Assembly (NCBI GenBank): GCA_029287235.1 | Contig: JARFRM010000224.1 | Coordinates: 41,587-105,586, forward strand | Direction: 5' to 3' | DNA from: Thermoanaerobaculales bacterium | GTDB taxonomy: Bacteria > Acidobacteriota > Thermoanaerobaculia > Thermoanaerobaculales > Sulfomarinibacteraceae | Length of the DNA: 64,000 nt | Part shown: in pieces, positions 1-64,000 of the stretch | How the letters are laid out: every line of letters starts with the position of its first letter | Position numbering within the stretch: position 1 is the stretch's first letter | Notes under the pieces: generated by a model | Database searches by the model: none | What the model was told of the DNA's origin: nothing | What the model saw: only the letters and a program-made list of their open reading frames with translations | Translations under genes and position numbers: made by a program

Positions 1-155
1 AGGGAGGCCGAGACCGCGGTCACCGCCACCGCACGATCTCCGAGCGCGTCGTAGGCCGCCTTCGCCAACAGGGTGCTATCGACCCCCCCGGAATAGGCGA
101 CGAGGGCAGAGCCCTGATCGCGGAACCAGTCAAGCAGGACTTCGTAGTTCGACAC
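1..155 (-). CDS. larE: LarE-like ATP-dependent sacrificial sulfur transferase, N-terminal part (runs off window)
   Basis: Minus-strand translation from GTG at 155: VSNYEVLLDWFRDQGSALVAYSGGVDSTLLAKAAYDALGDRAVAVTAVSAS; PP-loop SGGVDS; directly follows larB and larC. Confidence 0.85.
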   Translation of the reverse strand, partial: MSNYEVLLDWFRDQGSALVAYSGGVDSTLLAKAAYDALGDRAVAVTAVSAS

Positions 156-1339
156 TAGTCTTCCTCCACCACGCCACCGGCGGCGGCGAGAATGTCGCGG
201 ACCGGAACACCGCTCCTGCGAGCGAGCTCGGCGCAGTCCTCGAACTCCGGGATGCGCCGCAAGACCGTCTCACCGATGATGGCGAGCTTCACCGCCACCG
301 GCCCCCAGGGTGTTTCCACGGTTTCCATCCGCCGGCCCAGATGATGCTTGGCCACGGGGTAGCTGCGGCATCCCAGGCTCGTGGTCTCACGCAGCAGCAC
401 CGAAACGACCGCATCGAGGGCCGCCGTCGGCGCCAACGCGGTGATCAGGTGTCCCGGACGACCCTTCTTCATGACGATGGGGGTGATGGCCGCGTCGAGG
501 GCGCCCGATTCAAGCAGCCGATCGATGACCACGGGCAGCACTCGAGGATCGAGGTCATCGATGTTGCACTCGACGATGACGTGGTCGCTCTGGCTGATCT
601 CGGCTGGCCCGGACAGCTCCCCGACAAACGCGCGCAGTACGTTGGGCAACCCGGGTCGCTCCATGGTCCCCGCACCGATCCCCACGGTTTCGACGGTCAT
701 GGCCGGCATCGTGCCGAAGGTGTTTGCAAAGCTCGTGACCAGGGCTGCTCCGGTGGGAGTCACGGTTTCACCTTCGACCCCGGCCGGATGGACCGGCACG
801 CCGGGCAGCATGGCCGCCACCGCCGGCGCGGGCAGGGGCATGGTGCCGTGGGCACAGTCGATGGTGCCGCTTCCCATGGGTAGGGATGAGCACACAATCT
901 CATACACGGCAAGCTGGTCGAGGGCGAGGCAGGCGCCGACGACATCAATGATGGCATCCACCGCACCGACCTCGTGAAAGTGGACCTCCTCGGCGGTCTC
1001 ACCGTGGACCTCACCCTCGGCCTCGGCCAGGGTCCGGAAGACTGTCTTGGCCATCAGCGCAACGGTGGCCGGAAGCTCGGCGGCATCGACAACGGCCTCG
1101 ACATCGGCGAGCTTTCGGTGATGGGGGTGGGCGTCCGGATCGAAGCCGACCGTCATCCGGCGCGCGGCAAAGCCCCCGGATCGACCCCCGGGCCATTCGA
1201 TCGTGACATCAGGAAAACCCAGAATTCCCGGCAGCGCCTCGACCAGAGAGGCACAATCGGCGGCCTCGGTGAGGGCGCAGAGCATCATGTCGCCGGCGGC
1301 ACCGCCGGCGCAGTCGAGATAGAGCACGCGGCGGCTCAT
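155..1339 (-). CDS. larC: Nickel pincer cofactor biosynthesis protein LarC
   Basis: MSRRVLYLDCAGGAAGDMMLCAL start with LarC family features (HFHEVGAVDAIIDVVG, ETVTPTGAALV); ATGA overlap with larB stop. Confidence 0.92.
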   Translation of the reverse strand: MSRRVLYLDCAGGAAGDMMLCALTEAADCASLVEALPGILGFPDVTIEWPGGRSGGFAARRMTVGFDPDAHPHHRKLADVEAVVDAAELPATVALMAKTVFRTLAEAEGEVHGETAEEVHFHEVGAVDAIIDVVGACLALDQLAVYEIVCSSLPMGSGTIDCAHGTMPLPAPAVAAMLPGVPVHPAGVEGETVTPTGAALVTSFANTFGTMPAMTVETVGIGAGTMERPGLPNVLRAFVGELSGPAEISQSDHVIVECNIDDLDPRVLPVVIDRLLESGALDAAITPIVMKKGRPGHLITALAPTAALDAVVSVLLRETTSLGCRSYPVAKHHLGRRMETVETPWGPVAVKLAIIGETVLRRIPEFEDCAELARRSGVPVRDILAAAGGVVEED

Positions 1340-2094
1340 GACGAGGCCCCATCCGCCAGGGCGATTCGGTGCACGAGGGTGGCGGCGCCGAATCCGTTGT
1401 CGATGTTGACCACACCGATCCCGGCCGCGCACGAGTTGAGCATACCGAGCAGGGCGGCGACACCGCCGAAACTGGCGCCATAGCCGATGGAGGTGGGCAC
1501 AGCCACCACGGGGCGATGGATGAGTCCCGCCACCACCGATGGCAGCGCGCCCTCCATTCCGGCCGCCACCACCACGGCGCGGGCCGCGCGCAGACGATCG
1601 ATCTGAGAGAAGAGACGATGGATCCCGGCGACCCCGACATCGACGATTCGGTCAACCGGATGGCCGAGATGCTCGAGGACCACCGCGGCCTCCTCGGCGA
1701 CGGGCAGATCCGAGGTTCCGGCGGAGACCACCGCCACTCCGTGGTGGCGGGATGTCTCCTCAGGTCGCGCTTCGAGCACTCGGGCCGCCTCGTGGTAGGC
1801 GACCTCGGGAAACCGCGCGACCAGCGGCGCCGCACGGCGGTTTTCCAGACGGGTGACCAGGACCTTGCCGTGGAGCTCGAGACAGCGTTCGATCAACCCC
1901 TCGAGCTGCTCGTCGGTCTTGCCCGGTGAAAAGATGACCTCTGCGAGACCGGTGCGACGCTCACGGTCGGTGTCGAGGCGGGCAAAGCCCAGATCCTCAA
2001 CTCCACTCGAGGCCAGCTCATCGAGAGCAGCCTCGACATCCGTCGACCCGGCTGCGACACCATTGAGAATCCTGATCAACTCGTCGCGATCCAT
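1336..2094 (-). CDS. larB: Nickel pincer cofactor biosynthesis protein LarB (AIR carboxylase-like)
   Basis: MDRDELIRILNGVAAG...VVSAGTSDLPVAEEAAVVLEHLG...DNGFGAATLVHRIA; operon with larC/larE. Confidence 0.92.
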   Translation of the reverse strand: MDRDELIRILNGVAAGSTDVEAALDELASSGVEDLGFARLDTDRERRTGLAEVIFSPGKTDEQLEGLIERCLELHGKVLVTRLENRRAAPLVARFPEVAYHEAARVLEARPEETSRHHGVAVVSAGTSDLPVAEEAAVVLEHLGHPVDRIVDVGVAGIHRLFSQIDRLRAARAVVVAAGMEGALPSVVAGLIHRPVVAVPTSIGYGASFGGVAALLGMLNSCAAGIGVVNIDNGFGAATLVHRIALADGASS

Positions 2095-2169
2095 CCATCC
2101 TCCGATACGCGATCTCATCCGCCGAACCCGACAAGGATAACCGAATGTCGACGAGCACAGGAGGGCGGA

Positions 2170-2820
2170 TCAAGTTCTGCGGGCGACCTCGGAGAAGACG
2201 TAGAGCATCTCACGGGCGATCTCGCGGCAGCGCTCGTCATAGATCTCGGCCTCATCCTCGGCGCCGTCAAACGCATTGGGATCGTCATAGGGGATGGCGA
2301 TCCTCTCGTCGGCGCCGTCGACCACCGGGCAGGCGGAATCAGCCGAGAGACAGGTCATGATGGCGATATATCCGCCACCGGGATTGGGCGCGGCGTCATA
2401 GATCTTCGAAAAGACCTGGATCGGCTCCATCGACGGGCTGAAACGGACGTCATAGACGGGGTTCTTGCCATCGGTGAAGGGCTCGATGATGAAACCGGCC
2501 CTGCGCAGGGCGGCCGCCGCCCTCGGGTTGAAGGCCGTGGCCTCGGTGCCACCGGAGAAGGTCTCCACCCCGGGCACCGAGAAGATCGACGCCGCGACCT
2601 GGGCCCAGAGCTGCGACATGTGGCTGCGGCGAGAGTTGTGGGTGCAGATGAAGGTCAATCGCACGGGACCGCCACCCCTCACGCGAGGGACGATGACATC
2701 CGCGAGGTCATCGAGGATCGAGCGGCGCTCAGCCGAGATCCCTTGAATTTCCCCCAGGCGATCTCCGACAGAGGCCGCGAGCTCGGGCACGAGCGTTTCA
2801 TTTTCCGATGGCACCATCAC
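2170..2820 (-). CDS. Low-molecular-weight protein tyrosine phosphatase / arsenate reductase-like protein
   Basis: FICTHNSRRSHMSQLWAQ active-site loop (CX5R-type) and C-terminal YDDPNAFDG. Confidence 0.75.
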   Translation of the reverse strand: MMVPSENETLVPELAASVGDRLGEIQGISAERRSILDDLADVIVPRVRGGGPVRLTFICTHNSRRSHMSQLWAQVAASIFSVPGVETFSGGTEATAFNPRAAAALRRAGFIIEPFTDGKNPVYDVRFSPSMEPIQVFSKIYDAAPNPGGGYIAIMTCLSADSACPVVDGADERIAIPYDDPNAFDGAEDEAEIYDERCREIAREMLYVFSEVARRT

Positions 2821-2963
2821 CTCGCAATCGATTGAGAGGATGCCACAGCTCTCGTGATCCGGTAAATCAACCGTGCATCAACATCGCCGCCGAATCCTCC
2901 GTAGAATGACATGGACCCGACCAGGCGAACGCGTGGCGATCGGTCGAGGGGAGGACATCGTCA

Positions 2964-3560
2964 ATGAAGGTCCTGCTGGTCAATCCGGACTATGAGATCG
3001 AGCGTTACATGGGCCGCCACTTCGGCCGAATGGGCTGGGTGATGCCGCCCATGGGTCTTCTCTATCTCGCCGCCGCCTTGGAGAATGAAGGCATCGGCGT
3101 TTCAATCTACGACGCCCAGATCGAGGAGCGTTCGCTTAGGGACGTCGTAGCCGAGGAAAGCCCCGAGATCGTCGGCATCACCTGCGCGACGGCCCTGGTG
3201 GGCAGCACCCTGGCTGCGGCGAAGATGGTCAAGGCGGCCATTCCCGCCACCACGGTGGTGACCGGCGGCGTCCACCCAACCGTCCGTCCGAACGATCTTC
3301 TCGAGGGAGGAGACGTGGATATCGACGATTGGATGCAGCTGAGCTCCATGGGCGGCTATCGGGAGGACGAGCTCTTTTATGTCCCCGAGGGCCGCGACTC
3401 CGACGAGCTCAAACGCCTCCAGCGCCGGGCCAACTTCGGTTTCTACTTCCGTCCGCGCATCATGCTCGGTTTCGTCGGCCGGATCCGTTCCTTCGGCGAG
3501 CTCGGCGAGTACGCCCGCGGCGCGTGGGGTTTGTTGAAAGCCACCGTCGCGCCGTATTGA
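2964..3560 (+). CDS. Cobalamin-binding domain protein; radical SAM core apparently missing (possible pseudogene)
   Basis: N-term MKVLLVNPDYE...MPPMGLLYLAAALENEGIGVSIYDAQ...GGVHPTVRP is B12-binding; C-term YVPEGRDSDELKRLQRRANFGFYFRPR resembles the tail of B12-radical SAM enzymes; no CxxxCxxC between. Confidence 0.7.
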   Translation: MKVLLVNPDYEIERYMGRHFGRMGWVMPPMGLLYLAAALENEGIGVSIYDAQIEERSLRDVVAEESPEIVGITCATALVGSTLAAAKMVKAAIPATTVVTGGVHPTVRPNDLLEGGDVDIDDWMQLSSMGGYREDELFYVPEGRDSDELKRLQRRANFGFYFRPRIMLGFVGRIRSFGELGEYARGAWGLLKATVAPY

Positions 3561-3694
3561 CCGCGGCGGATTCGGAACGAGGCCGCCGGCGCGCGAGCAG
3601 CGTAGTCGCAGACCCTCCAATCATCCCCTGAGCGACCGCGCTGATTGGGCGACGCTGGGCCGCCAGGGGCGGACCAGGAGGCCGGAGTCGAGGT

Positions 3695-5983
3695 TCACTC
3701 AGAATTCCACCACCCCACGCTCGGCTCATCCGGCTTGAACTCGACGCCGAGCAGCACCACCCCAAGCTCGCGCTGGTCGTCACCACCGTGGGCGCTTGGC
3801 TGATACGGATCACTGATAACTTTGAACTCGACGAATCCCGCGCTGACCGCGGAGGCCGAAACGGGAATCTCGACGGTCAGCGATCGATGGTCGATCTCGA
3901 GTGGCCCGGCCACCGGAAGATCGTCAATGACGACCCGGGGATCAGCCGGCGTCGGCCTCGGGGCGGCAAGGCGGATCACCAGCCGCCCCGGTTCGTCCAC
4001 AACCAACCGGAACCCGGCGACGGGCCCGAGCCACAGCCCGCGGCCGAGCTCACCGAAGGTCTCCCCGTCGTACCCACCCTCGAGCTCGAGACGGAGGCTC
4101 CTCCGCTCGCTCTCACTCGCCGCCGTTCCGCGCCACGCCGCACCCGGTGGTCGCACCACCACCTCTATCAGCTGCACCGTCAGTGGCCGCTCGTCGCCGG
4201 CGCCGGGCGGGTAGGCTTCCGTTCGATTGAAGCGGACGATGACCGGTCCCGATGCGGCGGCGGCGGTCCGGGTCCAGATCCGGGTGGTCTCAGCGTGGCC
4301 TTCGATCTCATACGAACCCCCACCGTGGCTGATATCCACCTCCAGAGGGCGCTCACCCGGCGCCGGTCTGAGCTCGAGCCCGATCAGGGTTCCCGTCGGG
4401 ACCGGCGGCAGCCAGAGCTCGGCGCCGGGACCGGCCCACATGAAGGACCGACCGTCGGCAAGGCTCTCCAGGGTCCACCACCGGCCCACCGGAAGGGGTG
4501 GGTTGTCGATCATGGCCGCTGCGAGAAACCGGCCCTGGGTCAGGGGCCGGAGGCGTTCGGACACCGCCCCGAAGGTGGTGACGACCCCGGTCAACGACGG
4601 CCAGTAGAGGTGGGGGTGGACCGTGGCAACCACCCACGGCCGGTCGACACCGAGCCAGGGCTCGGGCGCGCGCGGCGAGAGCAGCATGGGCGGTGCCGAC
4701 TTTCCCCGCCACTCGAGCACGGACCACCAGTAGGACGAGAAGACATGGATCTCCGGCTCGACCACCACCGCGAGGCCGCGCTCGGAGGCGCGGTCGGCGG
4801 CATCCACCGTGGCCTGCCAGGCGCCGAAGGTCTCGGTGTGCTGCTCGAGAAGCAGCGGCAGGGACGACCCCGCCGCGACCGCGGTCATCGCGAGAAGACC
4901 GACAACGGCCACCGGCGGCGCCACCAGTGATCCCGCCCCGGCCAAGAGCGGCCCTACGGCCATCTGGACGCCGATGGCATAGCGGGCGTAGGAGCGGTTC
5001 TGGAGCATGACGAGCTGGGCCGCGGTGAGACCCAGGATCGCGACCCAGGCCACGGCCGATCTCGGCCCGACCCGCCTCCACCAGGCGACCAGACCGATGA
5101 CCGACAGAACCACCAGGCCGAAAGCCGCCGGGAGCCCGCCGACGCCCTTGAAGAGACCGACATCGGCCAGGATCTCGGTGTTGCGGTGGAGCCGGTCGAC
5201 GTGGAAACTGGCATGGGTCGTGAAGGGCTCGAGGAAGGCCGCCCACCCCCCCTCCAGGTGGGCCATCACCGCCACCGCCACCACAACGGCCGCGACGCCG
5301 AGCACGACGCCGGGGAGGACCCGGCGTCGGGGCCGCACCGACTCCACCCCGATGAGCCACAGCAGGGCGACGCTCGGCAGCAGAATCGGACGGACCAGGA
5401 ACGACGCCGTCAACAGCAAGGTGAAACCGGTCGCCCGCCGGCCCTCGAGGCCACCGGCCAACAGAGCCGCGGCTGCCAGCGCCAGGACGACCGCCGCCAT
5501 GGATGAAAAGCCCCGTACCGAGAAGAGCCACGGTCCGGGCAGGAAGAGGACCAGGAGTGCGGCGGCGGTCGCCACCGGCGGCGGCGCCACTCGGCGTCCA
5601 AGGGCGGCCAACGGCCACAGCGCGAGGATCGAGGCCACGGCCGACACCAACTGGAGGGCGCGATAGGGCGTGCCGGCAAGGGGCAGAAGCAGATGGCCGA
5701 GGGCCAGCAATCCGGGGAAGCCCGGCGGCTGTGGAAAGTGCGCGGCGAGGGAGAAATCGAGCATCCCCCGGGCGAAGAGGGTCTCATCCCACTCCCAGGG
5801 TCCCGATGCCAAGAGTGCAAAACGAGACGTGGCAAGGAGTACGATTGTCAACAGACTCAGCGCGAGGTCGAGTCGGGAATTCGCCAATCCCCAAAGACTC
5901 AGGCCCCAAGAATGCAGTCCCTCCCGCTTCCCGCCGGAGCGACCGGTCCCACCATCGCTGTGCCGTGCCATCAACGCGATCAT
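3695..5983 (-). CDS. Large polytopic membrane protein, glycosyltransferase family 39-like
   Basis: 762-aa ORF, many N-terminal TM segments, ArnT/PMT-like WEWDETLFARGMLDFSLAAHFPQPPGFPGLLALGHLL, soluble C-terminal region. Confidence 0.55.
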   Translation of the reverse strand: MIALMARHSDGGTGRSGGKREGLHSWGLSLWGLANSRLDLALSLLTIVLLATSRFALLASGPWEWDETLFARGMLDFSLAAHFPQPPGFPGLLALGHLLLPLAGTPYRALQLVSAVASILALWPLAALGRRVAPPPVATAAALLVLFLPGPWLFSVRGFSSMAAVVLALAAAALLAGGLEGRRATGFTLLLTASFLVRPILLPSVALLWLIGVESVRPRRRVLPGVVLGVAAVVVAVAVMAHLEGGWAAFLEPFTTHASFHVDRLHRNTEILADVGLFKGVGGLPAAFGLVVLSVIGLVAWWRRVGPRSAVAWVAILGLTAAQLVMLQNRSYARYAIGVQMAVGPLLAGAGSLVAPPVAVVGLLAMTAVAAGSSLPLLLEQHTETFGAWQATVDAADRASERGLAVVVEPEIHVFSSYWWSVLEWRGKSAPPMLLSPRAPEPWLGVDRPWVVATVHPHLYWPSLTGVVTTFGAVSERLRPLTQGRFLAAAMIDNPPLPVGRWWTLESLADGRSFMWAGPGAELWLPPVPTGTLIGLELRPAPGERPLEVDISHGGGSYEIEGHAETTRIWTRTAAAASGPVIVRFNRTEAYPPGAGDERPLTVQLIEVVVRPPGAAWRGTAASESERRSLRLELEGGYDGETFGELGRGLWLGPVAGFRLVVDEPGRLVIRLAAPRPTPADPRVVIDDLPVAGPLEIDHRSLTVEIPVSASAVSAGFVEFKVISDPYQPSAHGGDDQRELGVVLLGVEFKPDEPSVGWWNSE

Positions 5984-6028
5984 ACCCGCCTAATCCTCCC
6001 CAGGCCTCCGCCGTGCAAGAATCACCTC

Positions 6029-7372
6029 ATGTCGAGATCAATATTGACGACGATCGCCACCACCATGGCCGTCCTCGGTTTGGTCGGTTGCTCCGCTCCG
6101 GACTCCCATGATCCTTCTCCGCCCAACCTGCTGCTCATCTCCCTCGACGCATTACGCGCCGACCACCTGAGCAGCTATGGCTATGACCGCCACACGACGC
6201 CCTTTCTCGACGAGCTCTCCGCTCAGGGAGTGCGTTTCTCCCACGCCTCGGTCAACACCCATGGCACGCCTTCGTCGCACACCACCATGCTGACCTCGCT
6301 CTATCAGGAGACCCACCGGGTGTGGGCCGACCCGGCGTCGGGAACACGGCGGGCGCCGTCGATTCCGGACGAGGTCGATCTGCTGCAGGAGATCCTCGTC
6401 CGCGAGGGATTCGCAACCGCGGCAGTGACCGGCGGCGGCTGGATGTCGGCGAGCTACGGATTCTCCCGCGGCTTCGACTTTTTCTCCGACGAAGGCCGAA
6501 CCGCCGATCAAGGCGTCGAGCTCTTTGCCGAGATCCTCGGCCAAGCCCTCGGCACCGGTGACCCGGTCTTTGCCTTCTTCCACACCTACCAGGTCCACTC
6601 GCCCTATCTGCCTCCGGATGGATACGGCACGCTCTTCGGCGAGTTCTCCGGTTCCGTCGAACCAACAAGCGAAGCGCTCCGGCCGCTCGCGGCCACCGCA
6701 GGAAAGCACCTCGATCAGGAAGACTTCGACTTCCTCGTATCGCAGTACGACGGTGAGATCCGCTTCCTCGACGACAGTCTCCGCGTGCTCTTTGGCCGAC
6801 TCGAGGAGATGGGATTCCTCGACAACGCGGTGGTGCTCATCACCGCCGACCACGGTGAGGAGTTCGGCGACCACGGCGGCCTCCTCCACCGCGGCACCCT
6901 CTTCGAGGAGCTGGTCCGGGTGCCGTTCATCGTCTGGGGACGCGGGGTTCCGGCAGGGGCCGTCGATCCGACGCTGGTGAGCACGGTCGATGTCGCCCCG
7001 ACCCTGCTCGCGGCCGCCGGGGTCGAACCGCCTGCCATCATGGAGGGCCGCAACGTCCTCGCTCCAGACGCCACACCGTGGGCCGAGCAACGGATCTTCG
7101 CCCAGTATCGCAACGCGATCTACAGCGTCCGCACCCCACGTTTCAAGCTCATCAGCGGCGCCGGAGGCAGTCGAATGCTCTTCAACCTGGTCCGCGATCC
7201 CGGCGAGCGCTACAACCTCGTAGACCGGCGACCCGAGCACACGACGGCCTTGGCGGCGGAGCTCGATGCCTGGCGCCAGGCACGCCCACTGCTCGCGGAC
7301 TCGGCATCATCGACCACCGATCTCGATCCCGCCACCGAGGACCGGTTGCGGGCCCTGGGCTATCTCGACTGA
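6029..7372 (+). CDS. Sulfatase (lipoprotein signal)
   Basis: MSRSILTTIATTMAVLGLVGCSAP lipobox-like start; PNLLLISLDALRADHLSSYGYDRHTTPFLDELSAQG...TADHGEEFGDHGGLLHRGTLFEELVRVPFIVWG. Confidence 0.85.
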   Translation: MSRSILTTIATTMAVLGLVGCSAPDSHDPSPPNLLLISLDALRADHLSSYGYDRHTTPFLDELSAQGVRFSHASVNTHGTPSSHTTMLTSLYQETHRVWADPASGTRRAPSIPDEVDLLQEILVREGFATAAVTGGGWMSASYGFSRGFDFFSDEGRTADQGVELFAEILGQALGTGDPVFAFFHTYQVHSPYLPPDGYGTLFGEFSGSVEPTSEALRPLAATAGKHLDQEDFDFLVSQYDGEIRFLDDSLRVLFGRLEEMGFLDNAVVLITADHGEEFGDHGGLLHRGTLFEELVRVPFIVWGRGVPAGAVDPTLVSTVDVAPTLLAAAGVEPPAIMEGRNVLAPDATPWAEQRIFAQYRNAIYSVRTPRFKLISGAGGSRMLFNLVRDPGERYNLVDRRPEHTTALAAELDAWRQARPLLADSASSTTDLDPATEDRLRALGYLD

Positions 7373-8073
7373 GATCCGCTCGGTTGATGGCGGTAGCCCA
7401 CCCCGTGCACGGTGGTGATGATCTGCGGTGAGCTCGGATCGACCTCGATCCGTTTGCGGAGCTGAGAAATGGTCTGGTCGAGGGTCCGGCTCGAGGGCAG
7501 ATAGTCCACCCCCCAGCAGGCGTTGAAGATGGTGTTGCGGTCGAGGGCCTTGCCGGCGTGGTGGTGCAGGAGACGGAGGATCTTGACTTCTCGGAGGCTG
7601 AGATCAACGTCGACATCGCCCCGCCGCGCCCGCAGCTCATCCGGCAGGATCTCGAGATCCGCCATCCAGAAAGGCTCGGAGTCCGGCGAAGGTCCGCTCG
7701 AAGCCTTCGTCGCCAGCCACCTCCGGGTCACCGCTCGGATCCGGGCCACCACCTCTCTGATCCCAAAGGGTTTGGTGAGGAAGTCGTCGGCGCCGAGCTC
7801 GAGGCCCACGACCTTGTCGATCTCCTCGGACTTGGCGCTGATGAAGATCACCGGGACATCGCTCGGCCGGGCGCGGAGTCGGCGGCAGACCTCGTAGCCG
7901 TCGATCTCGGGCATCATGATGTCGAGGCACACCACATCGGGAGCCACGCGGTCGAAGAGAGCGAGGGCCTCGGCACCATCGGCCGCCTCTACGGTGTCGT
8001 AGCCCTCGGCCTCGAGCACTTCCACCAGAGCCCGCCGGGTCAGGAGATCGTCTTCAGCCACAAGAATCTTCAC
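7360..8073 (-). CDS. OmpR-family response regulator
   Basis: MKILVAEDDLLTRRALVEVLEAEGYDTVEA...DIMMPEIDGYEVCRRLR...K; winged-helix C-terminus RTLDQTISQLRKRIE. Confidence 0.92.
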   Translation of the reverse strand: MKILVAEDDLLTRRALVEVLEAEGYDTVEAADGAEALALFDRVAPDVVCLDIMMPEIDGYEVCRRLRARPSDVPVIFISAKSEEIDKVVGLELGADDFLTKPFGIREVVARIRAVTRRWLATKASSGPSPDSEPFWMADLEILPDELRARRGDVDVDLSLREVKILRLLHHHAGKALDRNTIFNACWGVDYLPSSRTLDQTISQLRKRIEVDPSSPQIITTVHGVGYRHQPSGSQSR

Positions 8074-9659
8074 GTTGGAACTCCCTCGCCGTCGTTGGGC
8101 AGCTCGAGCTCGAAGCAGGCGCCCCCGTCGGCTGCCGAAAGGCGGAGCTCACCACCATGGAGGCGGGCCAACTCGCGGGCGATGGAAAGCCCGATTCCGG
8201 TGCCGGACACACCTTCGGTGAGACGGTCCGACAGCCGGACGAAGGGTTCGAAGACCGCCTCCTCCCGCCCGGCGGGAATCCCGGGCCCGCGGTCCCTGAT
8301 CCGAACCACCGTTGTGGCCGCGGTCTGCCGGGAAGAGATCTCAGCCACCCCACCACCGGCGGCGTACTTCTCGATGTTTCCCAGCAGATTGCCCACCACC
8401 TGCTCGACGGCGTCCGGATCGAAGAGCAGCAGTCGGGGTGCGGCCAGATCGAGCAGGATGGCGACACCCCTGCCTTCTAGAGACGGCCGAAACTGGTCCG
8501 CCACCGACCGCAGGGTGTCGTCCACCGACCCCCGCACCGGGCGGATGGCCAGCGTTCCTCGGTTGTGACCGGCAAAGCTGAGGACATTGCCGATGAGACG
8601 GCTCAACCGTCCACTCTCGGCAACGATGACGTCAATATACGATCCGGTCTCGCCATCGTCCCCGCCGATTCGCCGCTCGAGCAGCTCGGCGTAGAGGCGG
8701 ATGTTGGTCAGAGGTGTTCGCAGCTCGTGTGAGACCTGGTTGACGAAACCCACCCGCTCGGAGGCCTCACGGAGCTCGCGCGAGCTTTCACGGTGGAAGA
8801 CAAGAGCGAGACCGCTCAGCACCGCCGCGGCAATGATCAACCCCGCCACCCGGAGAAAGCCGCCGAGCGTGCCCACCGCACCGCCCGCCCAGTACTCGGT
8901 GCGCAACGTCCACGCGCCGAGAGGCGAAGACAGCCGGCGTTCGACGGCGTCAACCGAGGATCCCTCCGTCGCCGGCGGTTCGGATTGAGAGAGGACGCGG
9001 CCCTGCGAATCTTCGAGCACGATCCGACCCCAGCGGGTGGGGGTTGCAGCCCCACCAGGATCCGTGGAGAGCTCGACAAGGAGATCGGCCACCAGCCGAA
9101 CCCGGTCGAGCTCGACCGCGATGAGACTGCCCCTGGGATCCCTCCGCCAAAAGAGGAGGTGGAGCCCCGTGTCCCAGTACCATGCGTACCAGCCGTGATC
9201 CGCCGCCGGCAGTGCAGATTGTCCCGAGTCGACGACCCCGGTCTGCGTCTGCTGTTCGACCTCGCCGCCGAGCAACCGACCGACGAGGATCTGTCGGATC
9301 CGGACCAGAAAATCTCGTTCGGCGTCGCTGATACCCGTCTCCAGCGGGGGATGGAGCAGGCGCCCATCAGACGCCTGCACCGCCACCTGCGTCACCTCGG
9401 GCGTGCTTCGGACGAATTCCCGCCAACCCTCGGTGTCCCCGCCTGACGGAACCTCCCTCGCGAGCAACCGCCGCGCGCGGTCCTCGAGGACCCGCTGGAT
9501 CCTGGAATCGACATCGGCCAACCGGCTCTCGGCTGCGGCGCGGAGTTGGCCGGCGACCCGCCCCCGCTCATCACGAACGCCGCGGATCGCCAGCCAGGCC
9601 AGCAGCCCGGTGGGCAGCACCACGATGAGCACCAGCAGGGCGGTCAACCGACGCGACAC
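8070..9659 (-). CDS. Sensor histidine kinase
   Basis: VNQVSHELRTPLTNIRLYAELL H-box; GTGIGLSIARELARLHGG G2 box; 4-nt overlap with the response regulator. Confidence 0.9.
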   Translation of the reverse strand: MSRRLTALLVLIVVLPTGLLAWLAIRGVRDERGRVAGQLRAAAESRLADVDSRIQRVLEDRARRLLAREVPSGGDTEGWREFVRSTPEVTQVAVQASDGRLLHPPLETGISDAERDFLVRIRQILVGRLLGGEVEQQTQTGVVDSGQSALPAADHGWYAWYWDTGLHLLFWRRDPRGSLIAVELDRVRLVADLLVELSTDPGGAATPTRWGRIVLEDSQGRVLSQSEPPATEGSSVDAVERRLSSPLGAWTLRTEYWAGGAVGTLGGFLRVAGLIIAAAVLSGLALVFHRESSRELREASERVGFVNQVSHELRTPLTNIRLYAELLERRIGGDDGETGSYIDVIVAESGRLSRLIGNVLSFAGHNRGTLAIRPVRGSVDDTLRSVADQFRPSLEGRGVAILLDLAAPRLLLFDPDAVEQVVGNLLGNIEKYAAGGGVAEISSRQTAATTVVRIRDRGPGIPAGREEAVFEPFVRLSDRLTEGVSGTGIGLSIARELARLHGGELRLSAADGGACFELELPNDGEGVPT

Positions 9660-9661
9660 TC

Positions 9662-10993
9662 TTATTTCTTCCGTTGCTTGCTTCGAATGAGCTGCTTCTC
9701 GGTCATGGCCTTGCGCTGGACCTTCCACTGCTCCTGTTTGACGATCGTCTCGGCATCGACCTCATTCTCCATCGCCACATCGGCGAGGATCTGCGAATCG
9801 TACTGTTGCGCCTTGTCTTTGGCATAGGCCGTGTTCTTCAGCAGAACCATCTGGGCTTCCTCGATCCGGCCCTGGTCACGGAGATCGACGGCGAGACGAT
9901 TCTGCTCGGTGGCGATCTGCTCGACGACGGCGACCATGACATCGGTCGCCTCGCTGGCGGCCACAAGCTCATCGTCCGCGCTGTAGCTCGCCTCAACCCA
10001 CCGTGTGCCTTCTTCGGTCGCCGGGGTCTCCCCCATCCGGAGGAAGGACCAGCTGACACCGGCGAGCCGCCTGGCCTCACCGCTGGCGCCGGCCGGAGCT
10101 TCGAGCTCGAGCAGGACGTATTGCTCCTGCGCCGCGTAGAGCTGATTGAGAGTAACAACCACCATCCGGCCGGCGATCTCGGCATCACGGCCGAGGACCC
10201 GTACGGGGCGGGCGCCGGGGGCGCACTCGATCCGCACAAGGACGTCCTGCGCCGTCACCGAGATCGCATCGCCGAACTCGGCATCGAAGATCCGCGCGAG
10301 ATCCCGCGGGTGCTCGACAAAGGTGTGGTTCCCATCGCTGCCGCCGGCGAGCCGGGCCATGAGATCTTCGTTGTAGCCCAGACCGAGACCGATGGTGCTG
10401 ACGGCAATCCCTTCCTTCTTGAGCGACGCACCGAGAGCACCGAGCTCGGCAGGCGAATCCGGACCGACATTGGCGAGCCCGTCGGAGAGCAGCACCACGC
10501 GGTTGACCCGTTCACGGTCGAGGAACTTGCGGACCTCGGCGGCGCCGACGCTGACTCCGGCGAAGAGGGCCGTCGAGCCCCCGGGCTGGAGCTCCTCGAT
10601 GGCGGCGAGCACCGCCGTCCGGTCGGCCACCTTGGTTGCCGGCAGCAGGACCCGCACCGTGTCGTCATAGGCGACCACCGACACGATATCGTCGGGATGG
10701 AGACGATTGACGGCCAACGCCGCCGCTTCCTTGGCCCGCTCGAGTTTCTCGCCCTGCATGGAACCTGATCGATCGATGACGATGGCGACGTTGACCGGCG
10801 CCCGGTAGTCGCGCTCGCCATCGACGCTCAAGCCGACCTTGAGATAGACCGTCTGCGGCGCCCCGGCCAGGATCACGGGTTGTGACAGGGTGATGTTCAC
10901 CGCCTCACGGCTGGCGTCGGCGGTCGGCGTGCAGGCCACCGCTGCGAACACGGCGATGATTGCGATCCACTTGCTGTTGGCTCTGTTGCTCAC
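9662..10993 (-). CDS. von Willebrand factor type A domain protein, secreted
   Basis: NVAIVIDRSGSMQGEKLERAKEAAALAV MIDAS motif; GTG start at 10993 with signal peptide. Confidence 0.85.
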   Translation of the reverse strand: MSNRANSKWIAIIAVFAAVACTPTADASREAVNITLSQPVILAGAPQTVYLKVGLSVDGERDYRAPVNVAIVIDRSGSMQGEKLERAKEAAALAVNRLHPDDIVSVVAYDDTVRVLLPATKVADRTAVLAAIEELQPGGSTALFAGVSVGAAEVRKFLDRERVNRVVLLSDGLANVGPDSPAELGALGASLKKEGIAVSTIGLGLGYNEDLMARLAGGSDGNHTFVEHPRDLARIFDAEFGDAISVTAQDVLVRIECAPGARPVRVLGRDAEIAGRMVVVTLNQLYAAQEQYVLLELEAPAGASGEARRLAGVSWSFLRMGETPATEEGTRWVEASYSADDELVAASEATDVMVAVVEQIATEQNRLAVDLRDQGRIEEAQMVLLKNTAYAKDKAQQYDSQILADVAMENEVDAETIVKQEQWKVQRKAMTEKQLIRSKQRKK

Positions 10994-11102
10994 GGGGTTC
11001 TCCCTTCGTTCAACCCCATGACATCGCGGTCGGTCGTCCGAGTGGTCAGATCCAGAGAAAACATCTGTCAGAAAATTGTAAGCCGAATCGATGAACAACG
11101 AC

Positions 11103-12215
11103 TCAATCGGTGATCGCAAAAAGACAGTTCCTGCAGATGAAATCATCGGGCGCATCGTCGATGCCGTAGGCCCACCGGCGAAGCTTCGCCATTGCGTCAC
11201 CGGCCAACACTTCATCAACGGTCTGGGTGGCGAGATCGCCCACGGTGTGGACCTCGTCATAGTCCTCGCAGCAGAAGACGACCTTCCCGGCGGCGGTGAT
11301 GTGGAGGTGCTCGAGGGGACGGGAACCGAGGTTGTCGCAGCCGCGGAGCCTCCGGTGCGGTTTGTCGGGTCCGATGCCGACATCGAGCCAGCCCGCGCGG
11401 TCCATGATATTGAACGGTCGGACGACGAAATTGGAGCCTGCAAACCGTGCCTCGAGGGCCTCGATCTCACTCCGGTGGTCCTCATCATCGTGACCCAGCA
11501 CCACCAGGGCCATGGTCTCGGCCAGTGGCTTGTCCTTCATGTAGTCGAGGTGGGAGAGCACCCTGGGCAGGTGGTCCTTGCCGCGGTCCTTCTTGTAGCG
11601 TTCGCGATCGACGGTGGAGATGTTGATCCCGAGATACACGAGCCCGCCGAGCTCGACCACCGCGTCCACCTTGTCGGGGGTGAAGCCCGAAGCGTTGGAA
11701 AGAACCGCCGGCGGCAGCCGGTGCTCGCGAAGCAGGGCGACTTGATCGACAAAACGACGGTCCGCGGTGGGCTCGTTGTAGTTGGACAGGCCGACTCCCT
11801 CGATGGTGTCCCGGTGCGCCGCGAGCTGGGCGACGATGGACTCGAAGAGCCCGGTGGGCATGTGCTCGGTGGGCCGCGGCGCCGAGCCCACCGGGCAGAA
11901 ATAGCAGCCCTGGGTGCAGTTGGAACAGGTCTCGAGGGAGACATAGCGCAGATGGAAATCGTGCGATCGGTCGGCGGAGACCGCCTCGATCCAACCATCG
12001 GCCAACCACCTGTGTTGCTCGTCGTCGAGGGTGGCGAAGGTGCCCTCGTTCTCGACGACGCGACGCAGCTCGACATAGCCGGGATCTCCGGGCACGACCA
12101 CCCGGCCGGTGAGAGGGTGAGAGAGTCGTCCCGCCTCGACGTGGATCCAGGGACTCGCCCGCCAGGGCCCGTCCGATGGATGTGCGCTTTTACCGTCGTG
12201 ATCGTTTTCGGACAT
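11103..12215 (-). CDS. Radical SAM / SPASM-type protein
   Basis: CSNCTQGCYFC (CX3CX2C) and C-terminal Cys-rich region CDNLG...VVFCCEDYDEVHTVGDL...CRNCLF. Confidence 0.85.
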   Translation of the reverse strand: MSENDHDGKSAHPSDGPWRASPWIHVEAGRLSHPLTGRVVVPGDPGYVELRRVVENEGTFATLDDEQHRWLADGWIEAVSADRSHDFHLRYVSLETCSNCTQGCYFCPVGSAPRPTEHMPTGLFESIVAQLAAHRDTIEGVGLSNYNEPTADRRFVDQVALLREHRLPPAVLSNASGFTPDKVDAVVELGGLVYLGINISTVDRERYKKDRGKDHLPRVLSHLDYMKDKPLAETMALVVLGHDDEDHRSEIEALEARFAGSNFVVRPFNIMDRAGWLDVGIGPDKPHRRLRGCDNLGSRPLEHLHITAAGKVVFCCEDYDEVHTVGDLATQTVDEVLAGDAMAKLRRWAYGIDDAPDDFICRNCLFAITD

Positions 12216-12413
12216 GAAGGGCATTATACGGATGAACCACCGCCGGACACTTGAGTGGTCGCTCAAGAGCTTGACAAGAACGGTTCCCAGATCGAGACTG
12301 ATGGATACACCAAAAGTATCAGGTGGTGAACCGGTGTCTTTCTCTGGCGTTTTGTTTTGGACTTGGTTGCACTTAGGGCGAGAGGCGGCCTCGATCAACA
12401 AGGGAGGTTCGAG

Positions 12414-13805
12414 ATGAGGAGTGTCTACCAAACAAACAATTCACTCTGGAGGGTCCTGACCCTCATCCTGGTCGGCATGGCCGCGATCACCGCGGTCGCG
12501 CAGGAGGAGGAGGAGACCAAGTGGTGGATCCCGCCCGAGCTGGGTCTCTCGGTCGTCGTGCCCTGGGGCGACGACATCGCCATCCAGGACGACGGCGGAT
12601 TCGCCCTGACCCTGCAAATGTCCGCCTGGGAGCACAAGATCCTCGGAATCGGCGTGAAGACCTACCCGCCGACCCTGCCCGGAGAGCGCACTCCGGGCTG
12701 GCTCGTCTTTGACGATCCGGACGGGTGCCCGTCGTTCATCGATCCCTCGTTCCAGGCGGCTGCATACGTTTCAGTCTATTGCAACCAGAATCCGGCGAGC
12801 TGGCCGGACTGCCAGCCCCCCGATTGGGGACCGCTCTTGACCTACCAATGCCCGGATGACGCCCCGGACGGCTACGACTGGTGGGCCGATGCGGCGGCCA
12901 TGGACCCGTGGATCTTCGACGAGACTTGGGTCGAATTTTTCTCGGGAATCTCGGTCCCCGACCAGGTTCCACCGGAAGAACAGGAGACCCCACCGCAGGT
13001 GTGGCAACACGATGGAGAATGCGACACGAGCATCCCGCCGATCTGCACCACCGATTTCGAACTCGTCGGAGTCGGTCCGAGCCTCGGTTCTGAGACCGAC
13101 TTCACCCGGTACGGCCGATGGGCTCGTCTGCCCGGTCTCGTCGTCATCCCCGACCATGGCCCCGGTCTGGTGACCAGGACCCTCGACCCCGCCGACTTTC
13201 CGTACGATCCCATCGATCCGCCCCAGCCGACCTACAGCCAGTTCTTCGACCCGCCGCAGCCCCTCGAGGCGTGGAACGTGGCCGGTCTCTTCAACACCGT
13301 CGGCCACACGCTCCAGGCCGACAAATACGCGTGGCCCGGTTGGGGTCGGACGACCTTGACCGCGCAGATCGTCGCCCCAAGCTCGCTCTTCCGTCCGGTG
13401 ATGCTGATCGATCGCCACGTTTCGATCCCATTCACCGATGATCTGGGGGTCTCCTGCGGGGAAGGCCATTCCGCCTATCGGCTCGACGGCGGTCCTCTGA
13501 CCTGTGTCCAGCACACGACCAACTGGCTCGACCAGTACACCAACGCCGAGCTCATCACGCTCCGGATCTTCGTCGTCAACGGCGATGCGCCCGACGTCGT
13601 CGTCGACATGGACGGCAACGGGGTTCTCAATCTCCGTGACGTGGAGGCCATGGGCTACGAGGCGCTCACCTATGAGCGGGTCGTGAGGTTCTACCAATAC
13701 AGCCAGGCCTACTGCGGCGTGCGTTACGACTTCGACGGCGATCACATCGCACCGGAGTGCGTGTTGGCCGCTCGGGCCGGAGGGATCACCGGCGTTCCGC
13801 GCTGA
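12414..13805 (+). CDS. Secreted hypothetical protein with C-terminal Ca-binding-like motif
   Basis: Signal peptide MRSVYQTNNSLWRVLTLILVGMAAITAVAQ; DMDGNGVLNLRDVEAMG EF-hand/dockerin-like motif. Confidence 0.65.
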   Translation: MRSVYQTNNSLWRVLTLILVGMAAITAVAQEEEETKWWIPPELGLSVVVPWGDDIAIQDDGGFALTLQMSAWEHKILGIGVKTYPPTLPGERTPGWLVFDDPDGCPSFIDPSFQAAAYVSVYCNQNPASWPDCQPPDWGPLLTYQCPDDAPDGYDWWADAAAMDPWIFDETWVEFFSGISVPDQVPPEEQETPPQVWQHDGECDTSIPPICTTDFELVGVGPSLGSETDFTRYGRWARLPGLVVIPDHGPGLVTRTLDPADFPYDPIDPPQPTYSQFFDPPQPLEAWNVAGLFNTVGHTLQADKYAWPGWGRTTLTAQIVAPSSLFRPVMLIDRHVSIPFTDDLGVSCGEGHSAYRLDGGPLTCVQHTTNWLDQYTNAELITLRIFVVNGDAPDVVVDMDGNGVLNLRDVEAMGYEALTYERVVRFYQYSQAYCGVRYDFDGDHIAPECVLAARAGGITGVPR

Positions 13806-13841
13806 CCCGGCAGCAGGATCAACACAACCCGCGGGCGACGC

Positions 13842-16781
<2,940 letters not shown>

Positions 16782-16919
16782 TCAACAATCCGGATTCCCC
16801 TGTTTTCACCCTGCGGAGGACCGTCCGTCCGGCGATGTTGGCAACCGATCGGATCGATCAGCGATCGGCCGGGAAATCTCGCTCAGTATATCGTGCGCGC
16901 CGGGGCTGTCCGGCCTCGT

Positions 16920-17495
16920 TCAGAAGGTGAAGGTGGCGCCGATGGAAATCAGATAGACGCTGTCGGCATCGGCGATGTCGAAGTACTCCACCTCGCCGCG
17001 TACCGCCAGGCCTTTGAAGCGAACCTGGGCGCCGATGCCGAAAACCATGTCGGTTCCGTTGTCGGTGGTGAAGTGGATGATGTCGCCGATGGCCGATTGG
17101 ATGTCGGCGTCCCAGCTGACGACCCCGACCTTGGCGAAGATGTCGGCGATGCCCAGCGGGATCATGCCCATGGCGAAAGCGTCCAAGCCCTTGAGGTCGG
17201 CCCGAACGTTGACGGGTTCACCGGTTCCCGGGGGCGAGTCACTCAACCGACCGAAATCGACATAGCTTCCTTCCACCGCGAGGAAACCCATGAACCGGTA
17301 ACCGGCTATGATCTTGTAGGAGGTGTCGCTTGCCGAGAAGTCGAAGCCGTCGAAATCGAGGTCGTCGATCTTGAGGGAGGTCTGGCCGAAACTACCGCCG
17401 ACATAGAAACCGTTCTTGGCCGAGGCCGGGACAGCTGCCAGCGCCACGGCCACCAGTGCGGTCCCGACCAACGCGCTGCGAAAAACTCGATTCAT
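16920..17495 (-). CDS. Outer-membrane beta-barrel protein (OmpA/OmpX-like porin family)
   Basis: MNRVFRSALVGTALVAVALAAVPASAKNGFYVGGSFGQ...YLISIGATFTF terminal aromatic signature. Confidence 0.75.
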   Translation of the reverse strand: MNRVFRSALVGTALVAVALAAVPASAKNGFYVGGSFGQTSLKIDDLDFDGFDFSASDTSYKIIAGYRFMGFLAVEGSYVDFGRLSDSPPGTGEPVNVRADLKGLDAFAMGMIPLGIADIFAKVGVVSWDADIQSAIGDIIHFTTDNGTDMVFGIGAQVRFKGLAVRGEVEYFDIADADSVYLISIGATFTF

Positions 17496-17788
17496 ATCAT
17501 GTTCTCCCTTCGGCCCGGGCCTACGGTGCAGCCCCACAACTGGGATGGTACTCGATCACCGATACATCCTCGCTCCCTGCACATCTTCAACCTACCAAGA
17601 CGGGTGGAATCCATGACCCGGACCATCCAGTCTCCGTGACGACCGTCACCAGAAACGCAGGTTGGGGGGGTCCGTCCGCCTGAAAGGTGGGCAATCGACC
17701 CCGGGGAGCGTACATTCAGTAGGGAAGACGCCGGAAGCAACCAACGTCGTCAAATCGAACACGGCCGACGATTGAGAGGCGGTCCTCG

Positions 17789-18949
17789 GTGGAGATCACA
17801 CCGCGCCATATCGAACGCGCCGCGCTGCGCGGTGAGATGCGATTCGACTACCAGCCGAAGGTCTCCTTCCTCACCGGCGAGGTCTGTGGCGCCGAGGCGC
17901 TGCTTCGATGGCAACGCGACGACGGCTCCGAGATCTCGCCGGAGACCTTTGTCCCGCTCGCCGAGGCCTGGGGCGTGGTCAGCGATCTCACCGAGGCCAT
18001 GTTTCCTCGTTTTCTCGCCGATGTCTCGTCGATCAAGGCCGTCCACCCGGATCATCGGATCGCCTTCAACGTGTCGGCCCACGATCTCGACGCCCCCCGG
18101 TTCATCGCCATGTTGCACGACGCCATCGACGAAGGCCACGTCGCCCTCGACCACCTCGAGCTCGAGGTCACCGAGGGTGCGGTGGTGTCGGGCAAGCCAT
18201 CGGTTCTCGGCAGCCTGCAACGCCTGGTGGCCGATGGAGTCGAGCTCGCCATGGATGACTACGGCATGGGGTTCTCGTCACTCGACACCCTTCACCGGCT
18301 GCCGTTTTCTTCCATCAAGCTCGACCAGAGCTTCGTCCTGCGGGTTCTGCACTCGGCCAAGAGCGCGGTGTTGGTCAAGCTCAGTATCGCGATGGCGCAG
18401 ATGCTCGGCATCCGCATTGTGGTCGAAGGGGTGGAATCCAAGGCGATCTACGACTCTCTGCTCCACTCTGGCTGCACGGCGGCACAGGGTTTCTGGATCA
18501 GCCGGCCGCTGCCGCTCGAGCACTATCTCAACTTCCTCGACGAAGATCCGCGATGGCCGGCCTCTCCCATCGGCCTCTTCCGGATGGCCCAGCTCGCCCA
18601 CCACTGGCAGGAACGGTTGCTCATCGATATGGTCTTTGCCGCGCTGCGCAGCGACGACCCGGTGCACGAGATCCCCCTCAATTTCCATCTCGACGAGAAC
18701 CAATGCGAGCTCGGCAAGTGGTACTACGGCATCGGTGAGAAGTTCGTCGGCGATCCCGACTTCGACGCCCTCGAGAAACCCCACCGCGCCATGCACGATC
18801 TCTGCACCGAAGTCTTCAAGGCGCTGCGGACCGGGAATCGGCAACGCATTCTCAACGAGCTCCTGAATGAGATTTCGGAAAACTCCTGCCGGGTCACCGC
18901 CTGTCTCCACCGCCTCGAGACCAGAGCGCTGATTCGGGAGGCGGGCTGA
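17789..18949 (+). CDS. EAL-domain c-di-GMP phosphodiesterase with C-terminal CZB-like region
   Basis: GAEALLRWQ, FNVSAHDL, ELEVTEGA, DDYGMGFSS, IKLDQSFV, VVEGVES, QGFWISRPL; C-term CELGKWYYGIGEKF...EKPHRAMHDL. Confidence 0.88.
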   Translation: MEITPRHIERAALRGEMRFDYQPKVSFLTGEVCGAEALLRWQRDDGSEISPETFVPLAEAWGVVSDLTEAMFPRFLADVSSIKAVHPDHRIAFNVSAHDLDAPRFIAMLHDAIDEGHVALDHLELEVTEGAVVSGKPSVLGSLQRLVADGVELAMDDYGMGFSSLDTLHRLPFSSIKLDQSFVLRVLHSAKSAVLVKLSIAMAQMLGIRIVVEGVESKAIYDSLLHSGCTAAQGFWISRPLPLEHYLNFLDEDPRWPASPIGLFRMAQLAHHWQERLLIDMVFAALRSDDPVHEIPLNFHLDENQCELGKWYYGIGEKFVGDPDFDALEKPHRAMHDLCTEVFKALRTGNRQRILNELLNEISENSCRVTACLHRLETRALIREAG

Positions 18950-19019
18950 TCAGCACGGAGGAGCCTTTCCCCCCTTCTTTGATGAGTCTGAGCCTCCGAC
19001 TGCGCTACGATCGCAGGCG

Positions 19020-20177
19020 ATGGATTTCTCGAGCCGCGAATCGCCCCGGTCTCCCCACGAGCTGAGCCCCGAAGACGTACTCCTCTTAAAGGTCTGCGTC
19101 GCGGCCATCTGGTCGGACGGCGCCATGGCGGCGGCGGAGCGCGATCACCTGAGCCACCTCATGGATCGGATCGGCGCCACCGAGGAGGAGCGCCACGAAC
19201 TGCGTCGAATTGCGCTGAACGATGTCAGCCGGAGCACGGTGCTGGCCGAGGTGGACTTGCTCGACGCCGGAGACAAGCGCCGCCTCTACGATCGCTGCGT
19301 GGCGGTGCTGACGGCCGATCGCCGCCTTCGGCGTGGCGAGTTGCGCTTTGTCTCCCGACTCCGCAGGCGGTCCGGGGTGGGGCTGTTGGCCCATCAGGTC
19401 ATGCTGTGGCGAGCGATGCCCGTGCGCCGGGTTCTCCGGTTTTCACTGCCGGTGGGTCTCTTCTTCATCGCTGCGGTGGCGGTGCTCCTCATTCGCTTCG
19501 CCGGCGACCCCGAGACCTTCCCACCCAACGAGCTCGCCTACCACCCCGAGATCCTGCTTCGCCAGGCGGCGGCCGGTACGGCTCCGATGGAGGCGGAGGC
19601 CCTCTTCGAGGCCATCCGCCACTCGGTGGTCAAGGTCAATGTCCTGATCGACCAGGGTGTCGTCGGCCACGGATCGGGCGCGGTGCTCGGTGTCGACGGC
19701 GAAGGCCAGCTCTATGTGCTCACCAATCGGCACGTGGTCTACCAGGAGGTGGCAAACCCACTCTTGCTGAGCTACGAGCTCGAGCTCGAGAACGGGATCC
19801 AACTGCCGGCCATGCTCGACTTCTACTCCCGCACCCATGATCTGGCCACCGTCGTGGCTCCCGGTCTCGGCGGCTGGGGCCTGCCCGTCCCGTTGCGGAT
19901 GTGCAGTACCCTCTCGGTCGGCGAGAAGGTCTTCGCCCTCGGCAGCCCTATCGGCCTCGACCACAGCTTCACCACGGGGGTGATCTCGGCCCTGCGTTGG
20001 CCCATGGTCCAGACCGACGCCACCGTCCACTCCGGTTCGTCCGGTGGACCGCTCTTCGACGACCGAGGACGGGTCTGTGGGGTGATCACAACCTCGCACA
20101 TGCAGAAGGATTTTTCTTTCGCCCTGTGCACGGAAACCGTTCTCGAGATGCTCGACGAGCGGATGACGGTGGACTGA
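19020..20177 (+). CDS. TerB-like N-terminal domain fused through a TM segment to a trypsin-like serine protease
   Basis: LKVCVAAIWSDGAMAAAERDHLSHLMDRIG; TM FSLPVGLFFIAAVAVLLI; LTNRHVVYQ, HDLATVV, HSGSSGGPLFD triad context. Confidence 0.8.
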   Translation: MDFSSRESPRSPHELSPEDVLLLKVCVAAIWSDGAMAAAERDHLSHLMDRIGATEEERHELRRIALNDVSRSTVLAEVDLLDAGDKRRLYDRCVAVLTADRRLRRGELRFVSRLRRRSGVGLLAHQVMLWRAMPVRRVLRFSLPVGLFFIAAVAVLLIRFAGDPETFPPNELAYHPEILLRQAAAGTAPMEAEALFEAIRHSVVKVNVLIDQGVVGHGSGAVLGVDGEGQLYVLTNRHVVYQEVANPLLLSYELELENGIQLPAMLDFYSRTHDLATVVAPGLGGWGLPVPLRMCSTLSVGEKVFALGSPIGLDHSFTTGVISALRWPMVQTDATVHSGSSGGPLFDDRGRVCGVITTSHMQKDFSFALCTETVLEMLDERMTVD

Positions 20178-20428
20178 GGGGCCTCGATCGCCATCGCCAT
20201 ATCGATCGCTATCGACGATCAGCTGCAGCCCGTCGAGGGGCGGACGCGAAGCAGCCCGGATCATCCTCGTGCGGGCGAAAAGCCCGCTTGACAATGGCGT
20301 TCGGTATCCGTTCAGGGACAGGCGGGATCGGTTGTTCGATCAGCCACGTGAAACCGATCTCGCGAATCGCTGATTCCCCCGGGATCTCGACGTCAAACAC
20401 GGCGGGATCGCGACCGTGACGAGCATCA

Positions 20429-20457
20429 TTGACAGTAGCGGCTACTCGTCATAGTAT
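20429..20457 (+). promoter_or_regulatory. Putative sigma70-type promoter of the small peptide gene
   Basis: TTGACA (20429-20434), 17-nt spacer, TAGTAT (20452-20457), then RBS-like GGGAGG just before ATG at 20494. Confidence 0.6.
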
Positions 20458-20493
20458 GACAGCGACGAATTTTCTCGCTTGGGAGGGCGTAAA

Positions 20494-20694
20494 ATGAGAT
20501 TGAAACACTATCGCTTGACTCTTTTTGTTGTCGCGGTTTGGGTGTTGGCTCTCGGGCTCACCACCGTCTTCGCACCCGTTCCGGTGGATGCGGCCGTCCA
20601 GAAGGTGGGGTGGATGACCTACGCCCCCAACCATCCCGGCAGTTGCGTACCGCTGGCGTTCGACTGCTATGTCCTCTGGGTCTATCCGGACTGA
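20494..20694 (+). CDS. 66-aa secreted peptide with two cysteines
   Basis: MRLKHYRLTLFVVAVWVLALGLTTVFAPVPVDA-AVQKVGWMTYAPNHPGSCVPLAFDCYVLWVYPD: signal peptide plus short mature part; good promoter and RBS. Confidence 0.65.
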   Translation: MRLKHYRLTLFVVAVWVLALGLTTVFAPVPVDAAVQKVGWMTYAPNHPGSCVPLAFDCYVLWVYPD

Positions 20695-20704
20695 TCATCG
20701 ACCC

Positions 20705-21778
20705 GTGAATCGCCACATCCCGATCACGGCCGGTCTGACCGGCGCGATCTGCCTCGCCGGTCTTGCCAGCGGACTCGAGCCGGCCGCCCTGGGTGAATCC
20801 ATTCGCTGCGAGGTCCGGGCTGTCGCCATCGACCGACCGGCCTACATGGTGGTCGACGCGGTCGTTCGGGGCGACCGTCTTCTCTTGCCGGACTACACCA
20901 ACGGACTGCGCGAGATCGACCTCGGTACCGGAGCGGATCTGCGGTCCGTGCTGCCCATGGGTTCCAAACGCGGCCAGGTCACCGGCCCGCAGCATCTCGG
21001 CTGCGGCGGCGGCCGTTGTGTGGTTTTCGGGGACCGCTACTTCTGGATCTACTACAACGCGGGCTTCGAGTTCATCGACGAGTACCCGGGTCTGACCACC
21101 GGCGCCGGCGCCCAACCTCTGGTCTTCGCCGACCGGATGGTGGTGGCGGGCACGGCCAGCCCGGAGATCTCCGGCGGCGGAGTTCCCTTTCTCTTTGTCC
21201 AGTACGATGACGGTTCGGTGGTGCCGCTGCAAGAGTACCCGACCGGGATGGGAATCCCCGAGATCGCCAAACGGATCCATTTCCAGGGACCCACGGCGGG
21301 CGGGGTCGACCGGCTTGCCGATGGCGGCTGGGTCTATGTCGATCCGCGCAGCTACGGGGTCTTCGTTTTCGACCGACGCGACCGGCTGATTCGGGCATGG
21401 CGGGGGACGAACCCGCGCTTCAGACCGCCCAACTTCGCGGTCTACGAGCCGGTGCACGACGATTCGGGTCGGGAATATTTCTCCCGCTGGAGCCTGGCCC
21501 AGACCCAGGTCAAACGACCGGTGGCGCTGGGCCCGGATCTCATCGGCATCGTGGTCGGGATTCCCGACGGCGAGTTCCAACAACGACACGAGCTCGATCT
21601 CTACCGGTTGGATGGATCGCCGGTGGCCACCGGCGTCGATCTGCCGGGGGTCAAGGGCGGTCGAATCGTGGTTGCCGATGCCGGCCTCGGCAAGATCGTG
21701 GTGGTCGGACAGTCAAGCTGGGAGCCGGGATCGAAAACCATGGCATGGAAGGTAACTGTCAGAGGTCTTGAACACTGA
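20705..21778 (+). CDS. Secreted beta-propeller-like hypothetical protein
   Basis: GTG start, signal peptide NRHIPITAGLTGAICLAGLASG; repeated blade-like strands (LLLPDYTNGLREIDLGTG, VYVDPRSYGVFVFDRRDRLIRAW). Confidence 0.55.
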   Translation: MNRHIPITAGLTGAICLAGLASGLEPAALGESIRCEVRAVAIDRPAYMVVDAVVRGDRLLLPDYTNGLREIDLGTGADLRSVLPMGSKRGQVTGPQHLGCGGGRCVVFGDRYFWIYYNAGFEFIDEYPGLTTGAGAQPLVFADRMVVAGTASPEISGGGVPFLFVQYDDGSVVPLQEYPTGMGIPEIAKRIHFQGPTAGGVDRLADGGWVYVDPRSYGVFVFDRRDRLIRAWRGTNPRFRPPNFAVYEPVHDDSGREYFSRWSLAQTQVKRPVALGPDLIGIVVGIPDGEFQQRHELDLYRLDGSPVATGVDLPGVKGGRIVVADAGLGKIVVVGQSSWEPGSKTMAWKVTVRGLEH

Positions 21779-21828
21779 GTCGTCGCGCGCGAGGGCGCGT
21801 CACGCACCGCATCATTTCGGAGGGCACG

Positions 21829-24800
21829 ATGCAGCGTGAAATCGTCGGAGTCGTTGTACTCACGCTGGTTGCAGGGTTTGCCGGCGCGGCGCCCCGGGTG
21901 CTGGGTCCCGACGATCGTCCCATCGACCGCGCCGCAGTGGTCGCCCATGCCGACGCTTTCTGGGTCCGAAACGGCGCCAGTCTGCCGGTGCTGTTGACGC
22001 CCGATGCCGACGATCAGCTTCGCCTCCCCGACCTTCCAGTGGCCCGGCTGCTGGTCCTCGATGCGACCACCGGACGACCGGTGCCCACAGGCCGCCTCAG
22101 ATGGCCGGGCGCCGAGATCCCCGACAGCGTTTCGATGGTCAGCTGGAGGGCCAACGGCGGCCGGCTCGATCTCGGCTGTCTCGGCGGCGAAAAGGTGGAG
22201 TTCTCCGCCGATGGCTACCGGCCCCTGACCGTCACCCTGGAACCACAGAGTCGACGCACGACGATCCTCCTCGAACCGCACGGCGATCTCGAAGTCTTGG
22301 TGCACCCCCCCCTGGCCGGCCGGTTGTGGATCGCCGCACGGGACGAGATCTCGACTCTTTCTCCATTCTATTCGGCCGCGACGCAGCATGCGATCGGCGA
22401 CGACGGTTCCATCGTGGTGCGCGACCTGGACGCGAAAACCGCCTACGACGGGGTACTGGTCGTTCCCGGAAGGACGCCGGTTGTCGGCCACATCATGGGA
22501 CTGCCGAAGCGCCTCCAGCTCAGGCTCGATCCGGGTCATGCCATCACCGGTCGAGTGCTCGATCGCAGGGGCGCTCCGCTGGTCCGCGCTCGAGTCGAGG
22601 CCGTCGGCACCCTCGAAGACCTGGGCGGATTCCGCTACCGTCAACTCGGTTCGACCGATGCCGAGGGTCGATACACCGTCACCGGTCTCCTGGCCGGTGA
22701 GATCACGGTCAAGGCCTGTGCGCAGCGCCACGCCTGCGCCGAGACCACCATCGCGGTTGAAGACGGCAGCGTCCCGCGCGCCGATTTCAAGCTGGCGCCC
22801 GGTCATGATCTTCGGCTCGTGATCCAGAACGAGTACGGGAGGCCTGCTGCGGGCGCGATCGTGATCGACACGGCGGCCTACCGCAAGTACGAGACCGATG
22901 ACGAGGGTGTGCTCGTCTTCGAGGGAGTCGAGCCCGGCGACGAGCTCGAGCTCGAGATCTTCGGCGCCGGTCTCCGCCCGTGGCAGGGCCGCATCGACAC
23001 AGATCAGCGCGAGGTCGTGCTGGCCATCGCCGCCGGCGGCGTCCTCGAGTGGCCCATTCTCACCGACCGGGAGCTGGCGCAGGAGGACGTGGTCGCCACC
23101 TGGTCCAGACTCAACGGTCAGGGGCGAGAAGTCGCGGACGGTTTCGCCCACTGGGATGTCGAGGCGCGGGTCGTCCGTGCCGACGGGCTTGACGCCGGCA
23201 GCCACCGCCTCGAAGTCCGTCTACCCGGCGCCACCACCCTTCACAGCGAGCTGGCCGAGGTCGGCCTCGGCGAAGAGATCCAGTTGCCTGCAACGGTGCC
23301 CGAGAGGGGTTTGGCCATCGCCGGTCGAGTGCTCGACGGCACGACGATCCTTCCCGTTGCCGGGGCGCGGGTGAGCTGCGCACCGGGCTCGCCCCACCAA
23401 TTCAGAAAACCACAGCACCTCGAGCGCCTGCAGACAACCATCACCGACGCCGACGGGATCTTCCTGCTCGAAGGGCTCGACCCGGGCAGCTGCCGAGCGG
23501 TCGTCCGCGCACCGGGATTCGCGAGCTGGCGCCGCGACGGTGTCGAACCCGACGAGGCTGGGGTCGATCTGGGCGACATCGAGCTCGACCACGGAATGAC
23601 CGTGGTCGGCCGGGTCCTCGACCGGTCGAACCGGCCGCAGGCGGGGATCTCGGTGGAGATCACCGAGGATGCCGCCTACGCCTACTTTGCCGAGACAACC
23701 GTTCGGACCGACCACGACGGCTGGTTTCGATTCGAGAACCTGCCCGTCGGCAGCTGGGAACTCCGCGCCAGCCGCGGCGACCAGACCGCCCGCACCACGA
23801 TCACAGGTCGGCGGGATGAAACCTCCTCCGTTGAGCTTCGGCTGGGCGGGCTCCGCCTCGAAGGCGAGGTCTGGATCGGCGATCGCCCGGCGTCGGGCGG
23901 ACATCTGGTCCTCGCCACCGGTGGCGCCCGGGGCGACGGGGTGGTGGTCATGGTGCAGTCCGACGTCGAGCAACGTCGCTTCTTCGGGATCGACCGGTCA
24001 CCCGTCTCCATCGCGGTCGCCGGCGACGGGCGATTCGCCAGTGACGGGATCTCCCCCGGGGTCTACACGGCTTCCTACACCCCACCCGGCGCTGGTGGCG
24101 CTCCCGTCAGCCGGGAGTTGGTGATTCCACAGACCGAGCTTCACCGCTGCCTGATCCGGTTCTCGGACGCCGGGCTCGAAGGCATCGTGATCGACCCCGA
24201 CGGGCTCCCGGTGGCCGGAGCGGCAATCGTCGTCCAAACACGCGACGGTCGCGCGGTGGCCAACGGATTCAGCGATGGTGAGGGTGCCTTTGCCTTCATC
24301 GGGTTGGACGCCGGGGCCGTTCGTGTCGGGGCGATCCACAGCGGGTTCGGAGACGCCAGCCCCTTGGATGTTGAGCTTCGGGCCGGCGATCGTGTCGGAC
24401 CGGTCACCCTCGAGCTGCGAGCCCCCGACGGCGCAGAGGTCAAGCTGCAGGTCCGATCGGCTGCGGGATCATTGTCCGGCGCGCCGGTCTATCTGGTCGG
24501 CGCCGAGACCATGACCAACTTCACCGATGGCCAGGGAATCGCCGGTTTCACGGGCGTCGAACCCGGCCGTTACCGGCCGTGCGCAGCGGCCTATGGCGGT
24601 GCGGCCGGATGCGGGCCCGAAATCGCGCTCGGCGACGGCGATCAACGAGAGCTGGTCCTCGATCTCGGTAGGGGCGGCCACGTCGATGTTCTGGTCGGAC
24701 CCATGGAACGGCCACCGGCGCTGCGGGTCCTGACCGCCGATGGCATTGATCTGACGAGTATGCTGATGATGGTCAGTCCACCCATCCCGGGTCCCGAAGG

Positions 24801-24921
24801 CGTGCAGCTCGGCCCCCTCAAGACCGATGACTATCGGATCACCGTGGCCATGTCCGAAGGCCCCCGGCAGGGGACCATCGGCGCCATCGAGGGGGAGACG
24901 ACGATCCTCGATCTGCGGTAG
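21829..24921 (+). CDS. Carboxypeptidase-regulatory-like (Cna-B-like fold) multi-repeat protein
   Basis: 1030 aa with repeated GRVLDRRGAPLVRARV, GRVLDGTTILPVAGARV, GRVLDRSNRPQAGISVEI and DADGIFLLEGLDPG-type motifs. Confidence 0.75.
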   Translation: MQREIVGVVVLTLVAGFAGAAPRVLGPDDRPIDRAAVVAHADAFWVRNGASLPVLLTPDADDQLRLPDLPVARLLVLDATTGRPVPTGRLRWPGAEIPDSVSMVSWRANGGRLDLGCLGGEKVEFSADGYRPLTVTLEPQSRRTTILLEPHGDLEVLVHPPLAGRLWIAARDEISTLSPFYSAATQHAIGDDGSIVVRDLDAKTAYDGVLVVPGRTPVVGHIMGLPKRLQLRLDPGHAITGRVLDRRGAPLVRARVEAVGTLEDLGGFRYRQLGSTDAEGRYTVTGLLAGEITVKACAQRHACAETTIAVEDGSVPRADFKLAPGHDLRLVIQNEYGRPAAGAIVIDTAAYRKYETDDEGVLVFEGVEPGDELELEIFGAGLRPWQGRIDTDQREVVLAIAAGGVLEWPILTDRELAQEDVVATWSRLNGQGREVADGFAHWDVEARVVRADGLDAGSHRLEVRLPGATTLHSELAEVGLGEEIQLPATVPERGLAIAGRVLDGTTILPVAGARVSCAPGSPHQFRKPQHLERLQTTITDADGIFLLEGLDPGSCRAVVRAPGFASWRRDGVEPDEAGVDLGDIELDHGMTVVGRVLDRSNRPQAGISVEITEDAAYAYFAETTVRTDHDGWFRFENLPVGSWELRASRGDQTARTTITGRRDETSSVELRLGGLRLEGEVWIGDRPASGGHLVLATGGARGDGVVVMVQSDVEQRRFFGIDRSPVSIAVAGDGRFASDGISPGVYTASYTPPGAGGAPVSRELVIPQTELHRCLIRFSDAGLEGIVIDPDGLPVAGAAIVVQTRDGRAVANGFSDGEGAFAFIGLDAGAVRVGAIHSGFGDASPLDVELRAGDRVGPVTLELRAPDGAEVKLQVRSAAGSLSGAPVYLVGAETMTNFTDGQGIAGFTGVEPGRYRPCAAAYGGAAGCGPEIALGDGDQRELVLDLGRGGHVDVLVGPMERPPALRVLTADGIDLTSMLMMVSPPIPGPEGVQLGPLKTDDYRITVAMSEGPRQGTIGAIEGETTILDLR

Positions 24922-25094
24922 CTCCGGTCGCTGTTTTTTGCGTCGAAACCACAAGAACACCACAGGATTGAACCGAGAAGACGCGAGGAACGCAAAGACC
25001 TCGCTTCTTCAACGCAGAGACATCGCAATTGAGAGTTGGCGGTGCAGAACGTCGAGGATCCCTGACTTTATCGGAGGTCCGAAGTATCCACCGC

Positions 25095-27494
25095 CTACCT
25101 CCGGCGTCCTCCTCCGCCACGTGATCGGGCAGCGCCACCGCTGCTGCGGTTCATCTGCTGCGATCGTTGGCTGCCGCGTTGGCGGGCATTGTAATCCCGG
25201 CTCATGGAGCTGCCGCTGGAGTAGGACGGCTGGGTTGTCGGCCTGCTCGACCCGCCCGTCGACGGTCTGGTTGACGGCTGAACTCGGGAACCCGAGGAGA
25301 GATTTCCACCCGAGAGCTCCGGGGTACCCCCTGAAGGTCGGGTCGACGGTTGGGTCCCGGTTGACGGTCTCGTCTGACCGCCACCCGTGGTCGGCCGGTT
25401 GATCTCACCCGTTGATGGACGGGTCGCCGGCTGGGTTCCCGCCGACGGACGGCTCCGATCGCCGGCCGAAGGCACGCCATCGGTCTTGGACCAACCGCCC
25501 CGGTCACGCCGGTCCCAGCTGCCGTCGTTGTTGCGGCGGAAGACGTCACCGTTGCGATCGGTGTAGACGTTGTTGGCTCGGTTGTTTGAGACCTTGGGCT
25601 GTTGGCTGGGTCGAGCCCGGTCCCGGGTCTGGGCAACCCGCCTGCTGTTGTCTGGACGGGCATAGATATTGTTCCTGGTTGATGGCCGGGAATAATGCGA
25701 GGGACGGTTGCCGTGACGGTAGCCCGCCCGATACCCGGCGCGATAACCCGCGCGAAAACCTGCGCGGTGGTATGGATAGGGCCGGTACCTTCCCGGCCCC
25801 CACCAACCACCCCAACGACCATAGCGTCCCCACCCACCAAAACCGATGGTGAAACGGAAGGGCCCGTTGGAGTAGCTCAGACCAAAGCTCCAGCCGTACC
25901 ACGGGTTCCAGCGGACGTGAAACCCCCAGGTGGCGGGACGAGGATAGTAGTAGTGGCCCCACCACGGACGGTACCACCAGCCTGTGCCGTAGACCACACA
26001 GCCGTGCGAAACATAGCTGCCGGTGTAACCGGGTGTGTAGCCGACATAGACCACCTCGGGGGTGGACTCGTAGATGTGGACGTGGGTGACGTTGTAGACC
26101 GGGCTCGAGGGTGGAATGGTGGAGATCTCGGCGGGAATCTCGGCGGCGACGGTCCACGGACCCTTCGGTGAAGGGGCGGAGTACCAGATGGCCTGATCGC
26201 AGGCCCAGTATTTGCCGTTGGCCAAAATCACCGATGATGCGGTGTTCACGGCGTAGGACATCTCGGTGTCCTCGATGGCCTCGAACTTGGGCTCGCCATC
26301 GTACTCGACGGCAAAGGAGGTGTCGGATCGGTCGACCGCCGCGGTCTGGGGGATCGACTGTTCGAGCACCGCTTCGCGGGCCTCGTCGGTGCCGGCCACA
26401 TGGGCCCTCAGATAGCCGATATCGGAGTCCTCCGGGATCTCGCCGAATGTCTCGGTGAGCTCGTTGTTGGGCACGTGCTCCCACGGGCCATTCTCGAGAT
26501 CCTTGGACCGGTACCAGCGGCCCGAGAGCAGGACATAGTAGTTCTGGCTGGAGACCTCGAAAACCACGTCCGAGTCGGTGTTGCCGACATAGAGGATCTC
26601 GTTGCCCTGCAACGGCGCCATCTCGATGTTGCCGTCGATGAAGATGAGCTCGGCGGGCTCGGTGGAAACGATGATCTCGGGAACCCGTGAGTCGATGTCG
26701 TCGACGGAGACATCCTCGAGCTCCTCCGAGCGTTCCTGCTCCATCTCCTGTCGCTGTTTTTCCAGTTCGGTGTCGATCTTCTTGACGTCTCCCGGGAGCG
26801 ACGTGGTGATCTTCCATGGACCCAGAATGTCACGGGCCGTGTACCAGCTCCGGTCGGAGGCGAGGAAGAAGTCGTAGTCGTTCTTGACGATCACATACGG
26901 AGAGTTGGCCACTCGCTGGAGATCGGAACCTTCGATGTCCTGGTAATCGGGCTGACCGTCGATGAGAATGAGGACCGCCGGTTCATAGCTGATGATGATC
27001 TTCGGCGGGTCGTGTTTGAGCCCCGCTGTGGACTGCTCCTCGTGCTCGGCCAGATCGAGTGAGGGAAGGATCTGGTCGAGTGGGATCTCGAGATTCCAGG
27101 TCGGGATCTCCCGCTCGAGGATCTCGGCGAGTCTCTGCTGTTGCTCCTCGGTGGCCTCCGGGAATCGGACCGACGGCACCCGGATGTCGGTGAAGGTCAC
27201 CATCCGGGTTTCGCGATCGGTTTCATACCGGGAGGTCAGCCAGACCGCGCCGAAGACCGGCGCCGCATCGGCGGTGACCTTGATGGAGACCGCGGCGCGG
27301 CTTTCGACCTCGTTGCCTCCCCAGCTGTCGAGCTGGGGTTGGTACATGGTGATGATGGCGTCGCCGCTCGAGATCTCACGCGGCCACTCCCAGCCCTCCT
27401 CGTCCTGGGCCCCGATCGGCAACGACCACAGAACCACAACCGCAAGAATCCACACAGGCACAACATCGACAGTCCATTTCCCCGGTAGTGTCAT
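25095..27494 (-). CDS. Secreted protein with three tandem WY..GPW repeats and low-complexity Gly/Tyr/Arg then Pro/Ser/Thr tail
   Basis: Repeats around SWYTARDILGPWKI, RWYRSKDLENGPWEH, IWYSAPSPKGPWTV; GFRAGYRAGYRAGYRHGNR; RPSTG/RPTTG arrays. Confidence 0.6.
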   Translation of the reverse strand: MTLPGKWTVDVVPVWILAVVVLWSLPIGAQDEEGWEWPREISSGDAIITMYQPQLDSWGGNEVESRAAVSIKVTADAAPVFGAVWLTSRYETDRETRMVTFTDIRVPSVRFPEATEEQQQRLAEILEREIPTWNLEIPLDQILPSLDLAEHEEQSTAGLKHDPPKIIISYEPAVLILIDGQPDYQDIEGSDLQRVANSPYVIVKNDYDFFLASDRSWYTARDILGPWKITTSLPGDVKKIDTELEKQRQEMEQERSEELEDVSVDDIDSRVPEIIVSTEPAELIFIDGNIEMAPLQGNEILYVGNTDSDVVFEVSSQNYYVLLSGRWYRSKDLENGPWEHVPNNELTETFGEIPEDSDIGYLRAHVAGTDEAREAVLEQSIPQTAAVDRSDTSFAVEYDGEPKFEAIEDTEMSYAVNTASSVILANGKYWACDQAIWYSAPSPKGPWTVAAEIPAEISTIPPSSPVYNVTHVHIYESTPEVVYVGYTPGYTGSYVSHGCVVYGTGWWYRPWWGHYYYPRPATWGFHVRWNPWYGWSFGLSYSNGPFRFTIGFGGWGRYGRWGGWWGPGRYRPYPYHRAGFRAGYRAGYRAGYRHGNRPSHYSRPSTRNNIYARPDNSRRVAQTRDRARPSQQPKVSNNRANNVYTDRNGDVFRRNNDGSWDRRDRGGWSKTDGVPSAGDRSRPSAGTQPATRPSTGEINRPTTGGGQTRPSTGTQPSTRPSGGTPELSGGNLSSGSRVQPSTRPSTGGSSRPTTQPSYSSGSSMSRDYNARQRGSQRSQQMNRSSGGAARSRGGGGRRR

Positions 27495-27597
27495 CTCGGC
27501 TCCATTCGATGTACCGCAAGCCTACCATCTTCTTCGCCGCCGCGAGGTTCGGTGATGAGTTAGAATGGGCCGATTCCGAGATCTGGAGGATCCAACG

Positions 27598-28068
27598 ATG
27601 AAGAAGATCGTTCTCACAGCTGTTGTGGCCGTCATGGCGGTCGCCCTTTCCAACCCGGTGGCGGCACAGCAGGTGCGCGACCAGACCAAGCTCACCTACG
27701 ATGTGCTGACTTCCGAGTGGACCAATCTCATCGGCGGTGTGCTCGAGCTCACCGACGAAGAAGCGACAGCTTTCTGGCCGCTCTATGAGGAGTATGGAGA
27801 AAAGAAGGGAGAGCTCTGGAACCGGCGGATCGATGTTATCAAGATCTTCCTCGGCAGCTACAAGGACATGTCGCCTGAGATGTCGCGCATCCTCCTCGAT
27901 CAGAGCTTCAACATCGAAAAGCAGATGCTCGAGCTTGAGATGAAATACGCGGAGAAATTTGACGACGTGCTTCCGCCCAACAAGGTCACCCGCCTTTTCC
28001 AGGCCGAAAAAAAGCTCGAGACCACGATGCAGATGGAGATCGCAAAGGACGTTCCCCTCGCCAAATAG
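27598..28068 (+). CDS. Small periplasmic hypothetical protein
   Basis: Signal peptide MKKIVLTAVVAVMAVALSNPVAAQ; helical LTDEEATAFWPLYEEYGEKKGELWNRR; terminator downstream. Confidence 0.65.
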   Translation: MKKIVLTAVVAVMAVALSNPVAAQQVRDQTKLTYDVLTSEWTNLIGGVLELTDEEATAFWPLYEEYGEKKGELWNRRIDVIKIFLGSYKDMSPEMSRILLDQSFNIEKQMLELEMKYAEKFDDVLPPNKVTRLFQAEKKLETTMQMEIAKDVPLAK

Positions 28069-28121
28069 GTAACGTTACAGATCTCGCTGGAGATCCCGAT
28101 CCGCACTCATCGAACGCACAG

Positions 28122-28146
28122 AGGGCAGGGCCCGAGCCCTGCCCTT
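28122..28146. terminator. Rho-independent-type hairpin
   Basis: AGGGCAGGGC-CCGA-GCCCTGCCCT perfect 10-bp stem downstream of 27598..28068. Confidence 0.6.
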
Positions 28147-28186
28147 GTTCGTCGGGGTCATCGTCTCCGGCGGTTGTATTCGACCG

Positions 28187-28525
28187 CTAGGAAAATGAAG
28201 AGATGGCCATTTCCTCGTCGTCGAACATCTCGAAGACACCGACCAGCTGAGCCATGGTGATGAGCTTGCGCGCCTTCAAGTTGACGTGCAGCAGCTTGAC
28301 ATCGGCTTCCTTTTCGGATGCCGTCACCTTGCAGCGGATGAGCTCGCCGAGGCCGGATGAGTCGATGACCTTGACCTTGTCGAGGTTGACCACGAGCTTG
28401 CGTTGACCGACATCGAGTTCGTCGACGAACGCGCCCCTGAGAACCACGTCTCCCTTGCCGATAGTGAGCTTGCCTTCGAGATCCAAGATCACGACATCGT
28501 CGATCTCTCGCCTTGTTATTTCCAT
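28187..28525 (-). CDS. STAS-domain anti-sigma factor antagonist
   Basis: MEITRREIDDVVILDLEGKLTIGKGDVVLRGAF...VNLDKVKVIDSSGLGELIRC. Confidence 0.85.
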   Translation of the reverse strand: MEITRREIDDVVILDLEGKLTIGKGDVVLRGAFVDELDVGQRKLVVNLDKVKVIDSSGLGELIRCKVTASEKEADVKLLHVNLKARKLITMAQLVGVFEMFDDEEMAISSFS

Positions 28526-28615
28526 CTTTCACTCCCGAGGCTCGATCAGCGGGTCGGCCCGCGTCGAGCGTAGATTCGTCTGCATTATTGCACAGACAAC
28601 CTCACGTCGCCCGGT

Positions 28616-29608
28616 TCAGGACCCGACCTCGCCCGATTCATCGTCATCGGGGGAACCGGTCGTCGGCGCCGATGATCCATCGCCCTCGACCTCAGTCGAA
28701 TCGCCTGAAAGGCGCGCCGCAGCCCCGAGACCCACGGTCCGCAGGTGGAGATCCCGTTGGGGAAAGGGAATCTCGATCCCGTGTGCGGCCAGGGTGGTGT
28801 CGATCCCCACGCGGAGGTCGCTGGCGATTGCAACAAAATCGCCCCGAGTCCAAGCCCGGAGCTCGAAATCGAGCGAGCTGTCGCCGAAACCGGTGAAGAT
28901 GGTCGTGGGCTCGGGATCCTCCAAAACCTCGCTGTGGGCCCTCGCCACTCCGGTCAGCAGCTCGATGACCTTCTCGGCCGGGGTCCCGTAGGCCACCCCC
29001 ACCGGGATCTCCATCCGCCGTCGATCATCGCTCAAGGTCCAGTTGATGAGATTCTCCGAGATCAGGGTAGCGTTGGGGACGATGACCTCGGCGCCCTGCC
29101 AGGTGCCGACCACCGTCGCCCGGATGCCGATGTCCGTGACCCGACCGGAAACGTCCCCGATCTGGATCCTGTCACCGACGTTGATGGGCCGCCCGAAGAG
29201 CAGGATCAGACCGGAGACGAAATTGTTCACAGCATTCTGAAGACCGAAACCGATGCCCACGCCGAGGGCGCCGACGAGGATCGTCGCCCGGGAGAGATCG
29301 AGACCCGCCGCGCTGACGGCGATCACCACCCCAAGGGTCACGATGACATAGGTCGAGGTCTTGGAGATCGTCGCCGGAACTCCCTTGGGCAGATCGAGTC
29401 GCGGCAGAACGTCTTCGTCGAGGACAAAACTGGTGAACTGGGCAAGCTTGGTCGACAGCCAGATCACGACGATGAAGATCACCACGCTCGAGACCGAGAG
29501 GGAGAAGTCCCCGAGAGAGTACTCGGCAAGGATGACCTTCTCGAAGGAGGTCTTCACCCGGTCGAAGATTCCAAAGTGTTCGAGCGTGTATCCGGCCCAG
29601 GTCAACAC
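28616..29608 (-). CDS. MscS-family mechanosensitive ion channel (N-terminus unclear, possibly truncated)
   Basis: ILVGALGVGIGFGLQNAVNNFVSGLILLFGRPINVGDRIQIGDVSGRVTDIGIRATVV; ORF opens upstream after an in-frame TGA without a convincing start. Confidence 0.8.
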   Translation of the reverse strand: MLTWAGYTLEHFGIFDRVKTSFEKVILAEYSLGDFSLSVSSVVIFIVVIWLSTKLAQFTSFVLDEDVLPRLDLPKGVPATISKTSTYVIVTLGVVIAVSAAGLDLSRATILVGALGVGIGFGLQNAVNNFVSGLILLFGRPINVGDRIQIGDVSGRVTDIGIRATVVGTWQGAEVIVPNATLISENLINWTLSDDRRRMEIPVGVAYGTPAEKVIELLTGVARAHSEVLEDPEPTTIFTGFGDSSLDFELRAWTRGDFVAIASDLRVGIDTTLAAHGIEIPFPQRDLHLRTVGLGAAARLSGDSTEVEGDGSSAPTTGSPDDDESGEVGS

Positions 29609-30097
29609 GGCGATGATCTTGATGAGCTTGACCTTTTTCCTCGCCAGTAGGTTAACTCAAACGCGACGGCACCATCGATCGGCTCTTCGCCCACTGGATC
29701 TTCGGCGAGGGTGCGATAGACACCAAGCCAAGGTGGTGCGTCATCCGCGACGTCCTCTAGTGGGTGGAGTGACGCGGTGGCTTGGGGGCTTGAGGTCTCG
29801 AGTTCTTCGGGTCTCGAGCGTCGCAAGCCGATGTTGGGAAGGGGCGCCTTGCTGAAACTGACCCGCTTCGGACCCAAATATCGTCTAATGGGGCACTCGC
29901 GAGGCGCGCGATGAGAGATCCGGATTCAGAAGCGCGCTTCTGAACCTGGTTTCTTCAGCGGTGTACCCGTGCGTTGCCAGACACCATATTGTCGGACAAA
30001 AAGAGAGCCAGGCACGCGCCGCCGCACGCACTCGGATCGTGTCCGGAGGCGGAAGGCGCGCAGCAGGCTTTGCCGGCGGCGGTGGACCGTATTGCAC

Positions 30098-31426
30098 TCA
30101 TTCGGCCTTCGGCAGCGACCGGCTCAGAATGACGAACCCGAGAATCCCCGAGGTCAACGAGGCGAAAAGGATTCCGATCTTGGCGGCGGTGATGAGCGCC
30201 TCGTCGTTGAAGGCGAGATCGCTGACAAAGAGCGACATGGTGAAGCCGATTCCCGCGAGGCAACCGGCGCCCGCAACCTGGCCCCAGGTCACTCCCTCCG
30301 GCAACCGCCCTTTGCCGCTGCGAACCACCAACCAGCTCATGAGGGTGATCCCAAGGGGCTTGCCCAACACCAGCCCGGCGATGATTCCCAGCGCAAGTGG
30401 ACTCGCCAGAACCACCGTCAGGTTGCCACCGAGCGCCACCCCGGCGTTAGCCAACGCGAAGAGCGGCAGAATGATCCAGACTTGGACCGGATGGAGCGCG
30501 TGCTCAAGCATGAGCCCCGCGGGAAGCGCGTCGCCCGCGCCGGTGTGGACGAACTCGAGGGCGTAAAGCTGCTCACGGTCGGTCACGACGCAGCTCGAGG
30601 ACTCCTGCCGCAGCTTGAGTTTCTCGAGCACCTCCTCGGCATCCGAAACAAATCGTTTCGGGTTGGCCCTCGGCCGCACCGGGATCACCATGGCGAGGAG
30701 GATCCCGGCGATGGTGGCGTGCACACCCGAGGCGAAGACCGCGAGCCATACCGCGACCATTAGGATCAAGACGATGCCCCGGCGCTTGACCCGCAACCGG
30801 ACGACGGGGTAGAGAACGACCAGGAAGACCGCCGCAACGGCGAATGCGGCGATGTTGATCTGCTCGGTGTAGTAGAGCGCGATCACCGCCACCGCGCCCA
30901 GATCATCGGCAATGGCCAGGGCCGTGAGGAAGACCTTGAGCCCGAGGGGAACCCGTTTGCCGAAGATCGCCAAGACACCGAGGGCAAAGGCGATGTCGGT
31001 GGCCATTGGAATGCCCCAGCCACGTGCGGCCTCACCACCATAGTTGAGGAAAACAAAGAACAGGGCCGGCACCACCATGCCGCCAAGGGCGGCCGCCACC
31101 GGAAGGCTTGCCTTGTCAAAGGAGGAGAGCTCGCCCACCACCAGCTCGCGTTTGACCTCGAGCCCGACGACAAAGAAGAAGATCACCATCAGACCGTCGT
31201 TGATCCAGTGGTGGAGCGAGAGCTTGAAGACCGAATCTCCCCAGCCGACCCCGATGTAGGTGTGGAGCAAATCGTTGTAGGTCCCGGCCCACGGCGAGTT
31301 GGCCCAGATCAGAGCGGTGATCGTGCACGCCAGCAACAGAATGCTGCCCGTAACCTCGGAGTGAACGAACCACTCAAAGTAACCCACGAACGAGTTCCTG
31401 TTCGATCTGACTGACGAGCTTGCCAT
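30098..31426 (-). CDS. nhaA: Na+/H+ antiporter NhaA
   Basis: IPMATDIAFALGVLAIFGKRVPLGLKVFLTALAIADDLGAVAVIALYYT; MVIFFFVVGLEVKRELVVGEL. Confidence 0.93.
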   Translation of the reverse strand: MASSSVRSNRNSFVGYFEWFVHSEVTGSILLLACTITALIWANSPWAGTYNDLLHTYIGVGWGDSVFKLSLHHWINDGLMVIFFFVVGLEVKRELVVGELSSFDKASLPVAAALGGMVVPALFFVFLNYGGEAARGWGIPMATDIAFALGVLAIFGKRVPLGLKVFLTALAIADDLGAVAVIALYYTEQINIAAFAVAAVFLVVLYPVVRLRVKRRGIVLILMVAVWLAVFASGVHATIAGILLAMVIPVRPRANPKRFVSDAEEVLEKLKLRQESSSCVVTDREQLYALEFVHTGAGDALPAGLMLEHALHPVQVWIILPLFALANAGVALGGNLTVVLASPLALGIIAGLVLGKPLGITLMSWLVVRSGKGRLPEGVTWGQVAGAGCLAGIGFTMSLFVSDLAFNDEALITAAKIGILFASLTSGILGFVILSRSLPKAE

Positions 31427-31725
31427 CTTTCCTCCGCTCGGGCTGTTTCGATGAATGATACGCCATCTAGGATCACCTCTCCCGCTTTGTGCTTGGTGTC
31501 TCCGTGGTTGCGACGTTTTGATGGAATCTGCGTGATCTGCGGGCAATATGCGATGGTGCGATGGGTCAATCCTGAGATGGCCATCGCGATGTTCTTGGCG
31601 ACCTTTGCGCCTTTGCGGTGAAACTGCGATGAGTGGATCTGTCGCTCAAATGGCCACGCATAAGAGCCGCAGTTTTGTTAGTCTGATTTTCCGCGGAGCC
31701 GGAATTCCGCCACGGAGGAAGCCAC

Positions 31726-34700
31726 ATGATAAGAATCGCCGTCGCGTTGACCATTGTCGCGCTTGTTCTGCCCGTCTACGCCGTCGCCGCGGAGGAGGGC
31801 GACGACACGGGAATGACCGCCAAGGCCTTCAAGGGCCTCGAGCTGCGCAATATCGGACCAGCCCTCATGTCGGGCCGCATCGCCGACATCGCCATCCACC
31901 CGACGGACCACAGCATCTGGTATGTCGCGGTGGGCTCGGGCGGCGTGTGGAAGACCGTCAACGCAGGCACCACCTGGGAGCCCATTTTCGATGACGAGTC
32001 GGTCTACTCCACAGGGTGTGTCGTCATTGACCCATCCAATCCACACACCGTGTGGGTCGGCACAGGTGAGAATGTCGGCGGCCGCCACGTGGGCTTTGGC
32101 GATGGCATCTATCGAAGCACCGATGGCGGTGCCAACTGGACCAACATGGGTCTCGGCGACACCCAACACCTGTCCGAGATCATCATCCACCCCGAGGACT
32201 CGAATATCCTGTGGGTCGCTGCGCAGGGGCCGCTGTGGTCACCAGGCGGCGAACGCGGGCTTTTCAAGAGCACCGACGGCGGCGACACCTGGACCAATAT
32301 CCTGTCCGCGGGCGAGTGGACCGGGGTCACCGATGTGGTCATGGATCCGCGCGATCCGGATGTCCTCTATGCCGCCACCTGGCAGCACCACCGGACCGTG
32401 GCCGCGGTGATGGACGGCGGACCCGAGACCGGGATCCACCGAAGCACCGATGGCGGCGAAAGCTGGACCGAGCTCACCGAGGGCCTGCCCAAGGGCAACA
32501 TGGGCAAGATCGGTCTCGCCATCTCGCCGCAGAAACCGGATGTGGTCTATGCCGCCATCGAGCTCGACAACCGCACGGGCGGGGTTTGGCGATCGGCCGA
32601 TCGCGGCGCCGCGTGGACCAAGCGATCCGATGCGGTGGCCGGCGCCACCGGTCCCCACTACTACCAGGAACTCGTGGCCAGCCCGCATGCTTTTGACCGG
32701 ATCTATCTGATGGATGTCCGGATCCAGGTCTCCGATGACGGCGGCGCGACCTTCCGCCGGCTGAAGGAGGAGTCCAAGCACTCGGACAATCACGCCCTGG
32801 CCTTCCTGCCCGACGACCCCGACTATCTCCTCGCGGGCACCGACGGCGGGCTGTACGAGACTTTCGATCTCGCCGAGAACTGGCGCTACGTAGCAAACCT
32901 CCCGGTGACTCAGTTCTACAAGCTGGCGGTGGATGACACCGAGCCCTTCTACAACGTATATGGCGGCACCCAGGACAACAACACCCAGGGTGGCCCGGTG
33001 CGCACCGCCAGTGTCAACGGGATCCGCAACGCCGACTGGTTCATCACCCTCTTCGCCGACGGCCATCAGCCCGCGGTGGAGCCCGGCAACCCGAACATCG
33101 TCTACTCCGAGTGGCAGGAGGGCAATCTGACCCGGACCGACCGCGCCACCGGCGGGATCGTCTACATCCAGCCCCAGCCCGAGCCCGGCGATCCACCCGA
33201 GCGCTTCAACTGGGATGCGCCCATCCTCATCAGCCCGCACTCGCCGACCCGGGTCTATTACGGCTCGCAAAGGGTGTGGCGGTCGGATGACCGGGGCGAC
33301 AGTTGGGCTCCGGTGAGCCCCGATCTGACCAAGGATGAAGACCGGATGTTGCTGCCGGTGATGGGCCGCCAGTGGAGCTCCGACGCCACCTGGGACTTCG
33401 GCGCAATGTCGGTCTACAACACCATCACCTCACTGGCCGAATCGCCCGTGACCGAGGGTGTGCTCTGGGCGGGCACCGATGACGGGCTCATCCAGGTGAG
33501 CTCCGATGGCGGGTCCAACTGGACCGCCATCGCGGTGGGTGATTTGCCGGGGGTCCCCGATACGGCTTTCGTCAATGACATCAAGGCCGATCTCTTCGAC
33601 TCGGACACCGCCTATGTGTCCCTCGACAACCACAAGTACGGCGACTTCTCACCCTATCTGGTCAAGACAACCGACCGCGGCAAGAGCTGGCGGTCCATGG
33701 CCGGCGATCTGCCCGACCGGCACCTCGTGTGGCGGCTGGTCCAGGATCACGTCGAGGCCGACCTCTTCTTCCTGGCCACCGAGTTCGGGATCTTCTTCAC
33801 CATCGACGGCGGCGGGCAGTGGATCAAGCTCGAAGGCGGAGCGCCGACCATCTCGTTCCGCGATCTTGCCATCCAGCGTCGCGAGAACGACCTCGTGGGC
33901 GCTTCCTTCGGCCGTGGGTTCTATGTCCTCGACGACTACACCCCGCTGCGCGAGGTCACCGACGAGGTCCTCGCCTCGGAGGCGCATCTCTTCAAGGTCA
34001 AGGACGCTCTGTGGTACACCCAGCGCCGAACCCTCGGCCAGGGAGGTCAGGCCGCCCAGGGCGCCGGCTATTTCATCGCCGAGAACCCACCCTTCGGAGC
34101 TGTCTTCACCTACCACCTCGCCGATGGCCTGACGACGCTCAAGAAGGAGCGACGCGAGGCCGAGAAGAAGCTCGAGAAGGAGGGGGCGGACACACCCTAT
34201 GCCGGATTCGATGCGCTCGAGACCGAGCGCCGGCAACCCGAACCGGCGATCCTGCTGACCATCCGAAACGCCGATGGCGACGTTGTCCGGACCGTCACAG
34301 GCCCGGCCAAGAAGGGCTTCCACCGGGTCGCCTGGGATCTGCGTTACCCCACCACCAAGGCCGTCGAGCTCATCAGGAGCGAGCCGAACCCGTGGGAGCG
34401 AGGCGGCGGCGGCCACAAGGCGCCTCCGGGGAGCTACACCGTCACCCTCTCCAAGCGAGTGGATGGTGAGGCCACAGTGCTCGCTGGACCGACACCGTTC
34501 GAGGTCGTGCGGGTCTTCCCGGGCTCGCTCGAGGGTACCGATCCCGCCGATGCTGCCCGATATATGGCCCGGGTGGCCGAGCTCCGGCGCGCTGCGACCG
34601 CCGCAGACGAGGCTCTCAAGAACGGTTTCGGCCGGGTCGAGAGACTTTCCGAGGCCCTCGGTCGATCCACCATCGATCCCGGGACCTTGGACACCGAACT

Positions 34701-35013
34701 GGAGGCGATCAGACAGCGGCTCCATGACATCGACGCCAGGCTCAGTGGCAATCGGTCCGCCGCGTCGTTCAACGTTCCGCAGACGCCCACCGTCTCCCGC
34801 CGTCTCCGAGTCGCCGGTTTCAGCGATGGTCAGTCGGACTACGGTCCGACGCCGCACCACCGGCGCCAGCTCGAGATCGCCGAGACCGAGTTCGCCGGAA
34901 TCCTCCCCGAGCTCAAGCAACTGCTCGAGATCGGTCTGCCCGCGCTTGAGGCGGAAATGGAGGCGGCCGGTGTGCCGTGGAGCCCGGGCCGACCGCTGCC
35001 CGGCGTGAACTGA
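31726..35013 (+). CDS. BNR/sortilin-like multi-repeat secreted protein (glycosyl-hydrolase-annotated family)
   Basis: 1095 aa; repeated GDGIYRSTDGGANWTNMGL, LFKSTDGGDTWTNIL, IHRSTDGGESWTEL. Confidence 0.85.
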   Translation: MIRIAVALTIVALVLPVYAVAAEEGDDTGMTAKAFKGLELRNIGPALMSGRIADIAIHPTDHSIWYVAVGSGGVWKTVNAGTTWEPIFDDESVYSTGCVVIDPSNPHTVWVGTGENVGGRHVGFGDGIYRSTDGGANWTNMGLGDTQHLSEIIIHPEDSNILWVAAQGPLWSPGGERGLFKSTDGGDTWTNILSAGEWTGVTDVVMDPRDPDVLYAATWQHHRTVAAVMDGGPETGIHRSTDGGESWTELTEGLPKGNMGKIGLAISPQKPDVVYAAIELDNRTGGVWRSADRGAAWTKRSDAVAGATGPHYYQELVASPHAFDRIYLMDVRIQVSDDGGATFRRLKEESKHSDNHALAFLPDDPDYLLAGTDGGLYETFDLAENWRYVANLPVTQFYKLAVDDTEPFYNVYGGTQDNNTQGGPVRTASVNGIRNADWFITLFADGHQPAVEPGNPNIVYSEWQEGNLTRTDRATGGIVYIQPQPEPGDPPERFNWDAPILISPHSPTRVYYGSQRVWRSDDRGDSWAPVSPDLTKDEDRMLLPVMGRQWSSDATWDFGAMSVYNTITSLAESPVTEGVLWAGTDDGLIQVSSDGGSNWTAIAVGDLPGVPDTAFVNDIKADLFDSDTAYVSLDNHKYGDFSPYLVKTTDRGKSWRSMAGDLPDRHLVWRLVQDHVEADLFFLATEFGIFFTIDGGGQWIKLEGGAPTISFRDLAIQRRENDLVGASFGRGFYVLDDYTPLREVTDEVLASEAHLFKVKDALWYTQRRTLGQGGQAAQGAGYFIAENPPFGAVFTYHLADGLTTLKKERREAEKKLEKEGADTPYAGFDALETERRQPEPAILLTIRNADGDVVRTVTGPAKKGFHRVAWDLRYPTTKAVELIRSEPNPWERGGGGHKAPPGSYTVTLSKRVDGEATVLAGPTPFEVVRVFPGSLEGTDPADAARYMARVAELRRAATAADEALKNGFGRVERLSEALGRSTIDPGTLDTELEAIRQRLHDIDARLSGNRSAASFNVPQTPTVSRRLRVAGFSDGQSDYGPTPHHRRQLEIAETEFAGILPELKQLLEIGLPALEAEMEAAGVPWSPGRPLPGVN

Positions 35014-35037
35014 CCGAAGAGTGCTTCAGACGATACA

Positions 35038-35059
35038 GGGGAGGGCCTGAGCCCTCCCC
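35038..35059. terminator. Bidirectional hairpin
   Basis: GGGGAGGGC-CTGA-GCCCTCCCC following the stop at 35013. Confidence 0.5.
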
Positions 35060-35289
35060 CGAGCGATGTCCATCGTTGTTGTCCGATCAGTCCGTCAGGC
35101 TGATGGTGACCTTGCCTACGTGGCCGAACCGGACCTCGGAGCGGGGCCCGACGGCGGCGTTGAACTCAGAAGTCGTGTCGCTGACCTCGCGACGAAACCT
35201 CATGAATACTTCGGGCTAGCACCTCCAGCAAAAGGCAGGATGACCGACGGTTCGTTGGCAGGGCTTGACCGTTCGCGGTCCTCGGAAGG

Positions 35290-35586
35290 CTATGGCTGCA
35301 GGCAGAACTCGAGGCGCCGGCCACAGGCCCGCACCCACCGATTCATGAACTCGACTGTGGGGTTGGATGTCCATTTCTCGGCTCGGGCGACGCCTTGCTG
35401 AGAGATTCCGAGTTTGGCTGCGAGCTGCGCTTGAGTGAACCCCGCTTCGGTGCGGACGGTGCGAAGCAGGTAGCCGGGCACATTTGCCTCTCGGTTGGGG
35501 AGTTTGCCCCAATCTCGCAGTTGTCGCCATTCGACGAAGGACCGCGGACGCCTGCGGGTGAGGAATGGGGTCTTGACCGTGTCCAC
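35290..35586 (-). CDS. XRE-family HTH protein
   Basis: LLRTVRTEAGFTQAQLAAKLGISQQGVARAEKWTSNPTVEFMNRWVRACGRRLEF. Confidence 0.85.
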   Translation of the reverse strand: MDTVKTPFLTRRRPRSFVEWRQLRDWGKLPNREANVPGYLLRTVRTEAGFTQAQLAAKLGISQQGVARAEKWTSNPTVEFMNRWVRACGRRLEFCLQP

Positions 35587-35860
35587 TAGGTGACTTCAGC
35601 AGGGCCGTTGTTTGCCCACATCTCGAGCGTTTCGAGTTGCCGCCGCACAGAGGCAGGGACTGAACCGACAAAGTCAAAATCCCCGGTCGTGTAGGCCCCG
35701 CCGGTCAGGATCTCAACTGCAGCGCCCCCGACCAGCACCGGGGTAGGACTTTCCTCCGAGAACAGCCCCTGCACCCAGGCTGCGGTTGCCGCTGTCCGCT
35801 GCGGTCCGTCCGGAAGACAGAGGATTTCGTCGAATTCCGTAAAAACAACATATAAGTTGT
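35586..35860 (-). pseudogene. Truncated nucleotidyltransferase-like protein
   Basis: Readable as FTEFDEILCLPDGPQRTAATAAWVQGLFSEESPTPVLVGGAAVEILTGGAYTTGDFDFVG then breaks off; abuts XRE gene. Confidence 0.5.
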
Positions 35861-35931
35861 ATTCTCAGTTGTCAATCAGGGCATGGAATCGGCCAACGGA
35901 TGCAGGGTTCAGGATTCAGGATGCGGGATGG

Positions 35932-36080
35932 GTAGGGTGAGCCTGGGCCCACCTTCAGAGTCCTTGAAGGACTCATGGCGTTGTACGAAGTCCGACAACC
36001 CTGACGTGTGCGACCGTGGACTGGCGTGCAACGCCACACCCCCGTAAACGACACTGAAGATGGGCCCAGGCCCACCCTAC
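35932..36080 (-). repeat. 149-bp MITE-like element, copy A
   Basis: Terminal inverted repeats GTAGGGTG..CCTGGGCCCACCTTCAG / CTGAAGATGGGCCCAGGCCCACCCTAC; reverse complement aligns along its full length to 40323..40471. Confidence 0.75.
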
Positions 36081-36152
36081 AATCGCACCTCGCGACTCGC
36101 TTTGATCGGCGGCGAGAATCCGGTCGAGAGAGGTCCCAACGTCCCCAAGCCC

Positions 36153-36569
36153 TCAAGCTTTCGGTGTGGGTCTCTTCAGGGTCTCTTTCAGGAACTCGAC
36201 ATTTTCACGGAGTTCGCCGGTGGAGCGCTGCCAGATGCCGGACAGGGGCTGCAGTCGTTTGGTGCCGACGACCACGGCGAGGGCGCCGATGATGATTCCG
36301 ATGACGGCGCTTGTGAGCATGGCGCCCCAGATCGGGAACTCCGCCAACTCGACGAGGGCGTAGGCCAGGCCGACCATGAGCAGCGGAAGGCTGCTGGTAG
36401 CGATGACGACGCCGACGGCCGCCAGCACCAGTTTCGGCGCCGCCTTGCGGGCCATTTCCCGGCCATCGGCCCGGAAGAGCTGAAGCTGCAGATCCGCAAG
36501 CGCGAGGATGTCGTGCACCAGCATCCGGGTGTTTGACTGCAGCTCGTTGAGAGGCGATTCGTCGCTCAT
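36153..36569 (-). CDS. Holin-III-superfamily-like membrane protein (DUF1469-like)
   Basis: ILALADLQLQLFRADGREMARKAAPKLVLAAVGVVIATSSLPLLMVGLAYAL: two TM segments with conserved N-terminal helix. Confidence 0.65.
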   Translation of the reverse strand: MSDESPLNELQSNTRMLVHDILALADLQLQLFRADGREMARKAAPKLVLAAVGVVIATSSLPLLMVGLAYALVELAEFPIWGAMLTSAVIGIIIGALAVVVGTKRLQPLSGIWQRSTGELRENVEFLKETLKRPTPKA

Positions 36570-36766
36570 CTACGTTTCGCTGCCAGGCCGACGCCCACGC
36601 CCAGCGCGAGGCCGAGACACAGCGAGAGTTCGGGGTGTTCGACGACCCAAGCGGTGGCCGAACGGCCATATTCAATCGCCCGGTGTTGAACGAGATCCAT
36701 CGGCGACTCTGCCGGCGGATCTGGGTCCACGACAACGCTGGGTTCATCGTGTGTTGCGTCATTCAT
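36566..36766 (-). CDS. Small membrane-anchored protein
   Basis: MNDATHDEPSVVVDPDPPAESPMDLVQHRAIEYGRSATAWVVEHPELSLCLGLALGVGVGLAAKRR; overlaps neighbours on both sides. Confidence 0.6.
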   Translation of the reverse strand: MNDATHDEPSVVVDPDPPAESPMDLVQHRAIEYGRSATAWVVEHPELSLCLGLALGVGVGLAAKRR

Positions 36767-37220
36767 CGCCGTTACCTTCCGTGGCGGGTCCTGCCTCATC
36801 ATCGGCGGTGAAGAAACCACCAAGGACACCGCCAAGGGTTCTGCTCAGATGGGCCATCGCAGCACGTTTTGCGGTGGCGGCGAGCATCGACCTCAGCACA
36901 TCGGTGTTGGAATCTTCGCTTTGGTCGTCGGGGTCACCGCCGGTCGTCTTGGTTCGCCCGGGAACAATGGCATATCCGATCACCGCCGCCGTGGTCACAG
37001 AGACCCACGGATAGCGCTTCACATAGAACCGCCAATCACTCAGTTCCTTGGTTTGGGTCACAACTTCGTCGGAGCGCTCGTGGATCTGCCGCCGCGTGGT
37101 CGCCATCTGTTCTTGGATCTCGTCGGCGGTCAAAACCACCTCTGCGGCGGGTTCGGCCGCGGTGGTCACCTCCGGCGGCCCGTCGACGGAAGGGGACGAT
37201 TCAATTGATTGGTCGTTCAC
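36759..37220 (-). CDS. DUF3618-like protein
   Basis: EIQEQMATTRRQIHERSDEVVTQ...WVSVTTAAVIGYAIVPGR; operon with holin-like gene. Confidence 0.6.
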   Translation of the reverse strand: MNDQSIESSPSVDGPPEVTTAAEPAAEVVLTADEIQEQMATTRRQIHERSDEVVTQTKELSDWRFYVKRYPWVSVTTAAVIGYAIVPGRTKTTGGDPDDQSEDSNTDVLRSMLAATAKRAAMAHLSRTLGGVLGGFFTADDEAGPATEGNGDE

Positions 37221-37265
37221 TTTCCTAGTATGCGCGAGAATAGCCGATTTGCGAATCCCCGGCGG

Positions 37266-38057
37266 TCACTTCATGGACTGGATATTGACGCCGAAGAAGA
37301 GTTGGAACTGGGGCTGGCCGGCATCGCCGCTGCTCAGGATGGTGAACTGCGGTTCGAAGAACGCATTGATGACCTTTTTGCCCGCCTTGACGACCTTGCC
37401 GACACCCATACCAAACGGCACCATCCAACTATCGTTTTCGAAATTGTATGTCCAGACGCCGGTAGAACGCAGATACCAGCCCTTGCCCATCTGCACCATG
37501 CCGAACGGCTGCACCGCGGCGAGACTACTTTCGCCGTCGCCGGCCACGTCGGTTTGATATGTCACGAGGCCGCCCCACTGGAAGAGGTCCGACCTGGCAT
37601 CAAAGAGAACCAAGGCTGCACCGAGATCCCAGGTGTCACCACCGGGGACATCGCCGGTGCTTGTGGGAAAGGCCGCCAACGGGCCTGCACCTAAGGTGAT
37701 TTCGGGGTTCTTCATTTTGAACAGGTAGGCCGCAAAAGCGTTGGCCGGGCCCAGACCGGTTACTGAGCCCTCTGCTGTCGGCACTCGATTCACCGGCAAG
37801 GAGGCGCGGAGCAACCAGTCACCCTTGAACAGTCTGAACGGCTGGGCGTAACGGATCCAGAGGGTATTGGCAGTGTCGTCGACCTCGTCGAGATCCGAGA
37901 TGTAGTAGTTGTGGAAGTTCAGCGTCGTGAAACTCGCCAGCGGGTTGTTCGCCTGTTTCATGGCTTCCGTATCACTCTCCTCGGCTTGTGTCGAACCGCA
38001 GAGTGCGAAGATGGAAAGAGCCGCTACCACGAAAGCACCTCGTCCTATTTTGAGCAT
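37266..38057 (-). CDS. Outer-membrane beta-barrel/transporter-like protein
   Basis: Signal peptide MLKIGRGAFVVAALSIFALCGSTQA; amphipathic strands; terminal FQLFFGVNIQSMK. Confidence 0.6.
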   Translation of the reverse strand: MLKIGRGAFVVAALSIFALCGSTQAEESDTEAMKQANNPLASFTTLNFHNYYISDLDEVDDTANTLWIRYAQPFRLFKGDWLLRASLPVNRVPTAEGSVTGLGPANAFAAYLFKMKNPEITLGAGPLAAFPTSTGDVPGGDTWDLGAALVLFDARSDLFQWGGLVTYQTDVAGDGESSLAAVQPFGMVQMGKGWYLRSTGVWTYNFENDSWMVPFGMGVGKVVKAGKKVINAFFEPQFTILSSGDAGQPQFQLFFGVNIQSMK

Positions 38058-38368
38058 TCTCTACTCTTTTCTCCCATGAGGGGATCCGAAATCCACTTCA
38101 ACATACCATTCCAGAGTAGGGCCGTCGGAGAAGATGTACATTTCTCGTTTTGGGTGAGAAACGAGGGGTGTGGGGGATTCAGGCCGAAGGAATGAAAAAT
38201 GAAAAATTAACAATGAAAAATTTCGGAGGGATCGTTCTCCTCCCTCAGCGGCTCAATCGGCCAGTCCTCAATTCTTCACTTCTCATTTCTCATTTTTCAT
38301 TTCCCAGGCGTGTACCAGAACGCCTACGCAACGTCGCAGGATGCGGGCCTCAAGGCCTCGAGCTGTGG

Positions 38369-38515
38369 TTAGTAGGCGTCGCCGCGGGGGAGGATGGCGT
38401 AGGAGTGGAGCACTCTTGACTCTCGATTCGGGGTCAGGAGGATCCGCCATCCCCCGATCCGAACCCTGAAATCGCCCTTGAGACTGCCGGTCAAGGGTCG
38501 CACGCGAGGGTGGCT
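38369..38515 (-). pseudogene. RelE/ParE-type toxin C-terminal remnant
   Basis: PLTGSLKGDFRVRIGGWRILLTPNRESRVLHSYAILPRGDAY, fused in frame to the intron ORF tail. Confidence 0.65.
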
Positions 38516-39850
38516 GTTTGAGAGGGCTTGGTGTACCCCGGGTAACCGAGAGCACCGCCAGGGTCCGCAGTTGGAGTAGGCGGTTTTCCGCGCCTTATCC
38601 GGTCGAAGACCCAAGGCAATGGGACGTTTCCTTCGGGTCCGTGGCGTCTTCCAATGCCGCCAGCACAGCCACCGGAGCCGCCGCCGGACGTATCCATCCG
38701 GGCCGCTAAAGCTCCAAGCCGTCTGTGCAAATCGGTAGTAGTTGTACCACCCACGTAGAATCGGCTTCAGCTGCTTGATGACAGACTCGATTGATTGCCC
38801 CCTGCCGCGCGGCGGCCTATCACCTCTCGCACTTTTCCTCGGAGTCGTTGAAGCGTCCCCCGTGGAAGTGTCAGGCGTGTACTGCCGTCTTTCAGGTAGA
38901 TCATCGAGTACCCAAGGAATGTGCACTCGTCGACCCGGGCCACCTTGCTCTTGTCTCGGTTCACTCTCAAACGCAGCTTCTTTGCCAGAAACTGCTCCAG
39001 TGATCCGAGCACCCGCTCGCCTGCTCTGCGGCTCTTCACACATACGATGAAATCGTCCGCATAGCGGGCGAAGCGGTGACCGCGTCGCTCAAGCTCCCAG
39101 TCCAGGTCGTCGAGCAGGATACTGCTGAGCAGTGGTGACAGAGGTCCCCCTTGCGGGGTCCCTTTGAGCCTCTGGCTCTCCAACCCACCGAGCATCAGCC
39201 CGGCTTGCAGGTCTCTCCGGATCGTCCGCTGGATGCGCTTGTCCTGGATTCTGCGAGCCACTCGGGACATCAGCACGTCATTCTGTACCTCATCGAAAAA
39301 CTTCGCCAGATCACAGTCTACGATCCACGCGTATCCCTCCTCCACGTAGTCTATCATCTGACATACCGCATCTGTTGCTCGTCGCCCCGGGGCGAAATCC
39401 ATAGCTGTGCTCGGAAAACGTCGAGTCGATTCTGGGCTGAACCGCCTGCAATATCGCCTGCTGGATCAGCCTGTCTGCCACCGTCGGTATCCCTAGCTGG
39501 CGCTTCCCGCCATTCGGCTTCGGTATCTCCACCCCGAGCACGGCCTGAGGCTTGTATCGGCCCTCTAGCAATGCCTTCTCGATCTGCTGCCAGCCTTTGC
39601 CTTTCAAGAACTCCACAAGTCCGTCGACGGTCATTCCGTCCACCCCTGGGGCTCCCTTGTTGGCTTTGACTCGCCGCAGTGCCTTCTCGACATTCTCCGC
39701 TCCCAGCACCTCCTCCATGGTCGCCTTCGCGACCACGTCCTTCCGTGATCTGGTGTTCTCGCCACCCGCCGCTGTCGCTTGGTGCTCGTTCCCAGCCCGC
39801 CCGGCAGTTCCGCTGCCCGCGCAGAAAGGTCTTTCCGGCATCTCAGCCAT
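38516..39850 (-). pseudogene. ltrA-like: Group II intron reverse transcriptase/maturase, frameshifted
   Basis: Three overlapping frames give KANKGAPGVDGMTVDGL, IPKPNGGKRQLGIPTVADRLIQQAI, GTPQGGPLSPLLSSILLDDLD, FARYADDFIVCVKS, SVIKQLKPILRGWYNYYRFA. Confidence 0.88.
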
Positions 39851-40322
39851 CTGTCTGCTCCTTCTTCAACTGTCGAGAGTTACGCACCAGCTCTCCTCGC
39901 TTCGCGGAGCCCTTTGGCGGGCTTCCCCGCCTACTATGGCTCCGGCTGACTTCTGACCCTCCAGATTGCCCCTCAGGGGTGAAGCGCCAGATCTCCCGGG
40001 GTAAGACGCGTGACCTTCCTTCCATCTGCCCGTCGCATATACATGTCGACCTCCCGTATGACTTTCGGGTTTGGTGTCCTACGCCACCTCGCCCAGGTCT
40101 TCCATGCCTCGTATGCGATTCGTGTTCCTCGGGCCGAAAGTTCGCCTACAGCTTCCTTCAGACACCTCCTCGCGGAGGTTGCCCTTGCTGTTCGGCTCGG
40201 AGTTCCCGTTACCTAGGCCTCCAGAGGACTCTCACCTCCTAGTCACTTCCCGGCTCGGTTTCCCTTACCGGTTCTCAAGATACGTGCACCATGCACTTCG
40301 CTTCGCGCCATGCCCGGCTCAC
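39851..40322 (-). mobile_element. Probable 5' RNA domains of the group II intron remnant
   Basis: Structured untranslated leader on minus strand (GACTAGGAGGTGAGAGTCCTCTGGAGG...CCGAACAGCAAGGGCAACC...CGAAAGTCATACGGGAGG) upstream of the RT ORF. Confidence 0.6.
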
Positions 40323-40471
40323 GTAGGGTGGGCTTAAGCCCACCTTCAGAGTCGTTGACGTCGGTGTGGCGATGTACGCCAGTCCAGGGACGCAGACGTC
40401 GGGGTTGTCTGACTTCGTGGTAAGCCACGGGTTCTTCGATGCCTCTGAAGGTGGGCCCAGGCCCGCCCTAC
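40323..40471 (+). repeat. 149-bp MITE-like element, copy B
   Basis: GTAGGGTGGGCTTAAGCCCACCTTCAGAG...CTCTGAAGGTGGGCCCAGGCCCGCCCTAC; inverted relative to copy A. Confidence 0.75.
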
Positions 40472-40536
40472 GTCGGGCCATGAACGCGCCTAGGCTCACC
40501 CACCCTCGGGCACGGATTTACCTATCGAGTAGAAAA

Positions 40537-40559
40537 GGGGCGGGTGTCAAACCCGCCCC
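40537..40559. repeat. GC-rich hairpin repeat
   Basis: GGGGCGGGT-GTCAA-ACCCGCCCC perfect 9-bp stem. Confidence 0.6.
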
Positions 40560-40589
40560 TACGAAACTGCAATCTGAATCCTGCAACCT

Positions 40590-40860
40590 ACTCGATCAGC
40601 TCGAGGTCATTGAGCACCCAGTTCTTCTCGTTTCTATCGGGCGCCTCGGGGCCGAAGTAGACATCGACCGTACCGTCGGCATTGACGACGGGGTCATCGA
40701 GGCTGCCAACCGACGTGTTCCTGTTGCCCCGATATCGAGCAGGCTCCGGGTCATCGGATCGTAGGCCGAGATCGCCCAGAAACGCTTGACGGGTGGATTC
40801 GCCGGAACCCGCAGACGGTATTGCTGACCCCCGTCCAGATATCGGCCCTCGATCCCTCGC
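40590..40860 (-). pseudogene. C-terminal fragment of a DUF1214-type protein, frameshifted
   Basis: YLDGGQQYRLRVPANPPVKRFWAISAYDPMTRSLLDIG in one frame, then VGSLDDPVVNADGTVDVYFGPEAPDRNEKNWVLNDLELIE-stop in another. Confidence 0.75.
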
Positions 40861-42597
40861 TCAGAGAAGATCCTTCACCCGCAAACGGAAGGACTCGACC
40901 TTGTCGGCGAGTCCACCCAACTCACGCTGTTCGGATTGGAGTCGGTCCGACTCGGTGCGGACAAAGCGAGTGTAGGGCGCGATGGTGTTGGCGAGCCTGG
41001 TGCGGCTGCGTTCGGACTCGCTGGCGAACTGGGCCTTCAGGGCACCCATGATCTCGGTGCGCAGGGCGGCGATCTTCTCCTTGAGTTCAGCTTTGGCCTT
41101 GCGCCGACGGTGCGGCAGGATGAAAAGCCCGAGGGAGAAGAGCAGCCCTGCGGCGAGCAGACCGGTGACATCGGCCGCTGTCGAAGAGGCGGCGATGGCC
41201 ACGGTGGCTCCGAGACCCACGGCTCCGACCCCGGCCAAAGCGGTCCCGGTGACGGCCTTGGAGACATCGTCGGCCATCCGTCGGGCTTCGGCTGCGCGGT
41301 CATAGCTCGCGAGGCCGTCGGCGGCGGCGCGCCCGACGGTGGCGAGCAAGCGTCCTCTGTCGGCCTCAAATCGGCCGCCCACCTCGCCGACCATGCGATC
41401 GGCATGGGCCGCGGCGCGGCGGTTGACGTGGTTGACCACCGACTGCCACTGGGCGAGATCGGACTCCACCAGCCAGTCGATGAGCGACTCGGTCTTGGCC
41501 TCGACCTGCTGCGGCGCGTCGGCGACCACCTCGGCTCCGAAACGATCCTTCAGGACCTCCTTGTCGAAGAGGCTCGTCAGCCTGCTCAAGCGGACGGTCT
41601 CGTCAAAGAAGGTGAGGCCGCGTTTTTCCATCGAGAGCAGCACGTTCTCGATGTCCGCAAGACGCAGCCCGAACTCGCGATCCACATCGTCGGCCCAGGT
41701 GGCGGTCTGGGCTTCGATGTCTTCGATGGTTGTCAGGTCATCGGCGAGCAGCGTGAGACGCCCGTCCACCGCCTCGAGCCCGAGCCCGAGCAGCCGCGCC
41801 GCCACCCCGACGGGATTGCCGAGCTTGAGCCTGATCCGTTCGTCGTCATCGAGGGTCGCTTGTAGCCAGTCCTCGATCTCGGGCAGCCCGCTGGCGGCCA
41901 GCTCCTCAGCGTCGTCGTTGGTGCGAGCGTTTTTCGCCTGGAGCGCTGAAACCGGGAAGACCCGGGGGGCCGAACCGAGCAGGTGCATCCCGTTGGATCG
42001 CACCCAGTTGAGAACCTCGGAGACGTCACCCGGCGTCTTGAGAATGTCGATCTTGTTGACCGCGACGACGACCTTCTTGCCCCATTCGCGGATGCGTTCG
42101 AGAAAGGCCCGCTCGGACTCCGAGAACGGTCGATCGGCCGAGGTGACGAATAGCACGAGGTCCGCGCGGGGGACATACTCGGTGGTCAGCGCCTCGTGGC
42201 TGCGGTCGAGGGCGTTGGTGCCCGGGGTGTCGACCAACGAGAGTTGACGGAGGATCTCCACCGGCGCCGTCAGCTTCTCGGAGACGCCATCGATGGGTTC
42301 CCTGCCCTCGGTCTCGCCCCACGACAGAAGGTGGATCTTGGCGGTGGTCGGTGTGACCCCCTCGGTGAGGAGGTCGCGACCGAGCAGGACGTTGATCAGC
42401 GCCGATTTGCCGGCGTTGAACTCACCGACGATGACGAGCAGAAAGAGCTCGTCGAGCTGACGCAGACTCTCGGCAAGGGCTCCCCGCTCGTCTGCCGCGA
42501 CGTCATTGCGCTCCAGCGCGACCGCAACCTCGGTGAGCAGCTCGCGCTCGTCGCGAAGAAGCTCCTGTTGCTGCGGCGGGAGAATCGTGTCAAGCAT
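40861..42597 (-). CDS. Dynamin-family GTPase
   Basis: GEFNAGKSALINVLLGRDLL P-loop; SLVDTPGTNAL; VAVNKIDIL; coiled/helical C-terminus with TM hairpin. Confidence 0.85.
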   Translation of the reverse strand: MLDTILPPQQQELLRDERELLTEVAVALERNDVAADERGALAESLRQLDELFLLVIVGEFNAGKSALINVLLGRDLLTEGVTPTTAKIHLLSWGETEGREPIDGVSEKLTAPVEILRQLSLVDTPGTNALDRSHEALTTEYVPRADLVLFVTSADRPFSESERAFLERIREWGKKVVVAVNKIDILKTPGDVSEVLNWVRSNGMHLLGSAPRVFPVSALQAKNARTNDDAEELAASGLPEIEDWLQATLDDDERIRLKLGNPVGVAARLLGLGLEAVDGRLTLLADDLTTIEDIEAQTATWADDVDREFGLRLADIENVLLSMEKRGLTFFDETVRLSRLTSLFDKEVLKDRFGAEVVADAPQQVEAKTESLIDWLVESDLAQWQSVVNHVNRRAAAHADRMVGEVGGRFEADRGRLLATVGRAAADGLASYDRAAEARRMADDVSKAVTGTALAGVGAVGLGATVAIAASSTAADVTGLLAAGLLFSLGLFILPHRRRKAKAELKEKIAALRTEIMGALKAQFASESERSRTRLANTIAPYTRFVRTESDRLQSEQRELGGLADKVESFRLRVKDLL

Positions 42598-42725
42598 GGT
42601 GCGAGTGTACCGCGCCTCCGCGCGCACACTCCAAATGAGGAATGATGATTGACATCACAGCCGATCTTCATGTGAATGAGGGTTCGCTGCGATGGATTTC
42701 ATCATTCCGCATTCTGCATTCATCA

Positions 42726-44426
42726 TTAATATCCGGCCGCCATCCCGTCCTTGCGCGACTCCGTCGCTCCTGCGTAGACGCCGGTCTCCGGATTGCGGCG
42801 GATGGCCTGGTAGCCGCCGTAGCCCGGTGCGGCGAGTTCCTGGATCCGATGGCCGCGTCGCATGAGCTCCCGCCGGATCTCGGTCGAGACCCCCGATTCC
42901 AGGTGGACCACCCCGCCACTGGTCATGAGGGTTCCGGTGGGGGCGGATGAACCGGTGTGGCGGAAGCGGGCGGCGTCGCCGGCCTCTTGGAGGTCCATCC
43001 CGAAGTCCACCATGTTGATCATGATCTGGATGTGGCCCTGGGGCTGCATGTCGCCACCCATAACGCCAAAGGCCATATCGGGTACGCCATTTTCTCCCAT
43101 AAAGGCCGGGATGATGGTGTGGAAGGGTCGCTTGCCGGGTTCGAGGACGTTGGGGTGGCCCTCCTCCAGCGTGAAGAGCGCCCCACGGTCCTGGATCCCG
43201 AAACCGAGCTCAGGCACGACATAGCCCGAGCCGAAGCCGGTGTAGTTGGACTGGATCAATGAAACCATCTGGCCGGAAGAATCCGCGGCCACCAGGAAGG
43301 TCGTGTCGCCGTGGATGAGGTGGGGGTTGCCCGGCTCGATGCTCCGTGCCGCACGTGTCATGTCGATGAGCTTCGCGCGCTCGGCCGCGTAGTCCTTACC
43401 GATGAGCTCGGCCACCGGGACCTCGCTGATCGACATGTCGGCGTAGAAGCGGGCCCGATCTTCATAGGCAATCTTCTTGGCTTCGATGAGCAAATGCCAG
43501 AAATCGGGGTTGTCTCGGCCCAGGGCGGAGAGGTCGTAGCCTTCTAAGAGATTGAGGATCTGTAGGGCCGCGATCCCCTGCCCATTGGGAGGCAACTCCC
43601 ACATGGTCCACTCGCGATAGGTCGTGGACACCGGCGCCACCCACTCGCTGGAGTGGTTGGCGAGATCGGCCAACGAGAAGAACCCTCCAACCTTCTCCGA
43701 GTAGGCAACCAGGGCCCGGGCGGTTTCACCGCCGTAGAAGGCATCCCGGCCACCGGCGGCGATCCGCTCCAGGGTGTCGGCCAGTGCCGGGTTGGCAAAG
43801 ATTTCGCCCTCGGCGGGTGTCTTCCCGCCGGGCATGAAGACCTCGGCAAAACCGGGCATCTCCTCAAACTTGGCCGCTCCGCGCGCCCAGGCGCCCGCGA
43901 TGACCCTCGGAACCGGAGCTCCTTCACGGGCCGCGGCGATGGTGGGTTCGAGGAGCCGCGCCATGGGCAGACGACCAAATTTCTCGTGCAGCTCCATCCA
44001 GCCGTCCACGGCTCCCGGCACCGTCCAGGAGTAGGGCGAATAGACTGGGATGGTGCCGTCGGGCTCGGCCGGCACCTTGTCCGGAGTGAGCGCCGCCGGA
44101 GCCCGGCCAGAACCGTTGAGTCCGTGCAGGGTCTCCGTCTCAGGATCCCAGACAATGGCGAAGAGATCGCCGCCGAGGCCGCAGGAGACCGGTTCCATGA
44201 AGGCGAGGGCGGCGTTGACCGCGATGGCCGCATCGACGGCACTGCCGCCGTCCTTGAGCACCGCGACACCGATTTCGACGGCGAGCGGGTGCGCCGCGGC
44301 CACCATCCCATGCTTGGCGTGGACTACGGACCGGGTCGCGAACGAGTTCCCTTCGGGCCGATCAACGGAACCCGCCGCACCGGTCATCATCATCACCACC
44401 GTCATCAGAATCAGAACACGTCGCAT
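42726..44426 (-). CDS. ggt: Gamma-glutamyltransferase
   Basis: AAAHPLAVEIGVAVLKDGGSAVDAAIAVNAALAFMEPVSCGLGGDLFAIVW; HGDTTFLVAADSSGQMVSLIQSNYTGFGSG. Confidence 0.92.
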   Translation of the reverse strand: MRRVLILMTVVMMMTGAAGSVDRPEGNSFATRSVVHAKHGMVAAAHPLAVEIGVAVLKDGGSAVDAAIAVNAALAFMEPVSCGLGGDLFAIVWDPETETLHGLNGSGRAPAALTPDKVPAEPDGTIPVYSPYSWTVPGAVDGWMELHEKFGRLPMARLLEPTIAAAREGAPVPRVIAGAWARGAAKFEEMPGFAEVFMPGGKTPAEGEIFANPALADTLERIAAGGRDAFYGGETARALVAYSEKVGGFFSLADLANHSSEWVAPVSTTYREWTMWELPPNGQGIAALQILNLLEGYDLSALGRDNPDFWHLLIEAKKIAYEDRARFYADMSISEVPVAELIGKDYAAERAKLIDMTRAARSIEPGNPHLIHGDTTFLVAADSSGQMVSLIQSNYTGFGSGYVVPELGFGIQDRGALFTLEEGHPNVLEPGKRPFHTIIPAFMGENGVPDMAFGVMGGDMQPQGHIQIMINMVDFGMDLQEAGDAARFRHTGSSAPTGTLMTSGGVVHLESGVSTEIRRELMRRGHRIQELAAPGYGGYQAIRRNPETGVYAGATESRKDGMAAGY

Positions 44427-44477
44427 GGGTGCCTCCCGTCATCGGGGTCAATGGTACAGCGACCCGAAGCGGCAGCG

Positions 44478-44511
<34 letters not shown>

Positions 44512-44757
44512 TATCGCGCCTCTACTGGCAATGGGCGTGCGGCGGGGTGCCGGGTCCGCATTTGTGTCCCATCGACCTTCCGGCTGTGCAGCGGGCCCCG
44601 CACAAATGCCGACCGGGCTCGGTGCCTGGCTCTCTTTTCGCCGCGAAAAGGTGCCTGGCACCGCTCCACGACAGAATGACCCTCCGATGTGCAACGCACA
44701 TCGCTTGCAGCGAGCGCCGCCCGGTCGCCGGAGGCGGCCCGGCGGCGCTCGGTGCAA

Positions 44758-45210
44758 TCAGACCCCTTCGAGCACGTGGTCGTCGTACTCGATCTCGAAA
44801 CGAAGCTTGTGCTTGGCCTCTTCCTGGGCGAGTCCGCGAAAGACCCGCTGGAGACCCGCGTCCGTGGTCGCCTCGGCGAGCTTGGTGTAGAGCACGAAGG
44901 CGGCCTTCTCGGCCTTCATAGCGAAGAGCAGGGCCTCCTGATAGGTCATGTTGGGAGCGGTCTTTGGCTCGTCCATGCTCTCGGTGATTCCGAGGTTGGC
45001 CACCTTCTCCTCGATCACCGCGGGAATCTCACCCTGCTTGATCTTGAGCAGACGCGCCTTGTGTCCCTCTTCCTCCTTGGCGAAATGGAGAAAAGCCTCG
45101 CGCATCCCCGGACGTTCCACCTTGTCGGCGAGCTCGTAGTAGAGCGCTGCCGCCTTTTCTTCGTTCGAAATGGCGTAGTCGAGAATATTTTCGATGGTCG
45201 TGAGCTCCAC
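44758..45210 (-). CDS. Ferritin/rubrerythrin-like diiron protein
   Basis: ISNEEKAAALYYELADKVERPGMREAFLHFAKEEEGHKARL...LAQEEAKHKLRFE: paired E..ExxH motifs. Confidence 0.8.
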   Translation of the reverse strand: MELTTIENILDYAISNEEKAAALYYELADKVERPGMREAFLHFAKEEEGHKARLLKIKQGEIPAVIEEKVANLGITESMDEPKTAPNMTYQEALLFAMKAEKAAFVLYTKLAEATTDAGLQRVFRGLAQEEAKHKLRFEIEYDDHVLEGV

Positions 45211-45345
45211 GAGTTCCTCCTTGAACGTCGGCGCCTTGGTGCGCTGAATCGCCGGCGCCGGGCGGCGCCGTCACTCACTTTATACCGCCCGCTTCCATCA
45301 GAGCAAGAAGGGACCGATGAGAGTGACGGGCTACAATCCCCGACC

Positions 45346-46068
45346 ATGGGTTCTGCGGATCTTGTCGAGATTTCCCGAAGCCTGCGGTCGGAGGTCGACT
45401 CGCTCACTTTCGGTCACCCGGTTTCCCATGTCTACAACCCTCTTGACTATGCTTGGGACATGCATCGCCAGTATCTCCAACGCTTTGGAGGGAGGCCCAG
45501 AGAAGTCGTCCTTCTCGGGATGAACCCGGGACCTTGGGGGATGGCGCAAACGGGTGTGCCCTTCGGCGAGATCACAGCCGTCCGGGACTGGCTGGGTCTG
45601 GAAGCGGAGATCGGGCGACCGGCGAACGAACACACCAAACGGCCTGTCCTCGGTCTCGATTGCCCACGCAGCGAGGTTTCCGGCCGCCGGCTCTGGGGTT
45701 TTGCCGAGGATGTATTCGGAACACCGGAGACATTCTTCCGAACCTTCTTCGTCGCCAATTACTGCCCGCTGCAGTTTCTCGAAAACAGCGGTCGGAACCT
45801 GACGCCGGACAAGTTGACCGCAACCGACCGACGTCCGCTCCTGGAGGTCTGTGACGACGCCCTCCGTCGCACCGTCGAAGCTCTCCGGCCTCGACTTGTC
45901 GTGGGTGTGGGTGCGTTCGCCGAGAAACGGGCTCGGGCCGTTCTCACCGACCACGGCCTCCGGATCGGCCGGATCCTCCACCCAAGCCCCGCCTCACCCG
46001 CCGCCAACCGAGGCTGGGCCGCCGCCGCCGCCAAACAGTTGGAGGAGCTGGGCGTCGATTTGCCCTGA
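45346..46068 (+). CDS. SMUG1-like single-strand selective uracil-DNA glycosylase
   Basis: PREVVLLGMNPGPWGMAQTGVPFGEI; VANYCPLQFL; ILHPSPASPAANRGW. Confidence 0.88.
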   Translation: MGSADLVEISRSLRSEVDSLTFGHPVSHVYNPLDYAWDMHRQYLQRFGGRPREVVLLGMNPGPWGMAQTGVPFGEITAVRDWLGLEAEIGRPANEHTKRPVLGLDCPRSEVSGRRLWGFAEDVFGTPETFFRTFFVANYCPLQFLENSGRNLTPDKLTATDRRPLLEVCDDALRRTVEALRPRLVVGVGAFAEKRARAVLTDHGLRIGRILHPSPASPAANRGWAAAAAKQLEELGVDLP

Positions 46069-46164
46069 GAACGAGACCATATCGCCACATTCGCCCGGGA
46101 CATGCGATATGCTGCATGGGTCCGCCCTTCTCACGGGCAAGGGTGTGAGGGTGGGGAGGAAAGC

Positions 46165-46563
46165 ATGCGCTGGATCTATTCGTGTCCCCATTGCGACGCC
46201 ACATTGAATCCCGAGACCTCCATCGTGCTGCGAGCCGAGCATGAGGACAAGAGGATGCTTGTCGGTTTGCACCCACAGCCGGGGAACTACGAGGTCGAGT
46301 TGCCACCGGATGAAACCATGCCCAAGGGTACTCGTTGGAGCTTCAGCTGTCCCGTTTGTGACCGCAGTCTCGTCTCCGATCTCTCAGACGAGCTCTGCGC
46401 CATCGACATGTGTTCTCACGGCGAACGACACCGAGTCTACTTTTCCAGGATTGCGGGGGAAGAAGCCACATTCGTCGTCAGCGCCGAGGGCATGCTCACC
46501 GACCACGGCGTCCACACGGATCAGTATCTCGAACACCTGGTGCACCTCAAGTACATGAGATAG
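46165..46563 (+). CDS. Zinc-ribbon hypothetical protein
   Basis: YSCPHCDATLNPE and FSCPVCDRSLVSD CxxC pairs. Confidence 0.65.
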   Translation: MRWIYSCPHCDATLNPETSIVLRAEHEDKRMLVGLHPQPGNYEVELPPDETMPKGTRWSFSCPVCDRSLVSDLSDELCAIDMCSHGERHRVYFSRIAGEEATFVVSAEGMLTDHGVHTDQYLEHLVHLKYMR

Positions 46564-46592
46564 GCGAGACCAGCCCACAACAGAGTCGGTTT

Positions 46593-46643
46593 CCCTTTTC
46601 TCATCCGGGGCTTCGTCGGACGAAACCCCGGATGAGAAAAGGG
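46593..46643. terminator. Long imperfect inverted repeat (about 23-bp arms)
   Basis: CCCTTTTCTCATCCGGGGCTTCG-TCGGA-CGAAACCCCGGATGAGAAAAGGG, one mismatch. Confidence 0.7.
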
Positions 46644-46660
46644 AGAGGTAATCTATTCGG

Positions 46661-47716
46661 ATGAGCAAGATTGCCATCCTGACGTCTGGAGGCGTTGATT
46701 CGTCGGTGGCGCTGGCTCGACTGGCCGACGAGGGCGTCCACGAGCTCACGGCCTACTACCTCAAGATCTGGCTCGAGGACGAGCTGGCCTTTCTCGGCAG
46801 TTGCCCGTGGGAGGAAGATCTCGAGTACGTTCGGGAGATCTGCGACGTCTTCGGCGTGCCTCTCGAGATTGCACCACTCCAACAGGACTACTACGCCAGG
46901 GTGGTGGGATCAACCGTGGCCGAGCTCGAGGCCGGCCGCACACCGAGTCCCGATGTGCTGTGCAACAGGCTGATCAAGTTCGGCGCCTTTGTCGATCGGT
47001 TCGGCGGGGACTTCGATTTTGTCGCCAGTGGCCACCACGCCAGAGTCGACCACACGGGATCCCTCTCCCGGCTCTTCAAAGGCGTCGATCCGGTCAAAGA
47101 CCAGACCTATTTCCTCAGCCAGATGGACCAGCATCAAATCGCCCGGTGTCTGTTTCCCATCGGCGGCATGACCAAGGCCGAAGTCCGTGCCGAGGCCCGT
47201 CGGTTCGATTTGCCCAACAGCGATCGGCCGGACTCCCAGGGGATCTGTTTTCTCGGACGGGTGCCGTACGACGCCTTTGTCGAACACCACCTCGGTGAAC
47301 ATCCGGGATTGATCCGGGACATTTCCACCGGCGACGAGCTCGGTCGTCATCGCGGTTTCTGGTTCCACACCATCGGCCAGCGCAAGGGCCTCGGTCTCGG
47401 TAACGGGCCCTGGTACGTGGTCGGCAAGGACCATTCGACCAACGAGCTGCTCGTCGCCCACGCCGATTCGCTCTCGAATCACCACCGAGATCACTTCATC
47501 ATCGCCGAGCCCCATTGGATTGCGGCAGCACCGGCGGGAGATCGATTAGATCTTCGGGTCCGTCACGCCCCCGACCTCGTCGGCTGTCGGCTGCGGCCGC
47601 TCGCTGAAGGCGGTCTCGATGTCGTGATGGATGAACCCGAAAGCGGCATCGCGCCCGGCCAGTACGCGGTGCTCTACGACGGCGACGAGTGCCTCGGAGG
47701 CGGTGTGATCGGGTAG
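46661..47716 (+). CDS. mnmA: tRNA 2-thiouridine(34) synthase MnmA
   Basis: ILTSGGVDSSVALARLADEG; PDVLCNRLIKFGAF; DQTYFLSQ; SQGICFLG; GQRKGLGLG. Confidence 0.9.
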   Translation: MSKIAILTSGGVDSSVALARLADEGVHELTAYYLKIWLEDELAFLGSCPWEEDLEYVREICDVFGVPLEIAPLQQDYYARVVGSTVAELEAGRTPSPDVLCNRLIKFGAFVDRFGGDFDFVASGHHARVDHTGSLSRLFKGVDPVKDQTYFLSQMDQHQIARCLFPIGGMTKAEVRAEARRFDLPNSDRPDSQGICFLGRVPYDAFVEHHLGEHPGLIRDISTGDELGRHRGFWFHTIGQRKGLGLGNGPWYVVGKDHSTNELLVAHADSLSNHHRDHFIIAEPHWIAAAPAGDRLDLRVRHAPDLVGCRLRPLAEGGLDVVMDEPESGIAPGQYAVLYDGDECLGGGVIG

Positions 47717-48322
47717 CTGGATGCTGAATTGGAGCATCGCATCATCGCGGCAGCCCACAGATCACACAGATAGACACAGATGACGTCGCATTCCATCGCA
47801 TCATCGCAATGGAGAGTTGGCAATCGCTTGCTTGGAGGATGTCTGACTTCGTGGTGACGTCCGTGCTAGTTCCAAAGCGCTGAAGGGCAGGCAAGATGCC
47901 CACACAACCATCTCAAACTTTCCTGTTTCGTTGAAGGGCGGGCATCGTGGGGCTGGCTTCCAGCCTGCCTTTCAGACACCTTCCGGTCTAGAAAGCGTCA
48001 CCACGCAGTCAACCAAACCCCACGCAGAGCATGATCCACCCTTAACTGCGATGTCTTTGCGAGTCTATGCGAGTCTTGGCGATGGACACTCTTGGCATTC
48101 CTTGCATCTCAACCCCGCGATGCCTTGGTGACCGCGTTGTGTCTTCGCGTCTTAGTGTTTGCGACGGTGCGATGGATCCGGCATCAAGCGTCGGGTCGCT
48201 GACCCCCAAACACGCTGACGGCTCCGCGGGGGTTGCGGAGCCGCCAGCTGGAGGAGGTTGCGATGCAATAGAGAATACGTCGCAATTGCTGAAAAGGTTA
48301 CAACCCGGTCAAATCGACGAAA

Positions 48323-49693
48323 TCACTCGTCCTTGAGCTCGAACCGATGCACCATCTCGTTGAGGGTCGTCGGACTGAGCTGGAGCAGCCGCGCCGCCTT
48401 GCGCTGGACGCCGCCGGTCTGCTTGAGCGCCTGGCGGATCAGCTGCGCCTGGAAGGTCGCGACGGCGTAGCGGAAGTCCAGTCCCTCGGGCGGGATCTCG
48501 CTGATCGTCAGCTCGTCCCGGGACTCGACTCGAAGGGCCAGAGGCAGCTCGTCGAGCTCGACGGTCTCGCCGCGGCTCAGCACCACCGCCCGCTCGACAG
48601 CGTTCTCGAGTTCGCGCACGTTTCCCGGCCACGAGTAGTCGGTCAATGCATCGATGGCTTCGGGCGAAAAGCCAACCATTTCACGATTGTTCTCTTCGGT
48701 GTAGGTACCCAGGAAGTGGGAGACCAGCAGCGGGATGTCCTCGCGCCGATGGCGCAGGGGCGGCAAATCGATGGTGATGACGTTGAGCCGATAGTAAAGG
48801 TCTTCTCGGAATCGGCCGGCCTGGACCTCTCCCCAGAGGTCAACATTGGTCGCCGCCACCAACCGGACATCGACGGATCGCGCTTCCACCCCGCCGACTC
48901 TGCGAATCTCCCGTTCCTGGATCACTCGAAGAAGCTTGGTCTGGGTTTCCGGATTGATGGTGCCGACCTCATCGAGAAAGAGAGTGCCCTGATGGGCAGC
49001 CTCGAAGAGACCCTTTCGGCTCGATACCGCACCGGTGAAAGCGCCCTTGACGTGACCGAAGAGGGACGACTCGAGAAGCTCGGATGGAATGGCAGTGGTG
49101 TGTACCGGCACGAATGGCTCGTTGCTTCGCGGACTGAGACGGTGGATCGCCCGCGCCACCAATTCCTTGCCGGTGCCGCTTTCGCCGGTGATCAGGATAT
49201 TCGACCGGGCCGGCGCGGCTCGCCGAATGAGCTCGAAGACCTCCTGCATTCGGCGGCTGGTACCGACGATCTCTCCCATCCCCTCGAGCCGACTGCGCAG
49301 CTGGAGATTTTCCACCAGCAGTCGGCGCCGCTCCCACGCCCGTCGAACGAGATGGAGAACCTCTTCGTTTTTGAAGGGCTTGGGCACATAGTGGAAGGCG
49401 CCGAGCCGCATGGCCTCGATGGCCGATTCCACCGAAGAGTAGGCGGTGATGACCACCACCGGAAGGTGCGGGTCGTGGGTCTTGATCTCGGGCAGGATCT
49501 CGAGGCCCGAACGATCGGGAAGCATGAGGTCGAGCAGAACAACGTCGATCTCCTCGTCGCGGATCTGCTGCAATCCCTCTTTGGCCGACATGGCGCTGTT
49601 GACCTCGAAGCCGGCGCCACGCAGAAGGGTCCCGAGCACGTCCTGTAGGACGGGCTCGTCATCGATCACGAGGACGCTTCCGACTCCTTCCAT
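48323..49693 (-). CDS. Sigma-54-dependent NtrC-family response regulator
   Basis: Receiver LLDLMLPDRSGLEIL; GESGTGKELVARAIHRLS; GAFTGAVSSRKGLFEAAHQGTLFLDEV; Fis-type HTH. Confidence 0.95.
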   Translation of the reverse strand: MEGVGSVLVIDDEPVLQDVLGTLLRGAGFEVNSAMSAKEGLQQIRDEEIDVVLLDLMLPDRSGLEILPEIKTHDPHLPVVVITAYSSVESAIEAMRLGAFHYVPKPFKNEEVLHLVRRAWERRRLLVENLQLRSRLEGMGEIVGTSRRMQEVFELIRRAAPARSNILITGESGTGKELVARAIHRLSPRSNEPFVPVHTTAIPSELLESSLFGHVKGAFTGAVSSRKGLFEAAHQGTLFLDEVGTINPETQTKLLRVIQEREIRRVGGVEARSVDVRLVAATNVDLWGEVQAGRFREDLYYRLNVITIDLPPLRHRREDIPLLVSHFLGTYTEENNREMVGFSPEAIDALTDYSWPGNVRELENAVERAVVLSRGETVELDELPLALRVESRDELTISEIPPEGLDFRYAVATFQAQLIRQALKQTGGVQRKAARLLQLSPTTLNEMVHRFELKDE

Positions 49694-52338
49694 CGCTGCA
49701 GCCTCACGGTAGCACGCGCACCCCCACGTTCAAGGTTTTCGAGGCTGACCTGACCCCCGAGGTTGACGATCAGATCCCTTGAAATCGCCAGCCCCATGCC
49801 CGTCCCGCCACGATCGGTCTTGGTTGAGAAGAAGGGTTCGAAGACCCGCTTCAGAACCTCCTCGGCCACACCCGGGCCGCTGTCCTCGACAATGATCTCC
49901 GCCCAGTCGTCGCTTGCCTGAGCGGCGATCCGAACGCGGGCATGGGAGTCTGAAGCCTCGATGGCGTTTCGAACCAAGTTGCTCACCGCCAGCTCGATGG
50001 CCCCCGGGGCCCCCACTGCCATGACGGGGCGGCTGTCGACGATCTCGAGTCGATCCGTCGCACCGAGGGATCGGGCCGCTTCCAGGGCTGCGCTCCGAGC
50101 CACCATGGCGAGATCGATGACCGTCAGCTCTTCCCTTCCACCGCGGATGGCCTCTCTGAGATTCGCAACGATCCGGGACACCCGGAAACTCTGATCCACC
50201 AGCTTGGAAACCAGGGATGCCCTCGGATCTTCCTCGGGAGTCATCTCACCGAGCATCTGGGCAAACGATGATATTCCGGTCAGCGGAGTGTTGATCTCGT
50301 GGGCGAGTCCCGAGGCCAGGCGTCCGAGGGCGGCCATCCTCTCTTGATCCCGGATCCGATCCTGAAGCTCGCGCAGCTCAGTGACGTCCTGGAGCACCAC
50401 CACCCGTCCGTTGAAGCTTCCGCTGTCGAGCTCGAGCACCGAGACCGCCATGATCACCCGGCGGTGGGGAGGATCCTTGGTTTGCCCCTCGGCATTGGCC
50501 GCCTGCAGCGGGAGAGTGTCTCTCCACTCGTCGGGAAGCTCGACCAGGGTTTCCAGGGGCACCGAGACCAGATCCGGAGCGTTGACTTCGAAGATCCCGG
50601 CCGCCTCGCTGTTCGCCGACAGAATCCGCCCGGCGGCGTCGCACACCAGGATCGCCGCGGCTGACGACTCGATGATGCGCTGCGTGTTGGCATGCAGGAT
50701 TCTATACTCCTCCGCCTGCTGGCGAAGATCGTCGAGATAGCGCGCACTTTCCAGAGCCACCGCCGCCTGAGTGGTAAAGGCGCCAACGACTTCCTGTGCC
50801 TCGCTCCCGAGGGGAAAGAGTCCACGCCGCAGGCCAAGGTAGAGCAAGCCGTGCACCGTGTCCACGCGATCCAGGGTCAGCCGCAGGGTGTAACCGGCGA
50901 CGGCCAGTTGTTCCTCTTCGAAGCAGGGAAAATGATGCTCGAGAACGGTTTCGGGGAGGTGCTCCGGGAGATAGCCTCCTGACGAACTGACCCGAGAAAA
51001 GGCGCCATCGCCGACCCGCAGATAGGTCGCCACAACATCGAAATCGAGACCGTCGCGAAGAGTGTCGGCCAGTCGGCTGAGGAGTTCCCGTGGATCGGTG
51101 ACCTCGGCAAGCTCTCGCGTCGCATGGGTCAGCAGCCACTGGGGCGGACGGCGACCGTGGTAGAGCCAGTGTTCGAGAAAGTAGCCGACCCGGGTCCGGA
51201 TCGGCTGGAGCAGCACCACGAGCAGCACACCGGTGGCGAAGGCGAACAGGTTTCTCAACGAGCCGTAACCTCCGGCATAGTTGACCAGCAGATGGTTGGT
51301 CATGGCAAAAGCGAAACCACCGATCACCAGAACAAGGGTTGCGGAGAGCGCATCGCGGGCGATGGGCTCCAGATCCCACAGCCGGTACTCCATCAGCGCC
51401 GCCACCAGGGCGAGGGGAAGCGCCGCCATGGGCAGCACCATCATCCAAGAGAACGGATCGACCTCGATGCCAAGCTGCCGGGGAAGCCAAACCAGGGCCA
51501 ACCACGGCACCAGGCCGACAAAGAGCCCGAGGGCCGCCCATTCGATCTGGCGCCGGACCCGGGCATCGCGTGACGCCTGCCACCAACGCACGATGTGCAG
51601 GATGATCCCGCCGACGAGCGCAATCGAGAACGCCGCCCTCAGCATGGTGGTCACGACCGACCACCAACCTTCGGCATTGGGGGCGATGGCGGTCGACGCC
51701 GCTCCGGCCGCGGCGACCACTGTGACCAGGTCCAGAATCCAAGCGGATGCCCGACGTTCGGGGAAGATGAAGAAGAACCGGGCGATGAGGAAGGGGAGGA
51801 CCGCCCCCGCCATCCGGTGCAGAATCTGGAGATCCTCTCGAGACTGTGCAGTCCTGTTGGGGACCGCACCGAGCACGAACGAGGCCGCGGCGACGAGCAG
51901 CAGCACCGCGGCCTCTCGCCGCGACGTCTTCCAGACCACCACGAGGGCACAGATCAAACCGAGCAGGCCAATCGATGTGCGCGTGAGGTAGACCGGTTGG
52001 ATGACGGGCGGCGGTGGGTGGAATGCGACCTCGCGAATCTCTCCATCGGCGCCCTTGACCGCCAGCAGGTGTTGCTCACCGCCGGCGAGGAGGAAGGCGG
52101 GGTCTTCGAGTCGACTCACCTCGATACCGTCCACCGCCTCGATGACGTCGCCGGATCGCAGACCGGCCGCCGCGGCCGAAGACCCCGATGGCACCTCATC
52201 GACGACCATTCCCTGTTCGAGCCACCGGACCGGAAAATCCAGGCGATAGAAGCTGTGAACCGTTCTGATCAATGCCCAGCCGGCCACCACCATAATGGTC
52301 AGCGCAACGAGCGTGAGGACGAGACGACGGCCGAACAC
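49666..52338 (-). CDS. Multi-domain sensor histidine kinase with N-terminal PDZ-like, 7TM-like, GAF, PAS
   Basis: VVDEVPSGSSAAAAGLRSGDVIEAVDGIEV; PAS SSAAAILVCDAAGRILSANSEAAGIF; ASGLAHEINTPLTGISSFAQML; overlaps NtrC gene. Confidence 0.88.
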   Translation of the reverse strand: MFGRRLVLTLVALTIMVVAGWALIRTVHSFYRLDFPVRWLEQGMVVDEVPSGSSAAAAGLRSGDVIEAVDGIEVSRLEDPAFLLAGGEQHLLAVKGADGEIREVAFHPPPPVIQPVYLTRTSIGLLGLICALVVVWKTSRREAAVLLLVAAASFVLGAVPNRTAQSREDLQILHRMAGAVLPFLIARFFFIFPERRASAWILDLVTVVAAAGAASTAIAPNAEGWWSVVTTMLRAAFSIALVGGIILHIVRWWQASRDARVRRQIEWAALGLFVGLVPWLALVWLPRQLGIEVDPFSWMMVLPMAALPLALVAALMEYRLWDLEPIARDALSATLVLVIGGFAFAMTNHLLVNYAGGYGSLRNLFAFATGVLLVVLLQPIRTRVGYFLEHWLYHGRRPPQWLLTHATRELAEVTDPRELLSRLADTLRDGLDFDVVATYLRVGDGAFSRVSSSGGYLPEHLPETVLEHHFPCFEEEQLAVAGYTLRLTLDRVDTVHGLLYLGLRRGLFPLGSEAQEVVGAFTTQAAVALESARYLDDLRQQAEEYRILHANTQRIIESSAAAILVCDAAGRILSANSEAAGIFEVNAPDLVSVPLETLVELPDEWRDTLPLQAANAEGQTKDPPHRRVIMAVSVLELDSGSFNGRVVVLQDVTELRELQDRIRDQERMAALGRLASGLAHEINTPLTGISSFAQMLGEMTPEEDPRASLVSKLVDQSFRVSRIVANLREAIRGGREELTVIDLAMVARSAALEAARSLGATDRLEIVDSRPVMAVGAPGAIELAVSNLVRNAIEASDSHARVRIAAQASDDWAEIIVEDSGPGVAEEVLKRVFEPFFSTKTDRGGTGMGLAISRDLIVNLGGQVSLENLERGGARATVRLQRWKESEASS

Positions 52339-52497
52339 AACTCCATCAGTATAGGCAGAGAGTTCGAACTTCTACAGTGGGTCGGGGACCGGGAGGTGAG
52401 GAAACACCGCTGATTGCTTCACATCATCGACCACAGCAGACCATTGATGGGTCTCGTACGCCGATCGATTCTTCTTCTGAGCGACGCCGTCCGGAAA

Positions 52498-53556
52498 TCA
52501 GAATTCGAGCGCGTCAGCTCCACTGATCCTGTAGTTGGTATCAGTCTCGAGGACCCCGGCAAGGAGCAACTCCCGCACCATGATTGCCACTCGCCCCCTG
52601 CTGTAGGGAAGTCCTTCGGCAACGGCCCCCCAACCCGATGGCCGGGTCTTGACCTGCTCCAGGACCATCCTGGAAAGCCGGTCGTTCTCCCCGGGCAATC
52701 GTCCCGTGTGGTGCAAGATCGCCCCCTGAGGAACTTCGCTGGAAAACCTCTTGAACTCGTCCTGGATCCGGACCGCTTCGAAGAGCAGCGGCTGCAGGTG
52801 GTAGGAATCCTCGGTTTCCTGGCGTGTTCCGGTCGTTGAGAAACGGAACGTCCCTCCCTGGGGGGGCGAGACCATGATCTCGACGAAGGCTTCCTCACCG
52901 AACAGGGTCCCACAGAGAATGGGCCCGACCCGGCGGTTCCTGGTGTAGATGGCTCCGAAGGTGTCGCCCTCCTTGTCGCGGATCTCGACCACACCGTTCG
53001 ACCCTGATTCAACGACGGTCTGCAGAATGGTGGGCAGATCGAAGTGATCGATCATCCCGCCGAGGTTGCCGCTGCCGCGAGAATCGAGACTCGCAAAGGT
53101 CCCCTCCAGGCGCCGCGCGATGTTCTGAAGGTAGTGGAGGCTGAAGTCTCTCGATTCGTAAACCATGCGCAGGATCACGGGACGCGGCCACTGCATGGTG
53201 GCCCCACCCTCCGGGAATCGTGCTTCACTTCTGAGCGCAGTACCGGTAATCACCTTACTTTCGCCGAGCACCGTGCCGGGCCCGACGTAGGCCACCGGCT
53301 TCATACCATCGCCGTCCTCGATCTCACGACAGATCTCCACCACCCCTTCGAGGACCAGATAAAGTGCAGTCGCCCGCTGTTTCGGCTCGAAGATCAGCTC
53401 GCCACTGGTGTGAATCACAACCCGACCATGGGCCGCCAGGGTCTCTCGGACGTCGGGGACCATGGCCTTGAAAAACGGGCTGTCTGTAATTGCCCTGAGG
53501 AGCTCCTGCTGACGCATATGCATCATTATCCCACTAACGCTGGACATTACAATCAC
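52498..53556 (-). CDS. Cyclic-nucleotide-binding-like domain plus DUF4388/PATAN-like protein
   Basis: SGELIFEPKQRATALYLVLEGVVEICREI...VGPGTVLGES; then MIDHFDLPTILQTVVESGSNGVVEIRDKEGDTFGAIYTRNRRVG. Confidence 0.75.
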   Translation of the reverse strand: MIVMSSVSGIMMHMRQQELLRAITDSPFFKAMVPDVRETLAAHGRVVIHTSGELIFEPKQRATALYLVLEGVVEICREIEDGDGMKPVAYVGPGTVLGESKVITGTALRSEARFPEGGATMQWPRPVILRMVYESRDFSLHYLQNIARRLEGTFASLDSRGSGNLGGMIDHFDLPTILQTVVESGSNGVVEIRDKEGDTFGAIYTRNRRVGPILCGTLFGEEAFVEIMVSPPQGGTFRFSTTGTRQETEDSYHLQPLLFEAVRIQDEFKRFSSEVPQGAILHHTGRLPGENDRLSRMVLEQVKTRPSGWGAVAEGLPYSRGRVAIMVRELLLAGVLETDTNYRISGADALEF

Positions 53557-53598
53557 CCACCGCGTAATTCTTCCGACGATCTTCGCTAGAATTGATGG

Positions 53599-55929
53599 GT
53601 GGAACCGACTCCAGACGCCAGAATCTTTCAGCTTGTCCTCACCGACGAGCTCCGTCGTCCCCTGGTTCTCACTTCCGACGAGATTGTCGGCGGCTGGAGA
53701 GATCTCTTCCCCAATCTCGCCGCATGTCTGCCGACTCCGTACCCGATCTTCGGCTCCGATGAGGAAAAAGTCGTCACATACGGCTACCCGATACTACGCT
53801 CGGACGGGCTTCGTCAGCTCCAACGCAACCTCGATCAGTTGGTCAACGCCGAGGTCGAGTACCGCCACGCGTTCGAGTTCGACCAGGCGGCGAACAAGCG
53901 CGGCGTCATGGTCGAAAGGGACCGCCTGCACCGGTCGCTGTCGCTGATCCTTGAAAACGTCTTCATGAACGACTACGGACGAGGCATGGCGGAGGTCTTT
54001 CTGCTCCTCCTCTCCTCCGAGGTCGTCCGGGCAGTGTCCAGGGTCCCCAAGTTGGTGCGGATGACCGACCGCATGTCTGCCGAGGGGGCCGGAACCCGCC
54101 ACCAACAGGCCGTCGCAGGGGTGCTCGGCGGTCTGATCCAGCGCGCCGCTCATGGCGCCTCAGACCGCCTCCGCAAGCTTGCCCAGATCCGACTCGCACC
54201 CAAGATCTCACCACTGCTCGGAATGATCTGTTCCGACCAGTTGCTCCTCACCGAACCACGACCAACGGTGCAGATGGCTTCTCTGGACAACTATCTGAAG
54301 ACACGATTCCGGTACGATCTCGCGACCCTCAACGCGACCTTGGAGCACGCCATCGGTCGCCTCAGTCAACTCATGGCGCGGCAATCAGCCCTCGGCGAAC
54401 TTCTGGCCTCGGCCGCGGGGATCAACATCGACCTCACCAGACCGTGGACACTCCTCGAACCCCGACTCCTCAAAGCTCTCGTAACGGCTGATCTCCTGGA
54501 CTCCATCGGGATGTCCAAGGCTCAGGCGTCGTTGTGTCGCGATCTCGGGCTCAACCTCAAGCGCTTCGAGCTCCTGTCCGCCCTTCGCCGCCGAATCGTC
54601 TTCATGGCCCGCAGCGGTAACCAGCTCGTGCTCACCGAGCCATCGATGCGCGGCACCATCGCACCGACCACTCGCCCCTTCGACTTCACCGCCCCGGGGG
54701 TTGTGGACACCTCGGTTCGGCGGTTCGGACTCGTCTATGACCTCACCAACTTCACCGCCATTTTGGAAGAGGTGAGAAAGAAGGGACGACTCTCCGAGGA
54801 GAAAGCGCTCCAGTTCATGTACGTCTTTCAGAACCGGCTCGAGGAGATCCGACACGACCACCGGTTGATCTTCGAGAAGTTTCTCGGCGACGGCGCGTTC
54901 TATTCGTCACGGCGGGCCCTACGGGTCCTTGCCGCTGCATGTGAGATCCAACAGGCGTACGATCGCTTGCGCCGAAGCGGCTTTCCCTTCGACCAGGGAA
55001 TTCGCATGGCCCTGAACCATGGCGTCTATCGCTTGCTGCCCATGCTCGACACCGATCGCGATATCCGCCGATTCGAGTTCTTCGGTCACGGAATCGTCGA
55101 ACTCTCGAGACTGACCACCGGCAAGAGCTCCCGCGAGGTCGCCGAAATCGCAGAGTTTCTGATTCACGCGGGGTATGACCCGTCGGAGGTCGAGAATTTC
55201 CTCGCGCCGATCGCCTCGGCCAGAAGGGCCGACAGGTCATCCGACGACCGTCGATATACGGCCTCCCTCGACAGCCACGGCGAGCTTGTGAACGAGGGAA
55301 TGGTGCTCACCCTGGATTTTCTCGAACACCTCGAGCAGGAGCTCAAGGTCCAGTCGTTCACCGAGGTCTCCGAGCACGGTGTTCGCTGGCTCCTCTTCCC
55401 CCTCGATCCGGATCGGCCGGGCCCGTTCCAGGTCGGCCTCCGCTACCTTGGGGTTGCCAGGCTCAAGGGACTCACCCCCATGGAGCTCGTCGAGGCGGCG
55501 GTGTGGACCGAGATCCCGGCCGAGGCACAGGTCATCTCGGAGGGATCGTCTCTCCTCGCCCTTCTCCGGCGACTGGGGCAGGGTCCGGACGAATCCCCGA
55601 ATATCGACGGCAGCGTCCCTCCGACTATCGACGAGGACCTCGTCGTTCTCACCTACCTCGAAGCCGACGGCACTCGATCATGGGTCTTCGGTTGCCACCG
55701 CGCCAGCGATGATGTGCTTCTCCAGGCCATCCAGATGCCCATGCAGATTCCGACCCTGACCGACGACGAACCGGTGGAGACCTGGTTGTTTCGCAACCGG
55801 TTCGAGCTCGAGCGGCTGTATCTCGGCGTCCGACGGACCGATGGCGGTACGACCATGCCCGTCTCCCCACTCCGGAAGCGAAACGGCTATGTCGGGTGCT
55901 TCCTCTCCGCGCCGCACAAGGCCCCATAA
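53599..55929 (+). CDS. Protein with divergent class III nucleotide cyclase-like domain
   Basis: GLVYDLTNFTAILEEV...IFEKFLGDGAFYSSRRALRVLAAACEIQQAYDRLRRSGFPFDQGIRMALNHGVY...FFGHGIVELSRL. Confidence 0.65.
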   Translation: MEPTPDARIFQLVLTDELRRPLVLTSDEIVGGWRDLFPNLAACLPTPYPIFGSDEEKVVTYGYPILRSDGLRQLQRNLDQLVNAEVEYRHAFEFDQAANKRGVMVERDRLHRSLSLILENVFMNDYGRGMAEVFLLLLSSEVVRAVSRVPKLVRMTDRMSAEGAGTRHQQAVAGVLGGLIQRAAHGASDRLRKLAQIRLAPKISPLLGMICSDQLLLTEPRPTVQMASLDNYLKTRFRYDLATLNATLEHAIGRLSQLMARQSALGELLASAAGINIDLTRPWTLLEPRLLKALVTADLLDSIGMSKAQASLCRDLGLNLKRFELLSALRRRIVFMARSGNQLVLTEPSMRGTIAPTTRPFDFTAPGVVDTSVRRFGLVYDLTNFTAILEEVRKKGRLSEEKALQFMYVFQNRLEEIRHDHRLIFEKFLGDGAFYSSRRALRVLAAACEIQQAYDRLRRSGFPFDQGIRMALNHGVYRLLPMLDTDRDIRRFEFFGHGIVELSRLTTGKSSREVAEIAEFLIHAGYDPSEVENFLAPIASARRADRSSDDRRYTASLDSHGELVNEGMVLTLDFLEHLEQELKVQSFTEVSEHGVRWLLFPLDPDRPGPFQVGLRYLGVARLKGLTPMELVEAAVWTEIPAEAQVISEGSSLLALLRRLGQGPDESPNIDGSVPPTIDEDLVVLTYLEADGTRSWVFGCHRASDDVLLQAIQMPMQIPTLTDDEPVETWLFRNRFELERLYLGVRRTDGGTTMPVSPLRKRNGYVGCFLSAPHKAP

Positions 55930-55975
55930 CCAACGAAGCGACGGAAGGGGCACCCAGTGGGTGACCTCGACGAGA

Positions 55976-56875
55976 TCAGTCGTCCTGATCGCGGATTTTC
56001 AAGTAACTCGCGAATCGCACAGCGTCGATGATGCCGTCTTCGACGGCGGCGCGGACCGCACAGTCGGGTTCGTGGACGTGACTGCAATCGGAGAATCGGC
56101 AGCCTGGAACCTCGGCGGCGATCTCCGGGAAGGCCAGGGCGAGATCCGCGTCGGATGCGTCGAACACTCCGAACTCCTTGAGTCCCGGCGTGTCCACCAC
56201 AAAACCACCGTAGGGAAGCGGCATGAGTTCGGCCCGGGTGGTGGTGTGCCGCCCCTTTCCAGTGGCGTCGGAAATTGAACCCACCTTGAGTCGAAAACCC
56301 GGGTAGACCGAGTTGAGAAGCGATGATTTTCCGGCACCCGACGGCCCGCAGAACAGGGTCGTCTTCCCCACCAATCGTCGCTTGACCCGACCCAACCCCC
56401 ACCCTGTTCTCGCCGACACCCGGAGCACCTCATACCCGAGATCTTCGTAGATCGGCAACCATTGATCGATCTCGTCCATGCCGAGATCGATCTTGTTGAC
56501 GGTAATGATCGCCTCGATCTCGGCGGTATGGCATGCGGCAAGGAAACGGTCGAGCAGACCACGTTTGGGCTCGGGCCGGCTCGAGGCGAAGACCAACAGA
56601 GCCTGGTCCACGTTCGCCGCGAGGAGTTGAGGACGGCCGCTGTGCGGAGCGGCCCGACAGAGGGAGTTCTCGCGCGCTCCCACCGACACGACGACCCCGT
56701 CTTCCGCACTCATCTCGGCGGTGACGCGATCACCGACCACTAGACGTGCCGATCGTGGTATGCCGCCCACCCAATTGAGGCGGCGTCGCGACGCCATGAC
56801 CAACGTACGATCACCGATCTGCACCCGCACAAGCGGGCCGTGCACGGCGATGACGGTCCCTTCAACCTGTTTCAC
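55976..56875 (-). CDS. rsgA: Small ribosomal subunit biogenesis GTPase RsgA
   Basis: Circularly permuted GTPase: NKIDLG before GPSGAGKSSLLN, DTPGLKEFG, then CRFSDCSHVHEPDCAV zinc site. Confidence 0.93.
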   Translation of the reverse strand: MKQVEGTVIAVHGPLVRVQIGDRTLVMASRRRLNWVGGIPRSARLVVGDRVTAEMSAEDGVVVSVGARENSLCRAAPHSGRPQLLAANVDQALLVFASSRPEPKRGLLDRFLAACHTAEIEAIITVNKIDLGMDEIDQWLPIYEDLGYEVLRVSARTGWGLGRVKRRLVGKTTLFCGPSGAGKSSLLNSVYPGFRLKVGSISDATGKGRHTTTRAELMPLPYGGFVVDTPGLKEFGVFDASDADLALAFPEIAAEVPGCRFSDCSHVHEPDCAVRAAVEDGIIDAVRFASYLKIRDQDD

Positions 56876-59800
56876 GAGCCAGGAGTATACGTGTTTCCGC
56901 TCTCGGGGAAGAGAACCGGAGGACGCGAGTTTAACTCGTCCACCGCGTGGCAAAAGCGAGCGAACTCGGGATAGTCATCGGGCGCCACGGTCTGGGCCGG
57001 AAGCTCGAGCCTGAGAATCGATCGATGACGCCGCCCCTCGCGATCGACGGTTTCGACCACCGACCCCCATCTGGTCTCGAGTCGCCGCGGGCGATAATCG
57101 ATGGTCCAACCCTCAGGCGCCTCGATGACGAGCTCGTTTCGCTGTATGACCGGCACCGGCATGATCAGCGGATAACGGCGTGTCGGCAACGCCGCAAGGA
57201 CTGGGAGGAGTGGTTTGGTGAACACCAGAGACCGGCACACCATGGAATCGCCTTCGGCGCGACACGCACCGGGTGCCCGCATCAAGAGCTCGAGCTCGAT
57301 TCCGTCATCCACCCGATCGATCGCCCCCACAACGTCGGAGGCGGATGGGAAGAAATTCGCCGCCATCTGCTGGTAGACCATGGACACCCGCTCGGTAGGC
57401 ACGCTGCGGATCTGCTCCACCACCCGTTCCGCCTGGGGACCACGAATGTGGAGCGTGATGGTGAGTCGGGCGTCTCCCGTCTCATCCACCACCGCCACCA
57501 CCTTCATCTCCTCCTCGAGATCGGGGTTGGGATAGGTGGGAAGCTCGTCGAGGATCGCCACCGGTTCCCCGGGACGGCTCAACGGCACCACAAGGCCGTC
57601 ACTGCCCTGGAGGATCGGTCTGATTCGACCGATCCCCCGCCGTTCCTCCTCGAGATCGAGCCAGAGTTCCTGCCCGTCCAGCTCGACCCGCAACAGGGGC
57701 AGATAGAACGAATCGAAGGTCGGCACCAAGAGGTGGGTTCCGGCAAAAGGACGTGTTCGGGTCATGACCAGGTCGACCTCCCACCCGGCTTCGAGCAGAG
57801 CCGCTGCGGTAATCCCGAGGCGATTCCCCCGCTTGCGCGAGAAGCTGCTGCCGGCGCTTTCCGAGAAATCCAGCACCTCTCGGCCCGGCTCGATTTCGTC
57901 GATGACGGCGTTGACCAACGTCGTCACTGCGACCTCGGGCGGTTTCGAGGTGAGAAGATCTGCACTCCAGGTCCTGAGCTCGGATGTCGCCACCAGCATG
58001 GGAAGGAGCCGATCACGCATGGCGTCGCCGACGTCTTCCCAGGTCACGTTGAAGGCATAGCTCACCCAAGGAAGAAGCTCGCTGGTCGGGGGTGCGAAGC
58101 GCTCCTCCGGAATCGGCGGGACACTCTCGGCACGCCACCGGATCGCCCGCAAACCGTCTACGATCCACTCGGTGCGCTCGAGACCCTCGAGGTTTCCCTC
58201 CACGAGGAGATCGAGCTCCGGTGGTGCGAGCAGCAGGTACTCCGACAGCCCGAAGGCGCGTTCCGGGTCAGCGAATCGGTAGATGTAGGGTGGCATGTGA
58301 CCACGCCGGGACGCGCCCGTCGCCGCCACCCTCGCCACGTACTCCTCGTCCACGAAATCGCCCGGCTCGACACCCTCGAGCTCGACCGGACCACCCCCGT
58401 TCCCGATCTCGGCGGGAACCACCACGGATCCGTCGGGTTTGTGGATCCTGACCTTGAGTCGGTGGGAGTTGGGAAGCTGTTGGAGGCGGGACGCCTGCCG
58501 GGCGCCCACCGGGGTCAAGGCCCGCGTCACACCGTGGTAGTAGTAGAGGCTGGAGCCGTCGTCAAAGACCCTCTCCACCGCCTGGTCGAGGAGGAGGACC
58601 GCATCGACCCCCTCGGGCGTTTCATCGACTCGGGCTCTGACATCGTTCAACGACAGCCTGAAGGGTGCATAGAAGGGAACCTCACCCCGCCGCCAGGCCA
58701 GACTCAGGAGTTCAATGGATGACGGCATTCGTTCGAGAGCCTCCTCCATGGCGCGGGCGTTGGCCTCCCGATTCCCGGCGGTGATGGCCAGGTTCAGCTC
58801 GTCCACCACCCGCAGCGAGCCCCAGCGGCGCCGCAGCGATTCGAGCTCGGCAGCAGCCGCCTCAAGCTCTCCCGCCGTGTACAGCAAATGCACCAGCTCG
58901 ACATCGAGGCCGGGATCCTCCGCCCGTTCCCGGAGGCGCCGGATCAACTCCACCGCGTCTGCAACCAGACAACCGGAGGCCAGCTCATCGACAAAAGTCA
59001 GATCCAACGGTTCGGTGACGGCCAGCGCCCGAAGCAGCCGCTGACGCTCCTGCCAACGCTCCAAGGCTTCCAGGACCTCGAGCTCCACCTCCGCCGCCCC
59101 ACGTGATCCCGGCAAGAGCGCGTGGAGCTTTCGCAGACCCTCTTCCGCTTCGCGAACCCAACCACGCCCCAGGGCTTCACGAATCCACAAACGGAGCACC
59201 CGAACGTCATCGGGATGATCATCCACCAGGGTCTCGAGAATGCGTTCGTTGTCCTCCTCGCGCCTCTCTCTCAGGGCGAGGCCGCGCTCCAAGAGAAGAG
59301 ATAGGGGAATCTCGGCGGCGCGACGAAGCTGTTCCCGCGCGCGGCGACGGAGGGCCTCGCCGTCGTCGTCGGTCGGCGCCATCATCCAGTACCAGGCAAG
59401 AGCGAGTCGCGGCCAAGGGCTGCCGGAATCAACCTCGATCGCGCGCTCGATGTACGACCGCCAGCGGACGGGATCGCGACGGTGCTCACCGAGGGTCGCC
59501 GCCAGAAGCAACTCGCTGACACTGCCACCGCTCTCGAGTCGCGTCATGAAATCGCTGATAGCCGGAGGCTCCTGTTCGCTGACCTCGGATGCTGCCCAGG
59601 AACCGTCAACGACGGGGTCGGCCACGGCCGGCGTCACCGCCTGTCCGTCCGCTCCGTAGAAACTGACCCTCAGCTCGGGTCGGCCCCTCGATGCCATATC
59701 GGCCCGCACCCGATGCATGCCGGGAGCGAGGCGGACTCGATACCAGATGATCTCGGCATCACTGCGGCCACAGAATCGGCGTCGATCCGCCGGCCGACCA

Positions 59801-60417
59801 TCGACCGCCAGATCGTAGCTTCCGGCGGCCTCCACCGCCATCCAACCATCCAGTATCCGGTCGAGTCGGATCGTCCACAGCACCGTGAAGACGCCACGCG
59901 CCGTCATCACATCGGGTGGTGCGATGATTCCGTCGAGAGTGGTGACGGTCATCCGAAACGGAACCCAGGTTTCGGTGAAAAGCGTATTGGGCGGCGGCAG
60001 CCCAGCGTCGGGCGGAGCGACCCCGCGATCGAGATCGAGGGTGTCGAATACCCCGAAGGGCCCGATGAGCTCGGCCGAAGTCAGTACGCCGGACGGCGCC
60101 CGGCCGTTGAGCTCGGCCTCGATTCGAGCCAGCAGAAAACCGAGCTCCGGATCACGTGCGTCTCCGGCTGCAGTCAGGATCTCCTCGGGGTCGGGGAGGT
60201 TTCCGATCTGGCGCAACCACCACCCGACCGCCGCGACCGAATCTGCGCTGGTGGGGTCGGCGGCCACCGTCTCCAGGGCGGCCCGGCGGGCGGCGGGCAG
60301 ATCGAAGACGGCATCCGCCCGGTGCACCGTCCACCAGTCGGCGGCGGTCACCGAGGTCGCGAGGCAGGCGGACCCGATCCAGAGCACGAATGCCAGGGTG
60401 GATAGACGGCTGCTCAT
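56872..60417 (-). CDS. Large DUF3857-like protein with degenerate transglutaminase-like region
   Basis: 1181 aa, TPR-like N-half; FSRKRGNRLGITAAALLEAGWEVDLVMTRTRPF in place of the GDCKDTAALL-type motif. Confidence 0.7.
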   Translation of the reverse strand: MSSRLSTLAFVLWIGSACLATSVTAADWWTVHRADAVFDLPAARRAALETVAADPTSADSVAAVGWWLRQIGNLPDPEEILTAAGDARDPELGFLLARIEAELNGRAPSGVLTSAELIGPFGVFDTLDLDRGVAPPDAGLPPPNTLFTETWVPFRMTVTTLDGIIAPPDVMTARGVFTVLWTIRLDRILDGWMAVEAAGSYDLAVDGRPADRRRFCGRSDAEIIWYRVRLAPGMHRVRADMASRGRPELRVSFYGADGQAVTPAVADPVVDGSWAASEVSEQEPPAISDFMTRLESGGSVSELLLAATLGEHRRDPVRWRSYIERAIEVDSGSPWPRLALAWYWMMAPTDDDGEALRRRAREQLRRAAEIPLSLLLERGLALRERREEDNERILETLVDDHPDDVRVLRLWIREALGRGWVREAEEGLRKLHALLPGSRGAAEVELEVLEALERWQERQRLLRALAVTEPLDLTFVDELASGCLVADAVELIRRLRERAEDPGLDVELVHLLYTAGELEAAAAELESLRRRWGSLRVVDELNLAITAGNREANARAMEEALERMPSSIELLSLAWRRGEVPFYAPFRLSLNDVRARVDETPEGVDAVLLLDQAVERVFDDGSSLYYYHGVTRALTPVGARQASRLQQLPNSHRLKVRIHKPDGSVVVPAEIGNGGGPVELEGVEPGDFVDEEYVARVAATGASRRGHMPPYIYRFADPERAFGLSEYLLLAPPELDLLVEGNLEGLERTEWIVDGLRAIRWRAESVPPIPEERFAPPTSELLPWVSYAFNVTWEDVGDAMRDRLLPMLVATSELRTWSADLLTSKPPEVAVTTLVNAVIDEIEPGREVLDFSESAGSSFSRKRGNRLGITAAALLEAGWEVDLVMTRTRPFAGTHLLVPTFDSFYLPLLRVELDGQELWLDLEEERRGIGRIRPILQGSDGLVVPLSRPGEPVAILDELPTYPNPDLEEEMKVVAVVDETGDARLTITLHIRGPQAERVVEQIRSVPTERVSMVYQQMAANFFPSASDVVGAIDRVDDGIELELLMRAPGACRAEGDSMVCRSLVFTKPLLPVLAALPTRRYPLIMPVPVIQRNELVIEAPEGWTIDYRPRRLETRWGSVVETVDREGRRHRSILRLELPAQTVAPDDYPEFARFCHAVDELNSRPPVLFPESGNTYTPGS

Positions 60418-63400
60418 GGGGTTTCCAGGGGACGGCTCAGGATGCGCTTGACCTCGAGAAGGAACTCACGCAACTCGGGTGCCCGATGGGCTTCGACCAG
60501 CCCGGTCTCCAGGTGGAAATAGCCGTTGACGCGATAGCCCTTCTCTTCGGGCTCGATGGACAGCTTCAGGAAGCCGAAATCACCCGCCAGCGAAACGTTC
60601 TCGGTTTCCGTCGAAGGCCGTCGCCCCAGCGACACCTCGAGGGTCCACTCGAAATCCGGGCGGACCGCCACCAGCAGCGGCCCGGAGCGGTTCGCGGTGG
60701 GGACCACTCGGCCCGCGAGGTCAAAGGTGCCGGGGTAGGTTGCGATCCCACCGCGGCTCTCCAGCGCGGTCCTTGGAACCACCGCCTTCAGCTCGATGAC
60801 CGCGGGGTCACGTGATGGAACGAGCCGATACTTGGGCTCCGTCGTCAGCTCGGCACCTGGATACGAGTTTTGCAGCCAGGTCGCGAACAGACGTTGGTCC
60901 CGGCTGCCGGCGAAGCGATTGCGGAGCCGGTCGGCCGCCCCGCCACTGGCCTCGACACGGACATCGAGGGCAACGAACCCGTCCCGGTGCTCACCGAGGG
61001 CGACCGCGGTCTGCAACAAACCAACGCCGGCGACGGGGGTGACCTGAGGCCGGCTGTCGGGCCCGTCCACCACCAGAACCGTGGCGCCCTGATCCATCCC
61101 GGGCGGCGGCAGGATGGCATGACCCACCGCCGTCCCATCGAGCCAGAGGTCGTCGTCGGGAAGATAGGCGATGGCGTGATTGAAGACCTCGAGCAACGCC
61201 ATCTCACCCACCACGGGCCCGAGATCGGCGGTTCGCACCATGACCATTCGCGCCGGAATGTCGACGGCGTCGAAGAGGGCCACCAGAAGCGCCGCGGTGT
61301 CCTTGCAATCACCGATGCCCTGATTGAGAACCCAGTCCGCGGAAAACGGTCGGAAACGATGCTCGCCGAACTCGAGCCCAACATATCGGATCTCGTTGGT
61401 CACGTATGTGTAGATTCGCGATATCCTCTCGATCCGGTCATCGACGCCGTCGGTGAGGCGTCCGGCCAACTCCTCGATCTGCCGGGAGGTACGCACCCGA
61501 GGGGCCACGTGCCTCGCATACCAGCTGCCGAGCTCGCCCCAATCCGGGTGGGTCGAGTAGCTGAGGTACCGCCCCCGCGAGAAGGGTGGCGCCGGTGGTA
61601 CGTCGAGCGGCACCCGTTCGAGGTCGCGCCACGTCCAGGTGAGCCGTTCGAGCCCCTCGGAATCGATCTGCCGAACGGGTTCGCCTTCGAGATTGATGAG
61701 CTCCCACGCCGGCAACGAGTCCTTCGGGCCCACCAGCTGAACCTCGGCAAGAGCCGTCGGGACCGTCCGTCCCAGACCGATCAGGCCACCGTCGTAGGGG
61801 CCGGTCTCGTTGCTTTCGATGGTCTCGGTCAGGACATAGGCGATCTCGATGAGATCGCCGTCGGCAAGCTCGGGAAAATCGAGCACCCGCAAACGGGTGT
61901 CGTAATAAAGGTTGAACTCTGGTTCGGCAAGCCGCGGGGTGTCTCCCTGCCGGGCACTCAGCTCGGATCCGTCGCGTCGCAGTATCCGGGCCCTGAGCAC
62001 CCGCAACCGTTGACTCTCGGACACGTAGGGCAGCGTGTGACGACGAAGACCGTCGGCCCGTTCGGCCGAGGTGACGAGGGTGACCTGCTGAACCTTCTCC
62101 TCGGTGAGCTGCGATGGCAGAAAGTGGACCTCGACATGGTCGAGCACGGCGACGGCCGGGTCACCGTCAGGCGCGGCATCGGTCATCCGCCACAGCTCTT
62201 CCACCGGGCGCAACCAGCCGAGATCCTCGGTCTCCCCACCGAGCAGCTCGACGAGACGCCGGGCGCGCTGGTCCTGCGGCCGAAGAACCAGAACCTCTCG
62301 GCTCAGTTGCAGGGCGCGATCATCCGCCCCCGCCGAGTGCTCGACGCGGGCGAGCTCCATCAGAAGATCGATGTCCGAAGGAGATCGCCGCAGCCCCTCC
62401 TCGAGTCGCACCCGTGCCCCATCGACATCGCCGACACCGCTCAGAAGGCGGACCAGCCGCAGCCGCAGCCGAGAGTCGTTCGGGTCGGTCTCGAGACCCT
62501 CGGTGAAGAGCTCGAGCAGGGTGCCACCATCGTTGCAGGACTCGGCGAGTCGCTCTCGAAGCTCGACCACCGCCGCCGAGGTCGGGATTGTCTGTTCGAG
62601 TTGTGCGAGGACCTCACCGGCGAGATCCGTGCGGCGAGCATCGAGGGCCCGATGGGCCGCCGCAAGACCCACCGCCTCACAGGCCGGGTAACGGCGGGCG
62701 AGCTCCACCATCTCGGGGAGCAACACGATCCCCCACATCTCCGAGTCGATGTCGAGGGCGACGGCCCTGGCCGCCGGTTCGGTGATCACCGGTTCGAGCA
62801 CGGTCGCCGCCTCATCGAAGAGTCCACGTTCGGCGTACCACGCGGCGAGCTCAATTCGCGCCCAGACAAGGTCCGTTTCGGCCTCGACAGCGTCCCGAAG
62901 CAACTCGTGGACCAGATCCTGGTCAACGGTCAGGAGCCACTCGAGGAGGCGCGCTTCGGCCGGAGCCTCGGTGCGCGCAGATCGGCACGCCAACCGTGCT
63001 CCGCCGGCGCCCACCGCCTGGGGTCGTCGCAGCACCAAATAGGCCGCCAGCGCCACTGTCGCCTCGTCTCGGCCCGCCCGAACCGCCTTTCGAATCTCGC
63101 TCTCCAGGTCCCTGATCTCGGGCGGATCACGGCTTTCGACGGTGCCGGACGAAGGTTCCGAGGCGGACTCACGAACATCTTCGAGCGCCTCTCCGTCAGG
63201 TGCGGTCAATCGAACCCTGAGCCACCAGTCATCGGTTTCGCTCGCCACCGCAACAATCACGGTGTTGGCACCGGGGCGCAGCCAACCACCCACCGACGCC
63301 TGATCCTCCGCTCGCTCGAGGGGGCGGGGAGTCGTCAGAACCTCTCGGCCGTTGAGCCACACCCGCGCGGCCTGCGCGGCGCCGATTCGAATGGCCACCG

Positions 63401-63938
63401 CCTGCTCCCGTTCCGCGGTCACGGTTGTGGCCAGATACACGAGCTGGCGTTGCGCCGGCCACGCGAGCCCGGAGAGTCGGACCCAACCCATGGGGTCGGT
63501 GCCCGGCGCCGAGCGCCAGGTTCCACCGGCCGGAAGCCTGGCCAGATCGTCAAAGTCCGCCAACTCACCAATAGAGATCGGCCCCTGGACCCACCACTGG
63601 GAGAGGCCGCCCATCGCCCGGAAGAGCTCCCGCGCGGCCGCCGGCCTCCCCGATTCCGCCGCCAGACGCGCCCTCATCCCTCGAAGCTCGTCGCTCATCA
63701 GCGGATCCACCCGAGGGGCGGCGGCAAGACGGTCGAGCCCACGTTCAACCACCCCGGAATCCGAAACGGTGTCCCGCCAGAAAAAGGCGAAGACGAGGTG
63801 GTGGAAGTCGTCTGGCTGGACACCATTTGCCATCGCCCGGTCCACGTGACCGAGGATCCGTTGCTCGATCTCACTCGCCGAGGTGGCGGCTGGAATCAAG
63901 GTCAGGGCAAGTACGGCGGCGGCGAAACGACCGACCAT
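60414..63938 (-). CDS. DUF3857 / transglutaminase-like domain protein with TPR-like repeats
   Basis: GIGDCKDTAALLVALFDAVDIPARMVMVRT (Cys), FNHAIAYL (His), LWLDGTA (Asp). Confidence 0.82.
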   Translation of the reverse strand: MVGRFAAAVLALTLIPAATSASEIEQRILGHVDRAMANGVQPDDFHHLVFAFFWRDTVSDSGVVERGLDRLAAAPRVDPLMSDELRGMRARLAAESGRPAAARELFRAMGGLSQWWVQGPISIGELADFDDLARLPAGGTWRSAPGTDPMGWVRLSGLAWPAQRQLVYLATTVTAEREQAVAIRIGAAQAARVWLNGREVLTTPRPLERAEDQASVGGWLRPGANTVIVAVASETDDWWLRVRLTAPDGEALEDVRESASEPSSGTVESRDPPEIRDLESEIRKAVRAGRDEATVALAAYLVLRRPQAVGAGGARLACRSARTEAPAEARLLEWLLTVDQDLVHELLRDAVEAETDLVWARIELAAWYAERGLFDEAATVLEPVITEPAARAVALDIDSEMWGIVLLPEMVELARRYPACEAVGLAAAHRALDARRTDLAGEVLAQLEQTIPTSAAVVELRERLAESCNDGGTLLELFTEGLETDPNDSRLRLRLVRLLSGVGDVDGARVRLEEGLRRSPSDIDLLMELARVEHSAGADDRALQLSREVLVLRPQDQRARRLVELLGGETEDLGWLRPVEELWRMTDAAPDGDPAVAVLDHVEVHFLPSQLTEEKVQQVTLVTSAERADGLRRHTLPYVSESQRLRVLRARILRRDGSELSARQGDTPRLAEPEFNLYYDTRLRVLDFPELADGDLIEIAYVLTETIESNETGPYDGGLIGLGRTVPTALAEVQLVGPKDSLPAWELINLEGEPVRQIDSEGLERLTWTWRDLERVPLDVPPAPPFSRGRYLSYSTHPDWGELGSWYARHVAPRVRTSRQIEELAGRLTDGVDDRIERISRIYTYVTNEIRYVGLEFGEHRFRPFSADWVLNQGIGDCKDTAALLVALFDAVDIPARMVMVRTADLGPVVGEMALLEVFNHAIAYLPDDDLWLDGTAVGHAILPPPGMDQGATVLVVDGPDSRPQVTPVAGVGLLQTAVALGEHRDGFVALDVRVEASGGAADRLRNRFAGSRDQRLFATWLQNSYPGAELTTEPKYRLVPSRDPAVIELKAVVPRTALESRGGIATYPGTFDLAGRVVPTANRSGPLLVAVRPDFEWTLEVSLGRRPSTETENVSLAGDFGFLKLSIEPEEKGYRVNGYFHLETGLVEAHRAPELREFLLEVKRILSRPLETP

Positions 63939-64000
63939 GGAGGTGGATGTGCCGCCGAGGCACCGGAAGGTACAGCGAGGGTTCGTCAGAATGCGCACCG

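Follow-up and report, generated by a model that had tools for sequence, protein, structure and literature searches.

A three-gene unit encoding a short exported Cys peptide, an exported beta-propeller protein and a long exported protein with CarboxypepD_reg domains was found in a 64,000-nt stretch of a Thermoanaerobaculales genome (assembly GCA_029287235.1, contig JARFRM010000224.1; hereafter the window), and homology searches indicate that this peptide–propeller–CarboxypepD_reg triad is class-wide in Thermoanaerobaculia. The triad is a real module, with a putative function in the envelope or in signalling. We tentatively read it as an operon in which an exported peptide is encoded together with binding proteins of its own, a reading that we hold with somewhat less than even confidence.

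The three genes lie on the forward strand at 20494–20694, 20705–21778 and 21829–24921, with 10 nt between the peptide and propeller ORFs and 50 nt between the propeller and large-protein ORFs, in the same-strand order and with the gaps that the initial annotation had given. They are preceded by a sigma-70-like promoter, TTGACA-17-TAGTAT (20429–20457, forward strand), with the −35 element at 20429–20434 and the −10 element at 20452–20457, and by a ribosome-binding site, GGGAGGG, at 20481–20487 on the same strand. Both the promoter and the GGGAGG site had been reported initially; they were confirmed in the sequence and are kept in the homologous loci, where TTGACA with a 17-nt spacer and TAnnnT was present in 6/6 and GGAGG likewise in 6/6. 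The promoter was the only sigma-70-like site in the scanned region of 20178–25100, and a terminator-like hairpin with a T-run, a consensus match only, extends across the last stop codon (24915–24931 for the hairpin and 24915–24938 for hairpin plus T-run, forward strand). Given the sole sigma-70-like site in front and the hairpin at the end, the peptide, propeller and large-protein genes look like one operon. N-terminal export signals were recognised by inspection on all three products.

Just upstream of the module, at 19020–20177 on the forward strand, lies the gene of a membrane protein that is trypsin-like (PF13365) and has a weak TerB-like match at its N-terminus. Convergent with the module, a reverse-strand gene at 25095–27494 encodes an exported protein of 799 aa whose tail is rich in Gly, Tyr and Arg and for which Pfam gave no meaningful match; G006 has a homologue at the same place beside the module. 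The protease gene is syntenic within the genus only and the flanks differ in the other genus, so that the conserved unit consists of the three genes.

The 66-aa precursor, for which a signal peptide and a mature part of about 33 aa containing GSCVPLAFDC with two Cys had been described, was recovered as such at 20494–20694. Cleavage is predicted by inspection after Ala33, separating a signal part, MRLKHYRLTLFVVAVWVLALGLTTVFAPVPVDA (codons 20494–20592), from a mature peptide of 33 aa, AVQKVGWMTYAPNHPGSCVPLAFDCYVLWVYPD (20593–20691), in which the Cys residues are Cys51 (20644–20646) and Cys58 (20665–20667). Folding of the peptide alone from five sequences gave a weak model (pTM 0.28) with the signal helix and two strands, 39–43 and 59–63, flanking the Cys loop. 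The window peptide matched no family in Pfam or NCBIfam and nothing in a viral sequence collection, and its matches in the genome collection were confined to four loci that had already been identified.

Among 60 genomes, propeller homologues were strong in six (E ≤ 8e-147) and weak in three, and the peptide was matched (E ≤ 1.4e-13) in exactly the six with strong propeller homologues, the next-best E value being 0.036. The large protein was next in line in all six genomes with the peptide and a close propeller, the order peptide–propeller–large protein was kept in five related genomes (G001, G002, G006, G012 and G017), and the three genes were spaced near-adjacently in the homologous loci. These close loci belong to MAGs of Thermoanaerobaculales bacterium, Acidobacteria bacterium and Candidatus Sulfomarinibacter kjeldsenii (Acidobacteriota, class Thermoanaerobaculia); the genus Ca. 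Sulfomarinibacter has been described (PMC8528874). The initial annotation had named a conserved small ORF upstream of propeller homologues and conservation of the Cys pair as points to check: the small ORF was found in the relatives, and both Cys were invariant in the window family, together with the motif GWMxYxPNHP.

In the peptide alignment of six genomes, 20 columns were invariant, 16 of which fell in the mature part. For the window-family peptide dN was well below dS, the synonymous rate being the higher in every comparison, with 23 synonymous and 4 non-synonymous differences between L043 and L044 and with dS of 0.80 and dN of 0.027 between G006 and G017, and these codon comparisons indicate that it is under purifying selection. 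A short ORF directly behind a promoter could be a regulatory upstream ORF or leader peptide with no product of its own, but the protein-level selection acts on the signal peptide and the mature residues, the Cys and the motif are invariant, and Cys peptides occupy the same slot class-wide, sometimes as the second gene of the operon; such a role is extremely unlikely.

The second gene, with a GTG start and no clear ribosome-binding site, has what looks like a weak translation start. It had been annotated as a 358-aa signal-peptide protein, of which the gene holds and the size does not, as its 358 codons correspond to 357 aa plus the stop. The repeats initially called blade-like are those of a beta-propeller according to both profile and fold: the propeller profile matched the NHL repeats of TRIM71 among PDB sequences (E 1.3e-5), and the structural model, of moderate confidence (pLDDT 69.8, pTM 0.75), had NHL six-bladed propellers as its best Foldseek matches (Brat NHL, E 6.8e-9; blade number not exactly counted). 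No Pfam or NCBIfam family matched the window propeller. A lipobox was found on some propeller homologues, lipoprotein propellers being present in G020, G029 and G403, which fits an envelope location.

Several loci of propeller homologues had features of their own. At G020:C159 (L048), the propeller homologue is split over two frames, a frameshift or pseudogene. In a second family (G023 and G029; L046, L047), a 150–190-aa exported protein directly after the propeller looks thioredoxin-like by eye (CFGC in G023, LPFL), a reading with no support from Pfam, NCBIfam or PDB. The G023 locus (L047) also has, at about 3020–3250 in the oriented sequence and 5' of the propeller, an ORF with a signal peptide (...SDARVIENGLYMCKP) that ends at a TAG; beyond this stop the same frame reads MHVCEL and runs on to the propeller start with an ATGA overlap, the C-x6-C spacing spanning the TAG. 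The interruption may reflect decay or truncation of a peptide gene, or else an error in sequencing.

Layouts with a peptide beside a propeller are known from annotation, and in Bacteroidota NVEALA peptides are found beside 6-bladed beta-propeller proteins. The initial annotation had likened the window genes to these pairs, and the likeness of layout stands, since in both a short exported Cys peptide adjoins a six-bladed-type propeller gene, but membership in the PF14055 and PF17170 families does not. NVEALA (PF14055) had no Pfam match at E ≤ 1 for the window peptide or for six class peptides, and the NVEALA motif was in none of the window-family or class peptide sequences. PF17170 (DUF5128) shares the NHL-type propeller fold with the window propeller, but no match to it was found at E ≤ 1 for 8 window-type propellers or four class propellers. 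The window unit further differs from NVEALA pairs in nearly always including a third gene, of ~1030 aa and with CarboxypepD_reg repeats. In the literature, where most subscription journals were outside the search, nothing was found that dealt with NVEALA peptides or with an operon of this kind. The earlier suggestion of an undescribed system agrees with this result and with the lack of Pfam, NCBIfam or PADLOC matches for the peptide and the propeller.

The third gene encodes a 1030-aa exported multi-repeat protein, which had been called carboxypeptidase-regulatory-like and was confirmed as such by PF13620 (E 3.8e-60; 200.6 bits against a curated cut-off of 32.3; 5 stretches), with homologues in nearly every triad. 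It contains several CarboxypepD_reg domains; the domain is generic and defines no system, and the remaining CarboxypepD_reg proteins of the genomes were mostly generic repeats with neither peptide nor propeller adjoining. At G001:C51 (L100), a second CarboxypepD_reg gene (763 aa) lies behind a different Cys-rich exported ORF (NCTGSCQTCEPLFFGERC...).

A rival reading is that the triad is a structural envelope assembly, that is, a surface or periplasmic complex in which the Cys peptide is a minor structural or capping subunit and neither a ligand nor a message. Surface proteins are commonly built from CarboxypepD_reg repeats and propellers, the best NCBIfam match of the large protein was an S-layer protein (NF052345), a weak match with an E value of 3e-11 and far below its cut-off, and the lipoprotein propellers mentioned above point the same way. 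On the other hand, less variation than in its partners would be expected of a purely structural subunit, whereas the peptide varies most, and no anchoring domain was found in the window large protein. We consider a purely structural role somewhat unlikely.

The extent of the triad across the class was traced from the large protein, the profile of which detected a distant homologue in G007. Upstream of that homologue were a propeller and a Cys-containing signal-peptide ORF (...SFCGGTGSGCIWCVDTIVVNG), both different from those of the window, and these two were used as separate queries against 149 class genomes. The propeller query gave loci in 12 genomes and the peptide query gave matches in six, G007 itself included, and the two kinds of match adjoined in G063, G065, G075 and G106. 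When loci were taken by propeller similarity alone (n = 18), a small exported Cys ORF was found upstream of the propeller in 13 and downstream in 1. A small Cys-rich exported ORF at G134:C144 (L139) is located 3' of its propeller and not 5'. Most class peptides have the core C-x6-C-x2-C; the window family lacks its third Cys, and some class members (G127 and G116) lack it or have it displaced. Searches of class peptides against PDB returned nothing meaningful.

A class-peptide profile was built from ten peptides and run on the class and the phylum, yielding 31 matches, 21 of which were not used for building. A class propeller was present in the flank of 18 of these 21; one match, at the end of a contig, adjoined a CarboxypepD_reg gene; the neighbour of another (G403, from the same phylum and outside the class) was a propeller that matched PF17170 weakly (E 0.0025); and one, the weakest class match (E 0.002), had neither partner. 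The peptide–propeller pairs may thus reach beyond the class, as far as the G403 match goes. In the G403 locus (L183), a 70-codon frame with a signal peptide and CNSDDNHYHGGADHCDSGGSGCTVVCPP lies directly before a lipoprotein propeller. As a mechanical control, a small ORF was found upstream of 13/27 propeller ORFs and 4/167 other long ORFs, a ratio that is indicative only because some propeller loci had themselves been chosen by peptide; three of the four positives among other long ORFs were from loci chosen by peptide search and the fourth was another CarboxypepD_reg locus.

Window-family profiles matched the class large proteins in almost all loci whose flanks were long, and the order peptide–propeller–large protein was found in nearly all class loci, the peptide being second in G080 and G131. 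Propellers with no peptide were found at L132, L137 and L140 and in G020 and G029. Altogether, triads were distributed over about ten GTDB-level families of Thermoanaerobaculia. A tandem array in G132 (G132:C179:1-10000, L136) contained four paralogous propellers and a large-protein remnant, with divergent Cys peptides, at least two and probably three, between the propellers. In family f8, genus g22 (G043, G049, G055, G114, G121 and G127, among others), several paralogous propeller loci were present per genome. Some loci of this genus encode longer peptide precursors (about 150–165 aa), in which the Cys core is followed by a tail that carries another conserved segment (C...SLFERLDRRR-like) close to the C-terminal end.

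We compared the window and class versions of each triad member. Alignment with hhalign extended over 953 columns for the large proteins (E 2.3e-64) and over 313 columns for the propellers (probability 96, E 6e-9), and these profile alignments identify both window proteins as homologues of their class counterparts over the full length. The peptides gave no homology by profile–profile alignment (probability 10) and were not significant against shuffled sequences (p 0.15 to 0.56), and we therefore do not claim a common origin for them. Window and class peptides have in common their slot, a signal peptide, a small size and the C-x6-C spacing, and as a spacing match alone is weak evidence, fast divergence and replacement of the peptide are both possible. 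The peptide is by far the most divergent member of the triad, while the propeller and the large protein vary far less.

The claim that an exported peptide is accompanied by dedicated partner proteins is backed by the conserved triad, the export signal being recognised by inspection. In the operon reading that we favour, the peptide would be made in excess over the weakly started propeller, as the expression signals suggest, and would be exported by Sec. A disulfide across C-x6-C may close a small beta-hairpin in the peptide, which its own propeller could bind, and the long CarboxypepD_reg protein would form an extended scaffold in the envelope or at the surface. In such a scheme the peptide would act as a ligand or effector that varies, with the propeller as the partner matched to it; it may send a signal to kin, affect other cells or stay on the surface as a component. 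That the peptide has both the best expression signals and the greatest variability, and that its partners are conserved, fits an over-produced exported ligand or effector with a matched propeller; likewise, the G132 tandem array and the genus whose genomes hold several propeller paralogues are in keeping with a ligand that diversifies and has partners matched to it. Against this reading, no adjacent exporter across the outer membrane was found among the neighbouring ORFs of the module, some propellers have no peptide, and the window and class peptides show no detectable sequence homology. Extended to the whole class, the reading becomes one of diversified peptides, exported by Sec and disulfide-bonded, each of which has a propeller receptor of its own and a long scaffold; they might constitute a system for peptide communication or kin recognition in Acidobacteriota, undescribed so far, that has no ABC exporter or modification enzymes. 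We regard this broader proposal as unlikely in its full form.

The peptide diversity, the tandem arrays and the multiple paralogues would also suit antagonism, in which the short secreted Cys-stabilised peptide would act as a small bacteriocin-like toxin and its two partners would serve in immunity or display. Two-peptide and double-glycine bacteriocin loci, like the window, encode a small exported Cys peptide, but the window peptide has an ordinary Sec-type signal peptide in place of a GG leader, and no dedicated exporter such as an ABC exporter, no leader peptidase or other protease and no modification enzyme was recognised beside it by inspection of the ORFs of the window and the homologous loci. 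The mature motif is strongly conserved inside the window family, and the PADLOC anti-phage defence profiles gave no match. Antagonism appears improbable to us. A role in metal or thiol chemistry, in which the Cys peptide binds a metal or exchanges disulfides and the propeller is its holder, could draw on the C-x6-C-x2-C core of most class peptides and on the thioredoxin-like-looking gene after the propeller in G023 and G029, but the peptide has no His or Met metal cluster, the window family has no third Cys and the thioredoxin-like reading found no database support; we judge it decidedly improbable.

Gene callers routinely overlook short secreted peptides; here a short peptide ORF led to a conserved operon in an abundant and hardly studied class of sediment and soil bacteria, Thermoanaerobaculia. 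The triad is old, being found in about ten GTDB-level families, and multi-copy in one genus, and its peptide and propeller belong to no annotated family. As the peptide is the fastest-changing part, the triad has the pattern expected of a ligand–receptor or recognition system. It offers a concrete way into a question that has long lacked an answer, why small Cys peptides are paired with beta-propellers in Gram-negative bacteria, and, if the model of matched peptide–propeller pairs is true, the system would be categorically new.
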